Shown in pieces: positions 1 to 64,000 of a stretch of 64,000 nt of DNA. Each line of letters begins with the position of its first letter. The first letter of the stretch is position 1. This stretch comes from Candidatus Poseidoniaceae archaeon. GTDB taxonomy: Archaea > Thermoplasmatota > Poseidoniia > Poseidoniales > Poseidoniaceae. The notes beneath the pieces are model-generated. The model had not been told where the DNA came from. It searched no databases and worked only from the letters and a program-made list of their open reading frames with translations. The stretch lies in assembly GCA_949372875.1 (NCBI GenBank), contig CASIAW010000004.1, positions 124,001 through 188,000 on the forward strand, written 5' to 3'. The position numbers and the translations under genes were made by a program.

Positions 1-567
1 AGCGGTTGAGCCACCGTGCTTTTTGACACCGTAATCTGGGTGATCAACATCTTTAGCAAACAAGACCAAGATTTTCGCTTGAACGCCGTTTGTCACCCAC
101 ATTTTCTCGCCATTGAGGATGTAATGCTTGCCGTCATCGGATAGTTTTGCTTTGCAAATCATAGCTGCTGCATCGGTTCCTGCACCTGCTTCGGAAAGAG
201 AATAAGCTCCGACTTCGCCTGCTGCAAGTCGTGTGAGGTACTGTTCTTTTTGCGACTCATTGCCATGAAGTGCGATTGTTTTGGCACACAATCCAACGTG
301 AACACAATACATGACAGCGAACGAAGGGTCAACACGGGCTAATTCTTCAACAATGATAGATTCTGAAACATCATCGACGGGCGAGCCGCCGTATTTTTCA
401 GGAATCGTTACGCCTTGAAGGCCATATTCAATGAATTGTTCCCATTCCTCGGAGGGAGCAATCTGATTTTCGTCTCGATGCTCAATTGTTGGCGTCAAGA
501 CGCTTTCTGCGAAATCACGGACAAGTTCTCGAATCATTTGCTGTTCATCGGTTTCTGCATAATCCAT
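1..567 (-). CDS. Acyl-CoA dehydrogenase, N-terminal part (runs off the window)
   Basis: FAD-dependent oxidation of an acyl-CoA to the 2-enoyl-CoA, as in fatty acid or branched-chain amino acid breakdown. Only the first 189 residues are present; the gene continues past base 1. The all-helical N-terminal domain is followed by the family signature AYSLSEAGAGTD at residues 121-132 and by the start of the middle beta domain (GEKMWVTNG, residues 153-161). The catalytic glutamate and C-terminal helical domain lie outside the window, so the substrate class cannot be judged. The ATG at 565-567 is the natural start because it gives a normal family N-terminus. The gene is divergent from the GcvH-like gene, with about 120 bases between them. 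The family assignment is secure. Confidence 0.93.
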   Translation of the reverse strand, partial: MDYAETDEQQMIRELVRDFAESVLTPTIEHRDENQIAPSEEWEQFIEYGLQGVTIPEKYGGSPVDDVSESIIVEELARVDPSFAVMYCVHVGLCAKTIALHGNESQKEQYLTRLAAGEVGAYSLSEAGAGTDAAAMICKAKLSDDGKHYILNGEKMWVTNGVQAKILVLFAKDVDHPDYGVKKHGGSTA

Positions 568-688
568 AGGCGACCAAAGGGGCCTAAAACGCCGACTCAC
601 TTAACCCGTTTGTCGTTTTTGGTTGAAGGTCGATTATGCCTCAATTTGATATACAATGGTGTTTGGGGCGGACTAAGGGAGTCAAACC
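568..688. promoter_or_regulatory. Divergent intergenic region, acyl-CoA dehydrogenase / gcvH-like
   Basis: A 121-base spacer between two divergent genes must hold both promoters. On the plus strand an AT-rich stretch reading TTTGATATACAATG (about 645-658) resembles an archaeal TATA element about 35-40 bases ahead of the ATG at 689. No clear repeat or hairpin was seen. The promoter reading is by eye only. Confidence 0.35.
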
Positions 689-1090
689 ATGGACGAAGAA
701 GTGGTAGAATTCAGCGTAGCCCATAACAGAAAATATTCTCGAGACCACTTGTGGTATCAAGAGAAGGATGAGAGATTAATGATAGGTGTTAGTGAATACC
801 TTGCCGTTGAAATCGGTGAAGTACTGCGCGTTATCCTCCCTCAAGCAGAATATGAAATTGATGAAGGGAGAGACATGTTCTCGATTTGGACAGCTGAAGA
901 AAAGGTTGCCTTCCCTTCACAGTATTCAGGTCTCATCGCAGAAGTCAACGGTGAAGTCGAGATTAATCCTGACTTGGTCAATGATTCCGCATACGACCAC
1001 GGATGGATTATCATCATCGAACCTCACGAAATGGATCTCGAAAACCTCCTCGACCCCGATGAGTATGTCGATTTCCTTGCTGAACTTTGA
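689..1090 (+). CDS. gcvH: Glycine cleavage H-like (lipoyl-domain) protein, lipoyl lysine displaced
   Basis: Belongs to the GcvH family, which carries methylamine on a lipoyl-lysine between the P, T and L proteins of glycine cleavage. The fold is recognisable along its 133 residues: HLWYQEKDERLMIGVSEY near the start, then SGLIAEVNGEVEINPDLVN and DHGWIIIIEP. The lipoylation hairpin is odd. When the GD(S)F and VSG landmarks are aligned without gaps, the usual ESVKA lysine position is a glutamate (WTAEEKVAF). The only nearby lysine sits two residues further on. So it may be lipoylated at a shifted lysine, or it may be a non-lipoylated relative. No gcvT or gcvP is nearby. The family call is firm; catalytic competence is uncertain. 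Confidence 0.8.
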   Translation: MDEEVVEFSVAHNRKYSRDHLWYQEKDERLMIGVSEYLAVEIGEVLRVILPQAEYEIDEGRDMFSIWTAEEKVAFPSQYSGLIAEVNGEVEINPDLVNDSAYDHGWIIIIEPHEMDLENLLDPDEYVDFLAEL

Positions 1091-1126
1091 GTAAAGGTCA
1101 TACTCCGCCACTCTTGGCCCTTTGCT

Positions 1127-1705
1127 ATGACAGATGCTCTGCATCGGCTTCGTGAGAGCCTACGTAATGCCCCCGTTATTTGGAAAGGCGATTATCCCTA
1201 TTTTATTCACCCCATCACCGATGGGGTTCCACGTCTTGATCCATTGGTATTGAAAGCCGTTACCGATTTGTGTGAAACGGCGATTAAATGGGACGATATC
1301 GACCTCATATTGGGTATTGAAGCAATGGGCTTACCCCTCACTGCACCTCTCAGTATCCGAGTCGGAATCCCGCTCATAGTAGCCCGTAAGCGGCCGTATG
1401 GGCTTGAAGGCGAAGTTATCATTGGGCAAGAGACGGGTTATTCAAAGGGAGAAATGTATCTCAATGACCTCAAGCCGGGTGAAAAAGTCGTTATCGTCGA
1501 TGATGTACTTTCAACAGGTGGAACGCTCAAAGCCGTTCTTGAAGGTGTTCGCAGGACGGGGGCAGAAGTCACACACATCATTGCAGTGGTTGAAAAAGGC
1601 CCTGGATTGGTTCAACTGCAAGCCGAATATCCTGAAGTGATTATTGAATCTCTCGTCCGCTTAGAAATGGATGGAGATCGCATCATTTTGCTCGATGAAG
1701 ACTAA
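1127..1705 (+). CDS. hpt: Purine phosphoribosyltransferase (archaeal Hpt/APRT type)
   Basis: Salvages hypoxanthine/guanine or adenine by transfer to PRPP, in the cytoplasm. The 192-residue protein has the type I PRTase fold. The PRPP-binding loop VVIVDDVLSTGGT is at residues 121-133, and the upstream DLILGIEAMGLPLTAPLS segment matches archaeal hypoxanthine phosphoribosyltransferases, which are APRT-like in sequence. The ATG at 1127 gives a full-length N-terminus. It follows the GcvH-like gene on the same strand after 36 bases and precedes Dph2, without an obvious functional link. Substrate choice (hypoxanthine versus adenine) cannot be settled from sequence by eye. Confidence 0.88.
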   Translation: MTDALHRLRESLRNAPVIWKGDYPYFIHPITDGVPRLDPLVLKAVTDLCETAIKWDDIDLILGIEAMGLPLTAPLSIRVGIPLIVARKRPYGLEGEVIIGQETGYSKGEMYLNDLKPGEKVVIVDDVLSTGGTLKAVLEGVRRTGAEVTHIIAVVEKGPGLVQLQAEYPEVIIESLVRLEMDGDRIILLDED

Positions 1706-1764
1706 CTTCGTGCAAAGGGTGGATTGATGAAGGGTGGGCGTGCCCCCTTGGCTTGGGGACTGCT

Positions 1765-2874
1765 ATGGACTTAGATCGTCACGACTTCCAACTTACCGAG
1801 TTGATGGAGCGAATTCAAGCCAATGACAACCGCTTAGTGGCCCTTCAAGTCCCTGAGGGATTGAAGATGCAAGCCCTTGAGATGATGGACACTATTGAAA
1901 CTGAAACAAGTGCAAAAGTGATTTTGGCTGCAGACCCGTGCTATGGAGCGTGTGATTTAGTTCACGACAAAATGGGAATGATGGGTGTCGAATTAGTTGC
2001 TCACATGGGTCATTCGCAGATGAACATCGATTCTGGTATGCCAACACAATTCATCGATGTCACTTATGATGGTGACCCTGAACTCAAACCAATTCTTCCT
2101 TTCCTCGAAAGACATCGAGCCATGGCTCGTCAAAGATTGGAGAACCAACCGGCTGCTGAAGACCTTTCAGAAGAGGAAGCGCAAGACCGTTTCATGGATG
2201 CAGTCGGTCGTCTTGCCCCTTTAACAGGTACCAAACTCGGTTTGGTTGGTTCAATCCAACACCTGCATCTTCTCCCTGAATTCCATGACCGCCTCGAAGA
2301 GGCAGGCTATGAAGTTGAGATTCCAATCGGTGGTGCTCGCCTCTCCTTCCCTGGTCAAGTCCTTGGATGCAATTACTCAGGTGATGACGATTCGATTGGT
2401 CATTATCTGTTCCTTGGCTCTGGTGACTTCCATCCAATTGGCTTGGTGCTTCACACAGGCAAACCTCTGGCTATGCTTGACCCATACACAGGTGATGCAA
2501 AGGAAATGTCGCTTGAACGAATTGAGCGAATCCTACGCCAGCGGTTTGGATTGATTATGGCATGTGGTGAAGCAGAACGCTTTGGAATCCTCATTGGAGA
2601 GAAGCCGGGTCAGATGCGTCGCAGTCTCGCATTAAGGATGAAGAGAATACTCGAAAAGCACGGTAAGAAAGGTTACCTGTTAGCATTGGAGCACGTTGGT
2701 CCTGAGTTGATTGATTTCTATCCAGTCGATGCTTTTGTCAACACGGCATGCCCTCGTATTGCCATTGATGATGCTGTTCGATACCAGAAGCCACTCATCA
2801 CACCGTTCGAGCTTGAAGTCGCTCTAGGCGAAAAGAAATGGGAAACTGGATATCAATTTGATGAAATCCCTTGA
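1765..2874 (+). CDS. dph2: Diphthamide biosynthesis protein Dph2
   Basis: Catalyses the first step of diphthamide synthesis on the elongation factor aEF2 histidine, using a [4Fe-4S] cluster to make a 3-amino-3-carboxypropyl radical from SAM. Counted from the ATG at 1765, the three cluster cysteines are visible at residue 59 (DPCYGAC), 202 (GQVLGCNYSG) and 329 (NTACPRIAIDD). An in-frame TTG at 1753 is a less likely start. Compared with the family as I recall it, the spacing between the first two cysteines is about 40 residues longer, owing to an acidic insert near residues 112-152. The archaeal enzyme works as a homodimer. The assignment is strong. Confidence 0.94.
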   Translation: MDLDRHDFQLTELMERIQANDNRLVALQVPEGLKMQALEMMDTIETETSAKVILAADPCYGACDLVHDKMGMMGVELVAHMGHSQMNIDSGMPTQFIDVTYDGDPELKPILPFLERHRAMARQRLENQPAAEDLSEEEAQDRFMDAVGRLAPLTGTKLGLVGSIQHLHLLPEFHDRLEEAGYEVEIPIGGARLSFPGQVLGCNYSGDDDSIGHYLFLGSGDFHPIGLVLHTGKPLAMLDPYTGDAKEMSLERIERILRQRFGLIMACGEAERFGILIGEKPGQMRRSLALRMKRILEKHGKKGYLLALEHVGPELIDFYPVDAFVNTACPRIAIDDAVRYQKPLITPFELEVALGEKKWETGYQFDEIP

Positions 2875-2926
2875 GTTCACGTACTTTTCATTACAAGTAG
2901 CGCTTTTTTGACCCAGATGAAACCGT

Positions 2927-4162
2927 ATGTTCAATAACGGTTGGCGTAAGCCTTCCGATGTTATGAGTAACTATCTCGACCGAATTGGCGCCGGCTGGGT
3001 TCTCGCAAATCCTGAAGTGTTTAATTTTGATTATATTCCAGCGGAACTCGTTGGACGCAGCGATGTTCAAAATGAATTGGCCGCTAAATTTGCGACCCTC
3101 CATTCAGCGGAAGGCTCCGGTCGCGTGGTCATTACGGGGCCTGTCGGCTGCGGTAAAACGGTTCTTGCACGAACCTTCTGCCGTGATATTCAACGCCATT
3201 TAGCCAATAAGCGAAACATCCGCTCGGTCCATGTCAACTGCCGGAATGCCTCAACAAGTATGCGAGTTGTCCAACGAATCTTGCATGAACTTGCACCAGG
3301 GCATCCAGATCGTGGTCTTTCGATGGGTGAACTGTTGATGAGCCTGCGAAGGATTCTGCGAAAGGAAACATCGCACATGATTGTCGTTCTTGATGAAGTG
3401 GACCACATGCTGCGTCGCTCGGGCGATGATTTACTTTACCAGTTGCTCCGAATTGATGAAGATCAAAGCGGGAAAGGAACACTGTCCCTCATCCTCATCA
3501 GCCAAGAACAGGTTCTGGACGTTCTCGAGACAGCCGTTATATCTCGCATGGGGAGCACAAACCACCTCAGAATCCAACCTTACTCAAGTGATGGATTGGA
3601 AGCGATTGCCACACAACGCGCCATCGATGGTTTGGTTCCAGGAACATGGTCCCCAGAAATCATTCGTCTCCTCGCGGAAAAAGCTGCTCCAACTGGGGAT
3701 GCTCGCCGAGTTATTGAGTTACTCAATGCGGCTGTCGAGCGATGTGAGTTCCGGCAAGATGACCACAGCGAACGGCGGCTTACGGTGGAAGATATTCACC
3801 TCCCGCTGGAAAATTCACCAACCACGCTGGGAAGTAACCTCGAACACATCGATGACCTCAATTCAAACGCGATGTTAGTGCTGCTTTCTTTGTGCCGTCG
3901 GTTGACAAAACAAGAGTCGATGACAACGGGTGATGTTGAACAACTTTACGCGGTTGTATGTGAAGAGTATGAGCAGAAAATGAAGAGCCATACCACGGTT
4001 TGGAAATATCTGAAAGAATTTGAAGAGCGCCAAATCATCACATCTCGAGTCGCCACAATTACCGGTGGTCGAGGAAGAACAACGCATCTAAGCATGCCAC
4101 ATTACCTTCCAAAAGACCTTTCAAGTCGGCTCGAAATGTTGCTGAAAAAGAAGTTTCGCTGA
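2927..4162 (+). CDS. orc1: Orc1/Cdc6-type replication initiator
   Basis: AAA+ ATPase that binds archaeal replication origins and helps load MCM. Walker A is GPVGCGKT (residues 71-78), Walker B is LDEVD (155-159), sensor and lid regions follow, and the C-terminal winged helix lies around residues 305-400 (VWKYLKEFEERQIITSR). The length of 411 residues is normal. The ATG at 2927 is 52 bases after dph2; an internal ATG at 2963 (MSNYLDRI) is also possible. Archaeal origins often lie next to orc1 genes. Here both flanks are short (52 and 25 bases or more) and I saw no origin recognition box, so the origin is probably elsewhere. Confidence 0.93.
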   Translation: MFNNGWRKPSDVMSNYLDRIGAGWVLANPEVFNFDYIPAELVGRSDVQNELAAKFATLHSAEGSGRVVITGPVGCGKTVLARTFCRDIQRHLANKRNIRSVHVNCRNASTSMRVVQRILHELAPGHPDRGLSMGELLMSLRRILRKETSHMIVVLDEVDHMLRRSGDDLLYQLLRIDEDQSGKGTLSLILISQEQVLDVLETAVISRMGSTNHLRIQPYSSDGLEAIATQRAIDGLVPGTWSPEIIRLLAEKAAPTGDARRVIELLNAAVERCEFRQDDHSERRLTVEDIHLPLENSPTTLGSNLEHIDDLNSNAMLVLLSLCRRLTKQESMTTGDVEQLYAVVCEEYEQKMKSHTTVWKYLKEFEERQIITSRVATITGGRGRTTHLSMPHYLPKDLSSRLEMLLKKKFR

Positions 4163-4238
4163 CTGATTTTCCGTTGGAGAACAAACGGTGGGGCTAAATA
4201 GACGACGATGGTCGGAAGGTCGTTCTAGAAGTGATATT

Positions 4239-4730
4239 ATGGCTGTTGGACAACAAGGAGAATTCGTCGCTGTAGTGAATGATACCGACCCGAAAAACGG
4301 CGGTAAGTCTTATTCACTCAAAATTAGTGGAAATAATCATGCTCAATTATTGGGTAAGAAAATCGGAGATACCGTCGATGGAATCTTTGTCGGAGAAGGT
4401 GAACAAACACTCTCCGGATTCAAACTCCAAATCACCGGTGGCTCTGACAAGACAGGAACACCTCTTCGTCGAGACCTTGAAGGCGGCCGCCGACAAGCCA
4501 TTCTCGTAACACGTTCAACTGGATTCAAAGGCCACAGTCTTGTCTTCAAGAACAAAGGCGGAGAAAAGAAGCGTTTCCGTTACAAGCCAGATGGTCTACG
4601 AAAGCGACGTTTCTTCCGTGGTAACACCATCAGTCAAGACACACGTCAAATCAATCTCAAAGTCATCGAAGCAGGCAAGAAGTCTCTCGGCGACCTCCTT
4701 TCAGCAGGAAGCGAGGAAGCATCGGAGTGA
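4239..4730 (+). CDS. rps6e: Ribosomal protein S6e
   Basis: Small-subunit ribosomal protein specific to archaea and eukaryotes. GGKSYSLKISG near the start, DTVDGIFVGEGEQTLSGFKL and a basic segment around KKRFRYKPDGLRKRRFFRGN are typical. The ATG at 4239 gives MAVGQQGEF, which fits the family N-terminus. An in-frame GTG at 4188 would add 17 poorly conserved basic residues and is rejected as start. S6e followed by aIF2-gamma and a PIN protein is a gene order common to many archaea, and here the three lie on one strand with short gaps, consistent with a translation operon. The tail (about 20 residues, EEASE) is acidic. Confidence 0.94.
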   Translation: MAVGQQGEFVAVVNDTDPKNGGKSYSLKISGNNHAQLLGKKIGDTVDGIFVGEGEQTLSGFKLQITGGSDKTGTPLRRDLEGGRRQAILVTRSTGFKGHSLVFKNKGGEKKRFRYKPDGLRKRRFFRGNTISQDTRQINLKVIEAGKKSLGDLLSAGSEEASE

Positions 4731-4768
4731 ATCCCGAGAGGGTTTTCGTAGTAAGGGAGTGAGGAAGC

Positions 4769-6007
4769 ATGGCACGAAAGCTTCCCGCACAACCTGAAAT
4801 CAACATTGGACTGGTTGGTCACGTCGACCACGGTAAAACAACGCTAACACAAGCTCTTTCCGGAGTTTGGACTGATACGCATTCTGAAGAACGAAAGCGT
4901 GGTATCTCAATTAAACTCGGTTATGCAGACACTGCTTTCTACAAGACAAAGAAAGGCCAGTACTACGCTACTGGGCGCCATCCTGATGGGAAAGATGACG
5001 ACCCTAAGGAACTCGAAAGGGTCATTTCATTTGTCGACGCTCCTGGGCACGAGACATTGATGGCGATTATGATTACAGGCGCATCTATTATGGACGGAGC
5101 CATGCTTATGGTCGCTGCAAATGAGACCTGCCCTCAACCTCAAACTCGTGAACATCTCATGGCACTGGAAATTGCAGGGATTGATAACATCGTGATTGTT
5201 CAAAACAAAATCGATTTGGTAACAAAAGAACGCGCACTTGAATCTCATGCTGAAATCAAAGCCTTCCTCAAAGGAACTATTGCGGGCGATGCACCTATCA
5301 TTCCAGTCTCAGCACATCACGATGTTAATTTAGATATCCTCATCGATGCTATTGAGAAGACAATACCCACTCCAGACCGTTCAAAAGACAAGCGTTCCAT
5401 TATGCACGTTGCTCGTTCTTTTGACATCAACCGCCCAGGCACTCGTCCTACCAAATTGCGTGGAGGCGTTATTGGTGGCAGCATCATCGAAGGAAACTTC
5501 GACATTGGTGATGAAATTATTATTGGGCCTGGAAGGAAAATTGAAAAGGGTTCAAAGTCAATATGGGAGCCTATTGAAGCAACTGTTAGCAGTATGAAAG
5601 GCGGTGGCCTGGATCTTGAATCAATGCATTCTGGCGGATTGTGCGGGATGGCAACAAGGCTTGACCCGTCAATCACAACCGCGGACAATCTCTCCGGCCA
5701 AGTCGTCGCTCGAAAAGGCGATTTGCCAGAAGTCCGACATTCAGTTGCTGTTGAAGTCAAACTGATGGATAACATGGTTGCCGGTGAAGGGGAAGAACCT
5801 GAGAAAATTTATCCTTTGCGAAATAATGAGATGCTGATGATCAATGTGGCTACCGCAACTTCTGTCGGTGTGACTAAGAACTCAGAAAAAGGCAAAGCGA
5901 CACTGGATTTACGATTGCCAATTTGTGCAGATACGGGACAACGTGTCTCTCTATCACGACGAGTCGGTTCCCGATGGCGTCTCATTGGCTACGGCACAAT
6001 TCAGTGA
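4769..6007 (+). CDS. eif2g: Translation initiation factor aIF2 subunit gamma, zinc-knuckle cysteines absent
   Basis: GTPase core of the initiation factor that brings Met-tRNAi to the ribosome. G1 is GHVDHGKT (residues 17-24), G3 DAPGH (90-94) and G4 NKID (146-149). Beta-barrel domains II and III fill the rest of a normal 412-residue length. In most archaeal and eukaryotic homologues a four-cysteine zinc knuckle sits between the switch I region and G3. Here that stretch (LGYADTAFYKTKKGQYYATG and onward, about residues 50-87) has no cysteine. The knuckle is replaced by a charged loop rich in D and K. The rest of the protein looks fully functional. The ATG at 4769 directly precedes ARKLPAQPEINIG. 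Confidence 0.95.
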   Translation: MARKLPAQPEINIGLVGHVDHGKTTLTQALSGVWTDTHSEERKRGISIKLGYADTAFYKTKKGQYYATGRHPDGKDDDPKELERVISFVDAPGHETLMAIMITGASIMDGAMLMVAANETCPQPQTREHLMALEIAGIDNIVIVQNKIDLVTKERALESHAEIKAFLKGTIAGDAPIIPVSAHHDVNLDILIDAIEKTIPTPDRSKDKRSIMHVARSFDINRPGTRPTKLRGGVIGGSIIEGNFDIGDEIIIGPGRKIEKGSKSIWEPIEATVSSMKGGGLDLESMHSGGLCGMATRLDPSITTADNLSGQVVARKGDLPEVRHSVAVEVKLMDNMVAGEGEEPEKIYPLRNNEMLMINVATATSVGVTKNSEKGKATLDLRLPICADTGQRVSLSRRVGSRWRLIGYGTIQ

Positions 6008-6034
6008 ACATCGAGCCATTGAAGGTGATGTGAA

Positions 6035-6418
6035 GTGCAACAGATTTTGATTGATGCCTGTGGATGGGTTGCAATCATTGATTCAGGGATGAACATCGAT
6101 TCCGAACTTCTTCGCGTCTTTGGGCCAGCTCAAATACTGCTCTTAGACAGCGTTCGTCAAGAATTAGAGAGCGTGAATGCCGGACGACCACGAAGTAAGA
6201 ATTTGCTGCTTTCTTTACTTGAGCAAAAATCCCAGACCATCGAAGCACTTACTCTCGAATCATCTCACCCTGATGACCAATTGTTTGACCTCGCCGTTGA
6301 ACTCTCAATCCCGGTACTCACCGTGGATGTTGAATTGAAACGCCGGTTGTATGAACAAGGGTTGCCAATACTTGAAGTGACTAAAAATCAGCGTCTTGAA
6401 CTCGTTGATTCTCTATAG
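6035..6418 (+). CDS. PIN-domain protein (archaeal Fcf1/VapC9-like)
   Basis: Small putative endoribonuclease of 127 residues. A PIN fold is suggested by ILIDACGW at the N-terminus (first acidic site), LLLDSVRQELES (second acidic residue), HPDDQLFDLAVE (third) and LTVDVELKRRLYEQG near the end (fourth). The position after S6e and aIF2-gamma matches the archaeal relatives of Fcf1/Utp24, an rRNA-processing nuclease in eukaryotes. A role in rRNA processing is therefore an inference from context. Start is GTG at 6035, 27 bases after the aIF2-gamma stop. No antitoxin-like gene is next to it, which argues against a toxin role. Confidence 0.8.
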   Translation: MQQILIDACGWVAIIDSGMNIDSELLRVFGPAQILLLDSVRQELESVNAGRPRSKNLLLSLLEQKSQTIEALTLESSHPDDQLFDLAVELSIPVLTVDVELKRRLYEQGLPILEVTKNQRLELVDSL

Positions 6419-6441
6419 ATAGATTTACTCAATCGTTTCAC

Positions 6442-6741
6442 TCAAGGAAGTGTGAACAAAACATCGTCTCCATGACCATCAAGGAGACCTATTTTTACCC
6501 CAGCATCAATCCATGCATGTGCATAATTGATAGCCCCAAAGGCTCGCACATGATCTCCTATGGAGAGGAAGTGTGCAGCATCAGATGCATAATCGTCAGC
6601 CATTCGCATCATGGTGGCTAAGTGACTGGCTTGCACGCTTCCTTCTTCGACCAGTGGAGTGGCTTTTTCACGGGCTCGGCGGGTTATGTCGAGGTATTTT
6701 TCAACCCGTTCCCGTGTGACATGCTCTGCTTCCTCGCTCAC
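6442..6741 (-). CDS. DUF357 family protein
   Basis: A 99-residue, all-helical protein of the archaeal DUF357 family. The family core is visible as YASDAAHFLSIGDHVRAFGA followed by INYAHAWIDAGVKIGLLDG, a helical hairpin in which a small globular unit is predicted. No catalytic residues are evident and the function of the family is unknown. It is the last gene of a three-gene minus-strand operon. Its start codon overlaps the end of the beta-propeller gene by 4 bases, so the two are probably translationally coupled. It converges on the PIN gene. Confidence 0.82.
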   Translation of the reverse strand: MSEEAEHVTRERVEKYLDITRRAREKATPLVEEGSVQASHLATMMRMADDYASDAAHFLSIGDHVRAFGAINYAHAWIDAGVKIGLLDGHGDDVLFTLP

Positions 6742-7787
6742 TCGCCACCCTCCTTTTGACGCTTTAACAGGCGACGCACGTCTTCTGTACGGCCTAAGGC
6801 ACCATAGAGTTCAACCGCTCTTGACAGACGGCCTTCGTCTTCAGCAGTCTGGGCTCGAACGAACAATGCCTTACGCTCTTCCCAGTTCTTAGCCAAAGCG
6901 GCTTCTGCAATGGCTTGGTAACGCCCTTGGCGTTCAGCTTGTGCCAGATGAGGTGCAGACCAACGACGGACTAAACCTTCACGTGTTGCTGTCACCATGG
7001 TATCTGGCGTCAATCCAATCAGTATGTCTCCGAGGTTCATTGATTCGCCCAAAAGCATCGGTGTTTCGTTTTCGGCATGGGAAGAAAGGTGATGCAGGTG
7101 TCCTTCGATACCCAATACCCACCAACCGTCTGCACTTCGAACACCTTCCATCGGCTCAAGAGATTCATATTCGATTCGTTCTAAAGAATCCCAACCAAAT
7201 GGATGTGGGACGCCCTCCCAAATGCCTCCATCACTGGACTGCATCAGGATTCTGCCATTCATCAGAGGCGTCACCCAACTCCAAATTCTATCTTCTAAGA
7301 CTCGCTTCTGGTCGTTTTGAGCAAGACGTGCACACCAAAGTCTGCCATCTGCATCTTGCCACATCATGTGTTCACGGTCAAGCCATCCAAGCAAACGTCG
7401 GACTTTTCCGCTGTCGAGCCGCCGAAGGCCTGTTCCTTCGTGTGTAAACAAGTGAAGGTGCCCTTGGCGCCCAGAGAGTATCCAACCGCCTCCAGGGCGT
7501 GCGAGAATCTCTGTAAAGCCGCCTTGAGTTGAACGACCTTCATGAAGCATAGAACCATCAGAGGTCGAAAGAACATAGAAACCGTGTGCAGCAAGGATGC
7601 CTAAAACGCCGTTATTGGCTTGGGCACAATGGGCTTTGAACGGTAATTCAACTTTCCAACGGATACTTCCGTCAGCTTCGATCATGAGTAAATCCAGGCC
7701 GCTGCTTACGACCATGCCACCTTCAACTGGTGCCAGAGCAGCAATACGGCGAGGAGCCTGCCAAGACCAAGTAATCGACCACGACAT
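6738..7787 (-). CDS. Beta-propeller (WD40/PQQ-like) protein with helical tail
   Basis: Not recognised at family level. The 349 residues show repeating strands with small and hydrophobic residues followed by W or D (for example GGMVVSSGLDLLMIEADGSI, GGGWILSGRQGHLHLFTHEG, ADGWWVLGIEGHLHHLSSHA), which suggests about six to seven propeller blades. The last 75 residues are helical and basic (EALAKNWEERKALFVRAQ, VELYGALGRTEDVRRLLKRQ), a TPR-like pattern often used for protein contacts. There is no signal peptide, so it should be cytoplasmic. The start ATG shares one base with the stop of the upstream AAA-like gene (TGATG), and the end overlaps the DUF357 gene by 4 bases. The three probably form one complex. 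Confidence 0.72.
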   Translation of the reverse strand: MSWSITWSWQAPRRIAALAPVEGGMVVSSGLDLLMIEADGSIRWKVELPFKAHCAQANNGVLGILAAHGFYVLSTSDGSMLHEGRSTQGGFTEILARPGGGWILSGRQGHLHLFTHEGTGLRRLDSGKVRRLLGWLDREHMMWQDADGRLWCARLAQNDQKRVLEDRIWSWVTPLMNGRILMQSSDGGIWEGVPHPFGWDSLERIEYESLEPMEGVRSADGWWVLGIEGHLHHLSSHAENETPMLLGESMNLGDILIGLTPDTMVTATREGLVRRWSAPHLAQAERQGRYQAIAEAALAKNWEERKALFVRAQTAEDEGRLSRAVELYGALGRTEDVRRLLKRQKEGGE

Positions 7788-9667
7788 CAGTTCTCACCTC
7801 CTATTACATTCCAAGCAATCAATTGGGCTCGAGCGGCTTGCGTCAACTCATAGTAGCGGTTCCGTCCAAGAGTGCGAACGCTGAGAACTCCCGCCTTTAG
7901 TAACCGATTACTGATTTGAGAAAGACGAGCACGCTTGATGCCTAACTGGTCAAGTATTTCTTCATCCGAAGGTGAATATTTTCTGTAATGAGCAACTGAG
8001 ATAATGGAAATTTCATGACTCGTCAAGGCTGAGAGAACTGCAGCATTCAGGGCATAGTCCTTCTTTGGACCACTTGGCTTACGCTGGAATGCTTCAAGTG
8101 CTTCAACCAACTTTCTTCTCTGAATGGCACTACCGTTTTCACCTGGCAACATCAGTGCCATCTGCAGTGCTTTCATCACCGGAACCATGCCTGCAAGTTC
8201 GCTGAGCAATCCATTCGCCACGGGTTCGGTTTCCAAATCAAGTTCTATTTCGGGCATGGATGTTTCATAGTGGGCAAGAAGTTCTTCAACGCCCTCCTGC
8301 TCTGCTTCTTCTACGATGAAACCGACTTCGTCATGCAGCATGAAAGCCGAGTTTTCTTCGCTAATCTCTTCATCTTCCACCTCTTCAGCAGGTTGCAAAG
8401 AGGGATCTTCCCAGAGTTCAACGCCACCTAATTGCTCAACAATGTTACCTTGGGGTGGAGATTCATGCTCCATGTCCAAGAAGGAGCGGCTTCGAGAGAA
8501 GAGCCCCGTCATACCTGCTGGAGTGAGTTCGTCGAGTGGAGGGCGTTCCTGTACCTCGGGTTTAGCGATTGCAGGTGCAGCCTCATAGCCTTCTTGCAAG
8601 TCTTCAATCGATTCCAATATCTTCAATTCTTCTTGATTGTCTTGGTCTTCATTGAGTTGGTCGAGATTCAAGTCAAAATTCATGTCTTCAAGGCTTTCCA
8701 TGATTTTGGTGTCTTGCTCAATCTGCAAAGCCGCTTCATCTTGTTCCATTTCCCCTTCAAGCGGCTCTTCAACCACCTGCTCTGGCTCAGAAAACATCGA
8801 TTCAAAGATGGAATGAGGGCTTGTATCATATTGTGGAGGAGTAAATTGGGGTTCAGAAACCGGCGTTGTAGATTCATATTTGGGCTCGACGTAAGTGTAC
8901 TGTGACATTTTCGCATGGTCAATAGCGTCTCTCATGACTCGAATCACTGCGGATGGAAGACCTGCTGTCTGTTCCAAAAGATGTTGTGCATCCTCTTTTG
9001 CGAGGCTAAACGGCTGACCAGCCGACTGTTCAACACGCCTTTCCACGAGGAGTTGAATCTCTTCAAGTGTAAGGTTTGCCAGGGGCTGCATTTGATCTAA
9101 TTTTTGAAGAATTGATTCATGGAGCATGGTCTTGTCTTTGGTTTCCAGCACGATAACAATGACAGCCTGTATGCGTTCAAGTGTTGGTAATGTGTCGCGC
9201 AGTGCCACATTGAGTGCTGATATATCTACCGTCGATGCATCGATGACAATCAATGGCAATGCCTTCGTATAACTCTGGGATGCTTCAAGAATCTTCTTTG
9301 TCAATTCATTCCGACCTTCGGGAACCGTGGAATTAACGAACCGAGCGTAGATTTCTTTCAGTAAAGTAAGTCCAGCATCCATGGGCGGGATGCGATCAAT
9401 GTGGACGGAGATAGGTGACATTTTCGACACACAGCGGAGCAGTGAGGTTCGACCTGAGCCGTGTTCACCAATCAACAAAATACGCCGAGGAGAGCGGAAT
9501 TGAATGTATTGGGAAAGTACGCTAAGCATGTGCTGACGCCCCACGAGGAGGTTTGAATCACTTGATTCAAGAGCTAATGTCGAGAAAGGATTGGCATCAA
9601 GGGGGGGTAAGTCCATTTCTTTTCCAATAACACGCATGAGGCGAGCAATCTCCTTTGGGTATTTCAT
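7787..9667 (-). CDS. AAA/ORC-like NTPase fold with altered P-loop, acidic linker and winged-helix domain
   Basis: A 626-residue protein. Residues about 40-270 resemble an ORC/STAND-type AAA module: LVGRQHMLSVL box, Walker A position GEHGSGRT (67-74) and a beta-3 strand LPLIVIDA (137-144). The P-loop lysine is arginine (R73) and the usual DE after beta-3 is missing, so ATP hydrolysis is doubtful. Residues about 270-480 form a long acidic, low-complexity linker. The last 120 residues read as a winged helix (EEILDQLGIKRARLSQISNR, LLKAGVLSVRTLGRNRYYEL), suggesting DNA binding. It is the first gene of the operon with the propeller and DUF357 proteins, divergent from HMG-CoA reductase across a repeat-rich spacer. 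It could be a transcriptional regulator acting there, but that is unproven. Confidence 0.75.
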   Translation of the reverse strand: MKYPKEIARLMRVIGKEMDLPPLDANPFSTLALESSDSNLLVGRQHMLSVLSQYIQFRSPRRILLIGEHGSGRTSLLRCVSKMSPISVHIDRIPPMDAGLTLLKEIYARFVNSTVPEGRNELTKKILEASQSYTKALPLIVIDASTVDISALNVALRDTLPTLERIQAVIVIVLETKDKTMLHESILQKLDQMQPLANLTLEEIQLLVERRVEQSAGQPFSLAKEDAQHLLEQTAGLPSAVIRVMRDAIDHAKMSQYTYVEPKYESTTPVSEPQFTPPQYDTSPHSIFESMFSEPEQVVEEPLEGEMEQDEAALQIEQDTKIMESLEDMNFDLNLDQLNEDQDNQEELKILESIEDLQEGYEAAPAIAKPEVQERPPLDELTPAGMTGLFSRSRSFLDMEHESPPQGNIVEQLGGVELWEDPSLQPAEEVEDEEISEENSAFMLHDEVGFIVEEAEQEGVEELLAHYETSMPEIELDLETEPVANGLLSELAGMVPVMKALQMALMLPGENGSAIQRRKLVEALEAFQRKPSGPKKDYALNAAVLSALTSHEISIISVAHYRKYSPSDEEILDQLGIKRARLSQISNRLLKAGVLSVRTLGRNRYYELTQAARAQLIAWNVIGGEN

Positions 9668-9694
9668 CTTTGAGCATAAACTCGGGCAAGAGAA

Positions 9695-9800
9695 GTGCGT
9701 TAGGACCTGTTAATCTCACTGCCGATGGCATTCAAACAAAGAGATTAACACTCAATTAACGCACTTATAACGCGTTAACGAACCCGTTAATCTCGTTAAT
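9695..9800. promoter_or_regulatory. Clustered GTTAATCTC / GTGCGTTA repeats in divergent control region
   Basis: GTTAATCTC occurs at 9709-9717 and 9786-9794, and its exact reverse complement GAGATTAAC at 9741-9749; a further GTTAAT follows at 9795-9800. GTGCGTTA at 9695-9702 is mirrored by TAACGCAC at 9758-9765, and GCGTTAACG sits at 9772-9780. An AT-rich CTTATAAC at 9764-9771 could be a TATA element. The density of related direct and inverted words within about 105 bases between the AAA/winged-helix gene and HMG-CoA reductase suggests binding sites for a multimeric regulator. The function is inferred. Confidence 0.6.
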
Positions 9801-9910
9801 TGCTGAGACTAAAGAACGCTTTTTCGAAAACAAGGAATCAGACGTTTCAATGCTTGAATGCCGATTGCTTGATGATGTACAGCCGCATGGGAACAACTGG
9901 ACGTGAAGGA

Positions 9911-11209
9911 ATGCCAGTGGAAAACAGTCGTTTGAGTGGTTTTTTCCGTCACAGTGTCGCTGAACGCCGCCAAATAGTTGCTGAAATGACCGACCTTAAT
10001 GAATCTCAAATCGCTGCACTAAAAGCCTGTGGAGCATTAAGTGAAGAGGCAGCAAATCGCATGATTGAGAATGTAATCGGGACAATGTCACTTCCGGTTG
10101 GCGTTGCTACGAATTTCGTCATCGATGGCAAGCATTACCTGATTCCCTTCTGCCTTGAAGAATCAAGTGTCGTTGCTGCGGCATCGAATATGGCGAAGCG
10201 TTGCCTGAAAAATGGTGGATTCCATACCAACTCCGATGCACCTCTGATGATTGCTCAATTACAGATACTCGAATGCAGTGACTGGAAAAAGGCTGAGCAG
10301 GATGTTCTCTCAAATGCTGATGAGTTCATCGCATTGTGCAACAGTTTACCTTCAACCATGATTCGCCTCGGAGGTGGTTGTAAGCGTATTGAGACTCGGC
10401 TGCTGGACACGATCAGTGGTCCCATGCTTATTGTCCACATTATCGTTGACTGCCGTGATGCGATGGGAGCAAATGCCGTCAATACAATGGCGGAATTAAT
10501 CGCACCTCGTCTGGAAGAAATTACCGGTGGACGGGTTCATCTGAGAATCCTTTCCAATCTTGCAGCACATCGTTTGGCCCGTGTGAAAGCCATCTTTACC
10601 CCTGAAGAGATATCGGAAGACGGAACCCATGAAAATGGAGTTTCAGTTATTGAGGGAATACTTGAAGCACAACACTTTGCAATGGCCGACCCATTCCGTG
10701 CTGCAACGCACAACAAAGGCGTAATGAACGCTATTAGCAGTGTTGCTGTAGCTTGTGGACAGGACTGGCGAGCCATCGAAGCAGGTTGCCATGCTTGGGC
10801 AGCATACAGTAACGACCACTATGGTTCGATGACGATGTGGGAAAAAGATGCCCAAGGAAACCTCGTCGGCTCTATTGAGACGCCAATGGCAGTAGGGACT
10901 GTAGGAGGGGCCTCAAAGGTCCATCCTGTGGCTCAGGCGAACCTTGCCATACTTGGCGTGGAATCGGCCCAGGAATTGGCTGGAATCATCGCTGCTGCTG
11001 GCCTCTCTCAGAACTTAGGTGCTCTTCGTGCGCTCTCTACCAAAGGAATCCAAGCAGGACATATGAAGTTGCATGCTCGAAACATGGCGGTCTCTGCAGG
11101 TGCAGAAGGTGAAGAAATCGAAATTGTGGCCGCTCGCTTGCAGCAAGTTACCGGACCTAAAACTCAAACTTTAGTTGGAGAGTTGCTCGAAAAGCTTCGA
11201 AATGAGTGA
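9911..11209 (+). CDS. mvaA: Hydroxymethylglutaryl-CoA reductase, class II (bacterial type)
   Basis: Makes mevalonate from HMG-CoA, the committed step to archaeal isoprenoid lipids. Class II is shown by ENVIGTMSLPVGVATNF and EESSVVAAAS near the N-terminus, DAMGANAVNTM in the cofactor region, the catalytic lysine and aspartate region THNKGVMNAISS to GQDWRAIEAG, and the catalytic histidine in GIQAGHMKLHARN. The ATG at 9911 gives MPVENSRLSGFFRHS, which aligns with the start of class II enzymes. Upstream in-frame ATGs (9875, 9878, 9887) or TTG would add unconserved residues. The length of 432 is normal. Most archaea use class I; a class II enzyme points to past transfer from bacteria, as known in Archaeoglobus and Thermoplasmatales. 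Confidence 0.93.
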   Translation: MPVENSRLSGFFRHSVAERRQIVAEMTDLNESQIAALKACGALSEEAANRMIENVIGTMSLPVGVATNFVIDGKHYLIPFCLEESSVVAAASNMAKRCLKNGGFHTNSDAPLMIAQLQILECSDWKKAEQDVLSNADEFIALCNSLPSTMIRLGGGCKRIETRLLDTISGPMLIVHIIVDCRDAMGANAVNTMAELIAPRLEEITGGRVHLRILSNLAAHRLARVKAIFTPEEISEDGTHENGVSVIEGILEAQHFAMADPFRAATHNKGVMNAISSVAVACGQDWRAIEAGCHAWAAYSNDHYGSMTMWEKDAQGNLVGSIETPMAVGTVGGASKVHPVAQANLAILGVESAQELAGIIAAAGLSQNLGALRALSTKGIQAGHMKLHARNMAVSAGAEGEEIEIVAARLQQVTGPKTQTLVGELLEKLRNE

Positions 11210-11212
11210 ATC

Positions 11213-11836
11213 TCACTCTTCTTCTGTAAGAGGAAGAGTTGATTGAATCAAACCATCGATTTCTGATTCTTCTTTGAGGACGGCAGCATCTTCCATACCA
11301 TCGAACAGTCCAGTGGTTTTGACTTGTTCACGAAACCACTTCTTGACTTTTTTACGGTCAGTGTAGGGGCATCCAAAAATCTCCGAAAACCGGCGTGTCG
11401 TTGAAAGTCGGCGTGTGTTTCCATCCTTACGACGATCAACCATCCCAAGTTGAGCTAATTCCCGAACATAGTCGTAGGCTTTCTGACCCAACAGTTCGAC
11501 CAAGCGTGATTGAGGCATTGGTTGGTGGTATGCAATGAGTGCTGCTGCTTTGAGGAGTTTCTGTGGAATTTCTGTCTTTGTGCCTTTTGGAAGATAACTG
11601 GCTACATCTGGCTTGACTTCAATGGCCCACCTATCGCCAACTTCCGCAACTTGCAAAGCGCCACCACGTCGGCGTTTGAGAGTTGAACGAAGTGAGAACA
11701 GCGAATCCAATATTTCTTCTTCATCATACCCAAGTGCCGTTGAGAGTTCAGCAACACTCATTGAACGACCTGCACCAAATAAGGTGGCTTCCAGCAGCGT
11801 ATCAACGGGTACTTCAGACATTTCTTTCCCTCTCAT
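11213..11836 (-). CDS. scpB: Segregation and condensation protein B
   Basis: Kleisin-interacting winged-helix protein of the SMC-ScpAB condensin complex. The tandem winged helices are seen as LLEATLFGAGRSMSVAELST in the first domain and LLKAAALIAYHQPMPQSRLV in the second, followed by the conserved LVDRRKDGNTRR-type wing. The 207-residue reading starts at ATG 11836, overlapping the scpA stop as ATGA. A second ATG at 11821 (MSEVPVDT) preceded by GAGGGAAAG is equally plausible and gives 202 residues. It is the third gene of the smc-scpA-scpB operon. ScpB is patchy in archaea, and its presence with both partners indicates a bacterial-style condensin. Confidence 0.92.
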   Translation of the reverse strand: MRGKEMSEVPVDTLLEATLFGAGRSMSVAELSTALGYDEEEILDSLFSLRSTLKRRRGGALQVAEVGDRWAIEVKPDVASYLPKGTKTEIPQKLLKAAALIAYHQPMPQSRLVELLGQKAYDYVRELAQLGMVDRRKDGNTRRLSTTRRFSEIFGCPYTDRKKVKKWFREQVKTTGLFDGMEDAAVLKEESEIDGLIQSTLPLTEEE

Positions 11837-13047
11837 TCAACCAACCATTCATGGTTGTCATACGACTGTTCTTCAACGTCTTTCGAAACAGGTACTTCGA
11901 CAACAGCTTGTTCGTTTTGTTGCTTAGAAAGGGCGCGTTCCTCTTTACGAAGTGCTGACTCTTCAGCAATACGAGCCTTTTCAGCACGAAGTTTAGCGTG
12001 ACGGACTGAACCTGAATCTTGGTCCTGAATACGTTCATTTTCATCTGCTTGTTGGCTTTCAATCAACTCTTTAATTTCATCAAAGGTTTCAATTTGAGGC
12101 CATGAGTCTTCGAGGAATATCTCACCATCAGGAGCAATGTCTTGAGTAATCGAGGCAAAACCACGATGTGTGAGGAAAAGACCTGCAATAAATGAAGCAA
12201 CCTTGGCTTCATCGTCATATCCTTCAGGTATAGAACCAAAGGTTCGTTCAAGAATGGGTTTGAGTTCCTTCATCACGTTCAGAACTGGGACTTTTGTTTG
12301 ACCTGCATCCAGGCAAGAAGTTCGAAGAGCCTGCCAACATCGCTTGATGTCGCCTTCCAGGTCTTCGTTGTGCATTCGTCCACCGACATCGGCGAGATAT
12401 TCTTTCAATTCCTCTTCATGCGCCAGTCTGTTTTCTTCGCGCAGACGAAGCGTTTCAGCATCATCGGAAGCATCCTTGAACGCTGAGAGAAGTTCAACCA
12501 AGGTCACTGGACGACCTTCATCCCTGCGAACACGGTTTTCCAAGAGACCGGGGAGAAGTTCATCAGCACTTCCTTGAAGAATGGTATTGGTGAAGTAGAA
12601 GTCTTCGTCATTGTAATCTGCTTCCCAGCCAAACCCAAGGCCGTCGTCCCAATCCTCTTCTTCATCAACGTATTGAACACGGTCAAACAAATCTTCTGCT
12701 TGTTGATGAAGAACCTCCCACGAGAGGCGGATAAGCCGCCCACAGGCTGGTAAATCGAGGTTGTTGGCCTCAGATTTTACCCTCGCAGTAAATACTTTCA
12801 AGAAACTGGAGAGGTCGATATTCCAGGCATCAAGACCTTCTTCACGAACCAACGAAAGTACGAGCGCTACAGACCGGTCAAATGGATCGATGAGGGTTTG
12901 ATGTTCAGCCTCTTCTGTTTCAGCAATGGCCATGATTTTGTCACCGAACAAGGCAGCCTCTTGGGACTCTTCACCAGAAGCCAACAATTGGTCAATGACG
13001 TCCTGACGTAGGAACCATTTGTCCAAATCGGATTGTTGCTCTGACAT
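11833..13047 (-). CDS. scpA: Segregation and condensation protein A (kleisin)
   Basis: Kleisin subunit that bridges the SMC heads. The N-terminal core FDRSVALVLSLVREEGLDAWNIDLSSF matches the family ScpA motif (internal ligand for the SMC neck), and the C-terminal winged helix is near residues 255-340 (VPVLNVMKELKPILERTFGS). The 404-residue length is longer than typical bacterial ScpA (about 250). The extra is an acidic mid-region (about 130-170) and a charged coiled-coil tail (345-404, KARIAEESALRKEERALSKQ). The start ATG lies 10 bases after the smc stop and the end overlaps scpB by 4 bases, so translation is coupled. Confidence 0.92.
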   Translation of the reverse strand: MSEQQSDLDKWFLRQDVIDQLLASGEESQEAALFGDKIMAIAETEEAEHQTLIDPFDRSVALVLSLVREEGLDAWNIDLSSFLKVFTARVKSEANNLDLPACGRLIRLSWEVLHQQAEDLFDRVQYVDEEEDWDDGLGFGWEADYNDEDFYFTNTILQGSADELLPGLLENRVRRDEGRPVTLVELLSAFKDASDDAETLRLREENRLAHEEELKEYLADVGGRMHNEDLEGDIKRCWQALRTSCLDAGQTKVPVLNVMKELKPILERTFGSIPEGYDDEAKVASFIAGLFLTHRGFASITQDIAPDGEIFLEDSWPQIETFDEIKELIESQQADENERIQDQDSGSVRHAKLRAEKARIAEESALRKEERALSKQQNEQAVVEVPVSKDVEEQSYDNHEWLVE

Positions 13048-13057
13048 TCAAATCACC

Positions 13058-16000
13058 TCAAACTGTTTCTTCTTCAAGATCAGTTAACTCTTCAGTCACG
13101 TCTTCTTCAGCCTCAGCTGCTTTAATTGCTTGAGAAACTTCAGCATATTCTTCGATATCCTCGGTCATGTCAGCTGTTCGCTCTGAAAGGGCGGCAAGTC
13201 CGAGTGCTGGTTCCGTTTCTGCGGGAACCTCTTCTTCGGCTGCCTCTATGTGATTGAGTAAGCCTCCAAGGCTGTTTGGTGTCGGTAATGGGTCTGGGAC
13301 CTCTGGCATTTCATGCGTGGCTGCAAAGGCCTCTTCAATTCTTGAACGGTTCTTTTGTTCTGCCTTTTCAGCCTCTGCCATTGCTTGTTCTCCAAGAGCG
13401 ATTGCTTGATCTCGGTCAAAGTCAACAATACGGCGACTGCAACCGTCTCCACCGTGGGTAATACCGATGTGGTGGTCCGCAAGTCGAAGTGAAACCTTTC
13501 GCAAGGTTACCATGATGAATTGAGCACGCTTGCTGCGTTCTCTACACATCAATGCGATGCGCTCTGCATTGTAACCGTCCAAGTTTTGGTCGACTTCATC
13601 AAAGTAGTAGAATGGGCTTGGGTCGTAATCTTGAATGGCAAAGATAAGCGCGAGAGCAGCCATTGACTGTTCACCGCCAGAAAGTTGGTGTCGTGTGACC
13701 TTTGCCGATTTTCCACGTGGTTGAGCCCACAATTCCAATCCGCCTTTGAATGGTTCATCCTTATTTTCAAGGAACAGTTCACCACGGCCTCCATCACTCA
13801 GAGACTTGTAAGCAACCTTGAAGTTCTCATTGACCTTTTCAAGAACCTTCAACAACCGTTCTTTGCGTTGGTTTTCGAGTTTATCGGTAACGTCAATAAG
13901 GTGCTTGCGACGGTCTTGGAGAGTTTTGAAATCGTCTTTCATTTCAGCAAGACGGGCTTCACATGCATCGAATTGTTCGATAGCAAGCATGTTCACAGGT
14001 CCGTGTGAGTCGAGTCTACGTTGTAAGTTCCGCTCATTGCGCTCTGCATCACCGACGCTTGGCAAAGAAATTCCTTCTTCAGCAGCTGCAATGTTGTTTT
14101 CTGCCATTTCTTGAAGCGTTTCTCGTATTGATTCATCTTTCAAACCCAACGCACGACCCATTTCTTCAACCATCACACGGCGTGAACGAGCATCTGTGGC
14201 CTTTTGTTGGAGGTTGACGTGTAAACTTGTTCGCTCTTCGATAAGTTCCAAGCGCTCTTCTTCAAGTCCTTGATTTTCTTCAAGAAACTGGAATCGCTCG
14301 GCTTCTTTTGCCTTGAGCTCTATAGAGTCAGTTGCTACTCCGGCTTGGAGTGTGTCCATGCGGTCACTTCGGTCGATCATGCTCTGCTTGATCTGTTTGA
14401 TTCTTAGACTGATTTCATCAACACGGCTGCTGAGTAGGTTCTGATGATTCGAATCTCCATTGAGGGAAATTTCTGCTTGGGCTTTGAGGCCCTCTGCTTC
14501 GACACGCTTGACTTCAGCAGCATGTAAGCGGTCTTTGAGATGTTCTGGACTTGCATCTTCTAATGCACTTTGAGCAGTAGCACGATGTTCACTCGCTGCT
14601 GTGAGTTGTCCTCGAGCTTGGTCGTGTTCACGGATTTTATTGGTTCCTTCCAGTTTGAGATCAACTAATCGCTTCTCGTGTTTTGCAACTTCACCAAGGG
14701 CTGATGTGTGGTTGGTTTGTGCTTGCTTGTGCTCAGCACGCCATTCTTGGAATCGTACAGCGTGGTCGCCTTCGGAAAGAGCGTTAATTTTGGCCCGTAA
14801 TTCGGATTGAACTCGGCGAGCATCAGCCAGTGCACCGTTCACGGTTTCGGCCATTAATCGGAACCGTTCAACATCAGCAGAGAGTGTTTCAACTTCACTT
14901 GCTCCCTGGATATTTCCACCAAATGCGACGCTCATTCTGCGTTTTGAACCACCGACCATAGCGCCACCGGCTTCGGTAACGTCGCCACGGAGGGTGACTA
15001 AGCGCACACCGCCCATGTTCATTCGAGCGGTGGACATGTTATCGACAATGAGCGTATTTCGGAGAACGAAACGAACTGCAACATCGATTCGCGGGTCATA
15101 ATCAAGCAGTTCACTGGCAAACCCAATAACGCCGGGTTTCTTTGAAACGATGATTGCCTTTCCAGCAGCACGTGATTGAGTCAGTTTGTTGAGCGGTAAG
15201 AAAGTTGCACGTCCTGCTTTATTCTGAGCCAGCCATTGAATCGCTTTCGCAGCCACTTCATCGTTATCGACGACAACTGAGGTCATGCCGCCGCCAATTG
15301 CGGTAGCTAGAGCATCGTTGTGAGCAGGGTCTCGTGGTTGGCAGAGTTCCGCCACCGTTCCAATGATGCCTGACAACTCGCCTCGGTCTCGTGCTGCAAT
15401 GATTGCTGCAGCACCACCAGCCATGCCTTTAGCACCGCTTCTGTTTTCCAATTCATTCTTGGCGGAATTGAGTTTACGCTCAGTCTCTCGTAATCGTGTT
15501 TCAATCGCTTGAGATTCTTCGACAAGTTTAGCATCAGAACGCTGTGCTGTAAGTAATTGGTCGCCGAGTTTACGGCGGTCTTGGTCGGGTGCATCAGCGC
15601 CGAGTTGTTCACCTTCTAACTGAGATTCACCCAAGGCGAGGCGAGCACTTTCAGCAGCTTCTTGAGCAGCGCTCAATTGTTCACCGAGCATTTCTGCTTG
15701 GGTCGCAACTCGATTCACTTCATCTTGTGCCAATCCAAGCGCTTCAGTCGCCCTTTCAACTTCTTCAATCGCTTTAGAGAGGGAACGTGACAATTCTGCA
15801 TTGGCAGTGCCTGATGATTCAAGGAGGGTTTGAACTTCAGCCTCTTCTTTCTTAGCCTCAAGAAGGGAGACCTCTGCTGTTTTCAAATCAGAACCAGCAT
15901 TGCTCAATTCTTGCTTAAATTCTTCGAGTGAGGATTGTGCTTGCTGTAAAGATTTAGCAAGTTCAGCCAACTCTTCAGTGTCTTCAACATCCTTATCTTC

Positions 16001-16972
16001 CGCTTCGCTGATACGGTCTTCACTGGTTGCAATTTTAATTTGCAATTGGTTGATCGCCGCAAGTAATCCATTGGAATCGCCTCCCATGAGATCTTCGATT
16101 TGCCTTTGCAATACCCCGATTTTGTCTTCAAGTTCTAACAAAATCTTGGCACCTGCTTTGACCTCTTCTTCGAATTGAGTTGCTTCACCGTCGATGCGAA
16201 CTCGTTCCTCGACCATGTATGTCCGTTCAGATTGTTGGCTCGCCAATTTAGCTTGTGCTGAAGTAATTCGAGCAAGTTGAAGTTCTTTGACTAAATCTTG
16301 GACTTTCAGAGCGAGGTTCTTCTCTTTGGTGAGATCTTTGAGACGGGCTTTTTGCTCATCTTCAAGTAAACCAATACGTTCAATGTAACCTTCAACTTTC
16401 TCTTTCTGTCGGTCAGCCTTGCGTATTTCATCATCGTAAGAAGTGACTCCTGCAACGCCATCAAGCACTTTACGACGTTCTTTAGCAGTCATCTTGGCTA
16501 ACTTTGTGACGTCACCTTGGAGAACAATGTTGTAACCATCTGGACGGGCATTTGCTGCTCCGAGAAGTCGATGAAACGTCTTCTGAGTGCTTTCTTCACC
16601 ATCAAGAAGGTAGGTCGTGATGGTGTTGTTCGATTTTGACAATCGAACTGAGCGAGTCATTCGAACTTCTTCTTGGTCAAGTGGTAGACGGCGACGCCCG
16701 CTTGCAAGTAGGGGGTTTGCAAAAACAAGAGTAACGTCACATGCCCGAGCGGGTTTCGAGTTCTTTCCACCGTTGAAGATCAAATCCTTTGCATTTTGCG
16801 CCCGTATGACTTTGTTACTTCGTGGACCAAGAACAAATTGGATAGCATCTCCACAATTGGATTTACCCGACCCATTCGGCCCAGTAATCGCTGTGAATCC
16901 TCGGTCAAGCGGAATGGTAATCTCGCCTTTGAACGATTTGAAGTTTGATATTTCTAGTGCTTGAAGATACAT
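13058..16972 (-). CDS. smc: Chromosome segregation protein SMC
   Basis: ABC-type ATPase that forms the ring of condensin. Counted from the ATG at 16972 (MYLQALEISNFKSFKG), Walker A is GPNGSGKS at 31-38, long coiled coils flank a hinge around residues 530-680 (GIIGTVAELC to GDVTEAGGAMVGG), the signature motif QLSGGEQSM is near 1097 and Walker B is YYFDEVD shortly after. An in-frame ATG at 17044 would add 24 residues that look unconserved. The ATPase head is followed by an acidic extension of roughly 110 residues to position 1304 (rich in E, A and P), which most SMC proteins lack. It is the first gene of smc-scpA-scpB. Confidence 0.96.
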   Translation of the reverse strand: MYLQALEISNFKSFKGEITIPLDRGFTAITGPNGSGKSNCGDAIQFVLGPRSNKVIRAQNAKDLIFNGGKNSKPARACDVTLVFANPLLASGRRRLPLDQEEVRMTRSVRLSKSNNTITTYLLDGEESTQKTFHRLLGAANARPDGYNIVLQGDVTKLAKMTAKERRKVLDGVAGVTSYDDEIRKADRQKEKVEGYIERIGLLEDEQKARLKDLTKEKNLALKVQDLVKELQLARITSAQAKLASQQSERTYMVEERVRIDGEATQFEEEVKAGAKILLELEDKIGVLQRQIEDLMGGDSNGLLAAINQLQIKIATSEDRISEAEDKDVEDTEELAELAKSLQQAQSSLEEFKQELSNAGSDLKTAEVSLLEAKKEEAEVQTLLESSGTANAELSRSLSKAIEEVERATEALGLAQDEVNRVATQAEMLGEQLSAAQEAAESARLALGESQLEGEQLGADAPDQDRRKLGDQLLTAQRSDAKLVEESQAIETRLRETERKLNSAKNELENRSGAKGMAGGAAAIIAARDRGELSGIIGTVAELCQPRDPAHNDALATAIGGGMTSVVVDNDEVAAKAIQWLAQNKAGRATFLPLNKLTQSRAAGKAIIVSKKPGVIGFASELLDYDPRIDVAVRFVLRNTLIVDNMSTARMNMGGVRLVTLRGDVTEAGGAMVGGSKRRMSVAFGGNIQGASEVETLSADVERFRLMAETVNGALADARRVQSELRAKINALSEGDHAVRFQEWRAEHKQAQTNHTSALGEVAKHEKRLVDLKLEGTNKIREHDQARGQLTAASEHRATAQSALEDASPEHLKDRLHAAEVKRVEAEGLKAQAEISLNGDSNHQNLLSSRVDEISLRIKQIKQSMIDRSDRMDTLQAGVATDSIELKAKEAERFQFLEENQGLEEERLELIEERTSLHVNLQQKATDARSRRVMVEEMGRALGLKDESIRETLQEMAENNIAAAEEGISLPSVGDAERNERNLQRRLDSHGPVNMLAIEQFDACEARLAEMKDDFKTLQDRRKHLIDVTDKLENQRKERLLKVLEKVNENFKVAYKSLSDGGRGELFLENKDEPFKGGLELWAQPRGKSAKVTRHQLSGGEQSMAALALIFAIQDYDPSPFYYFDEVDQNLDGYNAERIALMCRERSKRAQFIMVTLRKVSLRLADHHIGITHGGDGCSRRIVDFDRDQAIALGEQAMAEAEKAEQKNRSRIEEAFAATHEMPEVPDPLPTPNSLGGLLNHIEAAEEEVPAETEPALGLAALSERTADMTEDIEEYAEVSQAIKAAEAEEDVTEELTDLEEETV

Positions 16973-17139
16973 CCCTATCCCTCTAATCGAAGTTGTTTCC
17001 CTCGACCTTATTCGCGACACCCATCTCCCACAGGTCTTAAACAATGCGAGAGATATGAGGGCAGTGCAGTGGTTTTGATAGTGAAATCATAGGAGCCGAA
17101 AGGCTTCAAAAGAGCATTAAGAAGAAAAGTGAAGATGGC

Positions 17140-17919
17140 TCACAGTGTGCCGGTATTGCTACATTCCTTACATCCGCCGCCCTTGCAATATGGACAGGTA
17201 GCGAGAACTTTGAGGCTTTTCGATGGAACACGGCGCATGTGCAACTGTGAATCCTTGTTGAGAATACGGCTACGAGCGATTCGATTGGTCGCACCACTAC
17301 GGGAAGATAAGGACATTTTTACTGAACCAAAAGCCTCTCTGAAATCATCAGCAACTTGCCTGCGTTTGGTCAATCGTTCTCGGCTTTGTTCAATCGCTTC
17401 AGCCTCCCAATACTTCGGACCACCCATCAAGAAGGCACCAGTTCCGGCAACAATGCACTGAACAATGAACGGGTGGACATAGAAGGGAATGAGTTCTGAA
17501 AGTCCTTGGGAACTTGCTCCCACTGGCAAAAACCCAAGGCGGTCGAGGATAGCGATGCTGAACAACGCTGCACCTGTTGCGAACAGAACGTGATAAAGGC
17601 GTTGTGAACGGCGGCCGGTTTTGGTAAATCCAACTCGCCCATTCAGCAAGACAAACAATCCCAATCCGAGGAAAAGAAAATCTACGCCATCCCAAACACC
17701 AACTGCGCCGAGGCAATAGGGTTGGTTACCGTTCGCTAATTGTTCTTCAATCAACGGGATACTGCAGTGAGGCTCAAACATACGAGTAACGATCATTTTG
17801 GTATTCTCTGACCCGTTGATGAAGTAAGGGGCCATTTTGCCAAGACCTGCATTCCCAATTGAAAAAGCGACCAATGCTGAACCAAAAAGAATGCCGAGGA
17901 TATCTCGAATACTCGCCAT
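17140..17919 (-). CDS. Multi-pass membrane protein with C-terminal DnaJ-like zinc knuckle
   Basis: Family not recognised. About four membrane segments can be read: ILGILFGSALVAFSIGNAGL, the FLFLGLGLFVLL stretch, LYHVLFATGAALFSIAILDR and PFIVQCIVAGTGAFLMGG. A basic soluble tail follows and ends in CPYCKGGGCKECSNTGTL. That CxxCxGGGCxxCxxTG pattern is one zinc-binding half of a DnaJ-type cysteine-rich domain and could bind an unfolded protein or RNA partner. ATG at 17919 (MASIRDILG) is chosen; an in-frame ATG at 17946 adds nine residues. It lies upstream of smc on the same strand and is divergent from nadB, but the 170-base gap suggests its own transcript. Confidence 0.65.
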   Translation of the reverse strand: MASIRDILGILFGSALVAFSIGNAGLGKMAPYFINGSENTKMIVTRMFEPHCSIPLIEEQLANGNQPYCLGAVGVWDGVDFLFLGLGLFVLLNGRVGFTKTGRRSQRLYHVLFATGAALFSIAILDRLGFLPVGASSQGLSELIPFYVHPFIVQCIVAGTGAFLMGGPKYWEAEAIEQSRERLTKRRQVADDFREAFGSVKMSLSSRSGATNRIARSRILNKDSQLHMRRVPSKSLKVLATCPYCKGGGCKECSNTGTL

Positions 17920-18009
17920 ATTTGGATGTAAGCAGGGACCGAACATAGCGGTTTCGCTTGCCGATGGGGTGAAAGGCAGTTGCGCCTACCACCAACTGTA
18001 GGGGACACT

Positions 18010-19641
18010 ATGGCACGCATCGTTATCATCGGAAGTGGCATTGCAGGGCTATTTGCCGCATTACGCCTTGCCGATTCCGGCCACGTAGTTACCGTCATTA
18101 CCAAACAACGCCCTATTGATTCTTCAACCAATTGGGCACAAGGTGGAATTGCGGCTATTCTCGATAAAACAGACGGTGAAGGCCTTGATTCACACATTAG
18201 TGATACGCTCACCAGTGGCGACGGAATGTGCGATGAAGAAGTGGTTCGCAGCGTCATTGAGGAATCAGGCGCTCGGATTCATGATTTATTGAATATCGGT
18301 GTCAAATTTGAAACGGATGTGGACGGCGGATTTCATTTTGTCAAAGAAGGCGGCCACTCACAACGGCGAATATTGCACGCTAAAGATGCAACTGGGAAGG
18401 AAATTGAACGTGCTTTGAACGATGCAGCAAGTTCTCACAAGAACATCACACTCAAACCAAATACCCTCGCAATGGACTTAATCCAGCGCCAACACCAATA
18501 TCCAGATGCGGGGATTGCTGGTGTGTGGTGTCTTAATCAAGAAAACGATACAGTATTCACCGAACCTTCAGATATACTGATGCTTGCAACCGGCGGTGTT
18601 GGACAATTATGGTCTCAGACCACCAACCCACCAGTAGCAACCGGCGATGGTCTGGCAATGGCCTATCGTGCTGGGGCGGCCGTCAAAGACATGGCGTTTA
18701 TCCAATTCCACCCTACAGCATTGGCCATCAAATCAGACCGACCCTTCCTCATCACTGAAGCAATGAGGGGCGAAGGAGGCGTCATCCTTGACGAGGAAGG
18801 ACTTCGCAACTGGCAGGAAGAAATGGAATCTGCGGGAGGGAATGCCTCGACAATCTTACCAGGACCGTTCTCATTCACGCTCAAACATTCACCTCTCGGC
18901 TCAATGGCGACTCGAGATATCGTTGCTCGTGCAATTGACCAACGGTTGAAAGAAACTGGCGAGAAACATGTCTATCTGATCACCTCACATCTCGACCAAG
19001 AACATCTTTTGAATCATTTCCCGAACATACAGCAGCGATTAGACCGCCATGGATTGAAACTCGGGCAGGACCCGCTACCTGTATCTCCAGCCGCTCATTA
19101 CATCGTAGGCGGGCTTGCAGTTGACGAAGTTGGAAGACCATACTGTCGCGAATCAAATGCAATCATGCCCTCACTGTATGCAATAGGGGAAGTCGCCTGT
19201 ACTGGAATGCATGGAGCGAATAGATTGGCTTCCAACAGTTTACTCGAGGCAGTCGTTTATGCTGCACGTGCTGCCAATCACATCATCGAGTCAATGCCGC
19301 AGACCAATGATTCTCAATTACCAAATTGGCGAGCAGATGGTCTAGCAGACTTGACTGAACACGTCTCGTTAACACATGACAGGGAATCCCTGTGCAACAC
19401 AATGTCAAGAGAAGTGGGAATCGTTCGAAGATTCAATCGACTCCATCGTGCATCTCGACGTTTGCAACTCCTGGCGAAAGAAGTCGACTTCATTTGGCGC
19501 AGAGCCTTGCCGTCGCGACAAATTGTCGAATTAAGGAATTTGATTCTCGTCGGACAATTGGTCACTGAAGATGCTGAGAAGAGAACTGAAAATAGAGGCT
19601 TACACTACAATACAGACCTTATTGATCGTGAAGAGCGTTAA
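18010..19641 (+). CDS. nadB: L-aspartate oxidase
   Basis: FAD enzyme that oxidises L-aspartate to iminoaspartate, the first step of de novo NAD synthesis with NadA (not in this window). The N-terminal dinucleotide fold is VIIGSGIAGLFAALRLADSG, followed by the family segment STNWAQGGIAAI. The substrate region is GGHSQRRILHAKDATG, then MATRDIVARAID, PAAHYIVGGLAVDE and MHGANRLASNSLLE. The C-terminal helical domain ends at 543 residues, the normal size. ATG at 18010 (MARIVIIG) is preferred over an in-frame upstream ATG at 17980. The 3' end overlaps the convergent panE gene by 23 bases. Confidence 0.95.
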   Translation: MARIVIIGSGIAGLFAALRLADSGHVVTVITKQRPIDSSTNWAQGGIAAILDKTDGEGLDSHISDTLTSGDGMCDEEVVRSVIEESGARIHDLLNIGVKFETDVDGGFHFVKEGGHSQRRILHAKDATGKEIERALNDAASSHKNITLKPNTLAMDLIQRQHQYPDAGIAGVWCLNQENDTVFTEPSDILMLATGGVGQLWSQTTNPPVATGDGLAMAYRAGAAVKDMAFIQFHPTALAIKSDRPFLITEAMRGEGGVILDEEGLRNWQEEMESAGGNASTILPGPFSFTLKHSPLGSMATRDIVARAIDQRLKETGEKHVYLITSHLDQEHLLNHFPNIQQRLDRHGLKLGQDPLPVSPAAHYIVGGLAVDEVGRPYCRESNAIMPSLYAIGEVACTGMHGANRLASNSLLEAVVYAARAANHIIESMPQTNDSQLPNWRADGLADLTEHVSLTHDRESLCNTMSREVGIVRRFNRLHRASRRLQLLAKEVDFIWRRALPSRQIVELRNLILVGQLVTEDAEKRTENRGLHYNTDLIDREER

Positions 19642-20554
19642 TCATTGACACAAACATTTGGTTCAAAGGCGTAGCAATTCCTGCTCGCTCTCCTCGAATC
19701 ACAATGGCTTGGTTAAGCACCGATATCTCGGTTTCCCTTCCCATTCGAATATCTTGAAGCATACTGCAAATATTGGAAGAAGTTGCAGTGAGCACCTGTC
19801 GAAGGTGTTGTTCAAGTTCTGCATCATCAGGTATTGCAACCCGTTCTATTCGAGCCACAGCAGCGCCCTCAAGCATTGTGGAGAAAGCGGAAGAAAACAA
19901 ATCCGGACCTAATAAAGCCCCATTTTCAACACCGGATAAGGCTGCAATAGGATTGATGGCGATATTGAGGAGGACTTTCTTCCAAATGGTGGCAAGTCCA
20001 TCCGAAGACCAAACGGGTTCTAATCCAGCTGCCAGTAGAGCCTCCATCAAAGGTTGAGCTTCTGTCTCACCCGGTCCACCTGGCAAAGAGCCGAGAACGG
20101 TTTGTCCCTTTCCGGCCCACTGAACAACTCCCGCAGATGGGCGCCAAGCACCATGCGTTGAGGTAGCGGCAAAGACTCGTTGAGGACCAAGTATTTCGAT
20201 ACATTTCTCAGCATGACCTAGGCCATTACTCAAGCACATAGCCATACCCTCATCATTCAATAAACGGTGCGCTAATTCTGCAAGATAGGTCGTCTGTCCG
20301 GCTTTACCGGTAAGGAGAGCGAAATCAATTGTGCCGAGCCAGTGTTCAGGAAGGCCAACCTCTTCAAGCGAGAAAAAAACGTCTTGGTTCGATACAAATT
20401 GGTTTTCAAGGCCTTCAAGGTGCAGACCATCCGCAGTCATATGAGCACCATGATTACCTTGACTATGAATGAGGAGTTCTACATCGTCCACTCGTGAAAG
20501 TAGTGCAGCATACAAGGAGCCAAGCGAACCTGCTCCTAAGACGGCTACACGCAT
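19619..20554 (-). CDS. panE: 2-dehydropantoate 2-reductase
   Basis: NADPH-dependent reduction of ketopantoate to pantoate in coenzyme A synthesis. The Rossmann motif VLGAGSLGSLYAALLSR is at the N-terminus. The catalytic lysine lies in TIWKKVLLNIAINPIAALSG, and the conserved glutamate in GRETEISVLNQAIV. The 311-residue length is normal. The family also includes enzymes acting on related 2-keto acids, so specificity is not certain. The ATG at 20554 begins directly with the dinucleotide-binding strand (MRVAVLGAG). The gene starts 9 bases after the upstream membrane-protein stop, so they are probably co-transcribed, and its last 23 bases overlap nadB on the other strand. Confidence 0.9.
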   Translation of the reverse strand: MRVAVLGAGSLGSLYAALLSRVDDVELLIHSQGNHGAHMTADGLHLEGLENQFVSNQDVFFSLEEVGLPEHWLGTIDFALLTGKAGQTTYLAELAHRLLNDEGMAMCLSNGLGHAEKCIEILGPQRVFAATSTHGAWRPSAGVVQWAGKGQTVLGSLPGGPGETEAQPLMEALLAAGLEPVWSSDGLATIWKKVLLNIAINPIAALSGVENGALLGPDLFSSAFSTMLEGAAVARIERVAIPDDAELEQHLRQVLTATSSNICSMLQDIRMGRETEISVLNQAIVIRGERAGIATPLNQMFVSMINALHDQ

Positions 20555-20563
20555 TTTTACACC

Positions 20564-23116
20564 TCAAACATAACTCGACAAGTGGATGACAAGCGCTCCA
20601 TCTTGGTGTTCAAACCAGAGTGTTGAGAGGGTACTCATCGAGGGTGAAAATTCAAAAGAATTCCAACCGGACTGAAGAGAATTGGTCGATGTCACCGTAG
20701 ACCATTGTTCTCCATTTCCTTGGTAGTTCAACTGAACAGGGACAGAGGAGTTACTTGAACTATAGATTGAGAAAGTAGCCCCATCGGATTGTAAAAGACT
20801 GCCGTTATACGCCGCCATCCACATGTTTGACCACATTCGATGTGAGGTATTGTAACGCTGGAATACCAGTTCTGGACCTTCTTCAACAGTGAAGTTGAAT
20901 CGAGGTTCTACCGAAAGTTCTGGAGCACATACATGCATACTGGAACCATCTGACATTTGAACAATCAAAGATTGATTCTCATCGGATACTGAGGGGATAT
21001 TGGAAATCTTACGGACATCAAGGTCCCAAATCCATTGCCCTTCACTGGGAGCAGGAGGGATGGAAAGAGCAGGATCAAGAGGGCACAAAGCATCAACTGA
21101 ACTCAAAAGACCACTCGATTGGAGGCGGAATCCCCATCCAAGGTCAGGGTCGCTTGTAATGGTCCACCCATCCTCTGGAATGATGGCAACCAGGGGGAGT
21201 TCAGGTAAACCTCCATCAAAGGTAACGTTGTTGAGTTGAATGTAATTGAGGTCTGAAGTTCGTAAAACTACGGGGTCTAATCCTCGAATGCACAGTTTGT
21301 CTGGAGATTGTTCAAAACTGGCTGATAGATTGTTATGTCCTTCAATCCACTGCAAACGAGATTGGAGGTTCAAACCTTGGCCGGCGTTCGGGAAACTGAC
21401 ATTGAGCGGTTCATCAGAAGCCACATTGAGGTCCATGCAACGCTTGATTTCACCTTCATCATGAGCAAGTTCCCAAAGTGAAACGGGGTAAACGGCAAGG
21501 TCGGGCCGTATTGATATGGAATGGCTCTCATATTCACCTTCAGTCAGCGATAGTAATGAGAAATCAAGGGTTGAAGGGGCGTGAGATTCTTCAGTCCATG
21601 TCAAGTTCAATACCACGGTTGTATGGGTGCGGGGTGGTAACGTGCTTCCACAACCTGCATCATTGATGTTGAGAGTATCTTCACCATCGCAATCCCATGT
21701 CGTAGCCCAATTGCTCAAGCGTGTATCGAATTGATCAAAATCAATTGCCCAATCCCGTTCGACAGAAGAGGGATTCAAAACATGCACCGAAACAAATGCA
21801 GTCCACAGCCCATCCACTTGTGATGCGGTATAATTCATCTCGATATCATACTCGGCAGAGGTGTCCCAATCTGAATCTAATTCGAATGGAGTTTGATTCG
21901 GTAAAGCGAAGAGAACGGCGACTAGCATCACAATTCCAATGTTTTTCATTGCAGAGAGGTCGAGACCTTTCGGTTCATTGAGAATCAAAGGCGAACTTCG
22001 GTCAGTCCCCATAAACAACAAGAGAGGTAAAATCAATGTGAGAACGAAAATCCAGATACTAAATCCGTTAAATGCATCAAACATCCAAGCAAAAGCCAAC
22101 ACTAAAAGGAAGATGAAAATTTGATTGTTACTGCTTCGTGCTTCGGACGGTCCTGCACGAGCAATCATAATCCGACCACCTGGGAAAGTTGGAATAGGAA
22201 GTAAGGAAATCCATCCAAAGAAAGTCAACAAAGCGCCAGCTTTGACAAAAGGATGTGACCATATCAGTCGAGTGAGGTAATCATCAAGTTGCCATTGGCC
22301 GAGTACTTCGACTAAAAACGGAGGCTGAGCCATATTCTGAGAACTGGTGACTGCAATGTATTCGGGCGTAAGCCAAAGCCCAACACCCCAGAGCAGCATA
22401 CCAAGTGAAACAAGCGTTGCCGGAACTGAAACCGCAACCCATCCCAAGACCTTGCGGTCATCCCATAATCGAGCATCCATTCGGGGTAAGGTCGGGATAA
22501 GGAACAAACCAAAGGGCCAAACTAACGATGTTTGAGAGAGTAAACCAAGGCTCCATAATGAGATGGTTGGTTCGGGAATCGGCGTGATATGCCCTACTCG
22601 ATGATTGAAATGGGAAGCGATTCCTTTCTGAAGGTGAGAAGCGATAAACAGACTGAGAAGAACTGGAAGGGTGTATCCAAGTATCGCATCCAACAAACTT
22701 GAATCGGAAAACCACCCACCAGATGGACGTGAGCCTTCCATCCAATATGCCCCGGCAAGTGTGAGGGTTAATGCCGAAAATGTCCACATCATGAATGTTA
22801 AATTAAACGAAGGAAACTGACGTTCCGGGATTGGGAACAGTTGGACGACCCATTCATCTGTTTGAGATAATTTAGCAGCCCAACCAAGTTTTTTCAGATG
22901 AGCGTTTGCCTCTTTGAGACAGTCATCGATTTCTTTGTCCTCTTTCGGTGAGACCACCCAGGTCGGTAAAACCCCACCAGACATGTTCGCCGCAACATGG
23001 AAAGAGCGACCGAGAATATTGGATAACAAATCGTGCTGCTTCCATTCTGAACGATGGACTGGCATAGATTCGCGAGGTGTATCAACACCCAAGGAAGCAT
23101 CAGAATCAGTAGACAT
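20564..23116 (-). CDS. Large membrane protein resembling an inactivated site-2 protease (M50), with a long extracytoplasmic domain
   Basis: An 850-residue protein. Residues 1-100 are soluble. About eight to ten membrane segments follow up to residue 420, then a beta-rich, aspartate- and serine-rich region to the end without another obvious segment. Two spots look like remnants of the M50 metalloprotease sites. SHLQKGIASH (160-169) is where HExxH is expected, and SLLPIPTFPGG (304-314) corresponds to NLLPxPxLDGG. The zinc ligands are gone in both (HExxH to SHLQK; the aspartate is proline 312). This is seen in the sequence; homology to M50 is inferred from the motif context and topology. It may act as a receptor or chaperone-like pseudoprotease. 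The ATG at 23116 lies downstream of the ATP synthase operon. Confidence 0.6.
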   Translation of the reverse strand: MSTDSDASLGVDTPRESMPVHRSEWKQHDLLSNILGRSFHVAANMSGGVLPTWVVSPKEDKEIDDCLKEANAHLKKLGWAAKLSQTDEWVVQLFPIPERQFPSFNLTFMMWTFSALTLTLAGAYWMEGSRPSGGWFSDSSLLDAILGYTLPVLLSLFIASHLQKGIASHFNHRVGHITPIPEPTISLWSLGLLSQTSLVWPFGLFLIPTLPRMDARLWDDRKVLGWVAVSVPATLVSLGMLLWGVGLWLTPEYIAVTSSQNMAQPPFLVEVLGQWQLDDYLTRLIWSHPFVKAGALLTFFGWISLLPIPTFPGGRIMIARAGPSEARSSNNQIFIFLLVLAFAWMFDAFNGFSIWIFVLTLILPLLLFMGTDRSSPLILNEPKGLDLSAMKNIGIVMLVAVLFALPNQTPFELDSDWDTSAEYDIEMNYTASQVDGLWTAFVSVHVLNPSSVERDWAIDFDQFDTRLSNWATTWDCDGEDTLNINDAGCGSTLPPRTHTTVVLNLTWTEESHAPSTLDFSLLSLTEGEYESHSISIRPDLAVYPVSLWELAHDEGEIKRCMDLNVASDEPLNVSFPNAGQGLNLQSRLQWIEGHNNLSASFEQSPDKLCIRGLDPVVLRTSDLNYIQLNNVTFDGGLPELPLVAIIPEDGWTITSDPDLGWGFRLQSSGLLSSVDALCPLDPALSIPPAPSEGQWIWDLDVRKISNIPSVSDENQSLIVQMSDGSSMHVCAPELSVEPRFNFTVEEGPELVFQRYNTSHRMWSNMWMAAYNGSLLQSDGATFSIYSSSNSSVPVQLNYQGNGEQWSTVTSTNSLQSGWNSFEFSPSMSTLSTLWFEHQDGALVIHLSSYV

Positions 23117-23193
23117 GCTTTCTCCTCAAACCTTTGTAGTTCTGCTTCCCCTTTGAAGGAATCCCTCAACCTGTTCAAACAGGTTGAGCAAAA

Positions 23194-23811
23194 TCACTTG
23201 TTCTTGAAACGCTTGAGACGGAATGTTTCTTCACGTTCCATTTCTTCAAGTCGGAGTTGAATAAAGACACGGGCTTCGTCAAGTTCAGGGATAACCTTGA
23301 ACTCCAAAGCATTGACACGTCGCTTGGTTGCTTCAATTTCTTGAAGCAAACGCTTGAGCGTTGCTTCCATCTCCGATGCTTTCACGATCTTCTCAATGAG
23401 GCTTCCAAAGGATTCTCCAGCCTCATCGATGTAAGGTGATGAACCAATGTATCCGACACCACGCTCTTGGAAAGTCGACTTTAGGTTGGTTCCGCTCACG
23501 CTAGGAACGACGACACCCATGATGTTTCGACGTTCAACTTCCACTTCAGGGTGGCCAGTGTTTGCAATGGCTGCCGCACGGACCGCCAAACCACCCTCGA
23601 TAGCATTCGCCAAATCGATTCGTTGCTTTGCCAAACGGTAAGCATCAGTCAAATCTTTCTTTGCTTCAATCATATCTGAAAGAAGACTGCGGAATTCATG
23701 GAACAAGCCATCACGCTTCATCTTCAGCAGTTTGTAACCATTCTTGGTTTGCTTAATTCTCGCCTTGAGTTTAATCAACTCACTGCGGGTTGGTTTGATA
23801 TCGAGTGCCAT
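23194..23811 (-). CDS. atpD: A-type ATP synthase subunit D
   Basis: Central rotor stalk subunit that couples A1 catalysis to rotation of the membrane ring. The N-terminal coiled coil IKPTRSELIKLKARIKQTKN and the C-terminal coiled coil (LKRLLQEIEATKRRVNALEF) are characteristic, giving the antiparallel stalk. The length of 205 is normal. It is the last gene of the nine-gene operon and begins at ATG 23811, 36 bases after the atpB stop. A basic C-terminus (FRLKRFKNK) ends the protein. No oddities. Confidence 0.95.
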   Translation of the reverse strand: MALDIKPTRSELIKLKARIKQTKNGYKLLKMKRDGLFHEFRSLLSDMIEAKKDLTDAYRLAKQRIDLANAIEGGLAVRAAAIANTGHPEVEVERRNIMGVVVPSVSGTNLKSTFQERGVGYIGSSPYIDEAGESFGSLIEKIVKASEMEATLKRLLQEIEATKRRVNALEFKVIPELDEARVFIQLRLEEMEREETFRLKRFKNK

Positions 23812-23847
23812 GTTCTTTCACCTCCTTCGTTGATTGGTTTAGATGAT

Positions 23848-25227
23848 TCAAGCTCGGTTATCTGGGTGGTACTTGTCGATCCACTTTTGGTCAAGACGGA
23901 CAAGATACTTTGTATCGATAGCAGCCATAAGGTTCCAGCACAGGTCGAGGGTTTCCTCGATTGAGCGGTCTTCATCACGGGTTTGGCGAAGGAACTTGTC
24001 TTCGAAAACTCCAGAGAAGTCAAGCAGTTGCTTGTCACGTTCATTCAATGCATCTTCACCAACAATAGCGACAAGTCCACGAAGTTCGCGTCCTTGAGCG
24101 TATGCTGCATACATTTGGTCAGAAACAGACTTGTGGTCTTCACGAGTGGTTTTCTCACCGATACATGAACCCATCAAACGAGAGAGAGATGGAAGAACGT
24201 TGATTGGCGGATAGATACCTTGTTGGTGCAATTCACGTGAAATAACAATTTGTCCTTCCGTAATATATCCGGACAAATCAGGAATCGGGTGCGTAATATC
24301 GTCACCAGGCATGGTTAGAATTGGGAATTGAGTGATTGAACCCTTCTTGTTCTTGATAATTCCCGCACGTTCGTAAAGCATAGCCAAATCGGTATACATG
24401 TAACCTGGGTAACCACGTCGTCCTGGAACTTCTTCACGAGCAGCACCAATTTGACGAAGAGCGTCACAGTAGTTGGTCATGTCAGTATAGATGACCAGAA
24501 CGTGATAATCCTTTTCGAAAGCAAGGTATTCAGCTGCAGTCAATGCGAGACGAGGCGTAATGATACGCTCGACAGCAGGGTCGTCAGCAAGGTTGACGAA
24601 CAAAACCGCATTCTCAAGAGCACCAGTTCGCTCCAAATCGGAACGGAAGAAATTGTATTCTTCAGCGGTAATTCCCATAGCGCAGAACACAACAATAAAT
24701 TCTTCATCAGAATCCTTGAGTTTTGCTTGACGAGCAATTTGCAGAGCGATATCATTGTGTGGAAGACCTGATGCCGAGAAAATTGGCAACTTCTGTCCAC
24801 GGACAAGACTTGTACACAGGTCGATTGCAGAGACACCGGTTTGAATGAAATCGTTTGGACTCTGTCGGCTGTATGGATTGATAGCAGCACCAATGATGTC
24901 TGCCTTTTCTTCAGCGACAATCTCTGGTCCGCCGTCACGAGGACGACCTGCACCATCGAGAATTCGACCGACCAAGTCAGTACTCACTGGGAGTTTGAAA
25001 ACATCACCCATGAAGGTGACACCGGATTCTCGGTCAATCTTGGAGGTTCCTTCGAAAACTTGGACAATCACGAGGTCGTCCGAGGTATCGAGAACTTGTC
25101 CGTTCTTGATGGTACCATTTGAGAGTCGTAGGGTAACGATTTCACCAAAGGCAACAGGTTCAGTTTTGTTCAAAAAGACCAGAGGTCCTTTCACGTCAGT
25201 AATGGTTCGGTATTCTTTTCCAGTCAT
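23848..25227 (-). CDS. atpB: A-type ATP synthase subunit B (non-catalytic)
   Basis: Non-catalytic subunit alternating with AtpA in the A1 hexamer. [20 protein letters not shown] is the family start, so ATG 25227 is preferred. An in-frame ATG at 25272 lies inside the end of atpA and would add 15 unconserved residues. The degenerate P-loop region is [20 protein letters not shown], lacking the Walker lysine as expected for subunit B. Family segments [20 protein letters not shown] and [20 protein letters not shown] are intact. The gene lies 13 bases after the atpA stop. The C-terminus is [16 protein letters not shown]. Confidence 0.96.
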
Positions 25228-25240
25228 GATATTCCTCTCC

Positions 25241-26980
25241 TCAGTTTTCCTCCACCGTATCGGCGATTTCATCGGTCATTTTCTTGACCATGTCAGCAAT
25301 GACGTCAATGTATCCCTTTTCGAATCGGCCTCGCATGAGGTCGGAACGAGCTGGAACGTTGACAACATCGTTGAGAACAGCACCGTTTGCCATAGCAGAC
25401 TTTGCTGCGTCTTGGAATGATAAGATTGCCTTAGCCATCTGGTATTGCAGGTGAATGTCACAGTATGCGTCAACATCGTGGAATCCGTTTTGTTGCAAAA
25501 AGAATTCACGGATCATACGAGCGACTTCAAGAGTCAATTGCTGATCTGTAGGTAGAGCATCGGAACCGACCAGTTGGACAATTTCTTGCAACTCGGATTC
25601 AATCTGGAGCAAACCACTGATTTGTGTTCGGACTTCTGGGAAGTCTTGAGAGATGTTATCTCGGAACCATTGGTCGAGGCTTTGCGGGTAGAGTGAATAC
25701 GAATTCAACCAGTTGATTGCAGGGAAGTGCCGTTGTCGGGCGAGACCTGCATCCAATCCCCAGAATACCTTGACAATACGAAGAGTTCCTTGAGAAACCG
25801 GTTCGGAAATGTCTCCACCAGGAGGGGAAACCGCACCGATAACTGTGACTGAGCCGTCGTCGCCGTTGAGGGTTTCAACACGGCCAGCACGTTCGTAGAA
25901 TTCTGCGATACGAGAAGACAAGTAAGCCGGATATCCTTCTTCACCAGGCATCTCTTCCAATCGAGAGGAAATTTCACGCATTGCTTCAGCCCAACGAGAA
26001 GTTGAGTCTGCCATCAAAGCGACGTCATAGCCCATATCACGGAAGTATTCTGCGATGGTGATTCCAGTATACACTGATGCTTCACGAGCAGCCACAGGCA
26101 TGTTCGAGGTGTTTGCAATCATGACGGTTCGCTCCATCAGGGGCTTACCGGTGTTTGGATCAATCAAGTGAGGGAATTCGTCCAACACTTCAGTCATCTC
26201 ATTTCCACGCTCACCGCATCCGATGTAAACAACGAGTTGAGCGTCAGAATACTTTGCAAGTGATTGTTGAGTGACGGTCTTTCCAGATCCGAATGGTCCA
26301 GGAATACCTGCTGCTCCACCCTTAGCCAGTGGGAACAAGAAATCGAGAATTCTCATTCCAGTGATGAGAGGTGTTTCAGGTGCATACTTTTGTTGGAAAG
26401 GTCGAGGTGTTCGAACTGGCCACTTCTGCATCATCTGCATTTCAGTGCCGTCTTCGAGAACACACACGGTTTGTGTAACGTTGAAATCGCCTGATTCAAT
26501 CGATTTAACAACGCCACCGACGGTAGGAGGTACCATGATTTTGTGAACGATTGTCTCGGTTTCTTGAACGTGTCCAATAACTTGTCCTGCAACCACTTCA
26601 TCGCCAGCAGCGACTTGAGGTTCAAAGGTCCAAATCTTTTCGAGGTCGAAAGCATCTGCGTCAACACCACGAGTGATGAAAACACCCATTTCTTCTTCCA
26701 AGGTTGGAAGAGGACGCTGGATACCGTCGTAAATCTGAGTCAAGAGACCTGGACCGAGAGAAACGGACAGTGTTTCTTGCGTATTCAACACTGGCTCACC
26801 AGGACGGATACCAGAGGTATCTTCGTACACTTGGATAACGGCTTTATCGCCGTGCAGTTCAATTACTTCGCCCATTAAACCTTCTTCACCAACACGAACG
26901 ACGTCATACATTGCAGCTTTCATGCCAGTTGCGGTTACAACAGGACCGGATATTCGGTAAATTACTCCTTCATTGCTCAT
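25241..26980 (-). CDS. atpA: A-type ATP synthase subunit A (catalytic)
   Basis: Catalytic subunit of the A1 hexamer. The P-loop is [14 protein letters not shown], followed by the conserved [11 protein letters not shown] and [20 protein letters not shown]. The non-homologous insert typical of A/V-type catalytic subunits is present near residues 110-200. The length of 579 is normal and no intein is present. The start at ATG 26980 is fixed by a GGAGG at 26989-26993, 8 bases upstream; an in-frame ATG at 26995 is less likely. It lies 28 bases after the atpF stop. Confidence 0.97.
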
Positions 26981-26988
26981 TTTTTTTT

Positions 26989-26993
26989 CCTCC
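26989..26993 (-). promoter_or_regulatory. Ribosome binding site of atpA
   Basis: GGAGG followed by eight bases (all A) before ATG 26980 on the minus strand. It decides between two in-frame starts and shows that this genome uses Shine-Dalgarno initiation inside operons. Confidence 0.8.
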
Positions 26994-27008
26994 ATATGGT
27001 TTGGAATA

Positions 27009-27308
27009 TTACTTCCACAGGTCGACTCCTATTGCCTTACGAATTGTGTCTCGCAAGGTAGTGTCTTCTTCCGTTCCAATGCCAAGCACGGTCGGAGAGA
27101 CGGATGCCGAGAGTTGGTCACGAAGACGCTCCGGCAGCGTTGTTAGGATTGAGGAGTCAACCACGACAATCCCTACGCTCTTATTGTTGAGTAGTTTCTT
27201 GAAGGTCGAGACTGTTGCCTCTTCGCCTTCAGGGTTATGCAGGTTATCAATTCCTGCAAGTTGGAATCCAAGGGTGAATTCTGGTGTTCCAACAACTGCG
27301 ATATCCAT
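27009..27308 (-). CDS. atpF: A-type ATP synthase subunit F
   Basis: Small central-stalk subunit with a Rossmann-like fold. It begins [20 protein letters not shown], which is the family start, and contains the [23 protein letters not shown] segment in mid-protein. The length of 99 is typical. The ATG at 27308 is preceded by GAGGTGA, a ribosome binding site about 6 bases upstream. The atpC stop lies 11 bases upstream. No unusual features. Confidence 0.93.
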
Positions 27309-27319
27309 ATTTCTTCACC

Positions 27320-28366
27320 TCACAAAATGTGTGCTTCAAGCACTTCAATAGATAATCCAGCAAGCCGCCCACGAACGATTAGGCGGAGGTCATTCACTTC
27401 TTGGACCTTCATGGCCACATAGTGAATTACCGGTAGTGCAGATACTGGATGGAGGAAGCTCATTCGCTTCATGATGGCGTATTCTCGTTCCTTGAACCAT
27501 GTTACCACAGGGTCAAGGCTGTTCATCTCTTTGGATGCGGAAAGGGCTCCTTCAAACGCAGGGAAATCAAAACGGCTTGAAGCGCGTAATACATCCATAG
27601 CAGCGTCTCTTCCACCTGCAGCAATCGATGAGAAAGCACGAGCAGGTATGAGACGTCCACCGGGGACGAGCATTGATACAATTTCATCAGATGAAATACC
27701 GACCGCTTCTGCCTCGAGAATATTCATGAGGTTTCGATGGTCGATTTCAGCACCGAGAAGATCTCTTAAGAAGCGAACGTCTGCTCCTTTACCTTTCAAT
27801 GAATCCAATGCTTTCTTGAAGTAATGGACATCGAGGGCATCTTCGTAATCAGAGAGCCGGGCATCTTCAGCAACTGCCAAGAGAGCAGGACCAAACGACT
27901 TGCGGCGCATCTGAACGACTGCGGAGCGCAAATCGTCAGCGCTTTCGATGATTTTTAACCAAGGAGTATTGATATCGTTCAACTCAGGAAGAATTGAATG
28001 AGACACCTTTTCAAGTTCAACATCATTGACAACTGCACGGAGTACAACTTTCGCATTATAGTATTCAAAACGAGAGGTGTATGTCTCGACGATGTTTCGG
28101 ATTTTTCCGTTGCACATCGAGAGCATGTGCTCAAGTTCATGTTCGAGGTTGTGAGACAGTGCTGCCTCAACCAAATCCCCACCCGACAACTGTCCAGCAT
28201 AGATATCAATCTCTGCACGGTATCCAATTTCGCCAACCGCAACGGTCAACTGGTCAGGTGATTGGTTGATTAGTTGGCGTAGCCTGGCACGGTCCGCAAG
28301 CTTCTGCCGACGCGCCTTTGCACGGGCAGCAACATAAGGTGTATTTCCAAGCATTACCATCATCAT
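27320..28366 (-). CDS. atpC: A-type ATP synthase subunit C
   Basis: Funnel-shaped socket that joins the central stalk to the membrane ring (V-type subunit d relative). The 348 residues are rich in helices. Family-like segments include NTPYVAARAKARRQKL at the start, LLGAEIDHRNLMNILEAEAV in the middle and PVSALPVIHYVAMKVQEVND near the end. Several ATGs crowd the start (28366, 28363, 28360, 28354); the first gives a three-base gap after atpE. The exact initiator is uncertain by a few codons. Confidence 0.93.
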   Translation of the reverse strand: MMMVMLGNTPYVAARAKARRQKLADRARLRQLINQSPDQLTVAVGEIGYRAEIDIYAGQLSGGDLVEAALSHNLEHELEHMLSMCNGKIRNIVETYTSRFEYYNAKVVLRAVVNDVELEKVSHSILPELNDINTPWLKIIESADDLRSAVVQMRRKSFGPALLAVAEDARLSDYEDALDVHYFKKALDSLKGKGADVRFLRDLLGAEIDHRNLMNILEAEAVGISSDEIVSMLVPGGRLIPARAFSSIAAGGRDAAMDVLRASSRFDFPAFEGALSASKEMNSLDPVVTWFKEREYAIMKRMSFLHPVSALPVIHYVAMKVQEVNDLRLIVRGRLAGLSIEVLEAHIL

Positions 28367-28369
28367 CCC

Positions 28370-28933
28370 TCAATCAAAAAGTATAGAATTTATTTCAGCA
28401 AGTTGAGCATTCCAAGAAGACTCGAGCAGTGTATCAAAGCGCATGTCGTAAGAGACAGAGCCATCAGGTGATTCGAGAACAAAGCCACCAAGTCCGTCTG
28501 TTGCTTCACCAACCTTGCGCTTTCCGGCTAATTCGGAGAGTGCTTTACGGTCAATTTCAACTGGACGAATCGAGTAGTCGTTTCCACCAATCTTGTCGGC
28601 TTTGGCCATCAAAGACTTGAGCAGACTTGCTCTTCCTGACAGTTTCGGGCTTCCAAGTTCTTCACTGGCCGAGTGAAGGGTCTCATCGAGAACCTTTCGT
28701 CGGGCAACGAGAATTTCCTTTTGGTTTGCTTGGCGAGCACTGGCCACGACTTCACGGGCAATCTGAGATGCCTCACGTTCTGTTCGAGTTAGTGCTTCCG
28801 AGCGGATGCTATCGGCCTTGGAGTTTGCTTCGGCAAGAATTGCCTTAGCGTCATCCTTAGCAGATTGTATCATTGCAGAGGCCTCAGCCTCAGCAGATTT
28901 AGCGATATCTTTTGCGAGTGTTTCAAGCGTCAT
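28370..28933 (-). CDS. atpE: A-type ATP synthase subunit E
   Basis: Peripheral stalk subunit pairing with AtpH. The long N-terminal helix, alanine- and charge-rich with regular heptad character (SAEAEASAMIQSAKDDAKAI), is followed by a small globular C-terminal head. The length of 187 is normal. The ATG at 28933 is the first in frame, and the stop lies 3 bases before atpC. Together with AtpH this makes the stator to which subunit I attaches, which matters because subunit I here carries EF-hands. Confidence 0.9.
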   Translation of the reverse strand: MTLETLAKDIAKSAEAEASAMIQSAKDDAKAILAEANSKADSIRSEALTRTEREASQIAREVVASARQANQKEILVARRKVLDETLHSASEELGSPKLSGRASLLKSLMAKADKIGGNDYSIRPVEIDRKALSELAGKRKVGEATDGLGGFVLESPDGSVSYDMRFDTLLESSWNAQLAEINSILFD

Positions 28934-28998
28934 ATGTATTCCTCTATGGTTTGTTTTTTTTCACGTTCTGGGTTGCCCCAGAGTTCATGCCTCCCTCC

Positions 28999-29310
28999 TT
29001 AAAGGAAGAGTGGCAAAGCACCGAGAATCACGATGGATTCCGGCAACGCAGTGAAAATGAGTGCAACACCGAATTTGCTTCCGTCTTCAGCAAGCATACC
29101 GACAGCTGCGCTGCCAATGGCTGCTTGAGAGAGACCTGCACCAATTGCTGCAAGTCCGAGGGCAATTCCAGCACCGATTGCAGAGTAACCAGATCCGTCG
29201 GATTGGGTTAGTTCTGGGTCATCAGCTGCTGCGACCCCTTGAGCAACCATGGTAATGGCTGCCAATAGGATCAGTGTTCTTAGGCTCATTTTTAGGGTAT
29301 TTACGTTCAT
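28999..29310 (-). CDS. atpK: A-type ATP synthase subunit K (proteolipid ring, single hairpin with signal peptide)
   Basis: Membrane ring subunit that carries the coupling ion. A leader of about 28 residues (LRTLILLAAITMVAQGVAAA) resembles a cleavable signal peptide, then two membrane helices follow, so it is a single-hairpin form. The ion-binding glutamate is in TALPESIVILG on helix 2. Helix 1 carries GLSQAAIG. Aligned with the Na+-binding motif of Ilyobacter c-subunit as I remember it, Gln32, Glu65 and Ser66 equivalents are present, but Thr67 and Tyr70 are replaced by Ile and Leu. Coupling ion (H+ or Na+) is thus undecided. The start at ATG 29310 is supported by GGAGGT at 29318-29323. Confidence 0.93.
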   Translation of the reverse strand: MNVNTLKMSLRTLILLAAITMVAQGVAAADDPELTQSDGSGYSAIGAGIALGLAAIGAGLSQAAIGSAAVGMLAEDGSKFGVALIFTALPESIVILGALPLFL

Positions 29311-29317
29311 ATTTACT

Positions 29318-29323
29318 ACCTCC
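29318..29323 (-). promoter_or_regulatory. Ribosome binding site of atpK
   Basis: GGAGGT on the minus strand, seven bases before ATG 29310. A strong site is fitting for the ring subunit, which is needed in many copies per complex. Confidence 0.75.
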
Positions 29324-29340
29324 GTTTTTTGTCCGTTGGA

Positions 29341-31686
29341 CTATGATTTACTCTCCACATGGAGATTACGGCCACCAAGCGGTGCGAATGCACTGCCAGA
29401 CCCGTCGTAGAATTTGCCCATCCATTCCACAAAGTGGAGACGGGCTGCGTGAATTGTAGGGGAAAGGATTCCCAAAGCGATAGCGAAGACTTGAATGAAG
29501 AGGAAGAGCACAAGACAGAGTAAACCGACGAGTATGCCAGTGGCTTCTCCGCTGGTGAATGCATCCATCATCGGCTCAAAGCCCATGGTGATGGAAACTT
29601 CTGCAATCTTGACGCCAGCAACACCAACGGCCATAATCCGTAGGTAAGAGAGTGTGTTGGCAAGAAGGCCAAAGGTTTCGATTGGACCCATGATGAGTCC
29701 ACCGGCCCAGCCAAACTTCTCAAAGATGGCTAATCCGATAATGAGACTAATGATGCCGACGATAAGCAGAACGGTCCAAATTTGGAATTCAAACAATTCA
29801 TTGTAGCCTGAAACCATGTTGCGGCATTGCATGAAGCCGCCAATGAGGATGAGAATCCAGGAGCCCTTTTCGAAGTAAGCCGCTGCAGCTCCGTGTGCTC
29901 TGAAGACATTGACCAGGCCGAGGATGTAACCCAAGAAGATGTGAATCGCTCCAAGGTAAACAGAGAGAATAACATATTCTTGCAATCCGTGACCGGCTGA
30001 TGCACGGTGGAAAGGCATGTGAAGGCCGCCAAGATTGAGGAGTTCGGCCATTGCTTCAGGGACGTGGACATTTGCATAAGTCCAGACATAGAAACTGTCG
30101 AACGGTGAATCTGAGCCCATTTGACCAGTATTGTCCCAAACAAAGCCAAAGCCTTCTGCGAAAACAATTCCCCAAATAATACACCATACGCCCATCCATC
30201 GCAAGATAGTGAGGCCTTTCTGCGCCAATGGGTCGACTGCAAATGCTTTGCTGCCGAGCCATCCTGCCAAAAGTAACAAGACAATCCCATAGCCCCAGTC
30301 GCCCAAAATCATTCCGTAGATGAACGGGAATGTCATCATCATGAGCGTAGTTGGGTCGAATGTTCCGTACTTTGGACGGCCGACCAAATCCACCATCAAT
30401 TCAAAGGGTTCGGAAGTCGAGCCGTTTGTGTATTGAATAGGTGGTTCAGGTTCCGGGTGGTCGTCATGAACCGGTGTATTACGAATCCGGGTAAGGGAGA
30501 TGTCCAGTTCAGGGAGATTGATTTGCCCATCACCATCAAGGTCAACTGCAGAGACGAGTTTGCCCATTTCCCACGGAGGTAGGTCTGCAATATTCGCGTT
30601 CTTAAGGGCTCTTTGGAACTCATAACAATCCACGAGACCTGATTCATCCAAGTCAATGGTGCTGAAGAATTCAAAAATCGTCTGGTTTGACTTTTGAAGG
30701 TAATTCGAGAGCATGACGAGTTCTTCCGGATCAGGTGTGCCTTGGTCTTCATGAGATTCATGATGATGATGGCCGCCTTCGTAGGCTTCGATAGTGACGT
30801 GTGAAGCAACTTCGCTCAAGCGGCTTTGAACTTCATCGGCTTGGTCGGTAGGGACCCAGCCATCCAATGCAAACGCTTGATTGCTAACAGCGACCAAGGT
30901 TGGAGCGGTAAAAATCGCTGCTTCTCGAACAAGATATTCTTCAACAGCCACGAGTTTGCGACCATTTTTAATAGCCCAAGTATCGAGGTTTTCTTGAGTT
31001 TCAGCAATCTTAGATTCCAGTCCAGTAATCTCTTTTATGAGTGCTTTGGCTTTTTCAGCAGGAGAGCCTTCGCCTGCTGGAATTTGAACTGGTTTCGAGC
31101 CCAACTCTGCCATGCAGATTTGAACTTCAGCGGAATGCTCTGGCCGGCAAGCAACTGCAATAAGTCCGCCAGCAGCATGCAATTCGATTTCTGAGCGAAT
31201 ATCTGAAAAAACTTCAGAGGCCTTGGAGGCTCGACGAGTTTCACCTACGAAGACTTCCACGCCGCCGTAGCCGCCCATCAACTCAAGAGGAAGGTCAAGC
31301 GGAGCCAAGCGACTGAGAACGTGATGTTGTTCTTGGGAAGAAGAAATGGTAGACTCTGACTCTCGGATAGTGTTGATGTAAGTGAGAGCTGTAGAGACTT
31401 TTTCTCCAAACTCTTCAACAAGTTTTGACGCTTCCTTGTGAGACATTGCGCCCTCCGTGTTGACCGCTTGAACTGCTGATGAAACCGCTTGAACCTTAAC
31501 AAGAAGGTTACTGATGGCGTTGGCTTCCTCGGAATCCATGGACTTTCCGACATTGATGCCGTCTTCAAACCGGCCGTATTCTTGAATGTGGACGCATGAA
31601 AGTTCGGTGCAAAGACGGAGGACTTCCTCCATTTTTTCGACAGGACCTGCTACTGTAAGACGGGACATCTCAGAAGTAGCAAACAT
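29341..31686 (-). CDS. atpI: A-type ATP synthase subunit I (a-subunit) with inserted EF-hand pair
   Basis: Stator membrane subunit forming the ion half-channels. The N-terminal cytoplasmic dumbbell occupies residues 1-300, with coiled coils. The membrane domain starts at FPFIYGMILGDWGYG (453-467) and holds about seven to eight segments, with the essential arginine in NTLSYLRIMAVGVAG. Between these, residues about 303-425 are an insert. It opens with GGHHHHESHEDQ and carries two EF-hand loops: D345-x-D347-x-S349-G350 ending at E356, and D382-x-D384-x-D386-G387 ending at E393. It closes with an acidic, proline-rich linker before the family segment EPFELMVDLVGRPKYGTFDP. The reading frame is uninterrupted, so this is a true domain insertion. 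Ca2+ control of the enzyme is inferred. Confidence 0.94.
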   Translation of the reverse strand: MFATSEMSRLTVAGPVEKMEEVLRLCTELSCVHIQEYGRFEDGINVGKSMDSEEANAISNLLVKVQAVSSAVQAVNTEGAMSHKEASKLVEEFGEKVSTALTYINTIRESESTISSSQEQHHVLSRLAPLDLPLELMGGYGGVEVFVGETRRASKASEVFSDIRSEIELHAAGGLIAVACRPEHSAEVQICMAELGSKPVQIPAGEGSPAEKAKALIKEITGLESKIAETQENLDTWAIKNGRKLVAVEEYLVREAAIFTAPTLVAVSNQAFALDGWVPTDQADEVQSRLSEVASHVTIEAYEGGHHHHESHEDQGTPDPEELVMLSNYLQKSNQTIFEFFSTIDLDESGLVDCYEFQRALKNANIADLPPWEMGKLVSAVDLDGDGQINLPELDISLTRIRNTPVHDDHPEPEPPIQYTNGSTSEPFELMVDLVGRPKYGTFDPTTLMMMTFPFIYGMILGDWGYGIVLLLLAGWLGSKAFAVDPLAQKGLTILRWMGVWCIIWGIVFAEGFGFVWDNTGQMGSDSPFDSFYVWTYANVHVPEAMAELLNLGGLHMPFHRASAGHGLQEYVILSVYLGAIHIFLGYILGLVNVFRAHGAAAAYFEKGSWILILIGGFMQCRNMVSGYNELFEFQIWTVLLIVGIISLIIGLAIFEKFGWAGGLIMGPIETFGLLANTLSYLRIMAVGVAGVKIAEVSITMGFEPMMDAFTSGEATGILVGLLCLVLFLFIQVFAIALGILSPTIHAARLHFVEWMGKFYDGSGSAFAPLGGRNLHVESKS
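30508..30654 (-). other. EF-hand pair encoded inside atpI
   Basis: Two canonical 12-residue calcium loops, DLDESGLVDCYE and DLDGDGQINLPE, separated by 25 residues of helix-compatible sequence, as in a paired EF-hand lobe. All Ca2+-ligand positions (1, 3, 5, 9 and 12) carry D, S, N or E, and glycine is at position 6 in both. A histidine cluster (HHHHESH) lies about 35 residues ahead. Confidence 0.88.
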
Positions 31687-31695
31687 GGAAACGCC

Positions 31696-32007
31696 TCACT
31701 GTGATGATACAGCGTCAAGAAGATTCTTGACTGCTTTTTCTTTTCGACTGGATGCTGAAGATTCGATGGATTCGACAACAGAAGCGCCTTCTTTGAGAAC
31801 GGTATCTGCTTCTTTACCTGCTTTAGTGCGAGCAGCGTCAAGCGTTGCCTGCGTCTCTGAAACGGAATCTTCGGTAGCACCGGTGACAAGCGACGCTGCC
31901 TCTTTTCGAGCGTCAGCGGTAATTTTACCGGATTCGGTTTGAGCCGAAGAAAGTCGCTTTTCGGCAGACTGCTCGGCTTCTTTGATTTTTCGGAGGACAT
32001 CTTTCAT
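31696..32007 (-). CDS. atpH: A-type ATP synthase subunit H
   Basis: Peripheral stalk subunit forming a right-handed coiled coil with AtpE. The 103 residues from ATG 32007 (MKDVLRKIKEAEQSAEKRLS) are an almost unbroken charged, alanine-rich helix with a hendecad-like pattern. An in-frame upstream ATG at 32091 adds hydrophobic residues that do not fit the family. It is the first gene of the operon, so the ATP synthase promoter should lie between 32008 and about 32100, downstream of the methyltransferase stop. The atpI start follows 9 bases after its stop. Confidence 0.87.
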   Translation of the reverse strand: MKDVLRKIKEAEQSAEKRLSSAQTESGKITADARKEAASLVTGATEDSVSETQATLDAARTKAGKEADTVLKEGASVVESIESSASSRKEKAVKNLLDAVSSQ

Positions 32008-32100
32008 ACCCAAGTAAATCACCAGTACTTCGCCGAATAGAAAGAGGTTTATGAGGCTAATGGGACAAATGAATGGAGTTCCAAAACGCAATTGACGCTT

Positions 32101-32850
32101 TCACTTCTGTTTTGGCTTCGTCCCTCTAAACCGACTTGACATCAAAAAAGGCCACAAAAGACGGCCTTGCACATCATCGAATCCGACGTCTTTCATCATC
32201 GAACGGTAATATCCATTTGTGCCGTATTGAGTATAGGTGTTTTCAAGACCCTTCCACGGATGGTTTTTCTCTTTCGTCACATATCGGGCAATCCATTGAA
32301 CGACGGTCGCCATCCAGATGCGCCCGCCCAATCCGTGGAGCCAGTTCGCTTTACCAGCATCACAGATAACAAGACGCCCTCCGGGTTTGAGAACACGTAG
32401 TATTTCGCTCAACCCTTTCTTCTTATCTCGGAAGTCACGGAATGAAAACAGACAGAAAACCATGTCAAAAGTATTGTCTTCACATGGAATTTCTTCAGCT
32501 ATCGCCTCGATGTAATGTGCGGGTTGCTCACCTCTTGCTTCTCGAGCGGCATCAACTCGCTTTTTGGCAACTTTCAACATTTCTGAAGATGGGTCAAGAC
32601 ACGTAACATCCAAATTAACGAGATCTTCTGCAAAGGAACCAGGACCACAGCCAACTTCCAAAACTTTCATTCCCGCCGTGGCGTGATTTCGAACATTTCT
32701 GCGCCATCGCTTATCTTGACCAAACGTCATCAGGCGATTTACTCTGTCATAATTAGGAATTGTTTCCTCAAGTTGTAACTCAAGTTTCTCCCAAGCCTCA
32801 ATATCGATGCCGGAGGGGTCGTAGCCGCCAGTTGCCGCTCGGTCGCCCAT
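32101..32850 (-). CDS. UbiE/MenG-like SAM methyltransferase
   Basis: Class I methyltransferase. The SAM-binding motif is VLEVGCGPGSFAEDL, the acidic strand end is VTCLDPSSEML, and LSEILRVLKPGGRLVICDAG is the post-motif signature. NYDRVNRLMTFGQDKRWRR upstream closely resembles quinone methyltransferases of the UbiE/MenG/COQ5 group, so methylation of menaquinone (or a related quinone) in the membrane is the best guess. ATG 32850 (MGDRAATGG) is chosen. ATG 32898 adds a basic segment and ATG 32955 would overlap the upstream gene by 17 bases. It is the last gene after three KaiC-like genes, with a gap of 40-90 bases, and it could be transcribed with them. Confidence 0.82.
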   Translation of the reverse strand: MGDRAATGGYDPSGIDIEAWEKLELQLEETIPNYDRVNRLMTFGQDKRWRRNVRNHATAGMKVLEVGCGPGSFAEDLVNLDVTCLDPSSEMLKVAKKRVDAAREARGEQPAHYIEAIAEEIPCEDNTFDMVFCLFSFRDFRDKKKGLSEILRVLKPGGRLVICDAGKANWLHGLGGRIWMATVVQWIARYVTKEKNHPWKGLENTYTQYGTNGYYRSMMKDVGFDDVQGRLLWPFLMSSRFRGTKPKQK

Positions 32851-32938
32851 GGCAACTCGTCTCACCCGACCTCTTTGGATATGTCGCCAAAATTTCATCA
32901 CGAAAGGAAACACGTTCCAGCGCCACAGCCGTAGCACT

Positions 32939-33742
32939 TCAAGCGATACGTTCAACGGTTTCGGGGGTAATTCCTTCTTCGGGAGTTACACGGAACACGA
33001 GGATTTTGAGGTTTTCAGGAGCGTTACGGAATTTGGAAACAATCATTGAAGTTTCAAAATCTGTACCGATTGTTCGAACCTGGAATGAGAGTACCATATC
33101 TGCAATCGATGCGAGTTCTTGTTTAATGATAGGGTCAAGTCCGTTTGTTGACACAGAAACGAGTAGTAAGCCTCGGTTTAATTGTGCGTGTGCTTGTAGC
33201 ATACGAACCATTGCAATGACCCGAGATTGATCCTCACGCTGCAAGAAGAAATCAAGGCTGTCAATAACTGCTCTAAAATAAGGACCAAGGGCCATAACCT
33301 CGTTGGTCACTTCTGTCAAATAATCTTGGGTATTATCCTCAACGAAACGTGTTTGGGCAAGGCGCCGAATATCATCAAGCCGGAAGCCTTCAAGTCGATA
33401 TCGACTTGCTAAGAGTTCACGTTCAAGGACCGTTGTATTATACTCCTCTCCGATTGTACGGACGTTGATATCCAGTGGCCAGCTATACTTTTGGAAGATA
33501 CGAATAATCTCTTGTTGGCCTTCATTGGTTGAAATGTAGAGCGTGTTATCTGACTCTTCTGCCGGAGAGGTGAATTGCTTAGCAAACAGTTCACTTCCTG
33601 AACCTGTGTCGGTAAAAGCCACCATCATGAATCCACGGGGGACACCGCCGTGCATTTCATTATCGAACTTCGGGACGCCAAAAGAACCAACTTTTCCAAA
33701 GAACTCTTCATCTTCTGCGTCAAATTCGATTTTTCGCGCCAT
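32939..33742 (-). CDS. Degenerate KaiC-like RecA-fold protein (no Walker A lysine)
   Basis: A 267-residue RecA-superfamily protein. The KaiC-type opening VPKFDNEMHGGVPRGFMMVA is clear, but the P-loop reads TDTGSGSE where GxxGxGK(S/T) is expected, so the lysine and the hydroxyl residue are both lost. Later strands AVIDSLDFFL (Walker B region) and GLLLVSVSTNG are retained. It resembles KaiC/Rad55/FlaH proteins and probably binds no ATP or binds it without hydrolysis. ATG 33742 (MARKIEF) is preferred; ATG 33751 is possible and leaves one base after the preceding gene. It is the third of three adjacent KaiC-like genes. Confidence 0.75.
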   Translation of the reverse strand: MARKIEFDAEDEEFFGKVGSFGVPKFDNEMHGGVPRGFMMVAFTDTGSGSELFAKQFTSPAEESDNTLYISTNEGQQEIIRIFQKYSWPLDINVRTIGEEYNTTVLERELLASRYRLEGFRLDDIRRLAQTRFVEDNTQDYLTEVTNEVMALGPYFRAVIDSLDFFLQREDQSRVIAMVRMLQAHAQLNRGLLLVSVSTNGLDPIIKQELASIADMVLSFQVRTIGTDFETSMIVSKFRNAPENLKILVFRVTPEEGITPETVERIA

Positions 33743-33752
33743 TTTCAACACC

Positions 33753-34358
33753 TCAGTTAATCAGAACTTGGCCTCTATCAATCAAGTCGGTACAATAGAG
33801 GTCAAGGTTAGCAAGAACCAACGGAGGAGTTTGGTCAGGGACATTGAGAATCACAGACAAAACTTCTCGTTGACGGAATGTATTGATGAACGTGTGAAGG
33901 TATTCTGCAAGCATGCGCTCATCGTTGTAGATGGCCAGTGCATTAACGCTGTCTAAGAACACGAAATTACGGACTGAGGTAGTCATACGTAGAATATACA
34001 AAGTTCGAAGGAGGACTGATTCAAGCATGATTGGGCTGTCGACAAAATGGATGTTCGAATATTCAACGTCTGTTCCTCCAAGAATACCGGATGAAACCAA
34101 ATCAATGAACTGGATTCGAGAGATATATTCGTCTGAAAGGCCAATGGATTTGAATTCTTCAATCCGTTCTGCAGCACCAACGCTTGCACAAATGTAGACG
34201 CCGCCCATTTCATGGTCCCTCATCAACGGAACCAATGTACTGGCCGTGACGTTGAATGCGTTTGAATTGCCAAAACGAACTTGGATTGCACTGCTTAGGC
34301 TGACATCGATTGCCAATTGCTCTGCAATTCGGTCATCAAGTGTAAGATTGGTATACAT
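33753..34358 (-). CDS. Short degenerate KaiC-like RecA-fold protein (P-loop absent)
   Basis: A 201-residue protein in the middle of the KaiC-like cluster. The core shows strands typical of the RecA fold: GGVYICASVGAAERI, VRNFVFLDSVNALAIYNDER (Walker B position) and REVLSVILNVPDQTP. No P-loop is present; the expected site reads FGNSNAFNVTASTLVPL. It appears to be a diverged paralogue of its neighbours that has lost the nucleotide-binding loop, rather than a truncated pseudogene, because it is intact and tightly spaced (3 bases after the previous stop, and 1-10 bases before the next start). It probably forms hetero-oligomers with the active neighbour. Confidence 0.65.
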   Translation of the reverse strand: MYTNLTLDDRIAEQLAIDVSLSSAIQVRFGNSNAFNVTASTLVPLMRDHEMGGVYICASVGAAERIEEFKSIGLSDEYISRIQFIDLVSSGILGGTDVEYSNIHFVDSPIMLESVLLRTLYILRMTTSVRNFVFLDSVNALAIYNDERMLAEYLHTFINTFRQREVLSVILNVPDQTPPLVLANLDLYCTDLIDRGQVLIN

Positions 34359-34361
34359 TGA

Positions 34362-35150
34362 TCAAGCACCTACTTTATTCGTTTTATCATGTTGAGCGCC
34401 CCACTTTAACATCGGAGTCAACATAACGCCTAATGGAGTCAGTTCAATCGCATGTTTCGCACGACTGTGTGAAGTCCCACGCATCTTAACCACTTGTAAA
34501 AATCGAAGCAAGTGCCCCATGCGCTCTACGTCACCCATAACGATGATGCCATCTGCAATCGCCTCTTCTACACCGAAAGAAGACCAGTGAGCATTCTCAG
34601 TTGCTGATGTTATTTCCGAAATCAGTATTGTTGTGCAACCGAGAGATGCCAACTTCTTACCGAGGGTAAAGAGGAAATCTCGAATCAATTGTTCGGACTT
34701 AATTTTGTAACAGAGTGTGGTTACAGAGTCAATAACCAGACGAGTTGCACCAATTTCGTGAACGATGTTGATGATTGCCTTAATCAACGCGTGAACGTCA
34801 TCAAGGTCAAAAGAAGCTTTATCCAGCCCAAGCCATGAATATAATACGTCCATGTCAAAGACGTTGATTTTACCTGAATCGACCATTTTCATGTCAAAAA
34901 AGGCGTATTGGCGAATATTTTCAAGTAATTTAATCGAAGGTTCTGTTGCAGTAAAATGGGCACAAGACTCAGGTAATTTGGCAAGCGCTCCACGAACGAG
35001 AAATTCCATGGCGAGTGTCGTTTTTCCAGAACCACAGGTTCCTGCTGCAAGCACTGTCGAGCCATGCGGGATGCCTCCACGGAGGATTTCATCCAATCCG
35101 TGAATGCCCGTTACACAGCGGTCACGGGTGTAAACTGAAGTCGACTGCAT
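34362..35150 (-). CDS. KaiC-like RecA-superfamily ATPase (active site intact)
   Basis: A 262-residue single-domain KaiC/RadA-type ATPase. It opens with VTGIHGLDEILRGGIPHGST, has Walker A AAGTCGSGKTTLAM (lysine 43) and Walker B region ATRLVIDSVTTL, and ends with VKMRGTSHSRAKHAIELTPLG, the conserved KaiC C-terminal strand motif. It is much shorter than cyanobacterial KaiC (two domains) and similar in size to archaeal KaiC-like proteins and FlaH/ArlH. It is followed at 3 bases by two degenerate paralogues and preceded by a pilin-like gene. A role in signalling or in assembly of a filament or surface complex is inferred from that context only. Confidence 0.85.
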   Translation of the reverse strand: MQSTSVYTRDRCVTGIHGLDEILRGGIPHGSTVLAAGTCGSGKTTLAMEFLVRGALAKLPESCAHFTATEPSIKLLENIRQYAFFDMKMVDSGKINVFDMDVLYSWLGLDKASFDLDDVHALIKAIINIVHEIGATRLVIDSVTTLCYKIKSEQLIRDFLFTLGKKLASLGCTTILISEITSATENAHWSSFGVEEAIADGIIVMGDVERMGHLLRFLQVVKMRGTSHSRAKHAIELTPLGVMLTPMLKWGAQHDKTNKVGA

Positions 35151-35226
35151 GGGAATCTGTACAGACCAGCGGCCATGGGTTCATGAAGCATCCGCTAAAT
35201 GAAGGTCAGAATAAAGCATCAAGGCT

Positions 35227-36306
35227 TCAAAGATAATCGCCAGGGGTTGGGTTTGGTTGAGCGCTCCAATTGGTCTGAAAACCATCCGCTATAGTGGCAC
35301 TAAGCGATTGTCCAAGTGAGGTGAATAGACCTGTATCCCCACCCCACTCTACACTCATGACATCATAGGGTTGCGCTTCATAGATTTGCGTGTATCGAAG
35401 CGAAAGAACACCGCGACCGTCTGCAAGGAGATTGATTGAGCCAACACCGAGCAAAGACTCCTGGGAGAGATCAAAAACTTGGGATGCGTTTCCTGAAGAC
35501 TGAGAAAGAGCATCACCGGTAAAAAGAACAGTCGAATGGCCCGATACGACGCCTTCTTTGAGCAGAAGATTACTAGCGCTTGAAGAAGAGGTGTGATTAA
35601 GCGACCAACCGAGTAAAGAAACGGCGAAGTCATTCGGATTATAGATTTCAATCCACTCTGGTCCTGATGCGCTTGGACGTATCATAACCTCGGTCAAATA
35701 CAAGTCGTTATTCTTCTTGCCACCTTTGTGTACTTCAAAGATAACTTGAAGCAAATCGCCATCTTGAGAAAACTGCCGATGTGCATTTGAAGAAGAAGAG
35801 GCAGTTGAACGCTCAGTACCGCCAGAAAACAATTCCATTCCGACTCGAGAGGCATTGTTTGATTCAATGACTTCAATCGACAGATAGAGCGTATAGCCCA
35901 CGTCGAGACCGAGGCCTAAAGCCATATTCTCTTCAGAAACATTTTGCAATGCTGCGATGCGTTGGTGGTCAAGAACACCCTCCTTGACCAAACCAGTCTG
36001 CACTCGGCCACTGTCAAGTGAAACCGCATCCAAGAGATGCCATTCCGATGTTGAATTAGCATAATCAAGCCCGTCATCACCCATAGGAACAAACCAGCCA
36101 CCGTCTGAAGTTAAGCGGTCCAAGCCTTGAACTGCGGAGCGGTCTATTCGGTCGACATTCGGGTCATTAGAACCCATTTGAAGTTGGGCAAGCGACAAGA
36201 ATGCGGTGAGGATCATGAGAAATAAAGTGAATGCTGAAAGGAATTCGATTACGGCCGTGAGGGCATTATCGTCTCTTTTCAAAGAACAAACCCTCCCATC
36301 TCGCAT
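35227..36306 (-). CDS. Pilin-like exported protein with lamin-tail (LTD) domain
   Basis: A 359-residue protein. The N-terminus is basic, then DDNALTAVIEFLSAF begins a hydrophobic helix of about 25 residues, resembling class III (type IV pilin) signal regions of archaeal pilins. Residues about 210-359 fit a lamin-tail domain: GPEWIEIYNPNDFAVSLLGW, then STVLFTGDALS, and a closing NWSAQPNPTPGDYL. LTDs are beta-sandwich adhesion modules common on archaeal and bacterial surfaces. ATG 36306 is chosen; ATG 36312 is two codons upstream. It lies 76 bases upstream of the KaiC-like ATPase on the same strand. Pilin processing is an inference. Confidence 0.7.
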   Translation of the reverse strand: MRDGRVCSLKRDDNALTAVIEFLSAFTLFLMILTAFLSLAQLQMGSNDPNVDRIDRSAVQGLDRLTSDGGWFVPMGDDGLDYANSTSEWHLLDAVSLDSGRVQTGLVKEGVLDHQRIAALQNVSEENMALGLGLDVGYTLYLSIEVIESNNASRVGMELFSGGTERSTASSSSNAHRQFSQDGDLLQVIFEVHKGGKKNNDLYLTEVMIRPSASGPEWIEIYNPNDFAVSLLGWSLNHTSSSSASNLLLKEGVVSGHSTVLFTGDALSQSSGNASQVFDLSQESLLGVGSINLLADGRGVLSLRYTQIYEAQPYDVMSVEWGGDTGLFTSLGQSLSATIADGFQTNWSAQPNPTPGDYL

Positions 36307-36381
36307 GAACATTGGTAGAGTTCGGCGATTGAAGAGGTTGCCGCATGGAGAACCTGTAAATCGTCAAATTATCGCAACTCT

Positions 36382-36396
36382 GCCCCCTTCGGGGGC
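36382..36396. other. GC-rich hairpin with UUC/UUCG loop
   Basis: GCCCCC TTC GGGGGC is a perfect 6-bp inverted repeat, or a four-pair stem with a C(UUCG)G tetraloop. It lies in the spacer between the divergent pilin-like gene and the large surface protein, about 23-38 bases upstream of the latter's start. It could be a 5' UTR structure or transcription-related element; no U-run follows. Confidence 0.5.
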
Positions 36397-36418
36397 GATG
36401 AGTCTTTGAAGCCCCGCT

Positions 36419-39385
36419 GTGAGGCACCTGTCAATGTCGCGCTATGCTCTAGGTGATTCGAGGCGGAAATACGGAAGTATTTCATTGGTTTTTCTGCTGC
36501 TCTTCGCATCCTTTACTGGACTCTTGGCACTCCCAAGCGTAGCTGCTGCGGAACCAGGGGATTTGTCGATACAAACATCGAATTCTCCAATCGAAGATTC
36601 ATGGGCATCTTCATGGGACCCAGTGAACTTCAATGTATCCATCGAAAATCAAGGCTTACAATCCATCTCAAATCGCGGAATGTATTGGTATGCTTGCGAA
36701 GGAATTATTGACACTTCAGTATGTAAATCGAATTATGATGAGCGTGGAAGTTTCTCCTTAGCAACTATTTACTCCGGAGAAATTTTGGACTTCACTGCAT
36801 CAAACCCATGGAATCCTTCGGGCGATGAAGGCACCTACACCATTGTTTATGCTTTTGATTTACAAGACCAAGACCCCTCCGACGATTCCTTAACGTTCCA
36901 GATGAACCTCACTCGTTCTTTTGTAGACCTGTCAATCGATACAAACTACGACCCCTCTAGCACCCTGAATGATCTTGCAGTCTATGACGGAAAGTCTATT
37001 CTGAATACAGATACTGACTACAACATGCTGGTAAAAGGGTCCGTTACCGCATGTGGCACCTGTAACTTTATTGCAGAGCTCGGATGGCAACTTTGGGATG
37101 AAGGCAAGACAATGATGATTGCTGAATCCTACACCAATGTATCGAACCTTCCTTCATGGGGCGGAGTATCTCCCTTCTCACGTGCCATGCCGGTATTTAC
37201 CCACTCAACCCAGGGAACCTTCACCCTCATGTGGGGAATGTTCAGCAGTACAGGAACGCCTTATTCAGACTTGAACTCCGCCAACGACCTGTCTGAAATA
37301 ACAGTCACCTTCGACAATACCATCGACCTTCAAGCAACTTCAATGATGCCTGGTCACGATTCAACTTCAAGTGATTATTATTACGGAAATGAAATGGTGC
37401 ATTCAACGATTACGAACAAGGGTAACATGACCATCGGTTCGATAATTGTCTCATTCCAAGTCTATGACACGATTGGAGATGTCGATGAAGAAAGTCAGTG
37501 CATAGTGACCAGTTTCAAGCCGGGAGAGACGCATACGTGCATGTTTAATCTCTCTACAATCGGCGATGGGCGGACATTAACACTCGGCATTCCCGTCACG
37601 TTCTTAGAAGGCTCTGACGCGAAAACAGGGGATAACAGCCTCAGCGAAACAGCCGATATTCTCTTAGGGGACATCGGTGCAAGCATTTTTCAAAGCAACT
37701 CACAGGGCTCTTACACAACTGGCGAGGACATCGTGATGGTCGCTCGAACAGGCTCGACTGCTGCTGGTCCACTCAACTACTCATGGTGGGTATCAGGCAT
37801 CCAAAATCTAGGATATGGACAACTACTCAACATCTCCGGATCCGTGCTTGGATTAGGTGACCACATCATCACATTACGCGTCACCGATACCTTCGGCGAA
37901 CTTGAATCGGCCCACAAAGAAATTACACTCTTCAATTATGTTGATTTGGATAATGAGCCTTTCTTCACCGGTCAAGCGGTTACACGCACACTTTCCTACC
38001 TTGATTATGAGTCCATATTACCGGTCTTGGGGACGCAATATGGAATAGGTGAAGGGAGAGAACCTTTGCTCTTGCTTTCCTTTAAAGTGCTGTCAAATGA
38101 AGATGACTCAGATAATACGGGAATGGATAATATGGAAATCCACCTCAATTCTTCCGCCCTTTTGCCATCCAATATCCCTCTTGATAGTGTTGACCTTCGT
38201 TTCTTATCCTCTCTTGACGACAATATCTGGACCACACTCGACCTCTACACAAAGAATCCCGATCACTCGTTTGATGTAACCTTGGAACAAAACGGTGTCA
38301 TCTTAGTTATTGGAACTTCACCTCCTGCGAATATCACAAGTGGAGCGCTCGAATACGAACAACTTGAAGGTGGCAGTATCCAACTTGAATGGAACCCAAT
38401 CGGGGATATAGACAACCCATACATCGGTTCTTGGAATATTTTCAAACTCACCGTCGAAAATAGTGCTGGAACTATATTCCCTGCCCCTTATCCCGATTTT
38501 AGCGAATTCATCTGGGAACAATTGACCCTTGAAACACAAGTTGCCTCACTAAGCACAAGCGCAACCTCATGGATTGACCCTACACCCCTTTCAACGGGCA
38601 TTTGCGCATCTTATGCAATCATGCCCGCAGACCGTGAAGGAACGCCAGATTTCCTTCACATCGAAATTTCTCGAGATGAGGCCGGACAACCTATTGCTTT
38701 CTGCGGTGATTCAATCGCCCCGGATAAATCGGTTTCCAACATACAATACTCAATGACCTTCACCAATGACTCAGAATGCTACAAAATCATGAACGATTGG
38801 TCGATGTGTTATGATTTGAACATGACCTGGGTGTGGCCTGAACAGGAGGTAACTGGAGACGTCACATGGAATCTTTATCGAACCGACCAACAACCGGATG
38901 GCATCGATTTGACATTCCTCACACCTCTCGAAGAAGGAATGACGGGTACTGCTGGGGAAACTGGATACTACAACCAAAGTGGTATTGAAGATGAGAATAT
39001 TCGCCCATGGCGCACTTTCTACTACGTTCTTGCTCCTGTCGATTCCGTGGGTAACCAACTGCTTGAAGTGAACTATCCTGTCAACACAATACGAGTCGTG
39101 ATTGAGGACCAGTGGTGGGACTACAACCAACACCTCATCCCCATCCCTGAACCAGAGCCTGAACCGCCTCTCGGCGTAGAATGGCTTGGAGACCTCACCG
39201 ATTACATGGAGGAAGATGAATTCAAGACAACAGGTGTTGTGACTTTAATCACTCTGGTCATCAGTATGATTTCACTCCCTCTACTCGTCAAAAAGAGAAA
39301 GCGATTATCTCGGATTATGAAAGCGCGAAACCGACGTACAGGAGCAAGTAACGCTGCTGATGAATTTGAAGACTTCTTCGATTGA
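36419..39385 (+). CDS. Large surface protein with signal peptide, CARDB-like repeats and C-terminal membrane anchor
   Basis: A 988-residue exported protein. A basic N-terminus is followed by a signal peptide (SLVFLLLFASFTGLLALPSV AAA). Repeated beta modules open with DLSIQT, DLSIDT and DLQATS and carry the pattern of asymmetric strands and N-V-G/N-x-G turns seen in CARDB-type adhesion repeats. Cysteine pairs (ACGTC, for example) suggest disulfides. Near the end are an acidic proline hinge (PIPEPEPEPPLG), one membrane helix (VVTLITLVISMISLPLLV) and a basic cytoplasmic tail, so most of it faces outward. The start is GTG 36419 or ATG 36434 (MSRYALGDS). Its ligand is unknown. It ends three bases before tRNA-Ser. 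Confidence 0.75.
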   Translation: MRHLSMSRYALGDSRRKYGSISLVFLLLFASFTGLLALPSVAAAEPGDLSIQTSNSPIEDSWASSWDPVNFNVSIENQGLQSISNRGMYWYACEGIIDTSVCKSNYDERGSFSLATIYSGEILDFTASNPWNPSGDEGTYTIVYAFDLQDQDPSDDSLTFQMNLTRSFVDLSIDTNYDPSSTLNDLAVYDGKSILNTDTDYNMLVKGSVTACGTCNFIAELGWQLWDEGKTMMIAESYTNVSNLPSWGGVSPFSRAMPVFTHSTQGTFTLMWGMFSSTGTPYSDLNSANDLSEITVTFDNTIDLQATSMMPGHDSTSSDYYYGNEMVHSTITNKGNMTIGSIIVSFQVYDTIGDVDEESQCIVTSFKPGETHTCMFNLSTIGDGRTLTLGIPVTFLEGSDAKTGDNSLSETADILLGDIGASIFQSNSQGSYTTGEDIVMVARTGSTAAGPLNYSWWVSGIQNLGYGQLLNISGSVLGLGDHIITLRVTDTFGELESAHKEITLFNYVDLDNEPFFTGQAVTRTLSYLDYESILPVLGTQYGIGEGREPLLLLSFKVLSNEDDSDNTGMDNMEIHLNSSALLPSNIPLDSVDLRFLSSLDDNIWTTLDLYTKNPDHSFDVTLEQNGVILVIGTSPPANITSGALEYEQLEGGSIQLEWNPIGDIDNPYIGSWNIFKLTVENSAGTIFPAPYPDFSEFIWEQLTLETQVASLSTSATSWIDPTPLSTGICASYAIMPADREGTPDFLHIEISRDEAGQPIAFCGDSIAPDKSVSNIQYSMTFTNDSECYKIMNDWSMCYDLNMTWVWPEQEVTGDVTWNLYRTDQQPDGIDLTFLTPLEEGMTGTAGETGYYNQSGIEDENIRPWRTFYYVLAPVDSVGNQLLEVNYPVNTIRVVIEDQWWDYNQHLIPIPEPEPEPPLGVEWLGDLTDYMEEDEFKTTGVVTLITLVISMISLPLLVKKRKRLSRIMKARNRRTGASNAADEFEDFFD

Positions 39386-39387
39386 GG

Positions 39388-39474
39388 TGGCGCGGCAGGG
39401 GAGATTTGAACTCCCGAGGTGAAACACCACTGGATTAGCAATCCAGCGCAATGGCCAGGCTATGCGACTGCCGC
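39388..39474 (-). tRNA. tRNA-Ser (anticodon GCU)
   Basis: Read on the minus strand, GCGGCAG at the 5' end pairs with CTGCCGC before discriminator G and an encoded CCA. The anticodon stem-loop is CTGGATTGCTAATCCAG with anticodon GCT, which decodes AGC/AGU serine. The long variable arm GGTG-TTT-CACC is diagnostic of class II tRNAs, and the T arm contains GTTCAAATC. No intron is visible. It directly follows the end of the surface-protein gene on the other strand. Confidence 0.93.
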
Positions 39475-39552
39475 AGTAACTCGGCGACCGTCGAGGCAGT
39501 CATGAACATGACGGTTGACACCGTATGCGGAATTAGCGGAAAACCGGGGCAC
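39475..39552. other. Short spacer between tRNA-Ser and ctaB
   Basis: Seventy-eight bases. On the minus strand it contains the region ahead of the tRNA gene and follows the ctaB stop. The words CATGAAC and CATGACGGTTG give weak local repeats. I see no gene or convincing element in it. Confidence 0.3.
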
Positions 39553-40572
39553 TCAGGCTAATGGCCCAAGAGATCCAAGCCATTCTGGTGGGATAATGCA
39601 AACCGCCACCAAAGCAACATGCATCCAACCCAGATAGTAAATTGAGCGGAAAAAGGAACGCGCTGCTTTTGGCATACGGCCGTTATCGTCAAGCTCTTCA
39701 AGCGGGTCAATATCCCATACTGATTTTGCATACCATAACGTCAGACCACCTGCAAGGAACGCCCAAAGGAGAGGAAGCCCACATTCAGGCCAGAAACAAG
39801 GGACTGAACCAAGCATGAGTAGAAGAACACAGTAGATTTTCGATTGGAAAATGGTGTATTCAGGGCCTTTCACCTCATTCATCATTGGAATGTCGACTTT
39901 ACCATATTCCCCAGAGCGATACAATGCTAAAGCCCAAAAATGAGGTGGGGTCCACAAAAAGATCAACATAAACAGCATCCATGGAATTGGTGAGCCTAAG
40001 TCAAAGGGATTACTGGAAGGAATTGAGTCAGCAGCAGCAGCAGCCCAACCAATCAGAGGAGGTGTTGCACCTGCTATACCACCAATCACGATGTTCTGTG
40101 GCGTTCGGCGCTTCAACCACATTGAATAGACGAGAACGTAAAAGGCGACAGAAAAAAAGGACCAAAAGGCTGCCTTCCAGTGAACAAGGAAAAACAATGA
40201 GGACCCCAAAACGGCCAAGAAAAGACCGAAGATGAGTGCTCCCTGTGCAGATATATGACCTTGAGGAACAGGACGGTTCACCGTTCGACGCATGTGAGGG
40301 TCAATATCGGCATCATACCACATGTTGATTGAATTTGAACCACCTGCAGAAAGCGTGCCTGCTACGACAGTGAGGGCAACGGTATACATTGTATCTGACC
40401 AGCTACGTTCAATCTCAAGAAGTCCGTGACGTGCGAGGAGGTCATGAACAAGAATCGCACAAACGGCGGTTACTTGCAGCAAAACGATGACTCGAAGTTT
40501 CATTAATTGCGTGAAAACTTTGAACCAGCCCGGATGAGGTATTGGATCGGTCTGTAAATCTTCATCCATCAT
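39553..40572 (-). CDS. ctaB: Protoheme IX farnesyltransferase (heme O synthase)
   Basis: Integral membrane prenyltransferase that adds farnesyl or a longer prenyl group to heme b, giving heme O. The aspartate-rich site NMWYDADIDPHMRRTVNRP with PVPQG is the family signature, and a second conserved segment lies near TPPLIGWAAAAADS. About nine membrane helices are expected and the hydrophobic pattern fits. A GGAGG at 40580-40584 and the TGATG overlap with the ctaA stop select ATG 40572 (339 residues); the upstream open frame is within ctaA. It is the second gene after ctaA, so heme A synthesis is one operon. Confidence 0.94.
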   Translation of the reverse strand: MMDEDLQTDPIPHPGWFKVFTQLMKLRVIVLLQVTAVCAILVHDLLARHGLLEIERSWSDTMYTVALTVVAGTLSAGGSNSINMWYDADIDPHMRRTVNRPVPQGHISAQGALIFGLFLAVLGSSLFFLVHWKAAFWSFFSVAFYVLVYSMWLKRRTPQNIVIGGIAGATPPLIGWAAAAADSIPSSNPFDLGSPIPWMLFMLIFLWTPPHFWALALYRSGEYGKVDIPMMNEVKGPEYTIFQSKIYCVLLLMLGSVPCFWPECGLPLLWAFLAGGLTLWYAKSVWDIDPLEELDDNGRMPKAARSFFRSIYYLGWMHVALVAVCIIPPEWLGSLGPLA

Positions 40573-41669
40573 CACTCCTCCTCCGATTGAGGCAGACTGC
40601 TCAAGCGTAAAAAGAAGGAGGCAGTTACGGCAACGAGGAAACAACTGACTCCGAAAACGAGATGGAGCAAAGAAATCCACTCTGGGAAATTATCCATGTC
40701 TGCAAAAATGATATAAGAGCCACCGACCAAAACATTGAGAATCCATAGCCCTGCGGCGAAGTCAGTAATACGGCCAATGGTAGTGGTCGAATTATGGATT
40801 CTTGATTCGCTTCGAAGACGAGCTGAACCTGAAACAAGAACTAAACCAACAAGAACGGCTCCAAATCGATGGATCATCTGAACCAGAACACCCGGTCCAT
40901 CAAATGATGGAAGGATGGATCCATTACATTTTGGCCATCCAGTAGGGAACCCTACGGAACAGCCCTGATTGTACTGCCCGCCAGCAGTAGAAGAAACCCA
41001 TGCTCCGAGGATTAGGAGGGTGAACACGGAGCCGACCATTGCATCAACACGGTTCTTATTCCCTGATACAAACTCTGGGTTCATAGCAAATAATTCCCAA
41101 TCTGAGCCTTCTGATTTCCTCATCGCAAAATGTTGATACAAAAACGTCGATGTGAAAATGCTGGCAAGTGAAAGATGTAAAGCGACAGACCAATCGACGT
41201 TATCCATCGAAACGGTCAATGCTCCGACCAATGCTTGGACAATAAGCAAGACACCTGAAAGCAGTGTCGAGCGATAAACAGTTTTGCCATAGGTATCTTT
41301 CATTCGCCGAGCTAAAAGTGCGTTGAAAAGAACAGGGAGCGCTATGACTCCAACCAAGAGCCGGTGGAACCATTCAGAAAATATTTCAAAAGTAGTATAT
41401 CGATGATCGATTCCTCTCGAATCAATTTCATCCGGGTTTTCATCCCAATAGACTCCTTGCTCATCAGCAGAGATGTCAAAACCCCATGTACCGAAACATT
41501 GCGGCCAATCTGGACACGATTCACCTGCATCATTGATTCGAATCGTGCCGCCTGCAATGATGATACAAAGCGACATTACCAGAAGAACAACAGGGAGGGT
41601 CGACGGTCGCCGCCACCATGCCTGCCCCATGGGTGATGGTGGGAGCAGTTCCCTTTTGAACACATTCAT
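40572..41669 (-). CDS. ctaA: Heme A synthase
   Basis: Converts heme O to heme A, needed by aa3-type terminal oxidases. The conserved histidines are seen in EWFHRLLVGV, SVALHLSLA, MIHRFGAVLVG and SLLHLVFGV, each in or next to a membrane helix. Two cysteine pairs, SCPDWPQCFG and GCSVGFPTGWPKCNG, lie in the extracytoplasmic loops as in bacterial CtaA. The length of 365 is normal. No cytochrome oxidase subunit is in the window, but the pathway implies aerobic respiration. It starts at ATG 41669, divergent from a thioredoxin-fold gene with almost no spacer. Confidence 0.95.
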   Translation of the reverse strand: MNVFKRELLPPSPMGQAWWRRPSTLPVVLLVMSLCIIIAGGTIRINDAGESCPDWPQCFGTWGFDISADEQGVYWDENPDEIDSRGIDHRYTTFEIFSEWFHRLLVGVIALPVLFNALLARRMKDTYGKTVYRSTLLSGVLLIVQALVGALTVSMDNVDWSVALHLSLASIFTSTFLYQHFAMRKSEGSDWELFAMNPEFVSGNKNRVDAMVGSVFTLLILGAWVSSTAGGQYNQGCSVGFPTGWPKCNGSILPSFDGPGVLVQMIHRFGAVLVGLVLVSGSARLRSESRIHNSTTTIGRITDFAAGLWILNVLVGGSYIIFADMDNFPEWISLLHLVFGVSCFLVAVTASFFLRLSSLPQSEEE

Positions 41670-41682
41670 ACACCCAGCAACC

Positions 41683-42573
41683 GTGCCGAGAACTCATACA
41701 CAGGTATTGTCAATACTATTTCTCGTATTGGTCATGACAAGTTCGGTGCCTTCAACGGCCTACGTCTCGGCTGAAGGACCGGTTTATGCAACCATGTATG
41801 ACGTGGTAATTTTTGATTCTGCATGTCTTGAAATAACACCCTGTACTGGTGATAGAATCGAACATTTAGTCGAGTACTATGGCGCCGATTGGTGTGAGCC
41901 TTGTGAATTGATTGAACATGAAATAGAACAATTAAATCGAACTGATACTTTTGTCATGCAACATCATCCGTCCGTCCTTGACACCTCATTTCTCAGCGCA
42001 TCCAAACTACGGTTCTATGACGAACATCGCTTGTTGTTTTTACCGAGTTTAGTCATTAACAGTGAAGGGTTGCTAACTGGATCGAGTCAAGCACTTGAAC
42101 TCCCTAATGTGCTGAGTGAACGTTCGACTTCGTTTGAAGGGTTCACTGACCTGGAACTGAGCAATGAAAGCCTCACTTGGCAAGCATCTCAAGGCGATAA
42201 AGTAAGTGTTTGGCGCACAGAAGCAGTCGAACACCCAGAGCGAAATCGAACGCATCCTACATTGGCTACTGATGTTCGAGTGTTTAATGCTTCAAACGGT
42301 TCAGGAAATGTTTCGAGTTTACTCCAAGATTGGAATGGGAGCCTCGTTGTGATGTTGGAGCGTTCCGGAGTGTATCTACTCGAAAGTGATTCATCGAATC
42401 CTACCGGGGGTTTTGATCTCAATGTCGATGAGGAGCAGAGTCAAGTACTCAGCCAAAAGATGTCACCGGGCGTGACTGCAAGCCTCTGGACTGTCATCCT
42501 GATAGCCTGTTTACTCCCTGCAATTTACATGCGATGGAACCTCTCAAAACAGCATTCTGAAGAGGAAGAATAG
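41683..42573 (+). CDS. Exported thioredoxin-fold protein, membrane-anchored
   Basis: From GTG 41683 the protein has 296 residues. The signal peptide is MPRTHTQVLSILFLVLVMTS, then a thioredoxin-like active-site motif YGADWCEPCELIEHE occurs, with a cysteine-containing loop ahead (ACLEITPC). A C-terminal helix VTASLWTVILIACLLPAIYM anchors it in the membrane, with a short acidic cytoplasmic tail. GTG 41683 is chosen because it gives a clean signal peptide and lies just beyond the divergent ctaA start; the open frame reaching back to 41473 is antisense to ctaA. Its position suggests a role in redox control or copper/heme delivery for the oxidase, by inference. Confidence 0.75.
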   Translation: MPRTHTQVLSILFLVLVMTSSVPSTAYVSAEGPVYATMYDVVIFDSACLEITPCTGDRIEHLVEYYGADWCEPCELIEHEIEQLNRTDTFVMQHHPSVLDTSFLSASKLRFYDEHRLLFLPSLVINSEGLLTGSSQALELPNVLSERSTSFEGFTDLELSNESLTWQASQGDKVSVWRTEAVEHPERNRTHPTLATDVRVFNASNGSGNVSSLLQDWNGSLVVMLERSGVYLLESDSSNPTGGFDLNVDEEQSQVLSQKMSPGVTASLWTVILIACLLPAIYMRWNLSKQHSEEEE

Positions 42574-42658
42574 CCCTGTTTAACGGATTGAGTTAGGGGT
42601 TAGGTTCAAGAACAGTAGACAGGTCGCCCAAATGCGGGTACTCTCGCAGGTGTATTTT

Positions 42659-42913
42659 ATGGTAAAGCCAGCACGACTCCACACACGATTTGAACGAGCC
42701 CGAATTATTGGTGCACGCGCACTCCAAATTGGAATGGGCGCTCCACTTTATGCAAACGAAGAAGTCCTTCGTGAAGCGTTTAAGGAAGAATTGATTTCAC
42801 TCTATGGTCTTGAAGAAGCGTCACTTCGTTTCGTCCTCGACCCTCTCAAGATTGCATTGTATGAGTACGAACACGAACTCATTCCAATCGATATTGACCC
42901 GCACCTCGACTGA
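42659..42913 (+). CDS. rpoK: DNA-directed RNA polymerase subunit Rpo6 (K, Rpb6-like)
   Basis: Small universally conserved RNA polymerase subunit (omega/Rpb6 relative) that stabilises the core. [21 protein letters not shown] is the diagnostic motif (last residue of the run P). ATG 42659 ([11 protein letters not shown]) is chosen, and the 84-residue length is typical of archaeal Rpo6; an ATG at 42632 would add nine residues. It converges on the tryptophan dioxygenase gene, with only 2 bases between the stops. Confidence 0.95.
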
Positions 42914-42915
42914 GA

Positions 42916-44010
42916 TTACTCATTTGCAGAAAAGCCATAGAAACTGGCTTGCTCAACATCTGGCAAAGCTTCTCGCTTTACCAACATTGTTCGCACTGCC
43001 CACAAATCAACAAAAACACGGTATTTGGTTGTCGCATCTAGATAATCAACTCCACTAGACCCACCAGTACCCATTCGACGTCCAATCATTCGCTCAACCA
43101 TTCGAGCATGTGCTGAACGGAACAACAACATTGATTGCTCGAGGCCGACAAAGGAATCAATCAATTTACGAGGCCATGAAAGCAACGGAAGTTCCCTATA
43201 CGATTCAATAAATAACAAACCTGCCCTTGAACGTGAAACTTTTCCATCAGGGCGTAAGAATTCCGATGCCTGCTCTGTCGCTGCTTCGATGCGAGCACGA
43301 ACTGGTGCTTCTTCCCCATGACCGATGGAGACAATGTGTGCAATTACTTCTTCTCCATGCAAACGCATTGCATCGACATGGCCTTCAACAAATGCTTCAA
43401 TGACCTTTCCATCATTCTCGGAACCTGAAAGAGAGCCGTTGATTGGTGTTCGTGCAAGCCAAGCAGAAAGTGCCTCACGCAACGAAGGTTGGTTCGAAGT
43501 TGCCTCAAAGTCGGCGAGAACGGAATCGGTTACTTTTCCTTCTTTAGCCAGTTTCTTCATGTGCAGCAATGGGTCCATTCCACCCATTCGTTGAGCATTA
43601 TCAAGGCCAAGAAGGACTTCCAATTCTCTCATCTGCCATGATTCAAAGCCGGAGGAAGTTCCGAGTTTGTCCCGGAACGCCAAGAAACCCTGTGGTGTAA
43701 GCGTCTCCATGACTTTCCATTGATTCGACAACAAACGGAAAATTTCAGTTACCCGGTCTAAGTGGTGAACCATTTGAGGTAACTTTTCCTCAGGTACGTG
43801 TTCTTGATTGAGCAGAACATGCGTTTCCTTAAGTTCCCGTAAAATCAATTTAAACCATAACTCAAATGCTTGGTGAACGATAATGAAGTGTTGCTCGTCG
43901 TTTGAAGGAGCAGGACTGTATCCCTGAGGACCGTCTTGTAGAGTCAGTAACTCATCCAACTGCAAATAGCCGCCGTAAGTCATTCGATGCGTAGGTGCGT
44001 CGTCGGTCAT
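42916..44010 (-). CDS. kynA: Tryptophan 2,3-dioxygenase
   Basis: Heme enzyme that opens the indole ring of tryptophan to N-formylkynurenine. The N-terminal segment MTYGGYLQLDELLTLQ and the helix DEQHFIIVHQAFELWFKLIL carry family residues that contact substrate, and AHARMVERMIGRRMGTGGSSGVDYL near the C-terminus (quoted in two overlapping parts: AHARMVERMIGRRMG and TGGSSGVDYL) is the conserved end with the heme-ligand histidine region. The length of 364 is normal to slightly long. No kynureninase, formamidase or NAD-from-tryptophan genes are nearby; nadB at 18 kb indicates that NAD is made from aspartate, so this enzyme is probably catabolic. Archaeal occurrences are few. Confidence 0.94.
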   Translation of the reverse strand: MTDDAPTHRMTYGGYLQLDELLTLQDGPQGYSPAPSNDEQHFIIVHQAFELWFKLILRELKETHVLLNQEHVPEEKLPQMVHHLDRVTEIFRLLSNQWKVMETLTPQGFLAFRDKLGTSSGFESWQMRELEVLLGLDNAQRMGGMDPLLHMKKLAKEGKVTDSVLADFEATSNQPSLREALSAWLARTPINGSLSGSENDGKVIEAFVEGHVDAMRLHGEEVIAHIVSIGHGEEAPVRARIEAATEQASEFLRPDGKVSRSRAGLLFIESYRELPLLSWPRKLIDSFVGLEQSMLLFRSAHARMVERMIGRRMGTGGSSGVDYLDATTKYRVFVDLWAVRTMLVKREALPDVEQASFYGFSANE

Positions 44011-44079
44011 AGTTTAGGATTGGTGCTCAGCCCTTGAACTCTTCACTCAAGAATGAGTGAATTTCGCTTAACATCTCCA

Positions 44080-44430
44080 CTATGAAGAGGAGCCACTGAG
44101 AACTTTCAAGCCGATGAAATAGCCGGAAATGGTGAGAACGATGGAGATGCTAAGCGCCGGCCAAAAATCAATTCCCTTTTGAAGAAAGACTGGAAGCGTG
44201 AGAAATAACACAAGCGATGGAATGACCAGCCAAAAAATGTCTTTACTAAATGTCGCAATCTGTTCGGTATCGCCCGCATCGTTGTATAGCCAGATCATCG
44301 CAAAAATGGAGATGAGGGGGAGGGAGGCCAGAAGAGCCCCAAACACATCGTTCTTCTTTGCAATTTCACTTGCCCCTACAATTAAGCCTCCTGAAAGAAG
44401 AACCCGAATTGCGAGTTGCATCCACGCCAT
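44080..44430 (-). CDS. DUF3147 family membrane protein
   Basis: A 116-residue membrane protein with about four helices: LAIRVLLSGGLIVGASEIA, ALLASLPLISIFAMIWLY, WLVIPSLVLFLTLPVFL and ALSISIVLTISGYFIGLKVL. The FGALLASLPLISIFAMIWLY stretch is the part that resembles DUF3147. The function is unknown, although small four-helix proteins of this kind are sometimes transporters. It starts at ATG 44430, divergent from purP, and follows 69 bases after the tryptophan dioxygenase start, so it may share its transcript. Confidence 0.7.
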   Translation of the reverse strand: MAWMQLAIRVLLSGGLIVGASEIAKKNDVFGALLASLPLISIFAMIWLYNDAGDTEQIATFSKDIFWLVIPSLVLFLTLPVFLQKGIDFWPALSISIVLTISGYFIGLKVLSGSSS

Positions 44431-44577
44431 GCGTCGAGTTTCGGCAGAGGGTTTGTCGTTGTTGCGGCCAAATAGTGAGTTGTAAGCAAAATTGGAGAGA
44501 ATGAACTATATCGGAAAATCTTCACTGCTATGAAAAAGAATCATAACACTCATATCACACATACTGAACCCCTCCAC

Positions 44578-45690
44578 ATGGGCGTAGATTCTGATACACT
44601 GGCGGGATGGCTCGCTGACTACGACCGAGACAATATCACAATTGGTGTCGTTGCTTCTCACTCTTCTCTGCAAATACTGCATGGCGCTCGCATGGAAGGT
44701 TTCCGAACCCTAGGGATTGCTGTTGGAGAGAACCGTCGGCGATTCTATCAAGCATTCCCTGGCGCAGAACCAGACGAATGGCTAATGCTTGAGAATTACA
44801 GAGAAATGCTCGATCATGCTGAATGGTTCCGTGAACGAAATGTCGTCATCATTCCTCACGGGTCACTCGTCGAATACCTTGGGTCATCCAATTTCAGAGA
44901 ATTACAAGTTCCTACTTTCGGGAACAGAGGGATTCTACATTGGGAAAGCAGCCGAGAGCGTCAACGCCAATGGCTTGAAGCAGGAGGTTGTACAATGCCA
45001 AAGGTGCTTGAAGACCCACACGACATTGATGGACCGGTAATTGTCAAATATGCTGGTGCAAAGGGTGGAAGAGGGTATTTCATTGCACGTAACTATCGTG
45101 ATTTCCGACGGAATGTCGATATCGAAGAGGAGTTTACAATTCAAGAATATGTTCTTGGATGCCGTTATTACCTTCACTTTTTCTTTGACCCAACGGCAAC
45201 CGATGGTTTCCAAGTCCGCGGCAAAGGTTCGAATGCTGGAAAAAATCTCGGGCGTCTCGAATTGCTTTCTATGGACAGAAGAGATGAATCGAATGTTGAC
45301 GAGTTCTACAAACTGGGTTCCCTACGTGACTTGCGTGAGATGGCACTGGAGCCATCGTTTGTCGTCACAGGCAATCAGCCTGTCGTGATTCGTGAATCGT
45401 TGCTTCCAAGAGCCTTTGAAATGGCTGAAGGAACCGTAGCAGAGTCGTTCGAATTAGAAGAAGGGGCTCGAGGCATGATTGGACCTTTCTGCCTCGAAAC
45501 AATCGTCACGGATGCACTTGAATTCAAAGTGTTTGAAATCAGTGCACGAATCGTTGCAGGCTCAAACCCATTTGTTGGAGGCTCCCCTTATTCTGATATC
45601 AATGAAGAACGAATGTCAACGGGACGACGTATTGCTCGTTCGATTCGTAAAGCATGTAAAAGCAATCGACTGGACGACATTCTGTCGTAA
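44578..45690 (+). CDS. purP: 5-formaminoimidazole-4-carboxamide ribonucleotide synthetase PurP
   Basis: ATP- and formate-dependent formylation of AICAR in archaeal purine synthesis, replacing the folate-dependent step of PurH. It begins with the typical ITIGVVASHSSLQILHGARM, and shows the ATP-grasp elements GPVIVKYAGAKGGRGYFIA, FTIQEYVLGCRYYLHFFFD and, near the end, VFEISARIVAGSNPFVGGSP. ATG 44578 (MGVDSDTLAGWLADYD) matches the family start; ATG 44530 would add 16 residues rich in H and T. A possible TATA element, CTATATC, lies near 44506-44512. The length of 370 is normal. Confidence 0.93.
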   Translation: MGVDSDTLAGWLADYDRDNITIGVVASHSSLQILHGARMEGFRTLGIAVGENRRRFYQAFPGAEPDEWLMLENYREMLDHAEWFRERNVVIIPHGSLVEYLGSSNFRELQVPTFGNRGILHWESSRERQRQWLEAGGCTMPKVLEDPHDIDGPVIVKYAGAKGGRGYFIARNYRDFRRNVDIEEEFTIQEYVLGCRYYLHFFFDPTATDGFQVRGKGSNAGKNLGRLELLSMDRRDESNVDEFYKLGSLRDLREMALEPSFVVTGNQPVVIRESLLPRAFEMAEGTVAESFELEEGARGMIGPFCLETIVTDALEFKVFEISARIVAGSNPFVGGSPYSDINEERMSTGRRIARSIRKACKSNRLDDILS

Positions 45691-45776
45691 TGAAGATGCC
45701 GTTCAACGGCTCTCCTCTGAACCAAAAAGAAGGAGCTGTGCGGAAACTCAAAGCTACTTTACAAATCGAGACTCAG

Positions 45777-47003
45777 TCAACTGAGTGAATCCAAATCTGG
45801 GGCTTCAGGAACCTCAGAGGCTTCGAGATATTCATCGAATGAAACTGAACCATCACCATCTTTGTCAGCCTTCTTGTGAATGATTTCAGCCTCAGCAAAA
45901 GTCATGCCAGTAGCCTCAGCGAGTTCTTCTACAGAAAGGAGAGCACTACCATCTGAATCTGCATCTGCGAATTTGTTCTTGAGAGCATCTAATTCAGTTT
46001 CAAGTTCTCGCTTTAATCGCTCTCGGTCTGCTTTCGAGGATACATCGAAAGAACAGACTTGCATAATTGGATCGCCTTTGCTCAGTTCAGCGGTATATTC
46101 GGTCATTTCCCCACCACTGTTCACCATGATTTGGAACTTTGTTGGGTCTTTTGAACGTCGCTTATTGTGCTTTTTGTAGTAGTGAACATACACGTGGTAT
46201 TGACCACCAGGTGCAGTTCCTTCAGGCCAAAACACATTCTCAACAGGTTTACGGGTTTCCGCTCGAACATTCGCATCAACATCGAGTTCTCCACCGCAAG
46301 CAGAGATTTTGTTTCCTCCGTGAATACGTTCTCCCGAAGGACAGACAATGTGCAAATCGAGATCATTGAAATTGTTCCACATGAGTGAAACTTGAACGTC
46401 GGATGATTTGGCACCTTCACGTTCGAGGCGGGCTTGAAGTTCCTTGATGGCTTTTGAGTTTGAACTCGAGGAAGCAATTTTTTGCTGTTGCGCTGCAGCG
46501 ATTTCAGCGAGACGAGATTCTTCAGCAGCCAAGAAGTCTGCTTGACGTTGGTTCTCACGTTCTGCAGCAAGGCGAGACTCTTCTTCTTCACGTCGGCGAG
46601 CCTCATCTTGTTGGTCCCGAACTTTTTGAGCTGCTTCATTAGCGAGGCGGGACTCTTCTAGAGCTGCTGTTCTTGCCTCTTCCATCATACGCAGGCGCTC
46701 TGCTTCTTGTTGAGCACGAGTATGGTCAAGTTGATCTCGTGCTTGACGTTCAGCGTTTTCAACAGCCAAACGGTTTGAGATCGCATGTTGCCGACGCCGG
46801 CGGTTTTCGACTTGGGCTAACTTTCGATCAATCTCAACTTTTGCGCTGCCAAAACCAGGAGTTCCGGTATCGTAACGCAGTCCTTCAGGGTTCATTCCAT
46901 GCTGAGCCGAGATAGTTACATCTTTACGGGTAAAGATATACCACAACCCAACAACAAATCCACCTACGAGGGCTATCGAAGTTACGACTGTTTCAACTCC
47001 CAT
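45777..47003 (-). CDS. Membrane-anchored coiled-coil protein with YfaP/DUF2135-like domain and C-terminal EF-hands
   Basis: Unknown family. From ATG 47003 (an ATG at 47018 adds five residues) there is one N-terminal membrane helix (TSIALVGGFVVGLWYIFT), then a charged coiled coil spanning about residues 60-205 in the longer numbering. A beta-sandwich domain at about 207-325 matches the YfaP/DUF2135 pattern, with NNFNDLDLHIVCPSGERIHG, ELDVDANVR and GGQYHVYVHYY. The C-terminus has a canonical EF-hand loop DKDGDGSVSFDE (385-396) and a variant loop DADSDGSALLSVEE (352-365), which is two residues longer than normal. Which side of the membrane the soluble part occupies is uncertain. It may sense Ca2+. 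Confidence 0.72.
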   Translation of the reverse strand: MGVETVVTSIALVGGFVVGLWYIFTRKDVTISAQHGMNPEGLRYDTGTPGFGSAKVEIDRKLAQVENRRRRQHAISNRLAVENAERQARDQLDHTRAQQEAERLRMMEEARTAALEESRLANEAAQKVRDQQDEARRREEEESRLAAERENQRQADFLAAEESRLAEIAAAQQQKIASSSSNSKAIKELQARLEREGAKSSDVQVSLMWNNFNDLDLHIVCPSGERIHGGNKISACGGELDVDANVRAETRKPVENVFWPEGTAPGGQYHVYVHYYKKHNKRRSKDPTKFQIMVNSGGEMTEYTAELSKGDPIMQVCSFDVSSKADRERLKRELETELDALKNKFADADSDGSALLSVEELAEATGMTFAEAEIIHKKADKDGDGSVSFDEYLEASEVPEAPDLDSLS

Positions 47004-47120
47004 TGTATATCGCAGCAAGTGCTAGTCTTTTGTAACATCGGTCGTAATATTTTGAGATTTCCCGCATGTTTTTACAAAAAATTGCTCAACATCTATCGTT
47101 TCATGAAATTTTAGGTTTGA

Positions 47121-47130
47121 TTTTATATCT
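47121..47130 (+). promoter_or_regulatory. Possible TATA element of the Bat-like regulator
   Basis: TTTTATATCT ends about 20 bases (centre about 25-28) before GTG 47151, the distance expected for a leaderless archaeal transcript. The 147-base spacer is otherwise AT-rich. Assignment is by eye. Confidence 0.4.
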
Positions 47131-47150
47131 CATTGTATGGTGGTGAGTTT

Positions 47151-47792
47151 GTGCGCGAGATTCATCTAAAGTGGACTGCTGAGACTGTAGCCAACTCAGA
47201 ATATGCTCCTATCGCCAAAATTGCCCATTCTTTGGAGGTTGTCGGGCACCTTGACATCGGTGAAAAGGGCATTCGCCAATTGATTCTACCTCATTTTTGT
47301 GAAGGCAAGACTGTTCAAGATTTGAACGATGTGCCGTTTTTGACTGTTGAGTCCGAACTTGGAGGCGGACAAAGTGGATACTTGGTGGTTTGGAATTCTC
47401 ATCCGCTTTCCATAGCAGCAATACGATTTTCCAACATTCATATTCTCCCTCCTTACACATACGGCGGCGAGGGAATTAACCTCACTGTGCGAGGCGTTCC
47501 TGCTGGAATCTCAAATTTTCTGAAAACATGTAGAGAGTTACTACCGCCAGATATCGTCAAAGTCGTGGAGATGGAAGATAATCAGAGCATCATCGAAAGT
47601 ATTCTCACACCTCGACAAATAGAATGTGTCAAAGTAGCCGCTTCATCAGGGTATTACGATCATCCAAAACAAATTAAGTTACGAGAACTCTCTGAGTTGA
47701 TGAAAACACCTCGTTCAACGCTGCAAGAACACCTCAATCGGGCTGAATTAGCCATGATGAAGTGGGCCAGTGAGCAAATGAATTTCGAGTAA
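47151..47792 (+). CDS. Bat-like HTH regulator (HTH_10 family)
   Basis: A 213-residue archaeal transcription factor. The C-terminal HTH_10 (bacterio-opsin activator type) domain is LTPRQIECVKVAASSGYYDH followed by LRELSELMKTPRSTLQEHLN and RAE, where the second helix pair would contact DNA. The N-terminal 150 residues form an unidentified sensory domain (KWTAETVANSEYAPIAKIA, LTVRGVPAGISNFLKTCREL). GTG 47151 is preferred over TTG 47133. It sits 41 bases upstream of the archaeal shikimate operon on the same strand, so it may control aromatic amino acid synthesis, although this is inferred from position only. Confidence 0.83.
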   Translation: MREIHLKWTAETVANSEYAPIAKIAHSLEVVGHLDIGEKGIRQLILPHFCEGKTVQDLNDVPFLTVESELGGGQSGYLVVWNSHPLSIAAIRFSNIHILPPYTYGGEGINLTVRGVPAGISNFLKTCRELLPPDIVKVVEMEDNQSIIESILTPRQIECVKVAASSGYYDHPKQIKLRELSELMKTPRSTLQEHLNRAELAMMKWASEQMNFE

Positions 47793-47833
47793 TGTGTGCA
47801 AAACCTTGAGAACAAGCGGGTTTTGGCAAGGTC

Positions 47834-48631
47834 ATGGACAAGGCCTCTCGCTTGGACTCATTGCTTCCAAATGGACGTGGAGTTTGGATTCCTATTGACC
47901 ATGGAGCTTCAGATTTCCCCGTTGAGGGGCTTACTGATACAGAACATGTCATTCAATGCCTCGTTCGTGCTGGAGTTGATGCTATTGTAGCACAAAAAGG
48001 GGTTGTGGATCATTACAACCATCTGTGCGATGGTTCTTCCACCAATATGGTTGTTCATTTTTCGGTTTCTACTCGCCATGCAGGCCCAGATGCCGCCAAC
48101 AAAGTCTTGGTTGGAAATGCAGATGAAGTTCTTCCGAGAGGGGGAATTGGAGTTTCATGCCAAGTCAATATGGGTAGTCCAAATGAAGCGATTATGGTTG
48201 AACGAATGGGACAAATGAGCCGGGCTGCTCTACATCACCAATTACCAATGTTCGGTATGGTTTATGCTCGCGGCAAACACCTTTCCATCATGGAGGGTGA
48301 CGATACAAATGCTAATGCTCATGCAGTTCGACTCGCCTTTGAACTCGGGTGTGATGCTGCAAAGACCACTTGGACCGGTAATCAAGAGAGTTTCTCAAAG
48401 ATAGCATCTGCAGTACCCATTCCTGTTCTTGTTGCTGGAGGGCCTTCAACTGGCGATTCACACGCTATTCTCACCATGGTTCGTCAAGCACTCGATGCAG
48501 GTGCATCGGGAGTTTGCATGGGACGTCAAGTTTTTGCACACCCTGATGTCGAAGGGATTGCCAAAGCATTGATGATGCTCGTTCACAAAAATGCTACAGT
48601 ACATCAAGCGATAGAAGAATGTGGTCTTTGA
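47834..48631 (+). CDS. aroA': 2-amino-3,7-dideoxy-D-threo-hept-6-ulosonate synthase (AroA', DhnA-type aldolase)
   Basis: First enzyme of the archaeal route to 3-dehydroquinate: it condenses L-aspartate semialdehyde with 6-deoxy-5-ketofructose 1-phosphate. The class I DhnA-type aldolase fold is shown by GRGVWIPIDHGASDFPVEGL, the Tyr/Arg motif GMVYARGKH and the Schiff-base lysine in DAAKTTWTGNQESF, with GASGVCMGRQVFAH near the end as the phosphate-binding site. The protein could alternatively be a fructose-bisphosphate aldolase of the same family. The neighbouring aroB', aroK and aroC decide for ADH synthase. The start is ATG 47834 and the length of 265 is normal. Confidence 0.87.
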   Translation: MDKASRLDSLLPNGRGVWIPIDHGASDFPVEGLTDTEHVIQCLVRAGVDAIVAQKGVVDHYNHLCDGSSTNMVVHFSVSTRHAGPDAANKVLVGNADEVLPRGGIGVSCQVNMGSPNEAIMVERMGQMSRAALHHQLPMFGMVYARGKHLSIMEGDDTNANAHAVRLAFELGCDAAKTTWTGNQESFSKIASAVPIPVLVAGGPSTGDSHAILTMVRQALDAGASGVCMGRQVFAHPDVEGIAKALMMLVHKNATVHQAIEECGL

Positions 48632-48640
48632 GGTGTCGAT

Positions 48641-49669
48641 ATGGAAGTTTGGCTCGATCAGCGTGATTCTATAGAAAGAGTTTCTGCTCTTGAACAAGGC
48701 ATCGATCGACGACTTTTTTCAGAGCGTTCAAGCTTACCTCATTCTCTTTATTGTAACGAGAAACACGTGATGAGTGAAGAACTGCTTATCGGTAGTTTGG
48801 TCACCATTAGCACCGAATTGTCTCAAGATTACGCTCGCTCGCTGGTTGGGAGTGTTGAATGGATTGTTCTGGATTTTTCTGATTGGTCGATGATTCCAAT
48901 TGAGAATTTATTAGCTGCTTGTGAAGGTACGCCTACCAAAATTGCGGCTGTGCTTTCAACGCCTGAACAGGCTCAAGGGGCGGGTTTTGCACTCGATAGA
49001 GGAGTAGAGGCTTTGGTCGTAAAACCATTGAAGGCTTTGCTGGAAGCTGCATTGATTGTAAAATCTCTCCGATTAGAACGTTTGAACAAAGAAACTCAAC
49101 TCACTCCACATGCTTCCGAAAAAAGAGGAATGGGTGTATTGACAGTTACATCCGTCGAACCTGGCGGCATGGCCGACAGATACTGTATTGACATGACGCA
49201 ATTACTTGAACATGGAGAAGGGCTCTTGCTCGGTTCCAGTGCTTCCAGTTTTCTTTTTGTTCATGGAGAGACGATTGAATCGGAATTTGTCCCTACACGA
49301 CCGTTTCGAGTCAATGCAGGCCCACCCCATGCCTATGTTCGCATGGCGAATGGCCAGACCAAATATCTCTCCGAACTTCGCTCAGGCCAAGAAGTTCTCA
49401 TCACCAATACAGAAGGAGAACAACGCAGTGTGTCGATTGGTCGCTTGAAAATTGAACAACGCCCGATGATTTTAGTGAAATGGACCGATGAAAATGATAA
49501 AGAAGGGAGCATGTTCTTACAACAAGCAGAGACGGTACGAGTCGTCGGCCTTGACAAGAAAACCAAATCAATCACTGCATTGAAACACGGAGATCTCGTC
49601 ATTGGCTGGAGCGACATGGGAGCAAGGCATGTTGGTGCTTTAATTTCAAGTTCGGTCACTGAGAGATGA
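48641..49669 (+). CDS. aroB': 3-dehydroquinate synthase, archaeal type (AroB')
   Basis: NAD-dependent enzyme that deaminates and cyclises the AroA' product to 3-dehydroquinate. It is unrelated to bacterial AroB. The family is recognised by segments GVLTVTSVEPGGMADRYCID, EGLLLGSSASSFLFVHGETI, FVPTRPFRVNAGPPHAYVRM and the near-terminal LVIGWSDMGARHVG type ending. The length of 342 is in the normal range. The ATG at 48641 lies 9 bases after the aroA' stop, so they are co-transcribed and presumably supply one pathway. Confidence 0.9.
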   Translation: MEVWLDQRDSIERVSALEQGIDRRLFSERSSLPHSLYCNEKHVMSEELLIGSLVTISTELSQDYARSLVGSVEWIVLDFSDWSMIPIENLLAACEGTPTKIAAVLSTPEQAQGAGFALDRGVEALVVKPLKALLEAALIVKSLRLERLNKETQLTPHASEKRGMGVLTVTSVEPGGMADRYCIDMTQLLEHGEGLLLGSSASSFLFVHGETIESEFVPTRPFRVNAGPPHAYVRMANGQTKYLSELRSGQEVLITNTEGEQRSVSIGRLKIEQRPMILVKWTDENDKEGSMFLQQAETVRVVGLDKKTKSITALKHGDLVIGWSDMGARHVGALISSSVTER

Positions 49670-49673
49670 TTGC

Positions 49674-50567
49674 ATGGCGGTATTAGGTTCTGGGAATGCT
49701 CATGGTGGTTGCAGTTTACTCCATGCAGCAGGGCTTGGTTACGGAGCGAGTATCGGTCTTGACTTACCCATCGCTGTTCGTTTACTGGATAAGCCAAGTA
49801 AACGAGGTCTCAAAGACCCTGATGATTTACTTCCTGCTCTTATTGATGCTTGGATTGCAGGTGGATTTCCACTTCCAAAGAATCTTGCAAAAGAAGAACT
49901 TCACTGGGCAGTTATGAGTCAAATTCCTCCACGCCAAGGACTCAAATCAAGTGCCGGAACTTCCATCGCTGCGCTACGAGCACTTGCTGATGCAACGGAC
50001 TCGGAAGTAAGCGATGAAGAATATGTGGCGATGGCAGCACAAGCACAAATCGAAACAAACGTGTCGTTAACCGGCTCTGTTGACGATGCGTGGGCTTGCC
50101 TTACTCCAGGGTGGAAATTAATAGATCCAAGAGCTGAAACAATAGCAGAAGGTGTATTGTTTGAGGGAGATGGTCCAAACCCTGATGATTGGGTGGTCAT
50201 GATTATCTGCCGAGGTGAACGGGAAAAACGTCCTCAACTCGAAGATTTTGTACCGCATACCGCAGCTTACCAAAATGCACTTGAAGCATTACAAGAGATG
50301 AATGAACTGGTTGCCTTGACATGGAATGGCAGAGGGACAATCAACGTGATGAACGATGTTAAAGGTCGAAAAATCACCAATGATGCCATGCTCAACGGGG
50401 CTCGTGCTGCAGGTATGAGTGGTTCTGGTGATGCAATCGTAGTCGTGGCTCCAAAGGTGAGCCAACCTACATGTGAGCGACTTCTCAAGTTGTTTGAAGC
50501 GAACAAAGATATCGATAAAGTAATTCAAACCTCTTTTTTGAGCATCAGAAAAGAAGAACAGATGTGA
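49674..50567 (+). CDS. aroK: Shikimate kinase, archaeal GHMP type
   Basis: Phosphorylates shikimate with ATP. It belongs to the GHMP kinase superfamily rather than to the P-loop AroK of bacteria. The GHMP motif PPRQGLKSSAGTSIAAL is at about residues 82-98, an ATP-site aspartate region is VSLTGSVDDAWACLTPG, and the third GHMP motif ARAAGMSGSGDAIVVVAP is near the end. The length of 297 is normal. The ATG at 49674 lies 4 bases after the aroB' stop, and the aroC open frame starts before its stop, so all are coupled. Dehydroquinase, shikimate dehydrogenase and EPSP synthase are not in this cluster. Confidence 0.92.
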   Translation: MAVLGSGNAHGGCSLLHAAGLGYGASIGLDLPIAVRLLDKPSKRGLKDPDDLLPALIDAWIAGGFPLPKNLAKEELHWAVMSQIPPRQGLKSSAGTSIAALRALADATDSEVSDEEYVAMAAQAQIETNVSLTGSVDDAWACLTPGWKLIDPRAETIAEGVLFEGDGPNPDDWVVMIICRGEREKRPQLEDFVPHTAAYQNALEALQEMNELVALTWNGRGTINVMNDVKGRKITNDAMLNGARAAGMSGSGDAIVVVAPKVSQPTCERLLKLFEANKDIDKVIQTSFLSIRKEEQM

Positions 50568-50583
50568 GACGCACCTTCTTGAA

Positions 50584-50593
50584 GGGAGGGGGG
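50584..50593 (+). promoter_or_regulatory. Ribosome binding site of aroC
   Basis: GGGAGGGGGG, whose GGAGG core at 50585-50589 is seven bases ahead of GTG 50597. It moves the aroC start downstream of the first in-frame GTG at 50564, which overlaps the aroK stop. Confidence 0.75.
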
Positions 50594-50596
50594 CTC

Positions 50597-51694
50597 GTGA
50601 AACTGAGTCCAATGCAAATGCACCTCGGAGAATGGATTCGACTCACCCTGTTTGGGACAAGTCACGGACCCCGTGTTGGGGCAACTCTCGAAGGGGTTCC
50701 AGCAGGAATCGAAATCGATTATCAGGCTATTGAAAAAGCGATGGCAGCACGCCGACCGGGTGGACGTTATGCAAGTAAACGCAAAGAGCCGGATGTCGTC
50801 GAATTTCGAAGCGGAATTACCGATGGTAAAACCACTGGAGAAATCATTGAAATCTCCATTGCAAACAAAGACGCCAAATCACGGGATTACAGTTTCTTAC
50901 CCGCTCACCCACGGCCCGGACATCAAGACATGGTCATGCATAAGCGAACAGAAGGTGAAGCGGACCTAAGAGGCGGTGGAAGTTCGAGCGCACGATTAAC
51001 AGCGGCACTTGTCGCCTCTGCTGCCCTTCTCTCCCCTCTTCTCGATAAGTTGGGAGTCGTTTGTGAGGCTCACGTTGGCGCCATCGGTGAAGTTCAAGCA
51101 AAGAAAATGGAACATTGCCCTCCTCGATGGGAGAACGAAGCATGTCAAGAAATGAGATGCAGAGACCCTTCTGCAGCACTGGCAATGGTGGAAACCGTCG
51201 AACAACATCGGATGCAGAGAAATTCAATCGGTAGTCGCGTTGACCTTCAGATTACAGGATTACCTCTTGGGCTTGGTGAACCATGGTTTGATGGAATTGA
51301 ACCGGCACTTGCTCGTGCAATGATGTCGATTCCTGCTGCCAGAGGAGTTACTTTTGGCAGGGGCTTTGGAGTGGTGGAAATGACTGGCCTACAACATAAC
51401 GATTCATGGGGTGGAACGGCTGAAGAACCAATTCTTACTGGTGATCAACCCGATGGTGTGTTAGCAGGTCTTGCCACTGGTTCTCCAATTCATGTCTCCG
51501 TCGCATTCAAACCACCATCAAGCATTGCTTCTGAACAACATACTTTGAATCTCGAAACGAATACCATTGAGCCCCTAGTAGTTAAGGGGCGTCATGACCC
51601 TGTATTAGGACCCCGAGCGGTGGCGGTGGTTGAATCAATGGCCAAGCTCATACTTTGCGATCTTGCTCTCCGTGGAGGTTTTCTCAGTGAATAA
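50597..51694 (+). CDS. aroC: Chorismate synthase
   Basis: FMNH2-dependent elimination converting 5-enolpyruvylshikimate 3-phosphate to chorismate. The motif LTLFGTSHGPRVGATLEGVP is at the N-terminus, HPRPGHQDM follows, and GEADLRGGGSSSARLTA replaces the usual DWRGGGRxSARET-type signature, a modest deviation. RGVTFGRGFGVVEMTG-type segments and KPPSSI near the end are normal. GTG 50597 is chosen from the strong ribosome binding site, giving 365 residues. The 3' end overlaps the aspartokinase start by 8 bases. Confidence 0.93.
   Translation: MKLSPMQMHLGEWIRLTLFGTSHGPRVGATLEGVPAGIEIDYQAIEKAMAARRPGGRYASKRKEPDVVEFRSGITDGKTTGEIIEISIANKDAKSRDYSFLPAHPRPGHQDMVMHKRTEGEADLRGGGSSSARLTAALVASAALLSPLLDKLGVVCEAHVGAIGEVQAKKMEHCPPRWENEACQEMRCRDPSAALAMVETVEQHRMQRNSIGSRVDLQITGLPLGLGEPWFDGIEPALARAMMSIPAARGVTFGRGFGVVEMTGLQHNDSWGGTAEEPILTGDQPDGVLAGLATGSPIHVSVAFKPPSSIASEQHTLNLETNTIEPLVVKGRHDPVLGPRAVAVVESMAKLILCDLALRGGFLSE
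51674..51679 (+). promoter_or_regulatory. Ribosome binding site of aspartokinase
   Basis: GGAGGT inside the end of aroC, seven bases before GTG 51687. It selects this start over an ATG at 51630 and shows translational coupling with aroC. Confidence 0.75.
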
Positions 51695-53009
51695 ATCCAT
51701 CACTGTTCATAAATTTGGAGGTTCTTGCCTTCGAGATATTTCGGATTTGAACCGTATTGCTGAAGTTATCCAGCATTGGCCAGGGCAATCAATTCTTGTC
51801 GTTTCAGCGTTATGGGGCACCACCGACCGATTGATGAGAGCGAGTCAAGAGCCAAGATACGCCAGCCGGTTGGTAAGTGACCTTTCAAGACAACACCTTC
51901 GCTTCGCACCTGGATTGATTGACAGCGAGAATGCCAATGTGTACAATCAGGTTCTGAAAGGAATCGAACAAGCCTTGGAAGAATTATCACGCAACCCTCA
52001 GGATTGGAGCGCTACGAACCGCTTGTTGGCTGCTGGCGAAAGGCTTTCTGCACTGGTTGTTGCACACCGACTCCAAGAATTTGGTATTCAGGCCCATCCA
52101 GTCGGGGCGGAAGACATCAGTTTGAAACTCAAGGGCGTAAACAGAGCACCCGTTGTCGATATTGAAACTTCCATGAAAGAATTAGATAGAACTGCCCTCT
52201 ATGGAACTCCGGTAATTACTGGTTGGTTCGGAGAAGGCAGCGACGGTGAATTAGCGCTACTTGGCCGTGGCGGGAGTGATCATACAGCAACATCTATTGC
52301 ACGCCTCATCAATGCTGACAAGGTAATTCTGTGGAAAGATGTTGATGGAGTCTTACCGTTGAATCCTCGCTGGGGCATACCCTCCAAGTCAATACCTTAT
52401 CTTGGATATGGAGAAGCGGTTGAACTCGCTCGATTAGACACTCCAGTGTTGCATCCAGCAACTGTCGAACCACTTCGTAGCATAGGAATCCCACTCGAAA
52501 TACGCGACCTTCGAGGGGTTCTCAAAGATACCGCTTCAACAATTATTGGACCTGATTTACATCAAGCTCGTAGAGTCAAAGCAATCGGATGTTTGCCGAA
52601 TGTTGTCCGATTGAGTGTCGAATCTCCATCTCTCGAAGTTCAAAGCGAAAAACTTGGGCGCATTCTAGTTGATTTTGCCGAAGAGAATATTCCTTGCTGG
52701 AATTTAGATTCAAAGCCTGGAAGCATTTCGTGGATTCTTTCTCAACACGATCTCATGATCGCTACTGAAATTGTATCAACCTATTTCAATCCACCAAAGA
52801 TTTCAGAATACGGCGTTATGTTTTCTCTAGTCGGTAATAAGCTTCCTGAAGACTCAGAAAATCTCCTAGTGTCAAATCTCAAAGAAATCCTTGATGTTGA
52901 AATTTTGTCAGTGACCGACCATGCTATCCGACTGATTTCGAAAAACAATGAGATTCACTCAATGCTCAATACGTTAGCGAGTTATTTACAACTCACTGTA
53001 GAGGCTTAG
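51687..53009 (+). CDS. lysC: Aspartate kinase
   Basis: Phosphorylates L-aspartate, the first step to aspartate semialdehyde and the lysine, threonine and methionine families. It begins VNKSITVHKFGGSCLRDISD (initiator GTG 51687), where KFGGS is the family signature. ATP/aspartate elements are LAAGERLSALVVAHRLQEFG and LGRGGSDHTATSIARLINAD. The last 150 residues form ACT-type regulatory repeats (VVRLSVESPSLE, KISEYGVMFSLVGNK), so feedback inhibition is likely. Its place at the end of the archaeal shikimate operon makes metabolic sense, because aspartate semialdehyde is a substrate of AroA'. The length of 440 is normal. It overlaps the convergent membrane-protein gene by 4 bases. Confidence 0.93.
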   Translation: MNKSITVHKFGGSCLRDISDLNRIAEVIQHWPGQSILVVSALWGTTDRLMRASQEPRYASRLVSDLSRQHLRFAPGLIDSENANVYNQVLKGIEQALEELSRNPQDWSATNRLLAAGERLSALVVAHRLQEFGIQAHPVGAEDISLKLKGVNRAPVVDIETSMKELDRTALYGTPVITGWFGEGSDGELALLGRGGSDHTATSIARLINADKVILWKDVDGVLPLNPRWGIPSKSIPYLGYGEAVELARLDTPVLHPATVEPLRSIGIPLEIRDLRGVLKDTASTIIGPDLHQARRVKAIGCLPNVVRLSVESPSLEVQSEKLGRILVDFAEENIPCWNLDSKPGSISWILSQHDLMIATEIVSTYFNPPKISEYGVMFSLVGNKLPEDSENLLVSNLKEILDVEILSVTDHAIRLISKNNEIHSMLNTLASYLQLTVEA

Positions 53010-53935
53010 TTACCGTCAGCACGCTTTTCTCGGAAACTTTGCAAGTGGGTTGGCAAGTTAAGTGCAAACAAGCCACCAACCACACAGAACACGAAGAACG
53101 TTCCAAGAGCAACACCATAAACTGAAATTAACTCAACGGATTCTTCCATTCTCAATGCAGTATCTTTGGAGAGAATCCCAACAAAGAAAGGAAGAATAGT
53201 ATTTGCTGAAAGAACAACAGTTGCGAGGAGTGTTGCGATAATCGGGTTGATAAGAAGAGAACGGTGATATTTACCGACAATTTTCTGAGGGTTCATGACA
53301 TAGACTTCATTTGTGCGAATACTTGTGTCAAGCATCGAATAACGAAGTACACCATTGGTGAGTTCGAAATACATAATCAAAAGAACAGCATAGATGACAA
53401 CAAGTGCTGAAAGTAAAAATGGTTTATCTTGAAGTCCGAGGAGGTCATTTGAAAGCGTTACTTTGGAAGAAGCAAACCGTAGGATAGCGAGAATGAACAT
53501 GAGGTTACTCGCAAGAGTAAAACGCCCATCACGTTGGAATGTACCCCAGAAACCTGTTCCAGTTGCGCCAGCAATCAGAATCAATTGAAGAATGGTTGCA
53601 ACACCTAAGCTTCCTGTAATCATATACCATATGGTTCCTTCAGCAGGTGAAATCATGTATGTTAACAATGCCAATGCAACAAGAATACCATAAACGCCGA
53701 GTTGCAGGTTTTGAACCATCTTTGCAGGTGGCAGGAATTTGGTCTTAGGGACCAAGGGTCCACCGAGGAGACTCTCAATAAATGAAGGGATTTCAACATC
53801 AGGGATAGCATCTTTTGGAATATCGGTTCCAGAACCGATTTGTCCTGCAATCTTCTTTCTTGAAGGAGCTGCTGAACGAACGGTCTTTCCGTCATACAAG
53901 TGAGCAGTGTCATTGGAAGGTCTTGATACAGTCAT
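53006..53935 (-). CDS. Six-helix membrane protein of the MoxR-DUF58 operon
   Basis: Unknown family, 309 residues. A soluble N-terminus of about 70 residues precedes six predicted membrane helices: LGVYGILVALALLTYMI, MITGSLGVATILQLILIAGA, LASNLMFILAILRFA, LLSALVVIYAVLLIMYFEL, PIIATLLATVVLSANTIL and VYGVALGTFFVFCVVGGLFA. Both termini should lie on the same side. The ATG at 53935 lies 9 bases after the DUF58 gene, so it is the last gene of the operon. It may house or anchor the complex at the membrane, but there is no motif to support a reaction. Confidence 0.7.
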   Translation of the reverse strand: MTVSRPSNDTAHLYDGKTVRSAAPSRKKIAGQIGSGTDIPKDAIPDVEIPSFIESLLGGPLVPKTKFLPPAKMVQNLQLGVYGILVALALLTYMISPAEGTIWYMITGSLGVATILQLILIAGATGTGFWGTFQRDGRFTLASNLMFILAILRFASSKVTLSNDLLGLQDKPFLLSALVVIYAVLLIMYFELTNGVLRYSMLDTSIRTNEVYVMNPQKIVGKYHRSLLINPIIATLLATVVLSANTILPFFVGILSKDTALRMEESVELISVYGVALGTFFVFCVVGGLFALNLPTHLQSFREKRADGN

Positions 53936-53944
53936 AATCTCACC

Positions 53945-55267
53945 TCAGAATCCTCTTGCCCCGGCAAGTGCAGTTGAAAGGAGCATATCTGGCTCCCAAT
54001 CCATGATGTTAACACCAAGTCCACGGAGTTCGCTAATCAGAACATCCCGTTCTGTCTTCATAACTTCATAGCCGGTTCGGTCAATGCGTCGAGCATCAAA
54101 TTCAAATTCAAGAGACGAAGGGGTAAGGACCGTTACATCGAAGTTTCGTGCACGGAAATCTCGAAGTGCATTTACGATAGTAGGATCATCTTCAAGATTG
54201 GACAAGAAGATGATTGGACTTCCCTTGTTGATGTGCGGTAGAATACGGTTAACAACCACTTGAAGTGGAATGTTTCCTCGTGCTACTGCACCAGCAAGTT
54301 TCGTTAAAATCACGTAGAGTTGCTTCTTTCCAGTATCTCGATCAACACTGACAACTTCATCACCGTAAACGATGACGCCTACGGAGTCACGACGACCAAG
54401 GAAATATTTCGCCAACGAAGCTGCTGCTCGGGTTGAGTAAACCAGTGCATTTCGAGAGACTGGTCCTGTTTCGGCCACAGAGCGTGAATCCACAATGATG
54501 ATGATATCGGACACAGCGTCACGTTCACGTTCATTGACCATGAGTTTTCCAGAGCGAGCGTATGCAGACCAGTTGATAGCACGGAACGAGTCACCTTCGA
54601 AATACTCACGAAGGGAATAAAATTCCGAACCAGGTCCAGGTTGTCGAATGTTGACAGCACCTGTGAAAATCTTAGGAACACGTGATTTCACGAATGTCTC
54701 TTTGAGGTCTTCCATCTTCGGGAATACAAGGAAGTCATTGTAGACATGCAATTCCTTTTCCTTGTGGAATAATCCGAACGGGTCTTGAATCCTGACAGCC
54801 ACAGGACCAACACTGTAAAAACCTCGAAGTGGACATTCAACGGTGTATTCGATGAATGTTTCACGGCGTGGACCTAATTCCATCAAAATGTAATTTGCAC
54901 CATCTTTGATACGCATTACTTCAGGAACTCGGTCTCGAACTTCTAGAATTTTGGCAAGAGAGGAATGATTTTGCATCCTCAGGGTGATGTTGAGTTCACC
55001 ATCTTCGAAAATACGTGCACTGGACAACTTACGCATTGCGCTTACACTGTTCAATGCCGCACCTTCTTCTCCACTCCACTCATCTGCACGACGGCCGGTA
55101 GCGGCAACGTCTGCGTGGCCGCCAAACAAGGCAGCCCAAGTAAGGAAAACGAAGATGACCACCGCAATCGTGACAAGTTGGGAATTTCGCAAGGTCAAAC
55201 CAAGCAAATACATGGCAATAGCCAAGCTTCCTAACATAGCAGATTTACGACTCCACATCATACTCAC
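53945..55267 (-). CDS. DUF58 family protein (MoxR partner)
   Basis: A 440-residue protein of the DUF58 family, typically encoded next to MoxR ATPases. Two membrane helices at the N-terminus (LGSLAIAMYLLGLTLRNSQL, TIAVVIFVFLTWAALFGG) precede a cytoplasmic or extracytoplasmic soluble part. The diagnostic DUF58 motif EGDSFRAINWSAYARSGKLM is at about residues 224-243, followed by a von Willebrand A-like fold (DIIIIVDSRSVAETG, then a later GVIVYGDEVVS). The metal-ion-dependent adhesion site looks partly kept (DSRSV). The gene begins 24 bases after the moxR stop. The exact function is unknown. Confidence 0.88.
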   Translation of the reverse strand: MSMMWSRKSAMLGSLAIAMYLLGLTLRNSQLVTIAVVIFVFLTWAALFGGHADVAATGRRADEWSGEEGAALNSVSAMRKLSSARIFEDGELNITLRMQNHSSLAKILEVRDRVPEVMRIKDGANYILMELGPRRETFIEYTVECPLRGFYSVGPVAVRIQDPFGLFHKEKELHVYNDFLVFPKMEDLKETFVKSRVPKIFTGAVNIRQPGPGSEFYSLREYFEGDSFRAINWSAYARSGKLMVNERERDAVSDIIIIVDSRSVAETGPVSRNALVYSTRAAASLAKYFLGRRDSVGVIVYGDEVVSVDRDTGKKQLYVILTKLAGAVARGNIPLQVVVNRILPHINKGSPIIFLSNLEDDPTIVNALRDFRARNFDVTVLTPSSLEFEFDARRIDRTGYEVMKTERDVLISELRGLGVNIMDWEPDMLLSTALAGARGF

Positions 55268-55291
55268 CTCAAAATCAGATTCGTACTACAA

Positions 55292-56467
55292 TCAAACTGT
55301 AGGTACTGGAACTTCCCGTAGAATTGCTTGAATAACTTCACCAGATTCTAGGCCTTTGATTTGATGTTCAGGCTTGAGAATAATTCGGTGTGCAAGTGCA
55401 AGTTCCGCAATGGCTTTGATGTCATCAGGAGTGACGAAATCACGACCTCGGAGTGCTGCTGCAGCACGAGAAGTCTTGAGCAATGCTTGGGAACCACGAG
55501 GAGAAGCGCCGACCAAAACACGAGGATCTTCACGTGTACGGGATACGACTTCAACCATATACATTCGGAGAGCAGGGTCGACGTAAACGAATTCACATGC
55601 TTGTTGCATGTTAATCACCATTTCTGGGCTGGTGATAACTTCGACTTCGACTGCGTCCTTTCCACGAGTAATACGACGAGCAAGAATCTCGTCTTCATCA
55701 GCGCGGTCAGGATATCCGACGGACATCTTGAACATGAAACGGTCAAGTTGTGCTTCTGGAAGTGGGTAAGTACCTTCTTGTTCGACAGGGTTTTGAGTTG
55801 CCATAACAATGAACGGTGCTGGAAGTTTGTGTGTCACAGTACCAATGGTAACTTGCTTCTCTTGCATAGCCTCAAGCAAAGCTGCTTGGGTCTTCGGAGG
55901 AGCACGGTTAATTTCGTCAGCAAGGAGAAGGTTACAGAACAGAGGTCCTGGTTTGAACGTAAATTCACCTTTCTTTGCGTCATAGATGTTGGTACCAGTG
56001 ATGTCAGCAGGGAGCAAGTCAGGCGTAAATTGTACACGCTTGAAATCACAACCGAGTGCATCGGCAAAGGTGTTGGTCATCAATGTCTTCGCCAGACCTG
56101 GGTAATCTTCGAACAGAAGGTTACCGTTGGAAAGAATGTTGATTAGAACATTATCGATAACGTGTGCTTTACCAATAATTACTTTCTGGACTTCGGCACC
56201 GATTGCGCTTGCAATCGAACCGACGGCCTTCAACTTCTCTTTGTTTTCTGGGCTGGTCTGGTGCTTCGGCTGGGCCGGAGCGGCCGGTGCTACAGGTGCT
56301 GGGGCCGGTGCTGGCATTGCAGGTGCTGCTGGCATAGGCGCTGGTGCTGCTGGCATAGGTGCCGCAGGCATTGGCGCTGCTGGTGCAGGCATTGCAGGTG
56401 CTGCTGGGGCCACAGGAGCTGCTGGCGCTGGCGCGGGCGGGGCTGCTGGGGGGGCGGGGGGTTGCAT
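55292..56467 (-). CDS. MoxR-type AAA+ ATPase with Pro/Ala-rich N-terminal extension
   Basis: AAA+ chaperone-like ATPase, normally paired with vWA or DUF58 proteins for assembly or activation of a partner. The AAA module starts near residue 75. Walker A is LFEDYPGLAKT, Walker B is LLLADEINRAPPKTQAALLE, and sensor and arginine-finger segments MATQNPVEQEGTYPLPEAQL and LVGASPRGSQALLK follow, which identify the MoxR clade. Residues 1-65 are almost entirely A, P and M in repeats of PAP, APM and PAAP, a low-complexity tail that MoxR proteins usually lack. The start is ATG 56467, preceded by GGAGG. It begins 19 bases after the DUF4350 gene. Confidence 0.92.
   Translation of the reverse strand: MQPPAPPAAPPAPAPAAPVAPAAPAMPAPAAPMPAAPMPAAPAPMPAAPAMPAPAPAPVAPAAPAQPKHQTSPENKEKLKAVGSIASAIGAEVQKVIIGKAHVIDNVLINILSNGNLLFEDYPGLAKTLMTNTFADALGCDFKRVQFTPDLLPADITGTNIYDAKKGEFTFKPGPLFCNLLLADEINRAPPKTQAALLEAMQEKQVTIGTVTHKLPAPFIVMATQNPVEQEGTYPLPEAQLDRFMFKMSVGYPDRADEDEILARRITRGKDAVEVEVITSPEMVINMQQACEFVYVDPALRMYMVEVVSRTREDPRVLVGASPRGSQALLKTSRAAAALRGRDFVTPDDIKAIAELALAHRIILKPEHQIKGLESGEVIQAILREVPVPTV
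56273..56467 (-). repeat. Low-complexity Ala/Pro/Met repeat tract at the moxR 5' end
   Basis: About 195 bases of GC-rich tandem-like sequence (units close to GGTGCTGGTGCTGC on the plus strand) that encode the A/P/M-rich N-terminus. It keeps the reading frame, and the opposite strand also stays open with a G/A/I-rich translation, which is a by-product. Such tracts are prone to slippage and length variation. Confidence 0.8.
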
Positions 56468-56486
56468 GTCTATTTTCCTCCAAATA

Positions 56487-58067
56487 TCAATTTCCCCAAC
56501 GGCGAATTTGCGGAATTACCTCCCGCAGTTCTTCGTTGGAGTAGGAACGGGTAGAGCTGATAAGCTCGACCAGACGCGGATCTCGGACCATTTGCATGAT
56601 CTCCGCAGGGGATTTACGCATGAATTCGTCACGCGTAAGGTCATTGAACTGTCGAACCTTGGAAAGCAATGCTTCACGAGTTCGCAATTGGTATTGAGAA
56701 GGATCCAATTTTGAAGGACGTTCACGGAATCGAGTAAGGTCGAACACGTGTCGCCAATTTTCTTTTTCTGGCACAACCATGATTGCAATTGCAAGTAGCG
56801 CAAAGAGGTTGAGAATGATGAGCCACTTGAGGACAACATCGCTTGTGAGAAGAACGACGACCCCCATTGCTTCGGTGAAAGGAGATGTGAAAGCACTTGA
56901 AACGTGTCGGCTTTCGTCAAAGACAACATAGAATTCAGACGGAGAGCGAGTAATGGTTGTCGATAATTCAGGATTATCAAATTCCATCATGTCATACATC
57001 AAAGCCGAGAAGTATTGACTGTTACCGTTCCAATTTGTATCTCCTTGAGCAGCAGAAAGTCCATCAGGGTCAGTATCCCAGCAGTTGTGTCCGTTTTCGA
57101 GGTATGCAGGAGATGAGCATTGAAGATATCCTTCTTCTTCCGCTAGGTCTGCGTCCCACAGGTGATTAGCGAGAACTTGTTGGTCCGAAACAAACACAAT
57201 AGAACCAGTGACGTCAATTTCGCCATAATCATTGTTTGGCTTCACATCAAGAACGTCGGTTACTGGATAATCGATTCGAATAATCAGTCCTGTCATTCCT
57301 TCTCCGAGAGTAGGATTCTGAGGGTTATCGATATCTGTTGGAATTTTAAGGACTCGTGCTGAAGTTGAAGCTGCTGCGAGAATATTGATGTCACGGTCTA
57401 ATTCAGATTGCTCGTCAAGAACTTGGATTGCTGTAGGGCGGTGGAAAAGGACCGGCATACGGCAATTGTCAACTTGAGCGATTGCGATATTTGCGGCGGA
57501 ACAAGGAATCAACTTTTCATCGCCCATTTGGCTCACGTTTTGATTGACGCTCGCAGCAGCCCATAGACGACGAGGGTCTTGCTTTTGGAGAGCACCAAGG
57601 TCGTCTTCAACTTCGTAGTAACGTTGGTCGTCATACACCGGCGCATCGAAGAATTTAACTCCGAATTCTGAGGCTACAAGCTGAGCGTTGGTCGAATTGG
57701 ATGCGAGGATAACCTTTCCACCTTTTTTGGTGACAAAGTCGTGAAGGGCGGATGCTTCTGCAGCATCAAATGGTTTCTCTGTCCCAGCGATGATAAGCAT
57801 GGTGCGGTGAGGGTCGTTCCAATCATTGACGAGCATTGGAGTTGACATGGTATTGGCAATGCTGAAATCACCTGCTTCGACAACGCTGCGCATCTCTGTC
57901 AATTGCTGCGCAGAATATTGATCTGCTGCATTGTTGTAGGGTGAAAGAACACTCTGCTTATCTGAACTGACCAAAGCGATAACCAATACTGAGAGTAAGA
58001 GCGAAGAAACAAGACCGACTTTGAGCCAAGTTTCTATGGAGATTTTTGTTGAATCTTCGCTTGCCAT
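56487..58067 (-). CDS. DUF4350-type membrane protein of the MoxR-DUF58 operon
   Basis: A 526-residue protein. One membrane helix near residues 14-32 (VGLVSSLLLSVLVIALVS) precedes an extracytoplasmic domain of about 360 residues with a DUF4350-like start (FDAAEASALHDFVTKKGGKV, then LASNSTNAQLVASEFGVKFF). Three cysteines in the outer part (CSAANIA, DNCRMP, QCSSP) may form disulfides. A second helix lies near KWLIILNLFALLAIAIMVV, and a cytoplasmic tail of about 90 residues follows with LRTREALLSKVRQFNDLTRD. The tail would be positioned to meet MoxR. It is the first gene of the four-gene operon, starting at ATG 58067, preceded by GGAGG. The function is unknown. Confidence 0.78.
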   Translation of the reverse strand: MASEDSTKISIETWLKVGLVSSLLLSVLVIALVSSDKQSVLSPYNNAADQYSAQQLTEMRSVVEAGDFSIANTMSTPMLVNDWNDPHRTMLIIAGTEKPFDAAEASALHDFVTKKGGKVILASNSTNAQLVASEFGVKFFDAPVYDDQRYYEVEDDLGALQKQDPRRLWAAASVNQNVSQMGDEKLIPCSAANIAIAQVDNCRMPVLFHRPTAIQVLDEQSELDRDINILAAASTSARVLKIPTDIDNPQNPTLGEGMTGLIIRIDYPVTDVLDVKPNNDYGEIDVTGSIVFVSDQQVLANHLWDADLAEEEGYLQCSSPAYLENGHNCWDTDPDGLSAAQGDTNWNGNSQYFSALMYDMMEFDNPELSTTITRSPSEFYVVFDESRHVSSAFTSPFTEAMGVVVLLTSDVVLKWLIILNLFALLAIAIMVVPEKENWRHVFDLTRFRERPSKLDPSQYQLRTREALLSKVRQFNDLTRDEFMRKSPAEIMQMVRDPRLVELISSTRSYSNEELREVIPQIRRWGN

Positions 58068-58259
58068 AATCTCCCTCCTTAGTTCGCTTGCCGTACTCTT
58101 GAACAGTATAACAACCGTCGGAACCTCGCTCTACACTTAATGCTTGTTCATGCATGATTTGGAGACGCAGGTTAATAGGAGACGGAAAACATTCGGATGA
58201 AATCTTTCCAATCGGTCAATAATCGAGAAAAAGCCCGATTGTATCAAAAAAAGATGGTG
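58068..58259. other. 192-base spacer upstream of the MoxR operon
   Basis: Holds the promoter of the DUF4350-MoxR-DUF58 operon on the minus strand and the end region of the secreted-protein gene. AT-rich words (ATAATCGAG, GATTGTATCAAAAAAAG) lie near 58218-58252. No gene, repeat or hairpin was convincing. Confidence 0.3.
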
Positions 58260-59234
58260 TCAAAGGCTCTTTTGAAGCGTTCTGTGAAGCGATGCGATGC
58301 CCAACAGTGCTAAGAGTTCAATTCCACCCACCCAAGGCAAGGTGTTGGATTCTTGAGAAAGACTGCTACTGTCATCACCATCATCTGTGTTCGTCGGACT
58401 GGATGGATTTTCAGCCACCTCAACTGCCTGAACTTCGAGTTCAAAGGTAACGCTTCGAGATGCATCATCGCCCTCTGATGTCAATGATAAGGTAATCTCA
58501 CAGATGCGATTCGGTTGGCTTTCAGAAGCTTCGAGGCGTAGGTTTGTGAAGACATCTTTGCCACCCTGGGCATCGGTAGTTTCGACCAATGTATTCGCTA
58601 AGTCTTGAATACCTGGCATAGAGAGATGAGGGCAACTACGGAATTGAACGGTTGCTTCCTTCACTGCGTCACGGGCATTACCGTTATTGAGGAGCTGAGT
58701 AGAGATTTCAATCCACGAGCCTGCGTGAAGAGTTTCCTCAGGCATTGTCACCTCTGGACGTAGATCAAAAACTCGGGGAACGCTAACGTCTCCTTCAATT
58801 TCTTGGGTACTCGCAGACGTATCGCCCACTTTCTCTTCTGCAGTGATTGTCAGTGTCGAAGTATTGTCTGGATTATATTCACGAGTATCCTCGTCGTCGA
58901 TTGAAGAAAAGGAGATGGTAAAAGTCTCATTTGCATTAGCGCCGACTGTAAACGAATCTGGGCCACTGAAAGAGAACGGGACCCATGAATCAAACGCATA
59001 GGTAAGGTCCAATTCCAGTTGAGCCATGCGATTGTTTTCGACATAGGCAAGAATTTCACCTTCAGCATCCCAATCAAGGTCCAAGTCTACAATGAACGCT
59101 GAATCCATGTCTGTAGCCCAACCTAGAGACCAAGATTGTCCGTCAATAGGGCTTTGGGCATGTGCTGGAATACTGCCCAACACTGAGAATCCAAGTAGAA
59201 AAGTCAACAGCAGAACCAATTTTGTTTGCTTCAT
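58260..59234 (-). CDS. Secreted, membrane-anchored beta-rich protein downstream of the molybdenum hydroxylase
   Basis: Unknown family, 324 residues. There is a signal peptide (LVLLLTFLLGFSVLGSIPAH AQ), then acidic beta-rich sequence with a CARDB/NEW3-like pattern (DLRPEVTMPEETLHAGSWIE, ISTQLLNNGNARDAVKEATV) and one disulfide-capable cysteine pair (RSCPHL, NRICEI). A threonine/aspartate-rich spacer (NTDDGDDSSSLSQ) leads to a C-terminal TLPWVGGIELLALLGIA helix and a basic end, like a sorting tag or simple anchor. It starts 9 bases after the FAD subunit gene and probably shares its transcript. Its substrate or partner is unknown. Confidence 0.72.
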   Translation of the reverse strand: MKQTKLVLLLTFLLGFSVLGSIPAHAQSPIDGQSWSLGWATDMDSAFIVDLDLDWDAEGEILAYVENNRMAQLELDLTYAFDSWVPFSFSGPDSFTVGANANETFTISFSSIDDEDTREYNPDNTSTLTITAEEKVGDTSASTQEIEGDVSVPRVFDLRPEVTMPEETLHAGSWIEISTQLLNNGNARDAVKEATVQFRSCPHLSMPGIQDLANTLVETTDAQGGKDVFTNLRLEASESQPNRICEITLSLTSEGDDASRSVTFELEVQAVEVAENPSSPTNTDDGDDSSSLSQESNTLPWVGGIELLALLGIASLHRTLQKSL

Positions 59235-59243
59235 TGTATCACT

Positions 59244-60218
59244 TCAATCGAGTATTTTTTCAACTGCCCGCTTCGTCAAGACACGGACCATTGATTTTCT
59301 GTAACGTGGAGGGAGAGAGGTATTGTTCACCGGTTTGATACTCTTGCGAACACTTGCAGCAAGTGCCTTCACAGAATTCATCCCATCCCAACCGGCTTCG
59401 AGCACTGTTGCAACCTCCTCAGGGTGGCAGCGTGGAATAGATTCCAATGCTGTTGTTGCAATCTGGAGAGAAGAAGCATCGCCAGGAACCCATGATGCTG
59501 CGACGCCTGCTTCTGGGAAATCCCATGAGTCACGCACTCGTAATTTTTGATAGGAACCAGTACGTTGAGCTGATTCTTCGGATAACGTCACTTTCAAAAG
59601 GAATTCGCCTTTTGCGAGAACATTCTTGGTCATTCCATCGAGTTGGTAAAATTCCGAAAGAGGAAGTATTCGTAATCCATTTGGCCCGATAAGATGGACT
59701 TCAGCGTTAAGCACCATCAGTGTAGGAGCAATATCTCCTTGGTAGGTTGCTACACAGAGCGTATTTTGATTGGGGATGACCCGACAGTCAGCACCTGTAC
59801 CGCAATCAGCCTTGTGGCACCAGTCTATTGAACGGCGCCAATCTTCTCCTTGATTATACCAAAAACATCGAGTGTCAAGGCAAAGATTGCCCCCCAGAGT
59901 CGCGTTGCGACGGACTAACGAGGATGCTACTTTACTTGCAGCCTCAACAATCAACGGATGTATCCCATTTTCTTCAGTTAAGTCTCCAAGGCGGGCCATA
60001 CAACCGATTTCATGAAGTGAAAGAGTGTCTACACCATCGATTCGAGCGAGAGAAATCACATGTGGTTTTGGATTGATGTGCCATTTGTAATTTGGAAGTA
60101 AGTCAGTTCCTCCAGCAACCCAATCAAATTCTTCACCCTTTTCGAGCAACATTCCTGCAAGGGAGCAGGCTTCTTCTACAGATGTAGGGTTGTGAAGAGT
60201 AAACGGTGGCATCAACAT
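59244..60218 (-). CDS. hcrB: Molybdenum hydroxylase FAD subunit with [4Fe-4S] loop (4-hydroxybenzoyl-CoA reductase beta-like)
   Basis: FAD-binding subunit of a xanthine oxidase-family enzyme. The FAD segments are WVAGGTDLLPNYKWHI and RNATLGGNLCLD. An insert after that carries cysteines at 118, 134, 139, 145 and 155 (LDTRCFWYNQGEDWRR, DWCHKADCG, GADCRV, TLCVA). In 4-hydroxybenzoyl-CoA reductase the same loop holds a [4Fe-4S] cluster that allows low-potential electron flow into the enzyme, and the spacing matches closely as I recall it. Simple xanthine or CO dehydrogenase medium subunits lack this loop. The ATG at 60218 overlaps the large-subunit stop by one base (TAATG). Confidence 0.85.
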   Translation of the reverse strand: MLMPPFTLHNPTSVEEACSLAGMLLEKGEEFDWVAGGTDLLPNYKWHINPKPHVISLARIDGVDTLSLHEIGCMARLGDLTEENGIHPLIVEAASKVASSLVRRNATLGGNLCLDTRCFWYNQGEDWRRSIDWCHKADCGTGADCRVIPNQNTLCVATYQGDIAPTLMVLNAEVHLIGPNGLRILPLSEFYQLDGMTKNVLAKGEFLLKVTLSEESAQRTGSYQKLRVRDSWDFPEAGVAASWVPGDASSLQIATTALESIPRCHPEEVATVLEAGWDGMNSVKALAASVRKSIKPVNNTSLPPRYRKSMVRVLTKRAVEKILD

Positions 60219-63031
60219 TAATTTTCACCTTCCATGTGTCGTTGTTCTTTCTTCAACCAAGCTCGTCCTGCAAGTCCAAGTTCTGCAAGTTGCTCAGGGT
60301 CTGGTTCTGTGGCAGTACGCCAACCTTCGACTTGGTCTTCTAGCGGTATAGTCGGATCGAAGCCAAACAACACACCGTTCACATAGGGACTCGTGTCTTC
60401 TGTTCGCTGACGTGCTTTGTCACGAATCTTGTGTTCTTGAGCACGAGCAACAAGAGTGGGTTGTAATGCTCCGTGAGTAAGACGGGGTGAAGGCAAATCT
60501 GTAGGATCTTCATGTTCCGAAGCCTTGAGTGCTTTTTCAATGCCTTTGAAGACAACATCCGGCGTTAGAGGCAAGTCCCGCAATCGTATTCCAATCGCAT
60601 CATAAACAGCATTTACAACCGCTGGGAGAATTGGAAGCAAGGGTCCTTCGCCTGCTTCTTTAGCACCGAACGGACCTTCCGGGTCACACGATTCGATAAT
60701 GATTGGTTCGACATGCGGCATCTCATATACCGAGGGAATCTTGTAGTCCAAAAGATTTGGATTTTGCAAATGACCTGTTCGACCATACACCATCTTCTCG
60801 GAGAGCACTTGGCCTAATCCCATGTGGCATGAGCCAATGATTTGACCCTTTACCGCTAATGGGTTGAGGGCTTTCCCACAATCGTGAGCAGCCCAAACAT
60901 TGGTACACTTAATCAAACCAGTTTCGACATCCACATCGACTTCAGCAACATAGGCTGAGAACGAATAAGCGGGAGCCAAACCTGCTGCCGCACCCTTGTG
61001 AACGCCTCCCATAGGCGGAGAGCGATATGCGCCACTTGCAATCAAAGCCCCTTTGTCTTCCTGTGCCTTGTGAAGGGCTTTGAGGTAGGAGACCCCAATT
61101 GCAGGGTCGTGTTTGTAGTAAATACGCCTGTCATTCAGAACCAGGTTATTCGGATGATAACCGAGAATCTCCCATGCCGCATTGAGTAACTGCTCTCGGA
61201 TTTCAAGTGCTGCACGGATTGCTGCGTTTGCATTCATGAACGTAACCCGGCTTGAGTAAGAACCCAAATCAACAGGAGAAGTATCGCTTTCGTGACTGCG
61301 CACGTGAATCATTTCAATTGGAAGCGCAAGAACTTCGGAAACGACTTGGGCAACAGCTGTCGTCGAACCTTGACCAATGTCTGCAGCGCCGGTATGCACC
61401 GTTACGCCTCCATCCATGTCGACTTGCATGTGAACTGTTGCGTGGGGGAATCGGTTGGGATCCCAGTGAATCGGCAACCCTGAACCAGAGATGAAAAAGC
61501 CACAACCGATTCCAATGCCCTTGCCAAGTGGTAATTGGCGGAATTTGTCGTCCCAATTGGACCCTTCACGGACCTTTTCGAGTGCTTCACGCATGCCATT
61601 GGAGGTAATTCTGAAGCCACTGATTGTTCGACTGTGTGGAGGGAGGAGATTCGCTAATCTCAAATCTATTGGATCAACTTTCATTGTCTCTGCCATTTCA
61701 TCTAAGCCGACTTCAACCGCACATCGCGTGTTGACTGCACCGTGGCCTCGCATTGCACCCGAAGCAGGTTTATTGGTCCAAACACGAGCACCGGTGTAGT
61801 GAAATGAGCCTAATTCATATGGAGCAGTAGCCAATACTCCGTTGTAATACGAAGTGACGTGTCCGAATGATGCAAAACCTCCCCCATCGATGAGTGCATC
61901 GATGTCAAAACCAGAGATTCGAGCATCTTCATCAGCCGTCATTTTCACTTCGATGTGACTTGGGTGTCGCCCTCGATTAATCCAATACACTTCTTCTCTG
62001 TCAAACGTAATTCGAACAGGTCGGCCAGATTTTCGCGATAAAATAGCAGCACACATTTCATGAGGGAACGGGTCAGATTTACCACCAAATCCTCCGCCGA
62101 CAAAAGTGCGGATGACATTGATTTGGTGCATTGGAACTTCAAGAACAGTTGAAAGGGCCCGATGTGTGTAATGAGGGACTTGTTGGGGGGTATACAGTTG
62201 TAGGCGGCCATTTGGATCCCAGTGAGCGACGACAGCATGCGGTTCGGTGAAACCGTGATGAACACCAGCCATATTCCATTTCCCATGGGATGCAGCATGT
62301 GGCTTTTCGACCAGCGAACGGTCTCCGAATTCTTGGAAAACTCGCTTTTGCACGTTGGTCTTTGCCAAATGATACTTGCCTCTCCAGTGAATCGGCTCGT
62401 CAGCATCTTCCAGTCCCTTTTTAGGGTCGAAAACTGGTTCAAGGACTTCCCATTCAACATCAAATAAATTGAGGGCTTCAAGAGCTGTTGCTTCATCAAT
62501 TGCAGCGACACACGCGACCAGGTCACCAACGTGGCGAACTTTTTCCACTGCCATAGCATGTTCATCCTTCGTAACAGGAAGAACTCCAAAACGATGAGGG
62601 GAGTCAGCACCGGTTGCCACTGCCAATACGCCAGGAAGTGCTTCTACACGAGATGTATCGATTGACTTAATTTTCGCATAGTGATGAGGGGAACGTAAAA
62701 TCTTACCAATCACTTCGTTTGGGAGACGGACATCGTCTCCATACCATGCCTGGCCGGTCACTTTAGCGTTTGAATCAACCAAAGGCATCTCTTTTCCGAC
62801 GCTGGTGCCGGTTCTGACACGGTCGTGAATATGAGAGCCTGCAGGTTGCGGTTCTTTTCCGCCAACGGATTCGGGAATAAAATCCAGATCTCTAGTTGAC
62901 ATCTTTGGCCTTGAGCCCCCAGAACCTGGAGGAGGGAAGGCTTGCTTTCCAGCAACTCGCTTACCATCTTTACGAGTGGTTCCACCAGATGCACCTGGTT
63001 GCTGACGATATCCTCCAGACATAACAATCAC
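60218..63031 (-). CDS. hcrA: Molybdenum hydroxylase large subunit (4-hydroxybenzoyl-CoA reductase alpha-like)
   Basis: Molybdopterin-binding subunit of the xanthine oxidase family. Cofactor motifs are GGGFGGKSDPFPHE, KPASGAMRGHGAVN and the catalytic glutamate segment GPFGAKEAGEGPLLPI. The GAMRGHG form fits 4-hydroxybenzoyl-CoA reductase-like enzymes and excludes CO dehydrogenase, which has a Cys-containing AYRCSFR loop. The first 80 residues are a basic, glycine- and proline-rich extension, and the C-terminus has about 90 additional residues; the total of 937 is long for the family (about 760-800). The start is GTG 63031 (overlapping the small-subunit stop by 4 bases) or ATG 63022. The substrate is unknown: an aromatic acyl-CoA or a purine-like ring is possible. 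Confidence 0.88.
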   Translation of the reverse strand: MIVMSGGYRQQPGASGGTTRKDGKRVAGKQAFPPPGSGGSRPKMSTRDLDFIPESVGGKEPQPAGSHIHDRVRTGTSVGKEMPLVDSNAKVTGQAWYGDDVRLPNEVIGKILRSPHHYAKIKSIDTSRVEALPGVLAVATGADSPHRFGVLPVTKDEHAMAVEKVRHVGDLVACVAAIDEATALEALNLFDVEWEVLEPVFDPKKGLEDADEPIHWRGKYHLAKTNVQKRVFQEFGDRSLVEKPHAASHGKWNMAGVHHGFTEPHAVVAHWDPNGRLQLYTPQQVPHYTHRALSTVLEVPMHQINVIRTFVGGGFGGKSDPFPHEMCAAILSRKSGRPVRITFDREEVYWINRGRHPSHIEVKMTADEDARISGFDIDALIDGGGFASFGHVTSYYNGVLATAPYELGSFHYTGARVWTNKPASGAMRGHGAVNTRCAVEVGLDEMAETMKVDPIDLRLANLLPPHSRTISGFRITSNGMREALEKVREGSNWDDKFRQLPLGKGIGIGCGFFISGSGLPIHWDPNRFPHATVHMQVDMDGGVTVHTGAADIGQGSTTAVAQVVSEVLALPIEMIHVRSHESDTSPVDLGSYSSRVTFMNANAAIRAALEIREQLLNAAWEILGYHPNNLVLNDRRIYYKHDPAIGVSYLKALHKAQEDKGALIASGAYRSPPMGGVHKGAAAGLAPAYSFSAYVAEVDVDVETGLIKCTNVWAAHDCGKALNPLAVKGQIIGSCHMGLGQVLSEKMVYGRTGHLQNPNLLDYKIPSVYEMPHVEPIIIESCDPEGPFGAKEAGEGPLLPILPAVVNAVYDAIGIRLRDLPLTPDVVFKGIEKALKASEHEDPTDLPSPRLTHGALQPTLVARAQEHKIRDKARQRTEDTSPYVNGVLFGFDPTIPLEDQVEGWRTATEPDPEQLAELGLAGRAWLKKEQRHMEGEN

Positions 63032-63630
63032 CGTGCATGGCCAGGAGGCATATTGGGTTCATCGGGCCCTTCGGGATGAGGGTCTGGATGAGGGTCACTT
63101 GCTGGAGCAGGTCCTGCCACTTCGCCACGATGTATGGCTGCTGCTCCTTGAATCGATTCAATGATTTGCTGATACCCAGTGCAACGGCAAAGGTTTCCGT
63201 CAATTGCACAGGCGATATCTTGGTCTGTCGGGGTGTCGTTTTCATTCAATAACGCTTGAGCACTGATGAGGAACCCTGGAGTGCAAAAGCCACATTGAGA
63301 ACCGCCATATTCCGCAAAGCAGGCCTGTATTGGTGCAAGGTGAGCACCATCTGCCAATCCTTCGACTGTGATGATTGATGCTCCTTCAACTTGACCTGCA
63401 AGGCAGAGACAAGAGAGCCGTGGCGCACCGTCAACCATGACCGTACAACATCCACAGGTGCCAAGATCGCATCCTCTTTTGACGCCAAGTGTTCCCACTT
63501 TGTCACGCAGAACATCAAGAAGAACTGCATTGGATGGAGCCAAGACTTCAACAGGGGTACCATTGACTTCTGCAGACCAGATTTTATTCTCCGGAGCAGG
63601 TATCATCTCTATGTGTTCACTACCCACCAT
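63028..63630 (-). CDS. hcrC: Molybdenum hydroxylase small subunit, two [2Fe-2S] clusters
   Basis: Electron-transfer subunit of the three-subunit enzyme. The plant-type cluster ligands are C54, C59, C62 and C74 (RGCDLGTCGCCTVMVDG and RLSCLC), and the second cluster ligands are C113, C116, C148 and C150 (SQCGFCTPGF, GNLCRCTGYQ). A tail of about 35 residues rich in P, D and H (DPHPDPHPEGPDEP) is unusual. The ATG at 63630 starts the operon hcrC-hcrA-hcrB; a second ATG at 63606 is less likely. The protein would pass electrons between the molybdenum site and the FAD/[4Fe-4S] subunit. Confidence 0.92.
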   Translation of the reverse strand: MVGSEHIEMIPAPENKIWSAEVNGTPVEVLAPSNAVLLDVLRDKVGTLGVKRGCDLGTCGCCTVMVDGAPRLSCLCLAGQVEGASIITVEGLADGAHLAPIQACFAEYGGSQCGFCTPGFLISAQALLNENDTPTDQDIACAIDGNLCRCTGYQQIIESIQGAAAIHRGEVAGPAPASDPHPDPHPEGPDEPNMPPGHAR

Positions 63631-63715
63631 AATCAGTCCCCAAAGGTGCGTGGTGATGCCTGCATATCAACATACGGGATACTCGTGAATGCCGACACTC
63701 AAACTCGTGGTTCAA
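63631..63715. other. Spacer upstream of hcrC
   Basis: Eighty-five bases between the hcrC start and the end of the next minus-strand gene. They presumably hold the operon promoter. Nothing distinctive was seen. Confidence 0.3.
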
Positions 63716-64000
63716 TTAAGCCGAGGATGACAGGCGCCTTTGGACCGATTCGACATCATCTTTTCCTGCCGGAGGGTCAATCCAATCCTCATCGCCGGGC
63801 AAAATAAGCCCTTCACCCAAACCAACCAATCGGCCAGCAAGACGGCGTTGACGAACAACCAATTCCTCCCAGTTATTTTCATCGTCCTTCCAAGCTTTCC
63901 AACGTTGAAGTTGGCGTGTTTTGACAACTAAACGAGCATACAGTCGTAGATGCAACTTTGCTGAAGTGGGCCACCACAAGAAAAAGATGATCGATACCAA
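63716..64000 (-). CDS. Partial unidentified protein (continues past the window)
   Basis: The last 94 residues of a longer protein entering from the right edge. The part seen opens with a hydrophobic stretch (SIIFFLWWPTSAKLHLRLYA) that could be a membrane helix, then a basic region with aromatic residues (LQRWKAWKDDENNWEE). It ends with an acidic patch and a polar tail (RRLSSSA). No motif is recognised, so no function is assigned. The reading frame is open across the whole 285 bases, and it lies upstream of the hcr operon on the same strand. Confidence 0.5.
   Translation of the reverse strand: MVSIIFFLWWPTSAKLHLRLYARLVVKTRQLQRWKAWKDDENNWEELVVRQRRLAGRLVGLGEGLILPGDEDWIDPPAGKDDVESVQRRLSSSA

Follow-up and report, generated by a model that had tools for sequence, protein, structure and literature searches.

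The window, a stretch of 64,000 nucleotides of DNA from a Candidatus Poseidoniaceae archaeon of the order Poseidoniales (marine group II), carries on its minus strand an A-type ATP synthase operon with the gene order H-I-K-E-C-F-A-B (Table 1). AtpI, the stator subunit of this complex, is encoded by a single uninterrupted open frame. The whole protein matches the Pfam profile V_ATPase_I (PF01496; E-value: 5e-28). A Foldseek search with its predicted structure has Thermus V/A-ATPase subunit I (6r0z_N) as the top match (E-value: 5.8e-16), with a TM-score of 0.28 that is low because the AtpI model is weak. The profile match, the membrane half and the operon partners together identify the protein as an A-type subunit I/a.

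Table 1. Features of the ATP synthase operon and of the AtpI insert (window positions; residues are those of AtpI)
Feature	Residues	Position	Strand	Remarks
AtpH-like subunit, upstream of AtpI		31696..32007	(-)	V-ATPase_G_2 E-value 9e-5, below the Pfam cut-off; name inferred
AtpI, stator a/I subunit of A-type ATP synthase, with EF-hand pair	781 aa	29341..31686	(-)	
His-rich linker HHHHESH	306-312	30751..30771	(-)	older than the insert; His-runs in insert-free AtpI
Insert proper	~313-410	~30457..30750	(-)	borders by eye, from alignment with insert-free AtpI
EF-hand pair core	320-402	30481..30729	(-)	
EF loop 1, DLDESGLVDCYE	345-356	30619..30654	(-)	
EF loop 2, DLDGDGQINLPE	382-393	30508..30543	(-)	
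Pro/acidic linker after the insert	411-423	30418..30456	(-)	PPI kept in insert-free AtpI
AtpK, rotor c-ring subunit		28999..29310	(-)	ATP-synt_C E-value 1e-11
AtpE, peripheral stalk		28370..28933	(-)	vATP-synt_E E-value 3e-13
AtpC, AC39/d-type subunit		27320..28366	(-)	vATP-synt_AC39 E-value 1e-47
AtpF		27009..27308	(-)	ATP-synt_F E-value 1.5e-14
AtpA, catalytic subunit		25241..26995	(-)	named by eye from sequence only
AtpB		23848..25272	(-)	named by eye from sequence only

AtpI contains an insert that is an EF-hand pair with two canonical predicted Ca2+ loops. An earlier note, made from the letters alone, had read such a pair within the one open frame, and the profile searches agree with it. 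Pfam gives EF-hand_7 (PF13499; E-value: 4e-7, 30.7 bits against a cut-off of 30 and so narrowly above it; 35.2 bits in a genome-wide search) and EF-hand_1 (E-value: 7e-7). A profile of the EF-hand family, built from 16 rows picked by hand (alignment A2), matches radial spoke protein 7 best among solved structures (E-value: 2.2e-15), followed by the CDPK 2aao (E-value: 1.8e-14) and by calmodulins (E-values from 8e-13). All 16 rows, which are drawn from four host proteins, have FF before loop 1, PP between the hands and PEL at the end of loop 2. The prolines form the Pro-Pro(-Trp) that stands between the two hands of the family's pairs; PP also occurs between the hands of EF-hand pairs in other proteins of these archaea (L105, L108).

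In an alignment of 61 AtpI proteins the pair appears as a clean insertion of approximately 95 residues. Relatives that lack it have a short His-rich linker at this site, followed by PPI. Both the His-run and the proline linker occur in insert-free AtpI; they therefore predate the insert and lie outside the module, and the insert proper can be narrowed to approximately residues 313-410. The insertion that the earlier note had placed at 30412-30780 is therefore real but shorter than proposed, and HHHHESH and the acidic proline linker, which it had counted as part of the insertion, are not. The His-run was also considered as a component of the Ca2+ module; this was ruled out by its occurrence in insert-free AtpI, and an analogous run is found in insert-free NuoL.

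The profile alignment to the a-subunits resumes at profile position 406-409, which corresponds to residue 307 of Thermus subunit I and residue 329 of the Enterococcus hirae protein. As this point comes right after the insert, the insert lies at the end of the cytoplasmic domain and before the membrane half, where it had been placed from the sequence. In enzymes of the A/V type, the corresponding region of subunit a lies beside the membrane, not far from the rotor and the peripheral stalk. The predicted structure of AtpI has a pLDDT of 60.7 and a pTM of 0.34. Over residues 321-400, where the block means of pLDDT are only 51-77, it has the elements H337-342, E351-353, H354-363, H374-381, E388-390 and H391-403. 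The expected helix-loop-helix pair is thus predicted, at low confidence. Placing the insert in three dimensions from this model was abandoned, as the model is too weak.

A search of AtpI homologues shows that the insertion is shared by near relatives. Of 59 genomes in the genus of the window, 46 have it and six do not; in the other seven the region was not found. The match extends over nearly the whole protein in 41 of the 46 and lies on broken or cut frames in the other five. Since six species of the genus have AtpI without the insert (G001, G006, G042, G047, G049 and G052), the insert is not essential to the ATP synthase. In the other genera of the family (25 genomes, in a phylum-wide search of 292 genomes) the AtpI matches break at the insert, and complete AtpI frames are 676-724 aa long, with some fragments. 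This search found no insert in AtpI of Poseidonia (genus g13, taken as Poseidonia). In the sister family the matches break at the insert site among the matches listed, and all eight aligned AtpI proteins are without it. A tree of AtpI computed without the insert columns (55 of 61 rows, six truncated or broken ones having been dropped) has 40 insert-bearing rows on one side of one branch. Presence of the insert needs one change on this tree (SH-aLRT 90; a quick tree without bootstrap, with a long-branch warning for the sister-family rows). A single gain in AtpI of the genus fits the tree.

Both loops are canonical (residues 1, 3, 5, 9 and 12 plus Gly6) in 46/46 AtpI inserts, with Glu at position 12 throughout. 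Canonical loops are likewise found in 50/51 scored rows of a second host with an oxidase-like fold, described below (51 of its 53 EF-bearing rows were scored), and in 20/21 rows of NuoL. Within the AtpI insert, conservation is 0.947 at the ligand and Gly6 positions versus 0.722 at the other positions, a value reached in 6 of 20,000 permutations. The dN/dS of the insert is 0.00-0.11 in 22 of 27 close pairs, which are non-independent, and the remaining five are saturated in dS; in the rest of AtpI, close pairs give 0.02-0.07. The low dN/dS and the conserved ligands indicate that selection maintains the EF-hand pair, and most of all its Ca2+ ligands. Its occurrence at the same place and in frame in 46 AtpI proteins, together with the ligands kept in all of them and the low dN/dS, shows that the insert is not a chance feature. 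Synonymous divergence peaks around the insert.

When the genomes of 84,980 species were scanned with the EF-hand alignment, 200 relatives were obtained, of which the best 80 lie on three hosts: 35 on a protein with a cbb3/NOR fold, 30 on AtpI and 15 on NuoL. All but one are titled Poseidoniales, Poseidoniaceae, Poseidonia, Euryarchaeota or euryarchaeote; the exception is titled Flavobacteriales. The module occurs on AtpI, NuoL and the oxidase-fold protein, with related pairs on a putative NuoJ, so that one calmodulin-like module recurs on energy-metabolism membrane proteins in this lineage, with hosts that differ by genus. The earlier note had missed both the further copy on another membrane protein of this genome and the module's presence on complex I of relatives. 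The window genome also encodes further, less similar EF-hand proteins (permease-like, cytoplasmic and secreted-looking), and EF-hands as such are therefore not confined to energy hosts. Two of its frames match Na_Ca_ex (CaCA exchanger).

The second copy in the window genome forms the C-terminus of a 655-aa membrane protein and is 63% identical to the AtpI insert. The N-terminal part of this host was found in 93 of 97 genomes searched; sister-family sequences are only 22-34% identical to it. The C-terminal EF-hand pair is present in 53/53 rows tested in the window genus, and 13/13 loci checked in nine further genera of the family encode the oxidase-fold host with the pair. The EF-bearing host was thus checked in ten genera of the family, genus g140 being left out, and one genome of g139 (G342) gave no match. 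Sister-family copies are without the pair in 9/9 aligned proteins. Structure alignments covered 32 of 35 oxidase-fold loci and 27 of 30 AtpI loci, the others holding N or being incomplete.

The model of the oxidase-fold host (pLDDT 76.4, pTM 0.72) matches in fold searches cbb3 CcoN (9g6b; E-value: 2e-9) and NOR (4xyd; E-value: 8e-7), at 12-14% identity, so that the protein has the predicted fold of the haem-copper oxidase subunit I superfamily. Sequence searches were less informative: Pfam COX1 matched 2/44 members, and the best 60 of 350 rows obtained with the family profile against PDB sequences are EF-hand proteins only. Haem-copper oxidase subunit I has six conserved His ligands of the haems and CuB. 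No His is invariant among the 44 aligned members of the oxidase-fold family (alignment A1, 44 of 62 rows used). Positions 84 and 268 are His in 35/35 rows of the window genus and in 0/9 and 2/9 sister-family rows, respectively. The missing histidines rule this host out as a working terminal oxidase, and because they are absent it may not pump protons at all. The window genome encodes a separate COX1 (E-value: 4.5e-140).

Complex I provides the remaining hosts. In genus g13 the EF-hand pair is inserted in NuoL, within a His-rich loop that NuoL proteins without the insert have as well. The NuoL match runs across the insert in all 21 genomes of this genus (15 over the whole length, six partial). 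In NuoL of other genera, including that of the window, the matches break at the insert among the matches listed. The host was confirmed for one member (L205; Proton_antipo_M E-value: 3e-61, Proton_antipo_N E-value: 1.8e-8). In g9, which belongs to the sister family, and in g16, a related pair is found on the putative second half of a split NuoJ. This half was assigned from its position and from a weak match to Oxidored_q3 (profile positions 78-146, E-value: 3e-3 in L107; profile positions 82-146, E-value: 4e-5 in L262; both under the curated cut-off). The neighbours in L107 are the first half of NuoJ (E-value: 1e-17) and NuoK (E-value: 4e-27). At the same loop as in g13, the NuoL of g9 carries another EF-hand pair, which is diverged. 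Long NuoL frames of g15 (832-847 aa) were considered as carriers of another insert and rejected, as ten g15 loci have none in the loop; the NuoL frames in the fetched g15 loci are 729-744 aa long. By the expected membrane topology, the loop of NuoL and the C-terminal ends of NuoJ and the oxidase-fold protein would face the cytoplasm.

EF-hand trees were computed to ask which host had the module first; they have only 83 columns, and one of them used 65 hand-chosen rows. The modules of NuoL form a clade, and so do those of NuoJ (support 100/100 and 100/99, from a bootstrap that had not converged); the AtpI modules are not one clade in either free tree. None of the constrained clades is rejected (p-AU 0.44 for AtpI, 0.47 for AtpI plus NuoL and 0.23 for the oxidase-fold host). 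The rows that branch deepest belong to the oxidase-fold host in genera other than that of the window, a hint that the module may be older on this host. The distribution agrees with an old oxidase-fold module that would later have been copied into AtpI and complex I.

A/V-type subunits I/a of Thermus thermophilus (6r0z_N) and E. hirae (8wci_P) belong to the same family (PF01496) as AtpI, which has the operon partners usual for it, but their profile alignment covers the membrane half and begins only after the insert of the archaeal protein. To our knowledge, both pass from the cytoplasmic to the membrane part without an EF-hand pair. Calmodulin and CDPK-type pairs likewise have two adjacent canonical loops. 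Calmodulin, however, is a free sensor, whereas here the domain lies inside an ATP synthase subunit and has Pro-Pro(-Trp) between its hands. We know of no other ATP synthase with a domain resembling a Ca2+ sensor inside its own stator. The earlier note had likewise known of no described ATP synthase with built-in EF-hands, and a full-text literature search found none among the matches listed by title or start of abstract, nor any EF-hands within NuoL or the haem-copper oxidase fold; most subscription journals and preprints fall outside the scope of this search. A further parallel is given by mEAK7 and Rtc5, EF-hand-like TLDc proteins that bind the V-ATPase from outside (PMC11066047). These also bring an EF-hand-like domain to a V-type rotary ATPase, but as separate proteins with a TLDc domain, whereas the EF-hands described here belong to the polypeptide of the stator itself. 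For the two Poseidoniales subgroups, including Ca. Poseidoniaceae, protein modules that contain calcium-binding domains and are specific to a subgroup have been reported, and signalling and protein interaction are suggested for them (PMC9258230). The parts of that article consulted describe these modules as calcium-binding in general terms and do not name ATP synthase, complex I or oxidase-fold hosts. The consulted parts of PMC11237513 contain nothing on EF-hands in these hosts.

The most likely role of the module is that of a cytosolic Ca2+ sensor tuning the proton circuit. For AtpI in particular, the inserted pair is on balance probably such a sensor at the stator hinge, where it would alter coupling or brake ATP hydrolysis. 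A calmodulin-like pair would have been inserted once, in the ancestor of most species of the genus, into an older His-rich linker of the stator. The concentration of Ca2+ in the cytosol is presumably low, and failure of the ion gradient that powers Ca2+ export would raise it. Binding of this Ca2+ would open the EF-hand pair or change its shape, and the change, by stiffening or shifting the stator hinge, would alter coupling or brake hydrolysis. We infer the Ca2+ binding, the cytosolic side, the conformational effect and the sign of the effect; the sign is a guess, for which a brake on hydrolysis or a change in coupling is preferred. Ca2+ could instead be bound permanently in the AtpI insert. 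A broader, tentative proposal is that the proton circuit of Poseidoniaceae is under Ca2+ control. A single kind of EF-hand cassette would have been plugged separately into AtpI, NuoL, NuoJ and the cofactor-less oxidase-fold protein, and cytosolic Ca2+, rising on gradient failure, would tune respiration and ATP synthesis together.

The chief rival to a sensor is docking, which is kept alive by the residues conserved beyond the ligands. The pairs would be always loaded with Ca2+, or would act as binding surfaces that tether respiratory complexes to each other or to a shared partner, and would not regulate turnover. The FF, PP and PEL shared across the four hosts would fit such a surface, and a module whose host subunit varies from genus to genus is easier to explain as a tether than as an allosteric switch that must be placed precisely. 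However, no partner is known, the PP may be a feature of the fold because other EF-hand pairs have it as well, and such conserved ligands would be needless for a pure tether, which makes docking rather unlikely. The His-run and EF-hands might alternatively buffer or sense Zn2+, Mg2+ or another divalent metal near the membrane, and in AtpI as in NuoL the site of insertion is indeed a His-rich loop. These loops also occur without EF-hands, however, and Glu at position 12 of an EF-loop, as found in both loops of every AtpI insert, favours Ca2+ over Mg2+; a role with another metal is improbable.

The module could also be a neutral passenger, a domain family that spreads by fusion and is tolerated at exposed loops. 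Its restriction to particular lineages, the sister species without the insert and the high synonymous divergence around it would suit this explanation, but the low dN/dS, the ligands preserved across the genus and the confinement of the best 80 of 200 relatives to three hosts make it highly improbable. Most of the genomes are metagenome-assembled, which raises the question of an artefact of assembly or binning. Yet the insert occupies one and the same site in 46 genomes, and in 41 of these the frame is nearly full-length. It is found in CM001443.1 (L331), a single-contig 2.06-Mb MG-II chromosome that is itself titled a MAG, and in AG-333-I22 (L273), whose title makes no mention of a MAG. Because independent genomes carry the insert, an artefact is very unlikely, to the point of being negligible.

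A cytosolic Ca2+ sensor is the preferred function. Because the module recurs on complex I of related genera, the insert is no isolated oddity but part of a pattern, the repeated recruitment of a sensor-like domain to energy-converting membrane proteins in widespread ocean archaea. The insert offers a testable route to the question of whether prokaryotes regulate oxidative phosphorylation by Ca2+, which is otherwise studied in mitochondria. The recurrent module points to Ca2+ signalling in archaeal physiology, and its presence on energy proteins suggests that calcium may tune energy production in these cells. A Ca2+-controlled circuit, if true, would be a prokaryotic, covalently built counterpart of the Ca2+ control of mitochondrial oxidative phosphorylation.

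The EF-hand pair of AtpI, the stator subunit of the A-type ATP synthase, recurs in a second host of the same genome, a conserved 655-residue membrane protein with the cbb3/NOR oxidase fold. In the aligned members of this protein the catalytic histidines are missing; it is possibly a pseudoenzyme of the haem-copper superfamily. The C-terminal EF-hands are found on it within the window's family, and 23 of the 44 aligned members have a SAP domain match. The gene is adjoined by those of a radical-SAM-like protein and a YchF-like GTPase, both named from sequence.

EF-hand proteins of the window's genome and of genus g9 (L, locus; G000, the window's own genome; C, contig)
Protein	Location	Strand	EF-hand pair score
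Oxidase-fold membrane protein	L031:4012-5979 (G000:C8)
Second EF-hand protein in the window, 413 aa	window 45777-47018	-	41.5 bits
Zinc-ribbon-like protein with EF-hand pairs	G000:C1:133819 (L105:3577-5481), also L108
His/Asp-rich protein with EF-hand-like loops	G000:C5:147755-148105 (L172)
NuoL of genus g9 with EF-hand pair	L107:2657-5614, also L265

Synonymous divergence in the AtpI insert (window 30457-30750) exceeds that of the remainder of the protein in 25 of 27 pairs, which are not independent and include five among the 25 with a saturated insert. It peaks in the segment starting at aa 339 of AtpI. No such peak is present in the copy on the oxidase-fold protein (rank 187 of 574). The raised divergence may reflect weaker codon constraint or recombination.

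Further proteins with EF-hands or EF-hand-like loops are encoded in this genome. In the 413-residue protein a single membrane segment lies at the N-terminus and the EF-hand pair at the C-terminus; part of the sequence resembles a coiled coil. In the zinc-ribbon-like protein, which has two such motifs besides a membrane segment, Leu-Pro-Pro separates the hands of a pair; its module is a diverged relative of that in AtpI (37%). The His/Asp-rich protein is very rich in these two residues and holds several loops resembling EF-hands; its C-terminus, judged by eye, looks like a metal-binding ABC component.

In two sister-family species (L040 and L041; genomes G060 and G093) the membrane half of AtpI is 56% identical to the window's; AtpI of the other sister-family species among the matches listed is 34-44% identical. 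These sequence identities suggest a possible exchange of the ATP synthase. A same-genus genome carries an additional AtpI whose type is that of the sister family (37%); the contig that encodes it measures 10.9 kb (L044, G044:C7) and is perhaps a contaminant. CALKHD010000188.1 (L318), titled Flavobacteriales, encodes an archaeal AtpI with EF-hands and is probably mis-binned.

The EF-hand pair in NuoL, a complex I subunit, of g9, a sister-family genus, is diverged and differs from the AtpI-type pair. The same His-rich NuoL loop holds the AtpI-type pair in Poseidonia and the diverged pair in g9. The two insertions are apparently separate events at one site.
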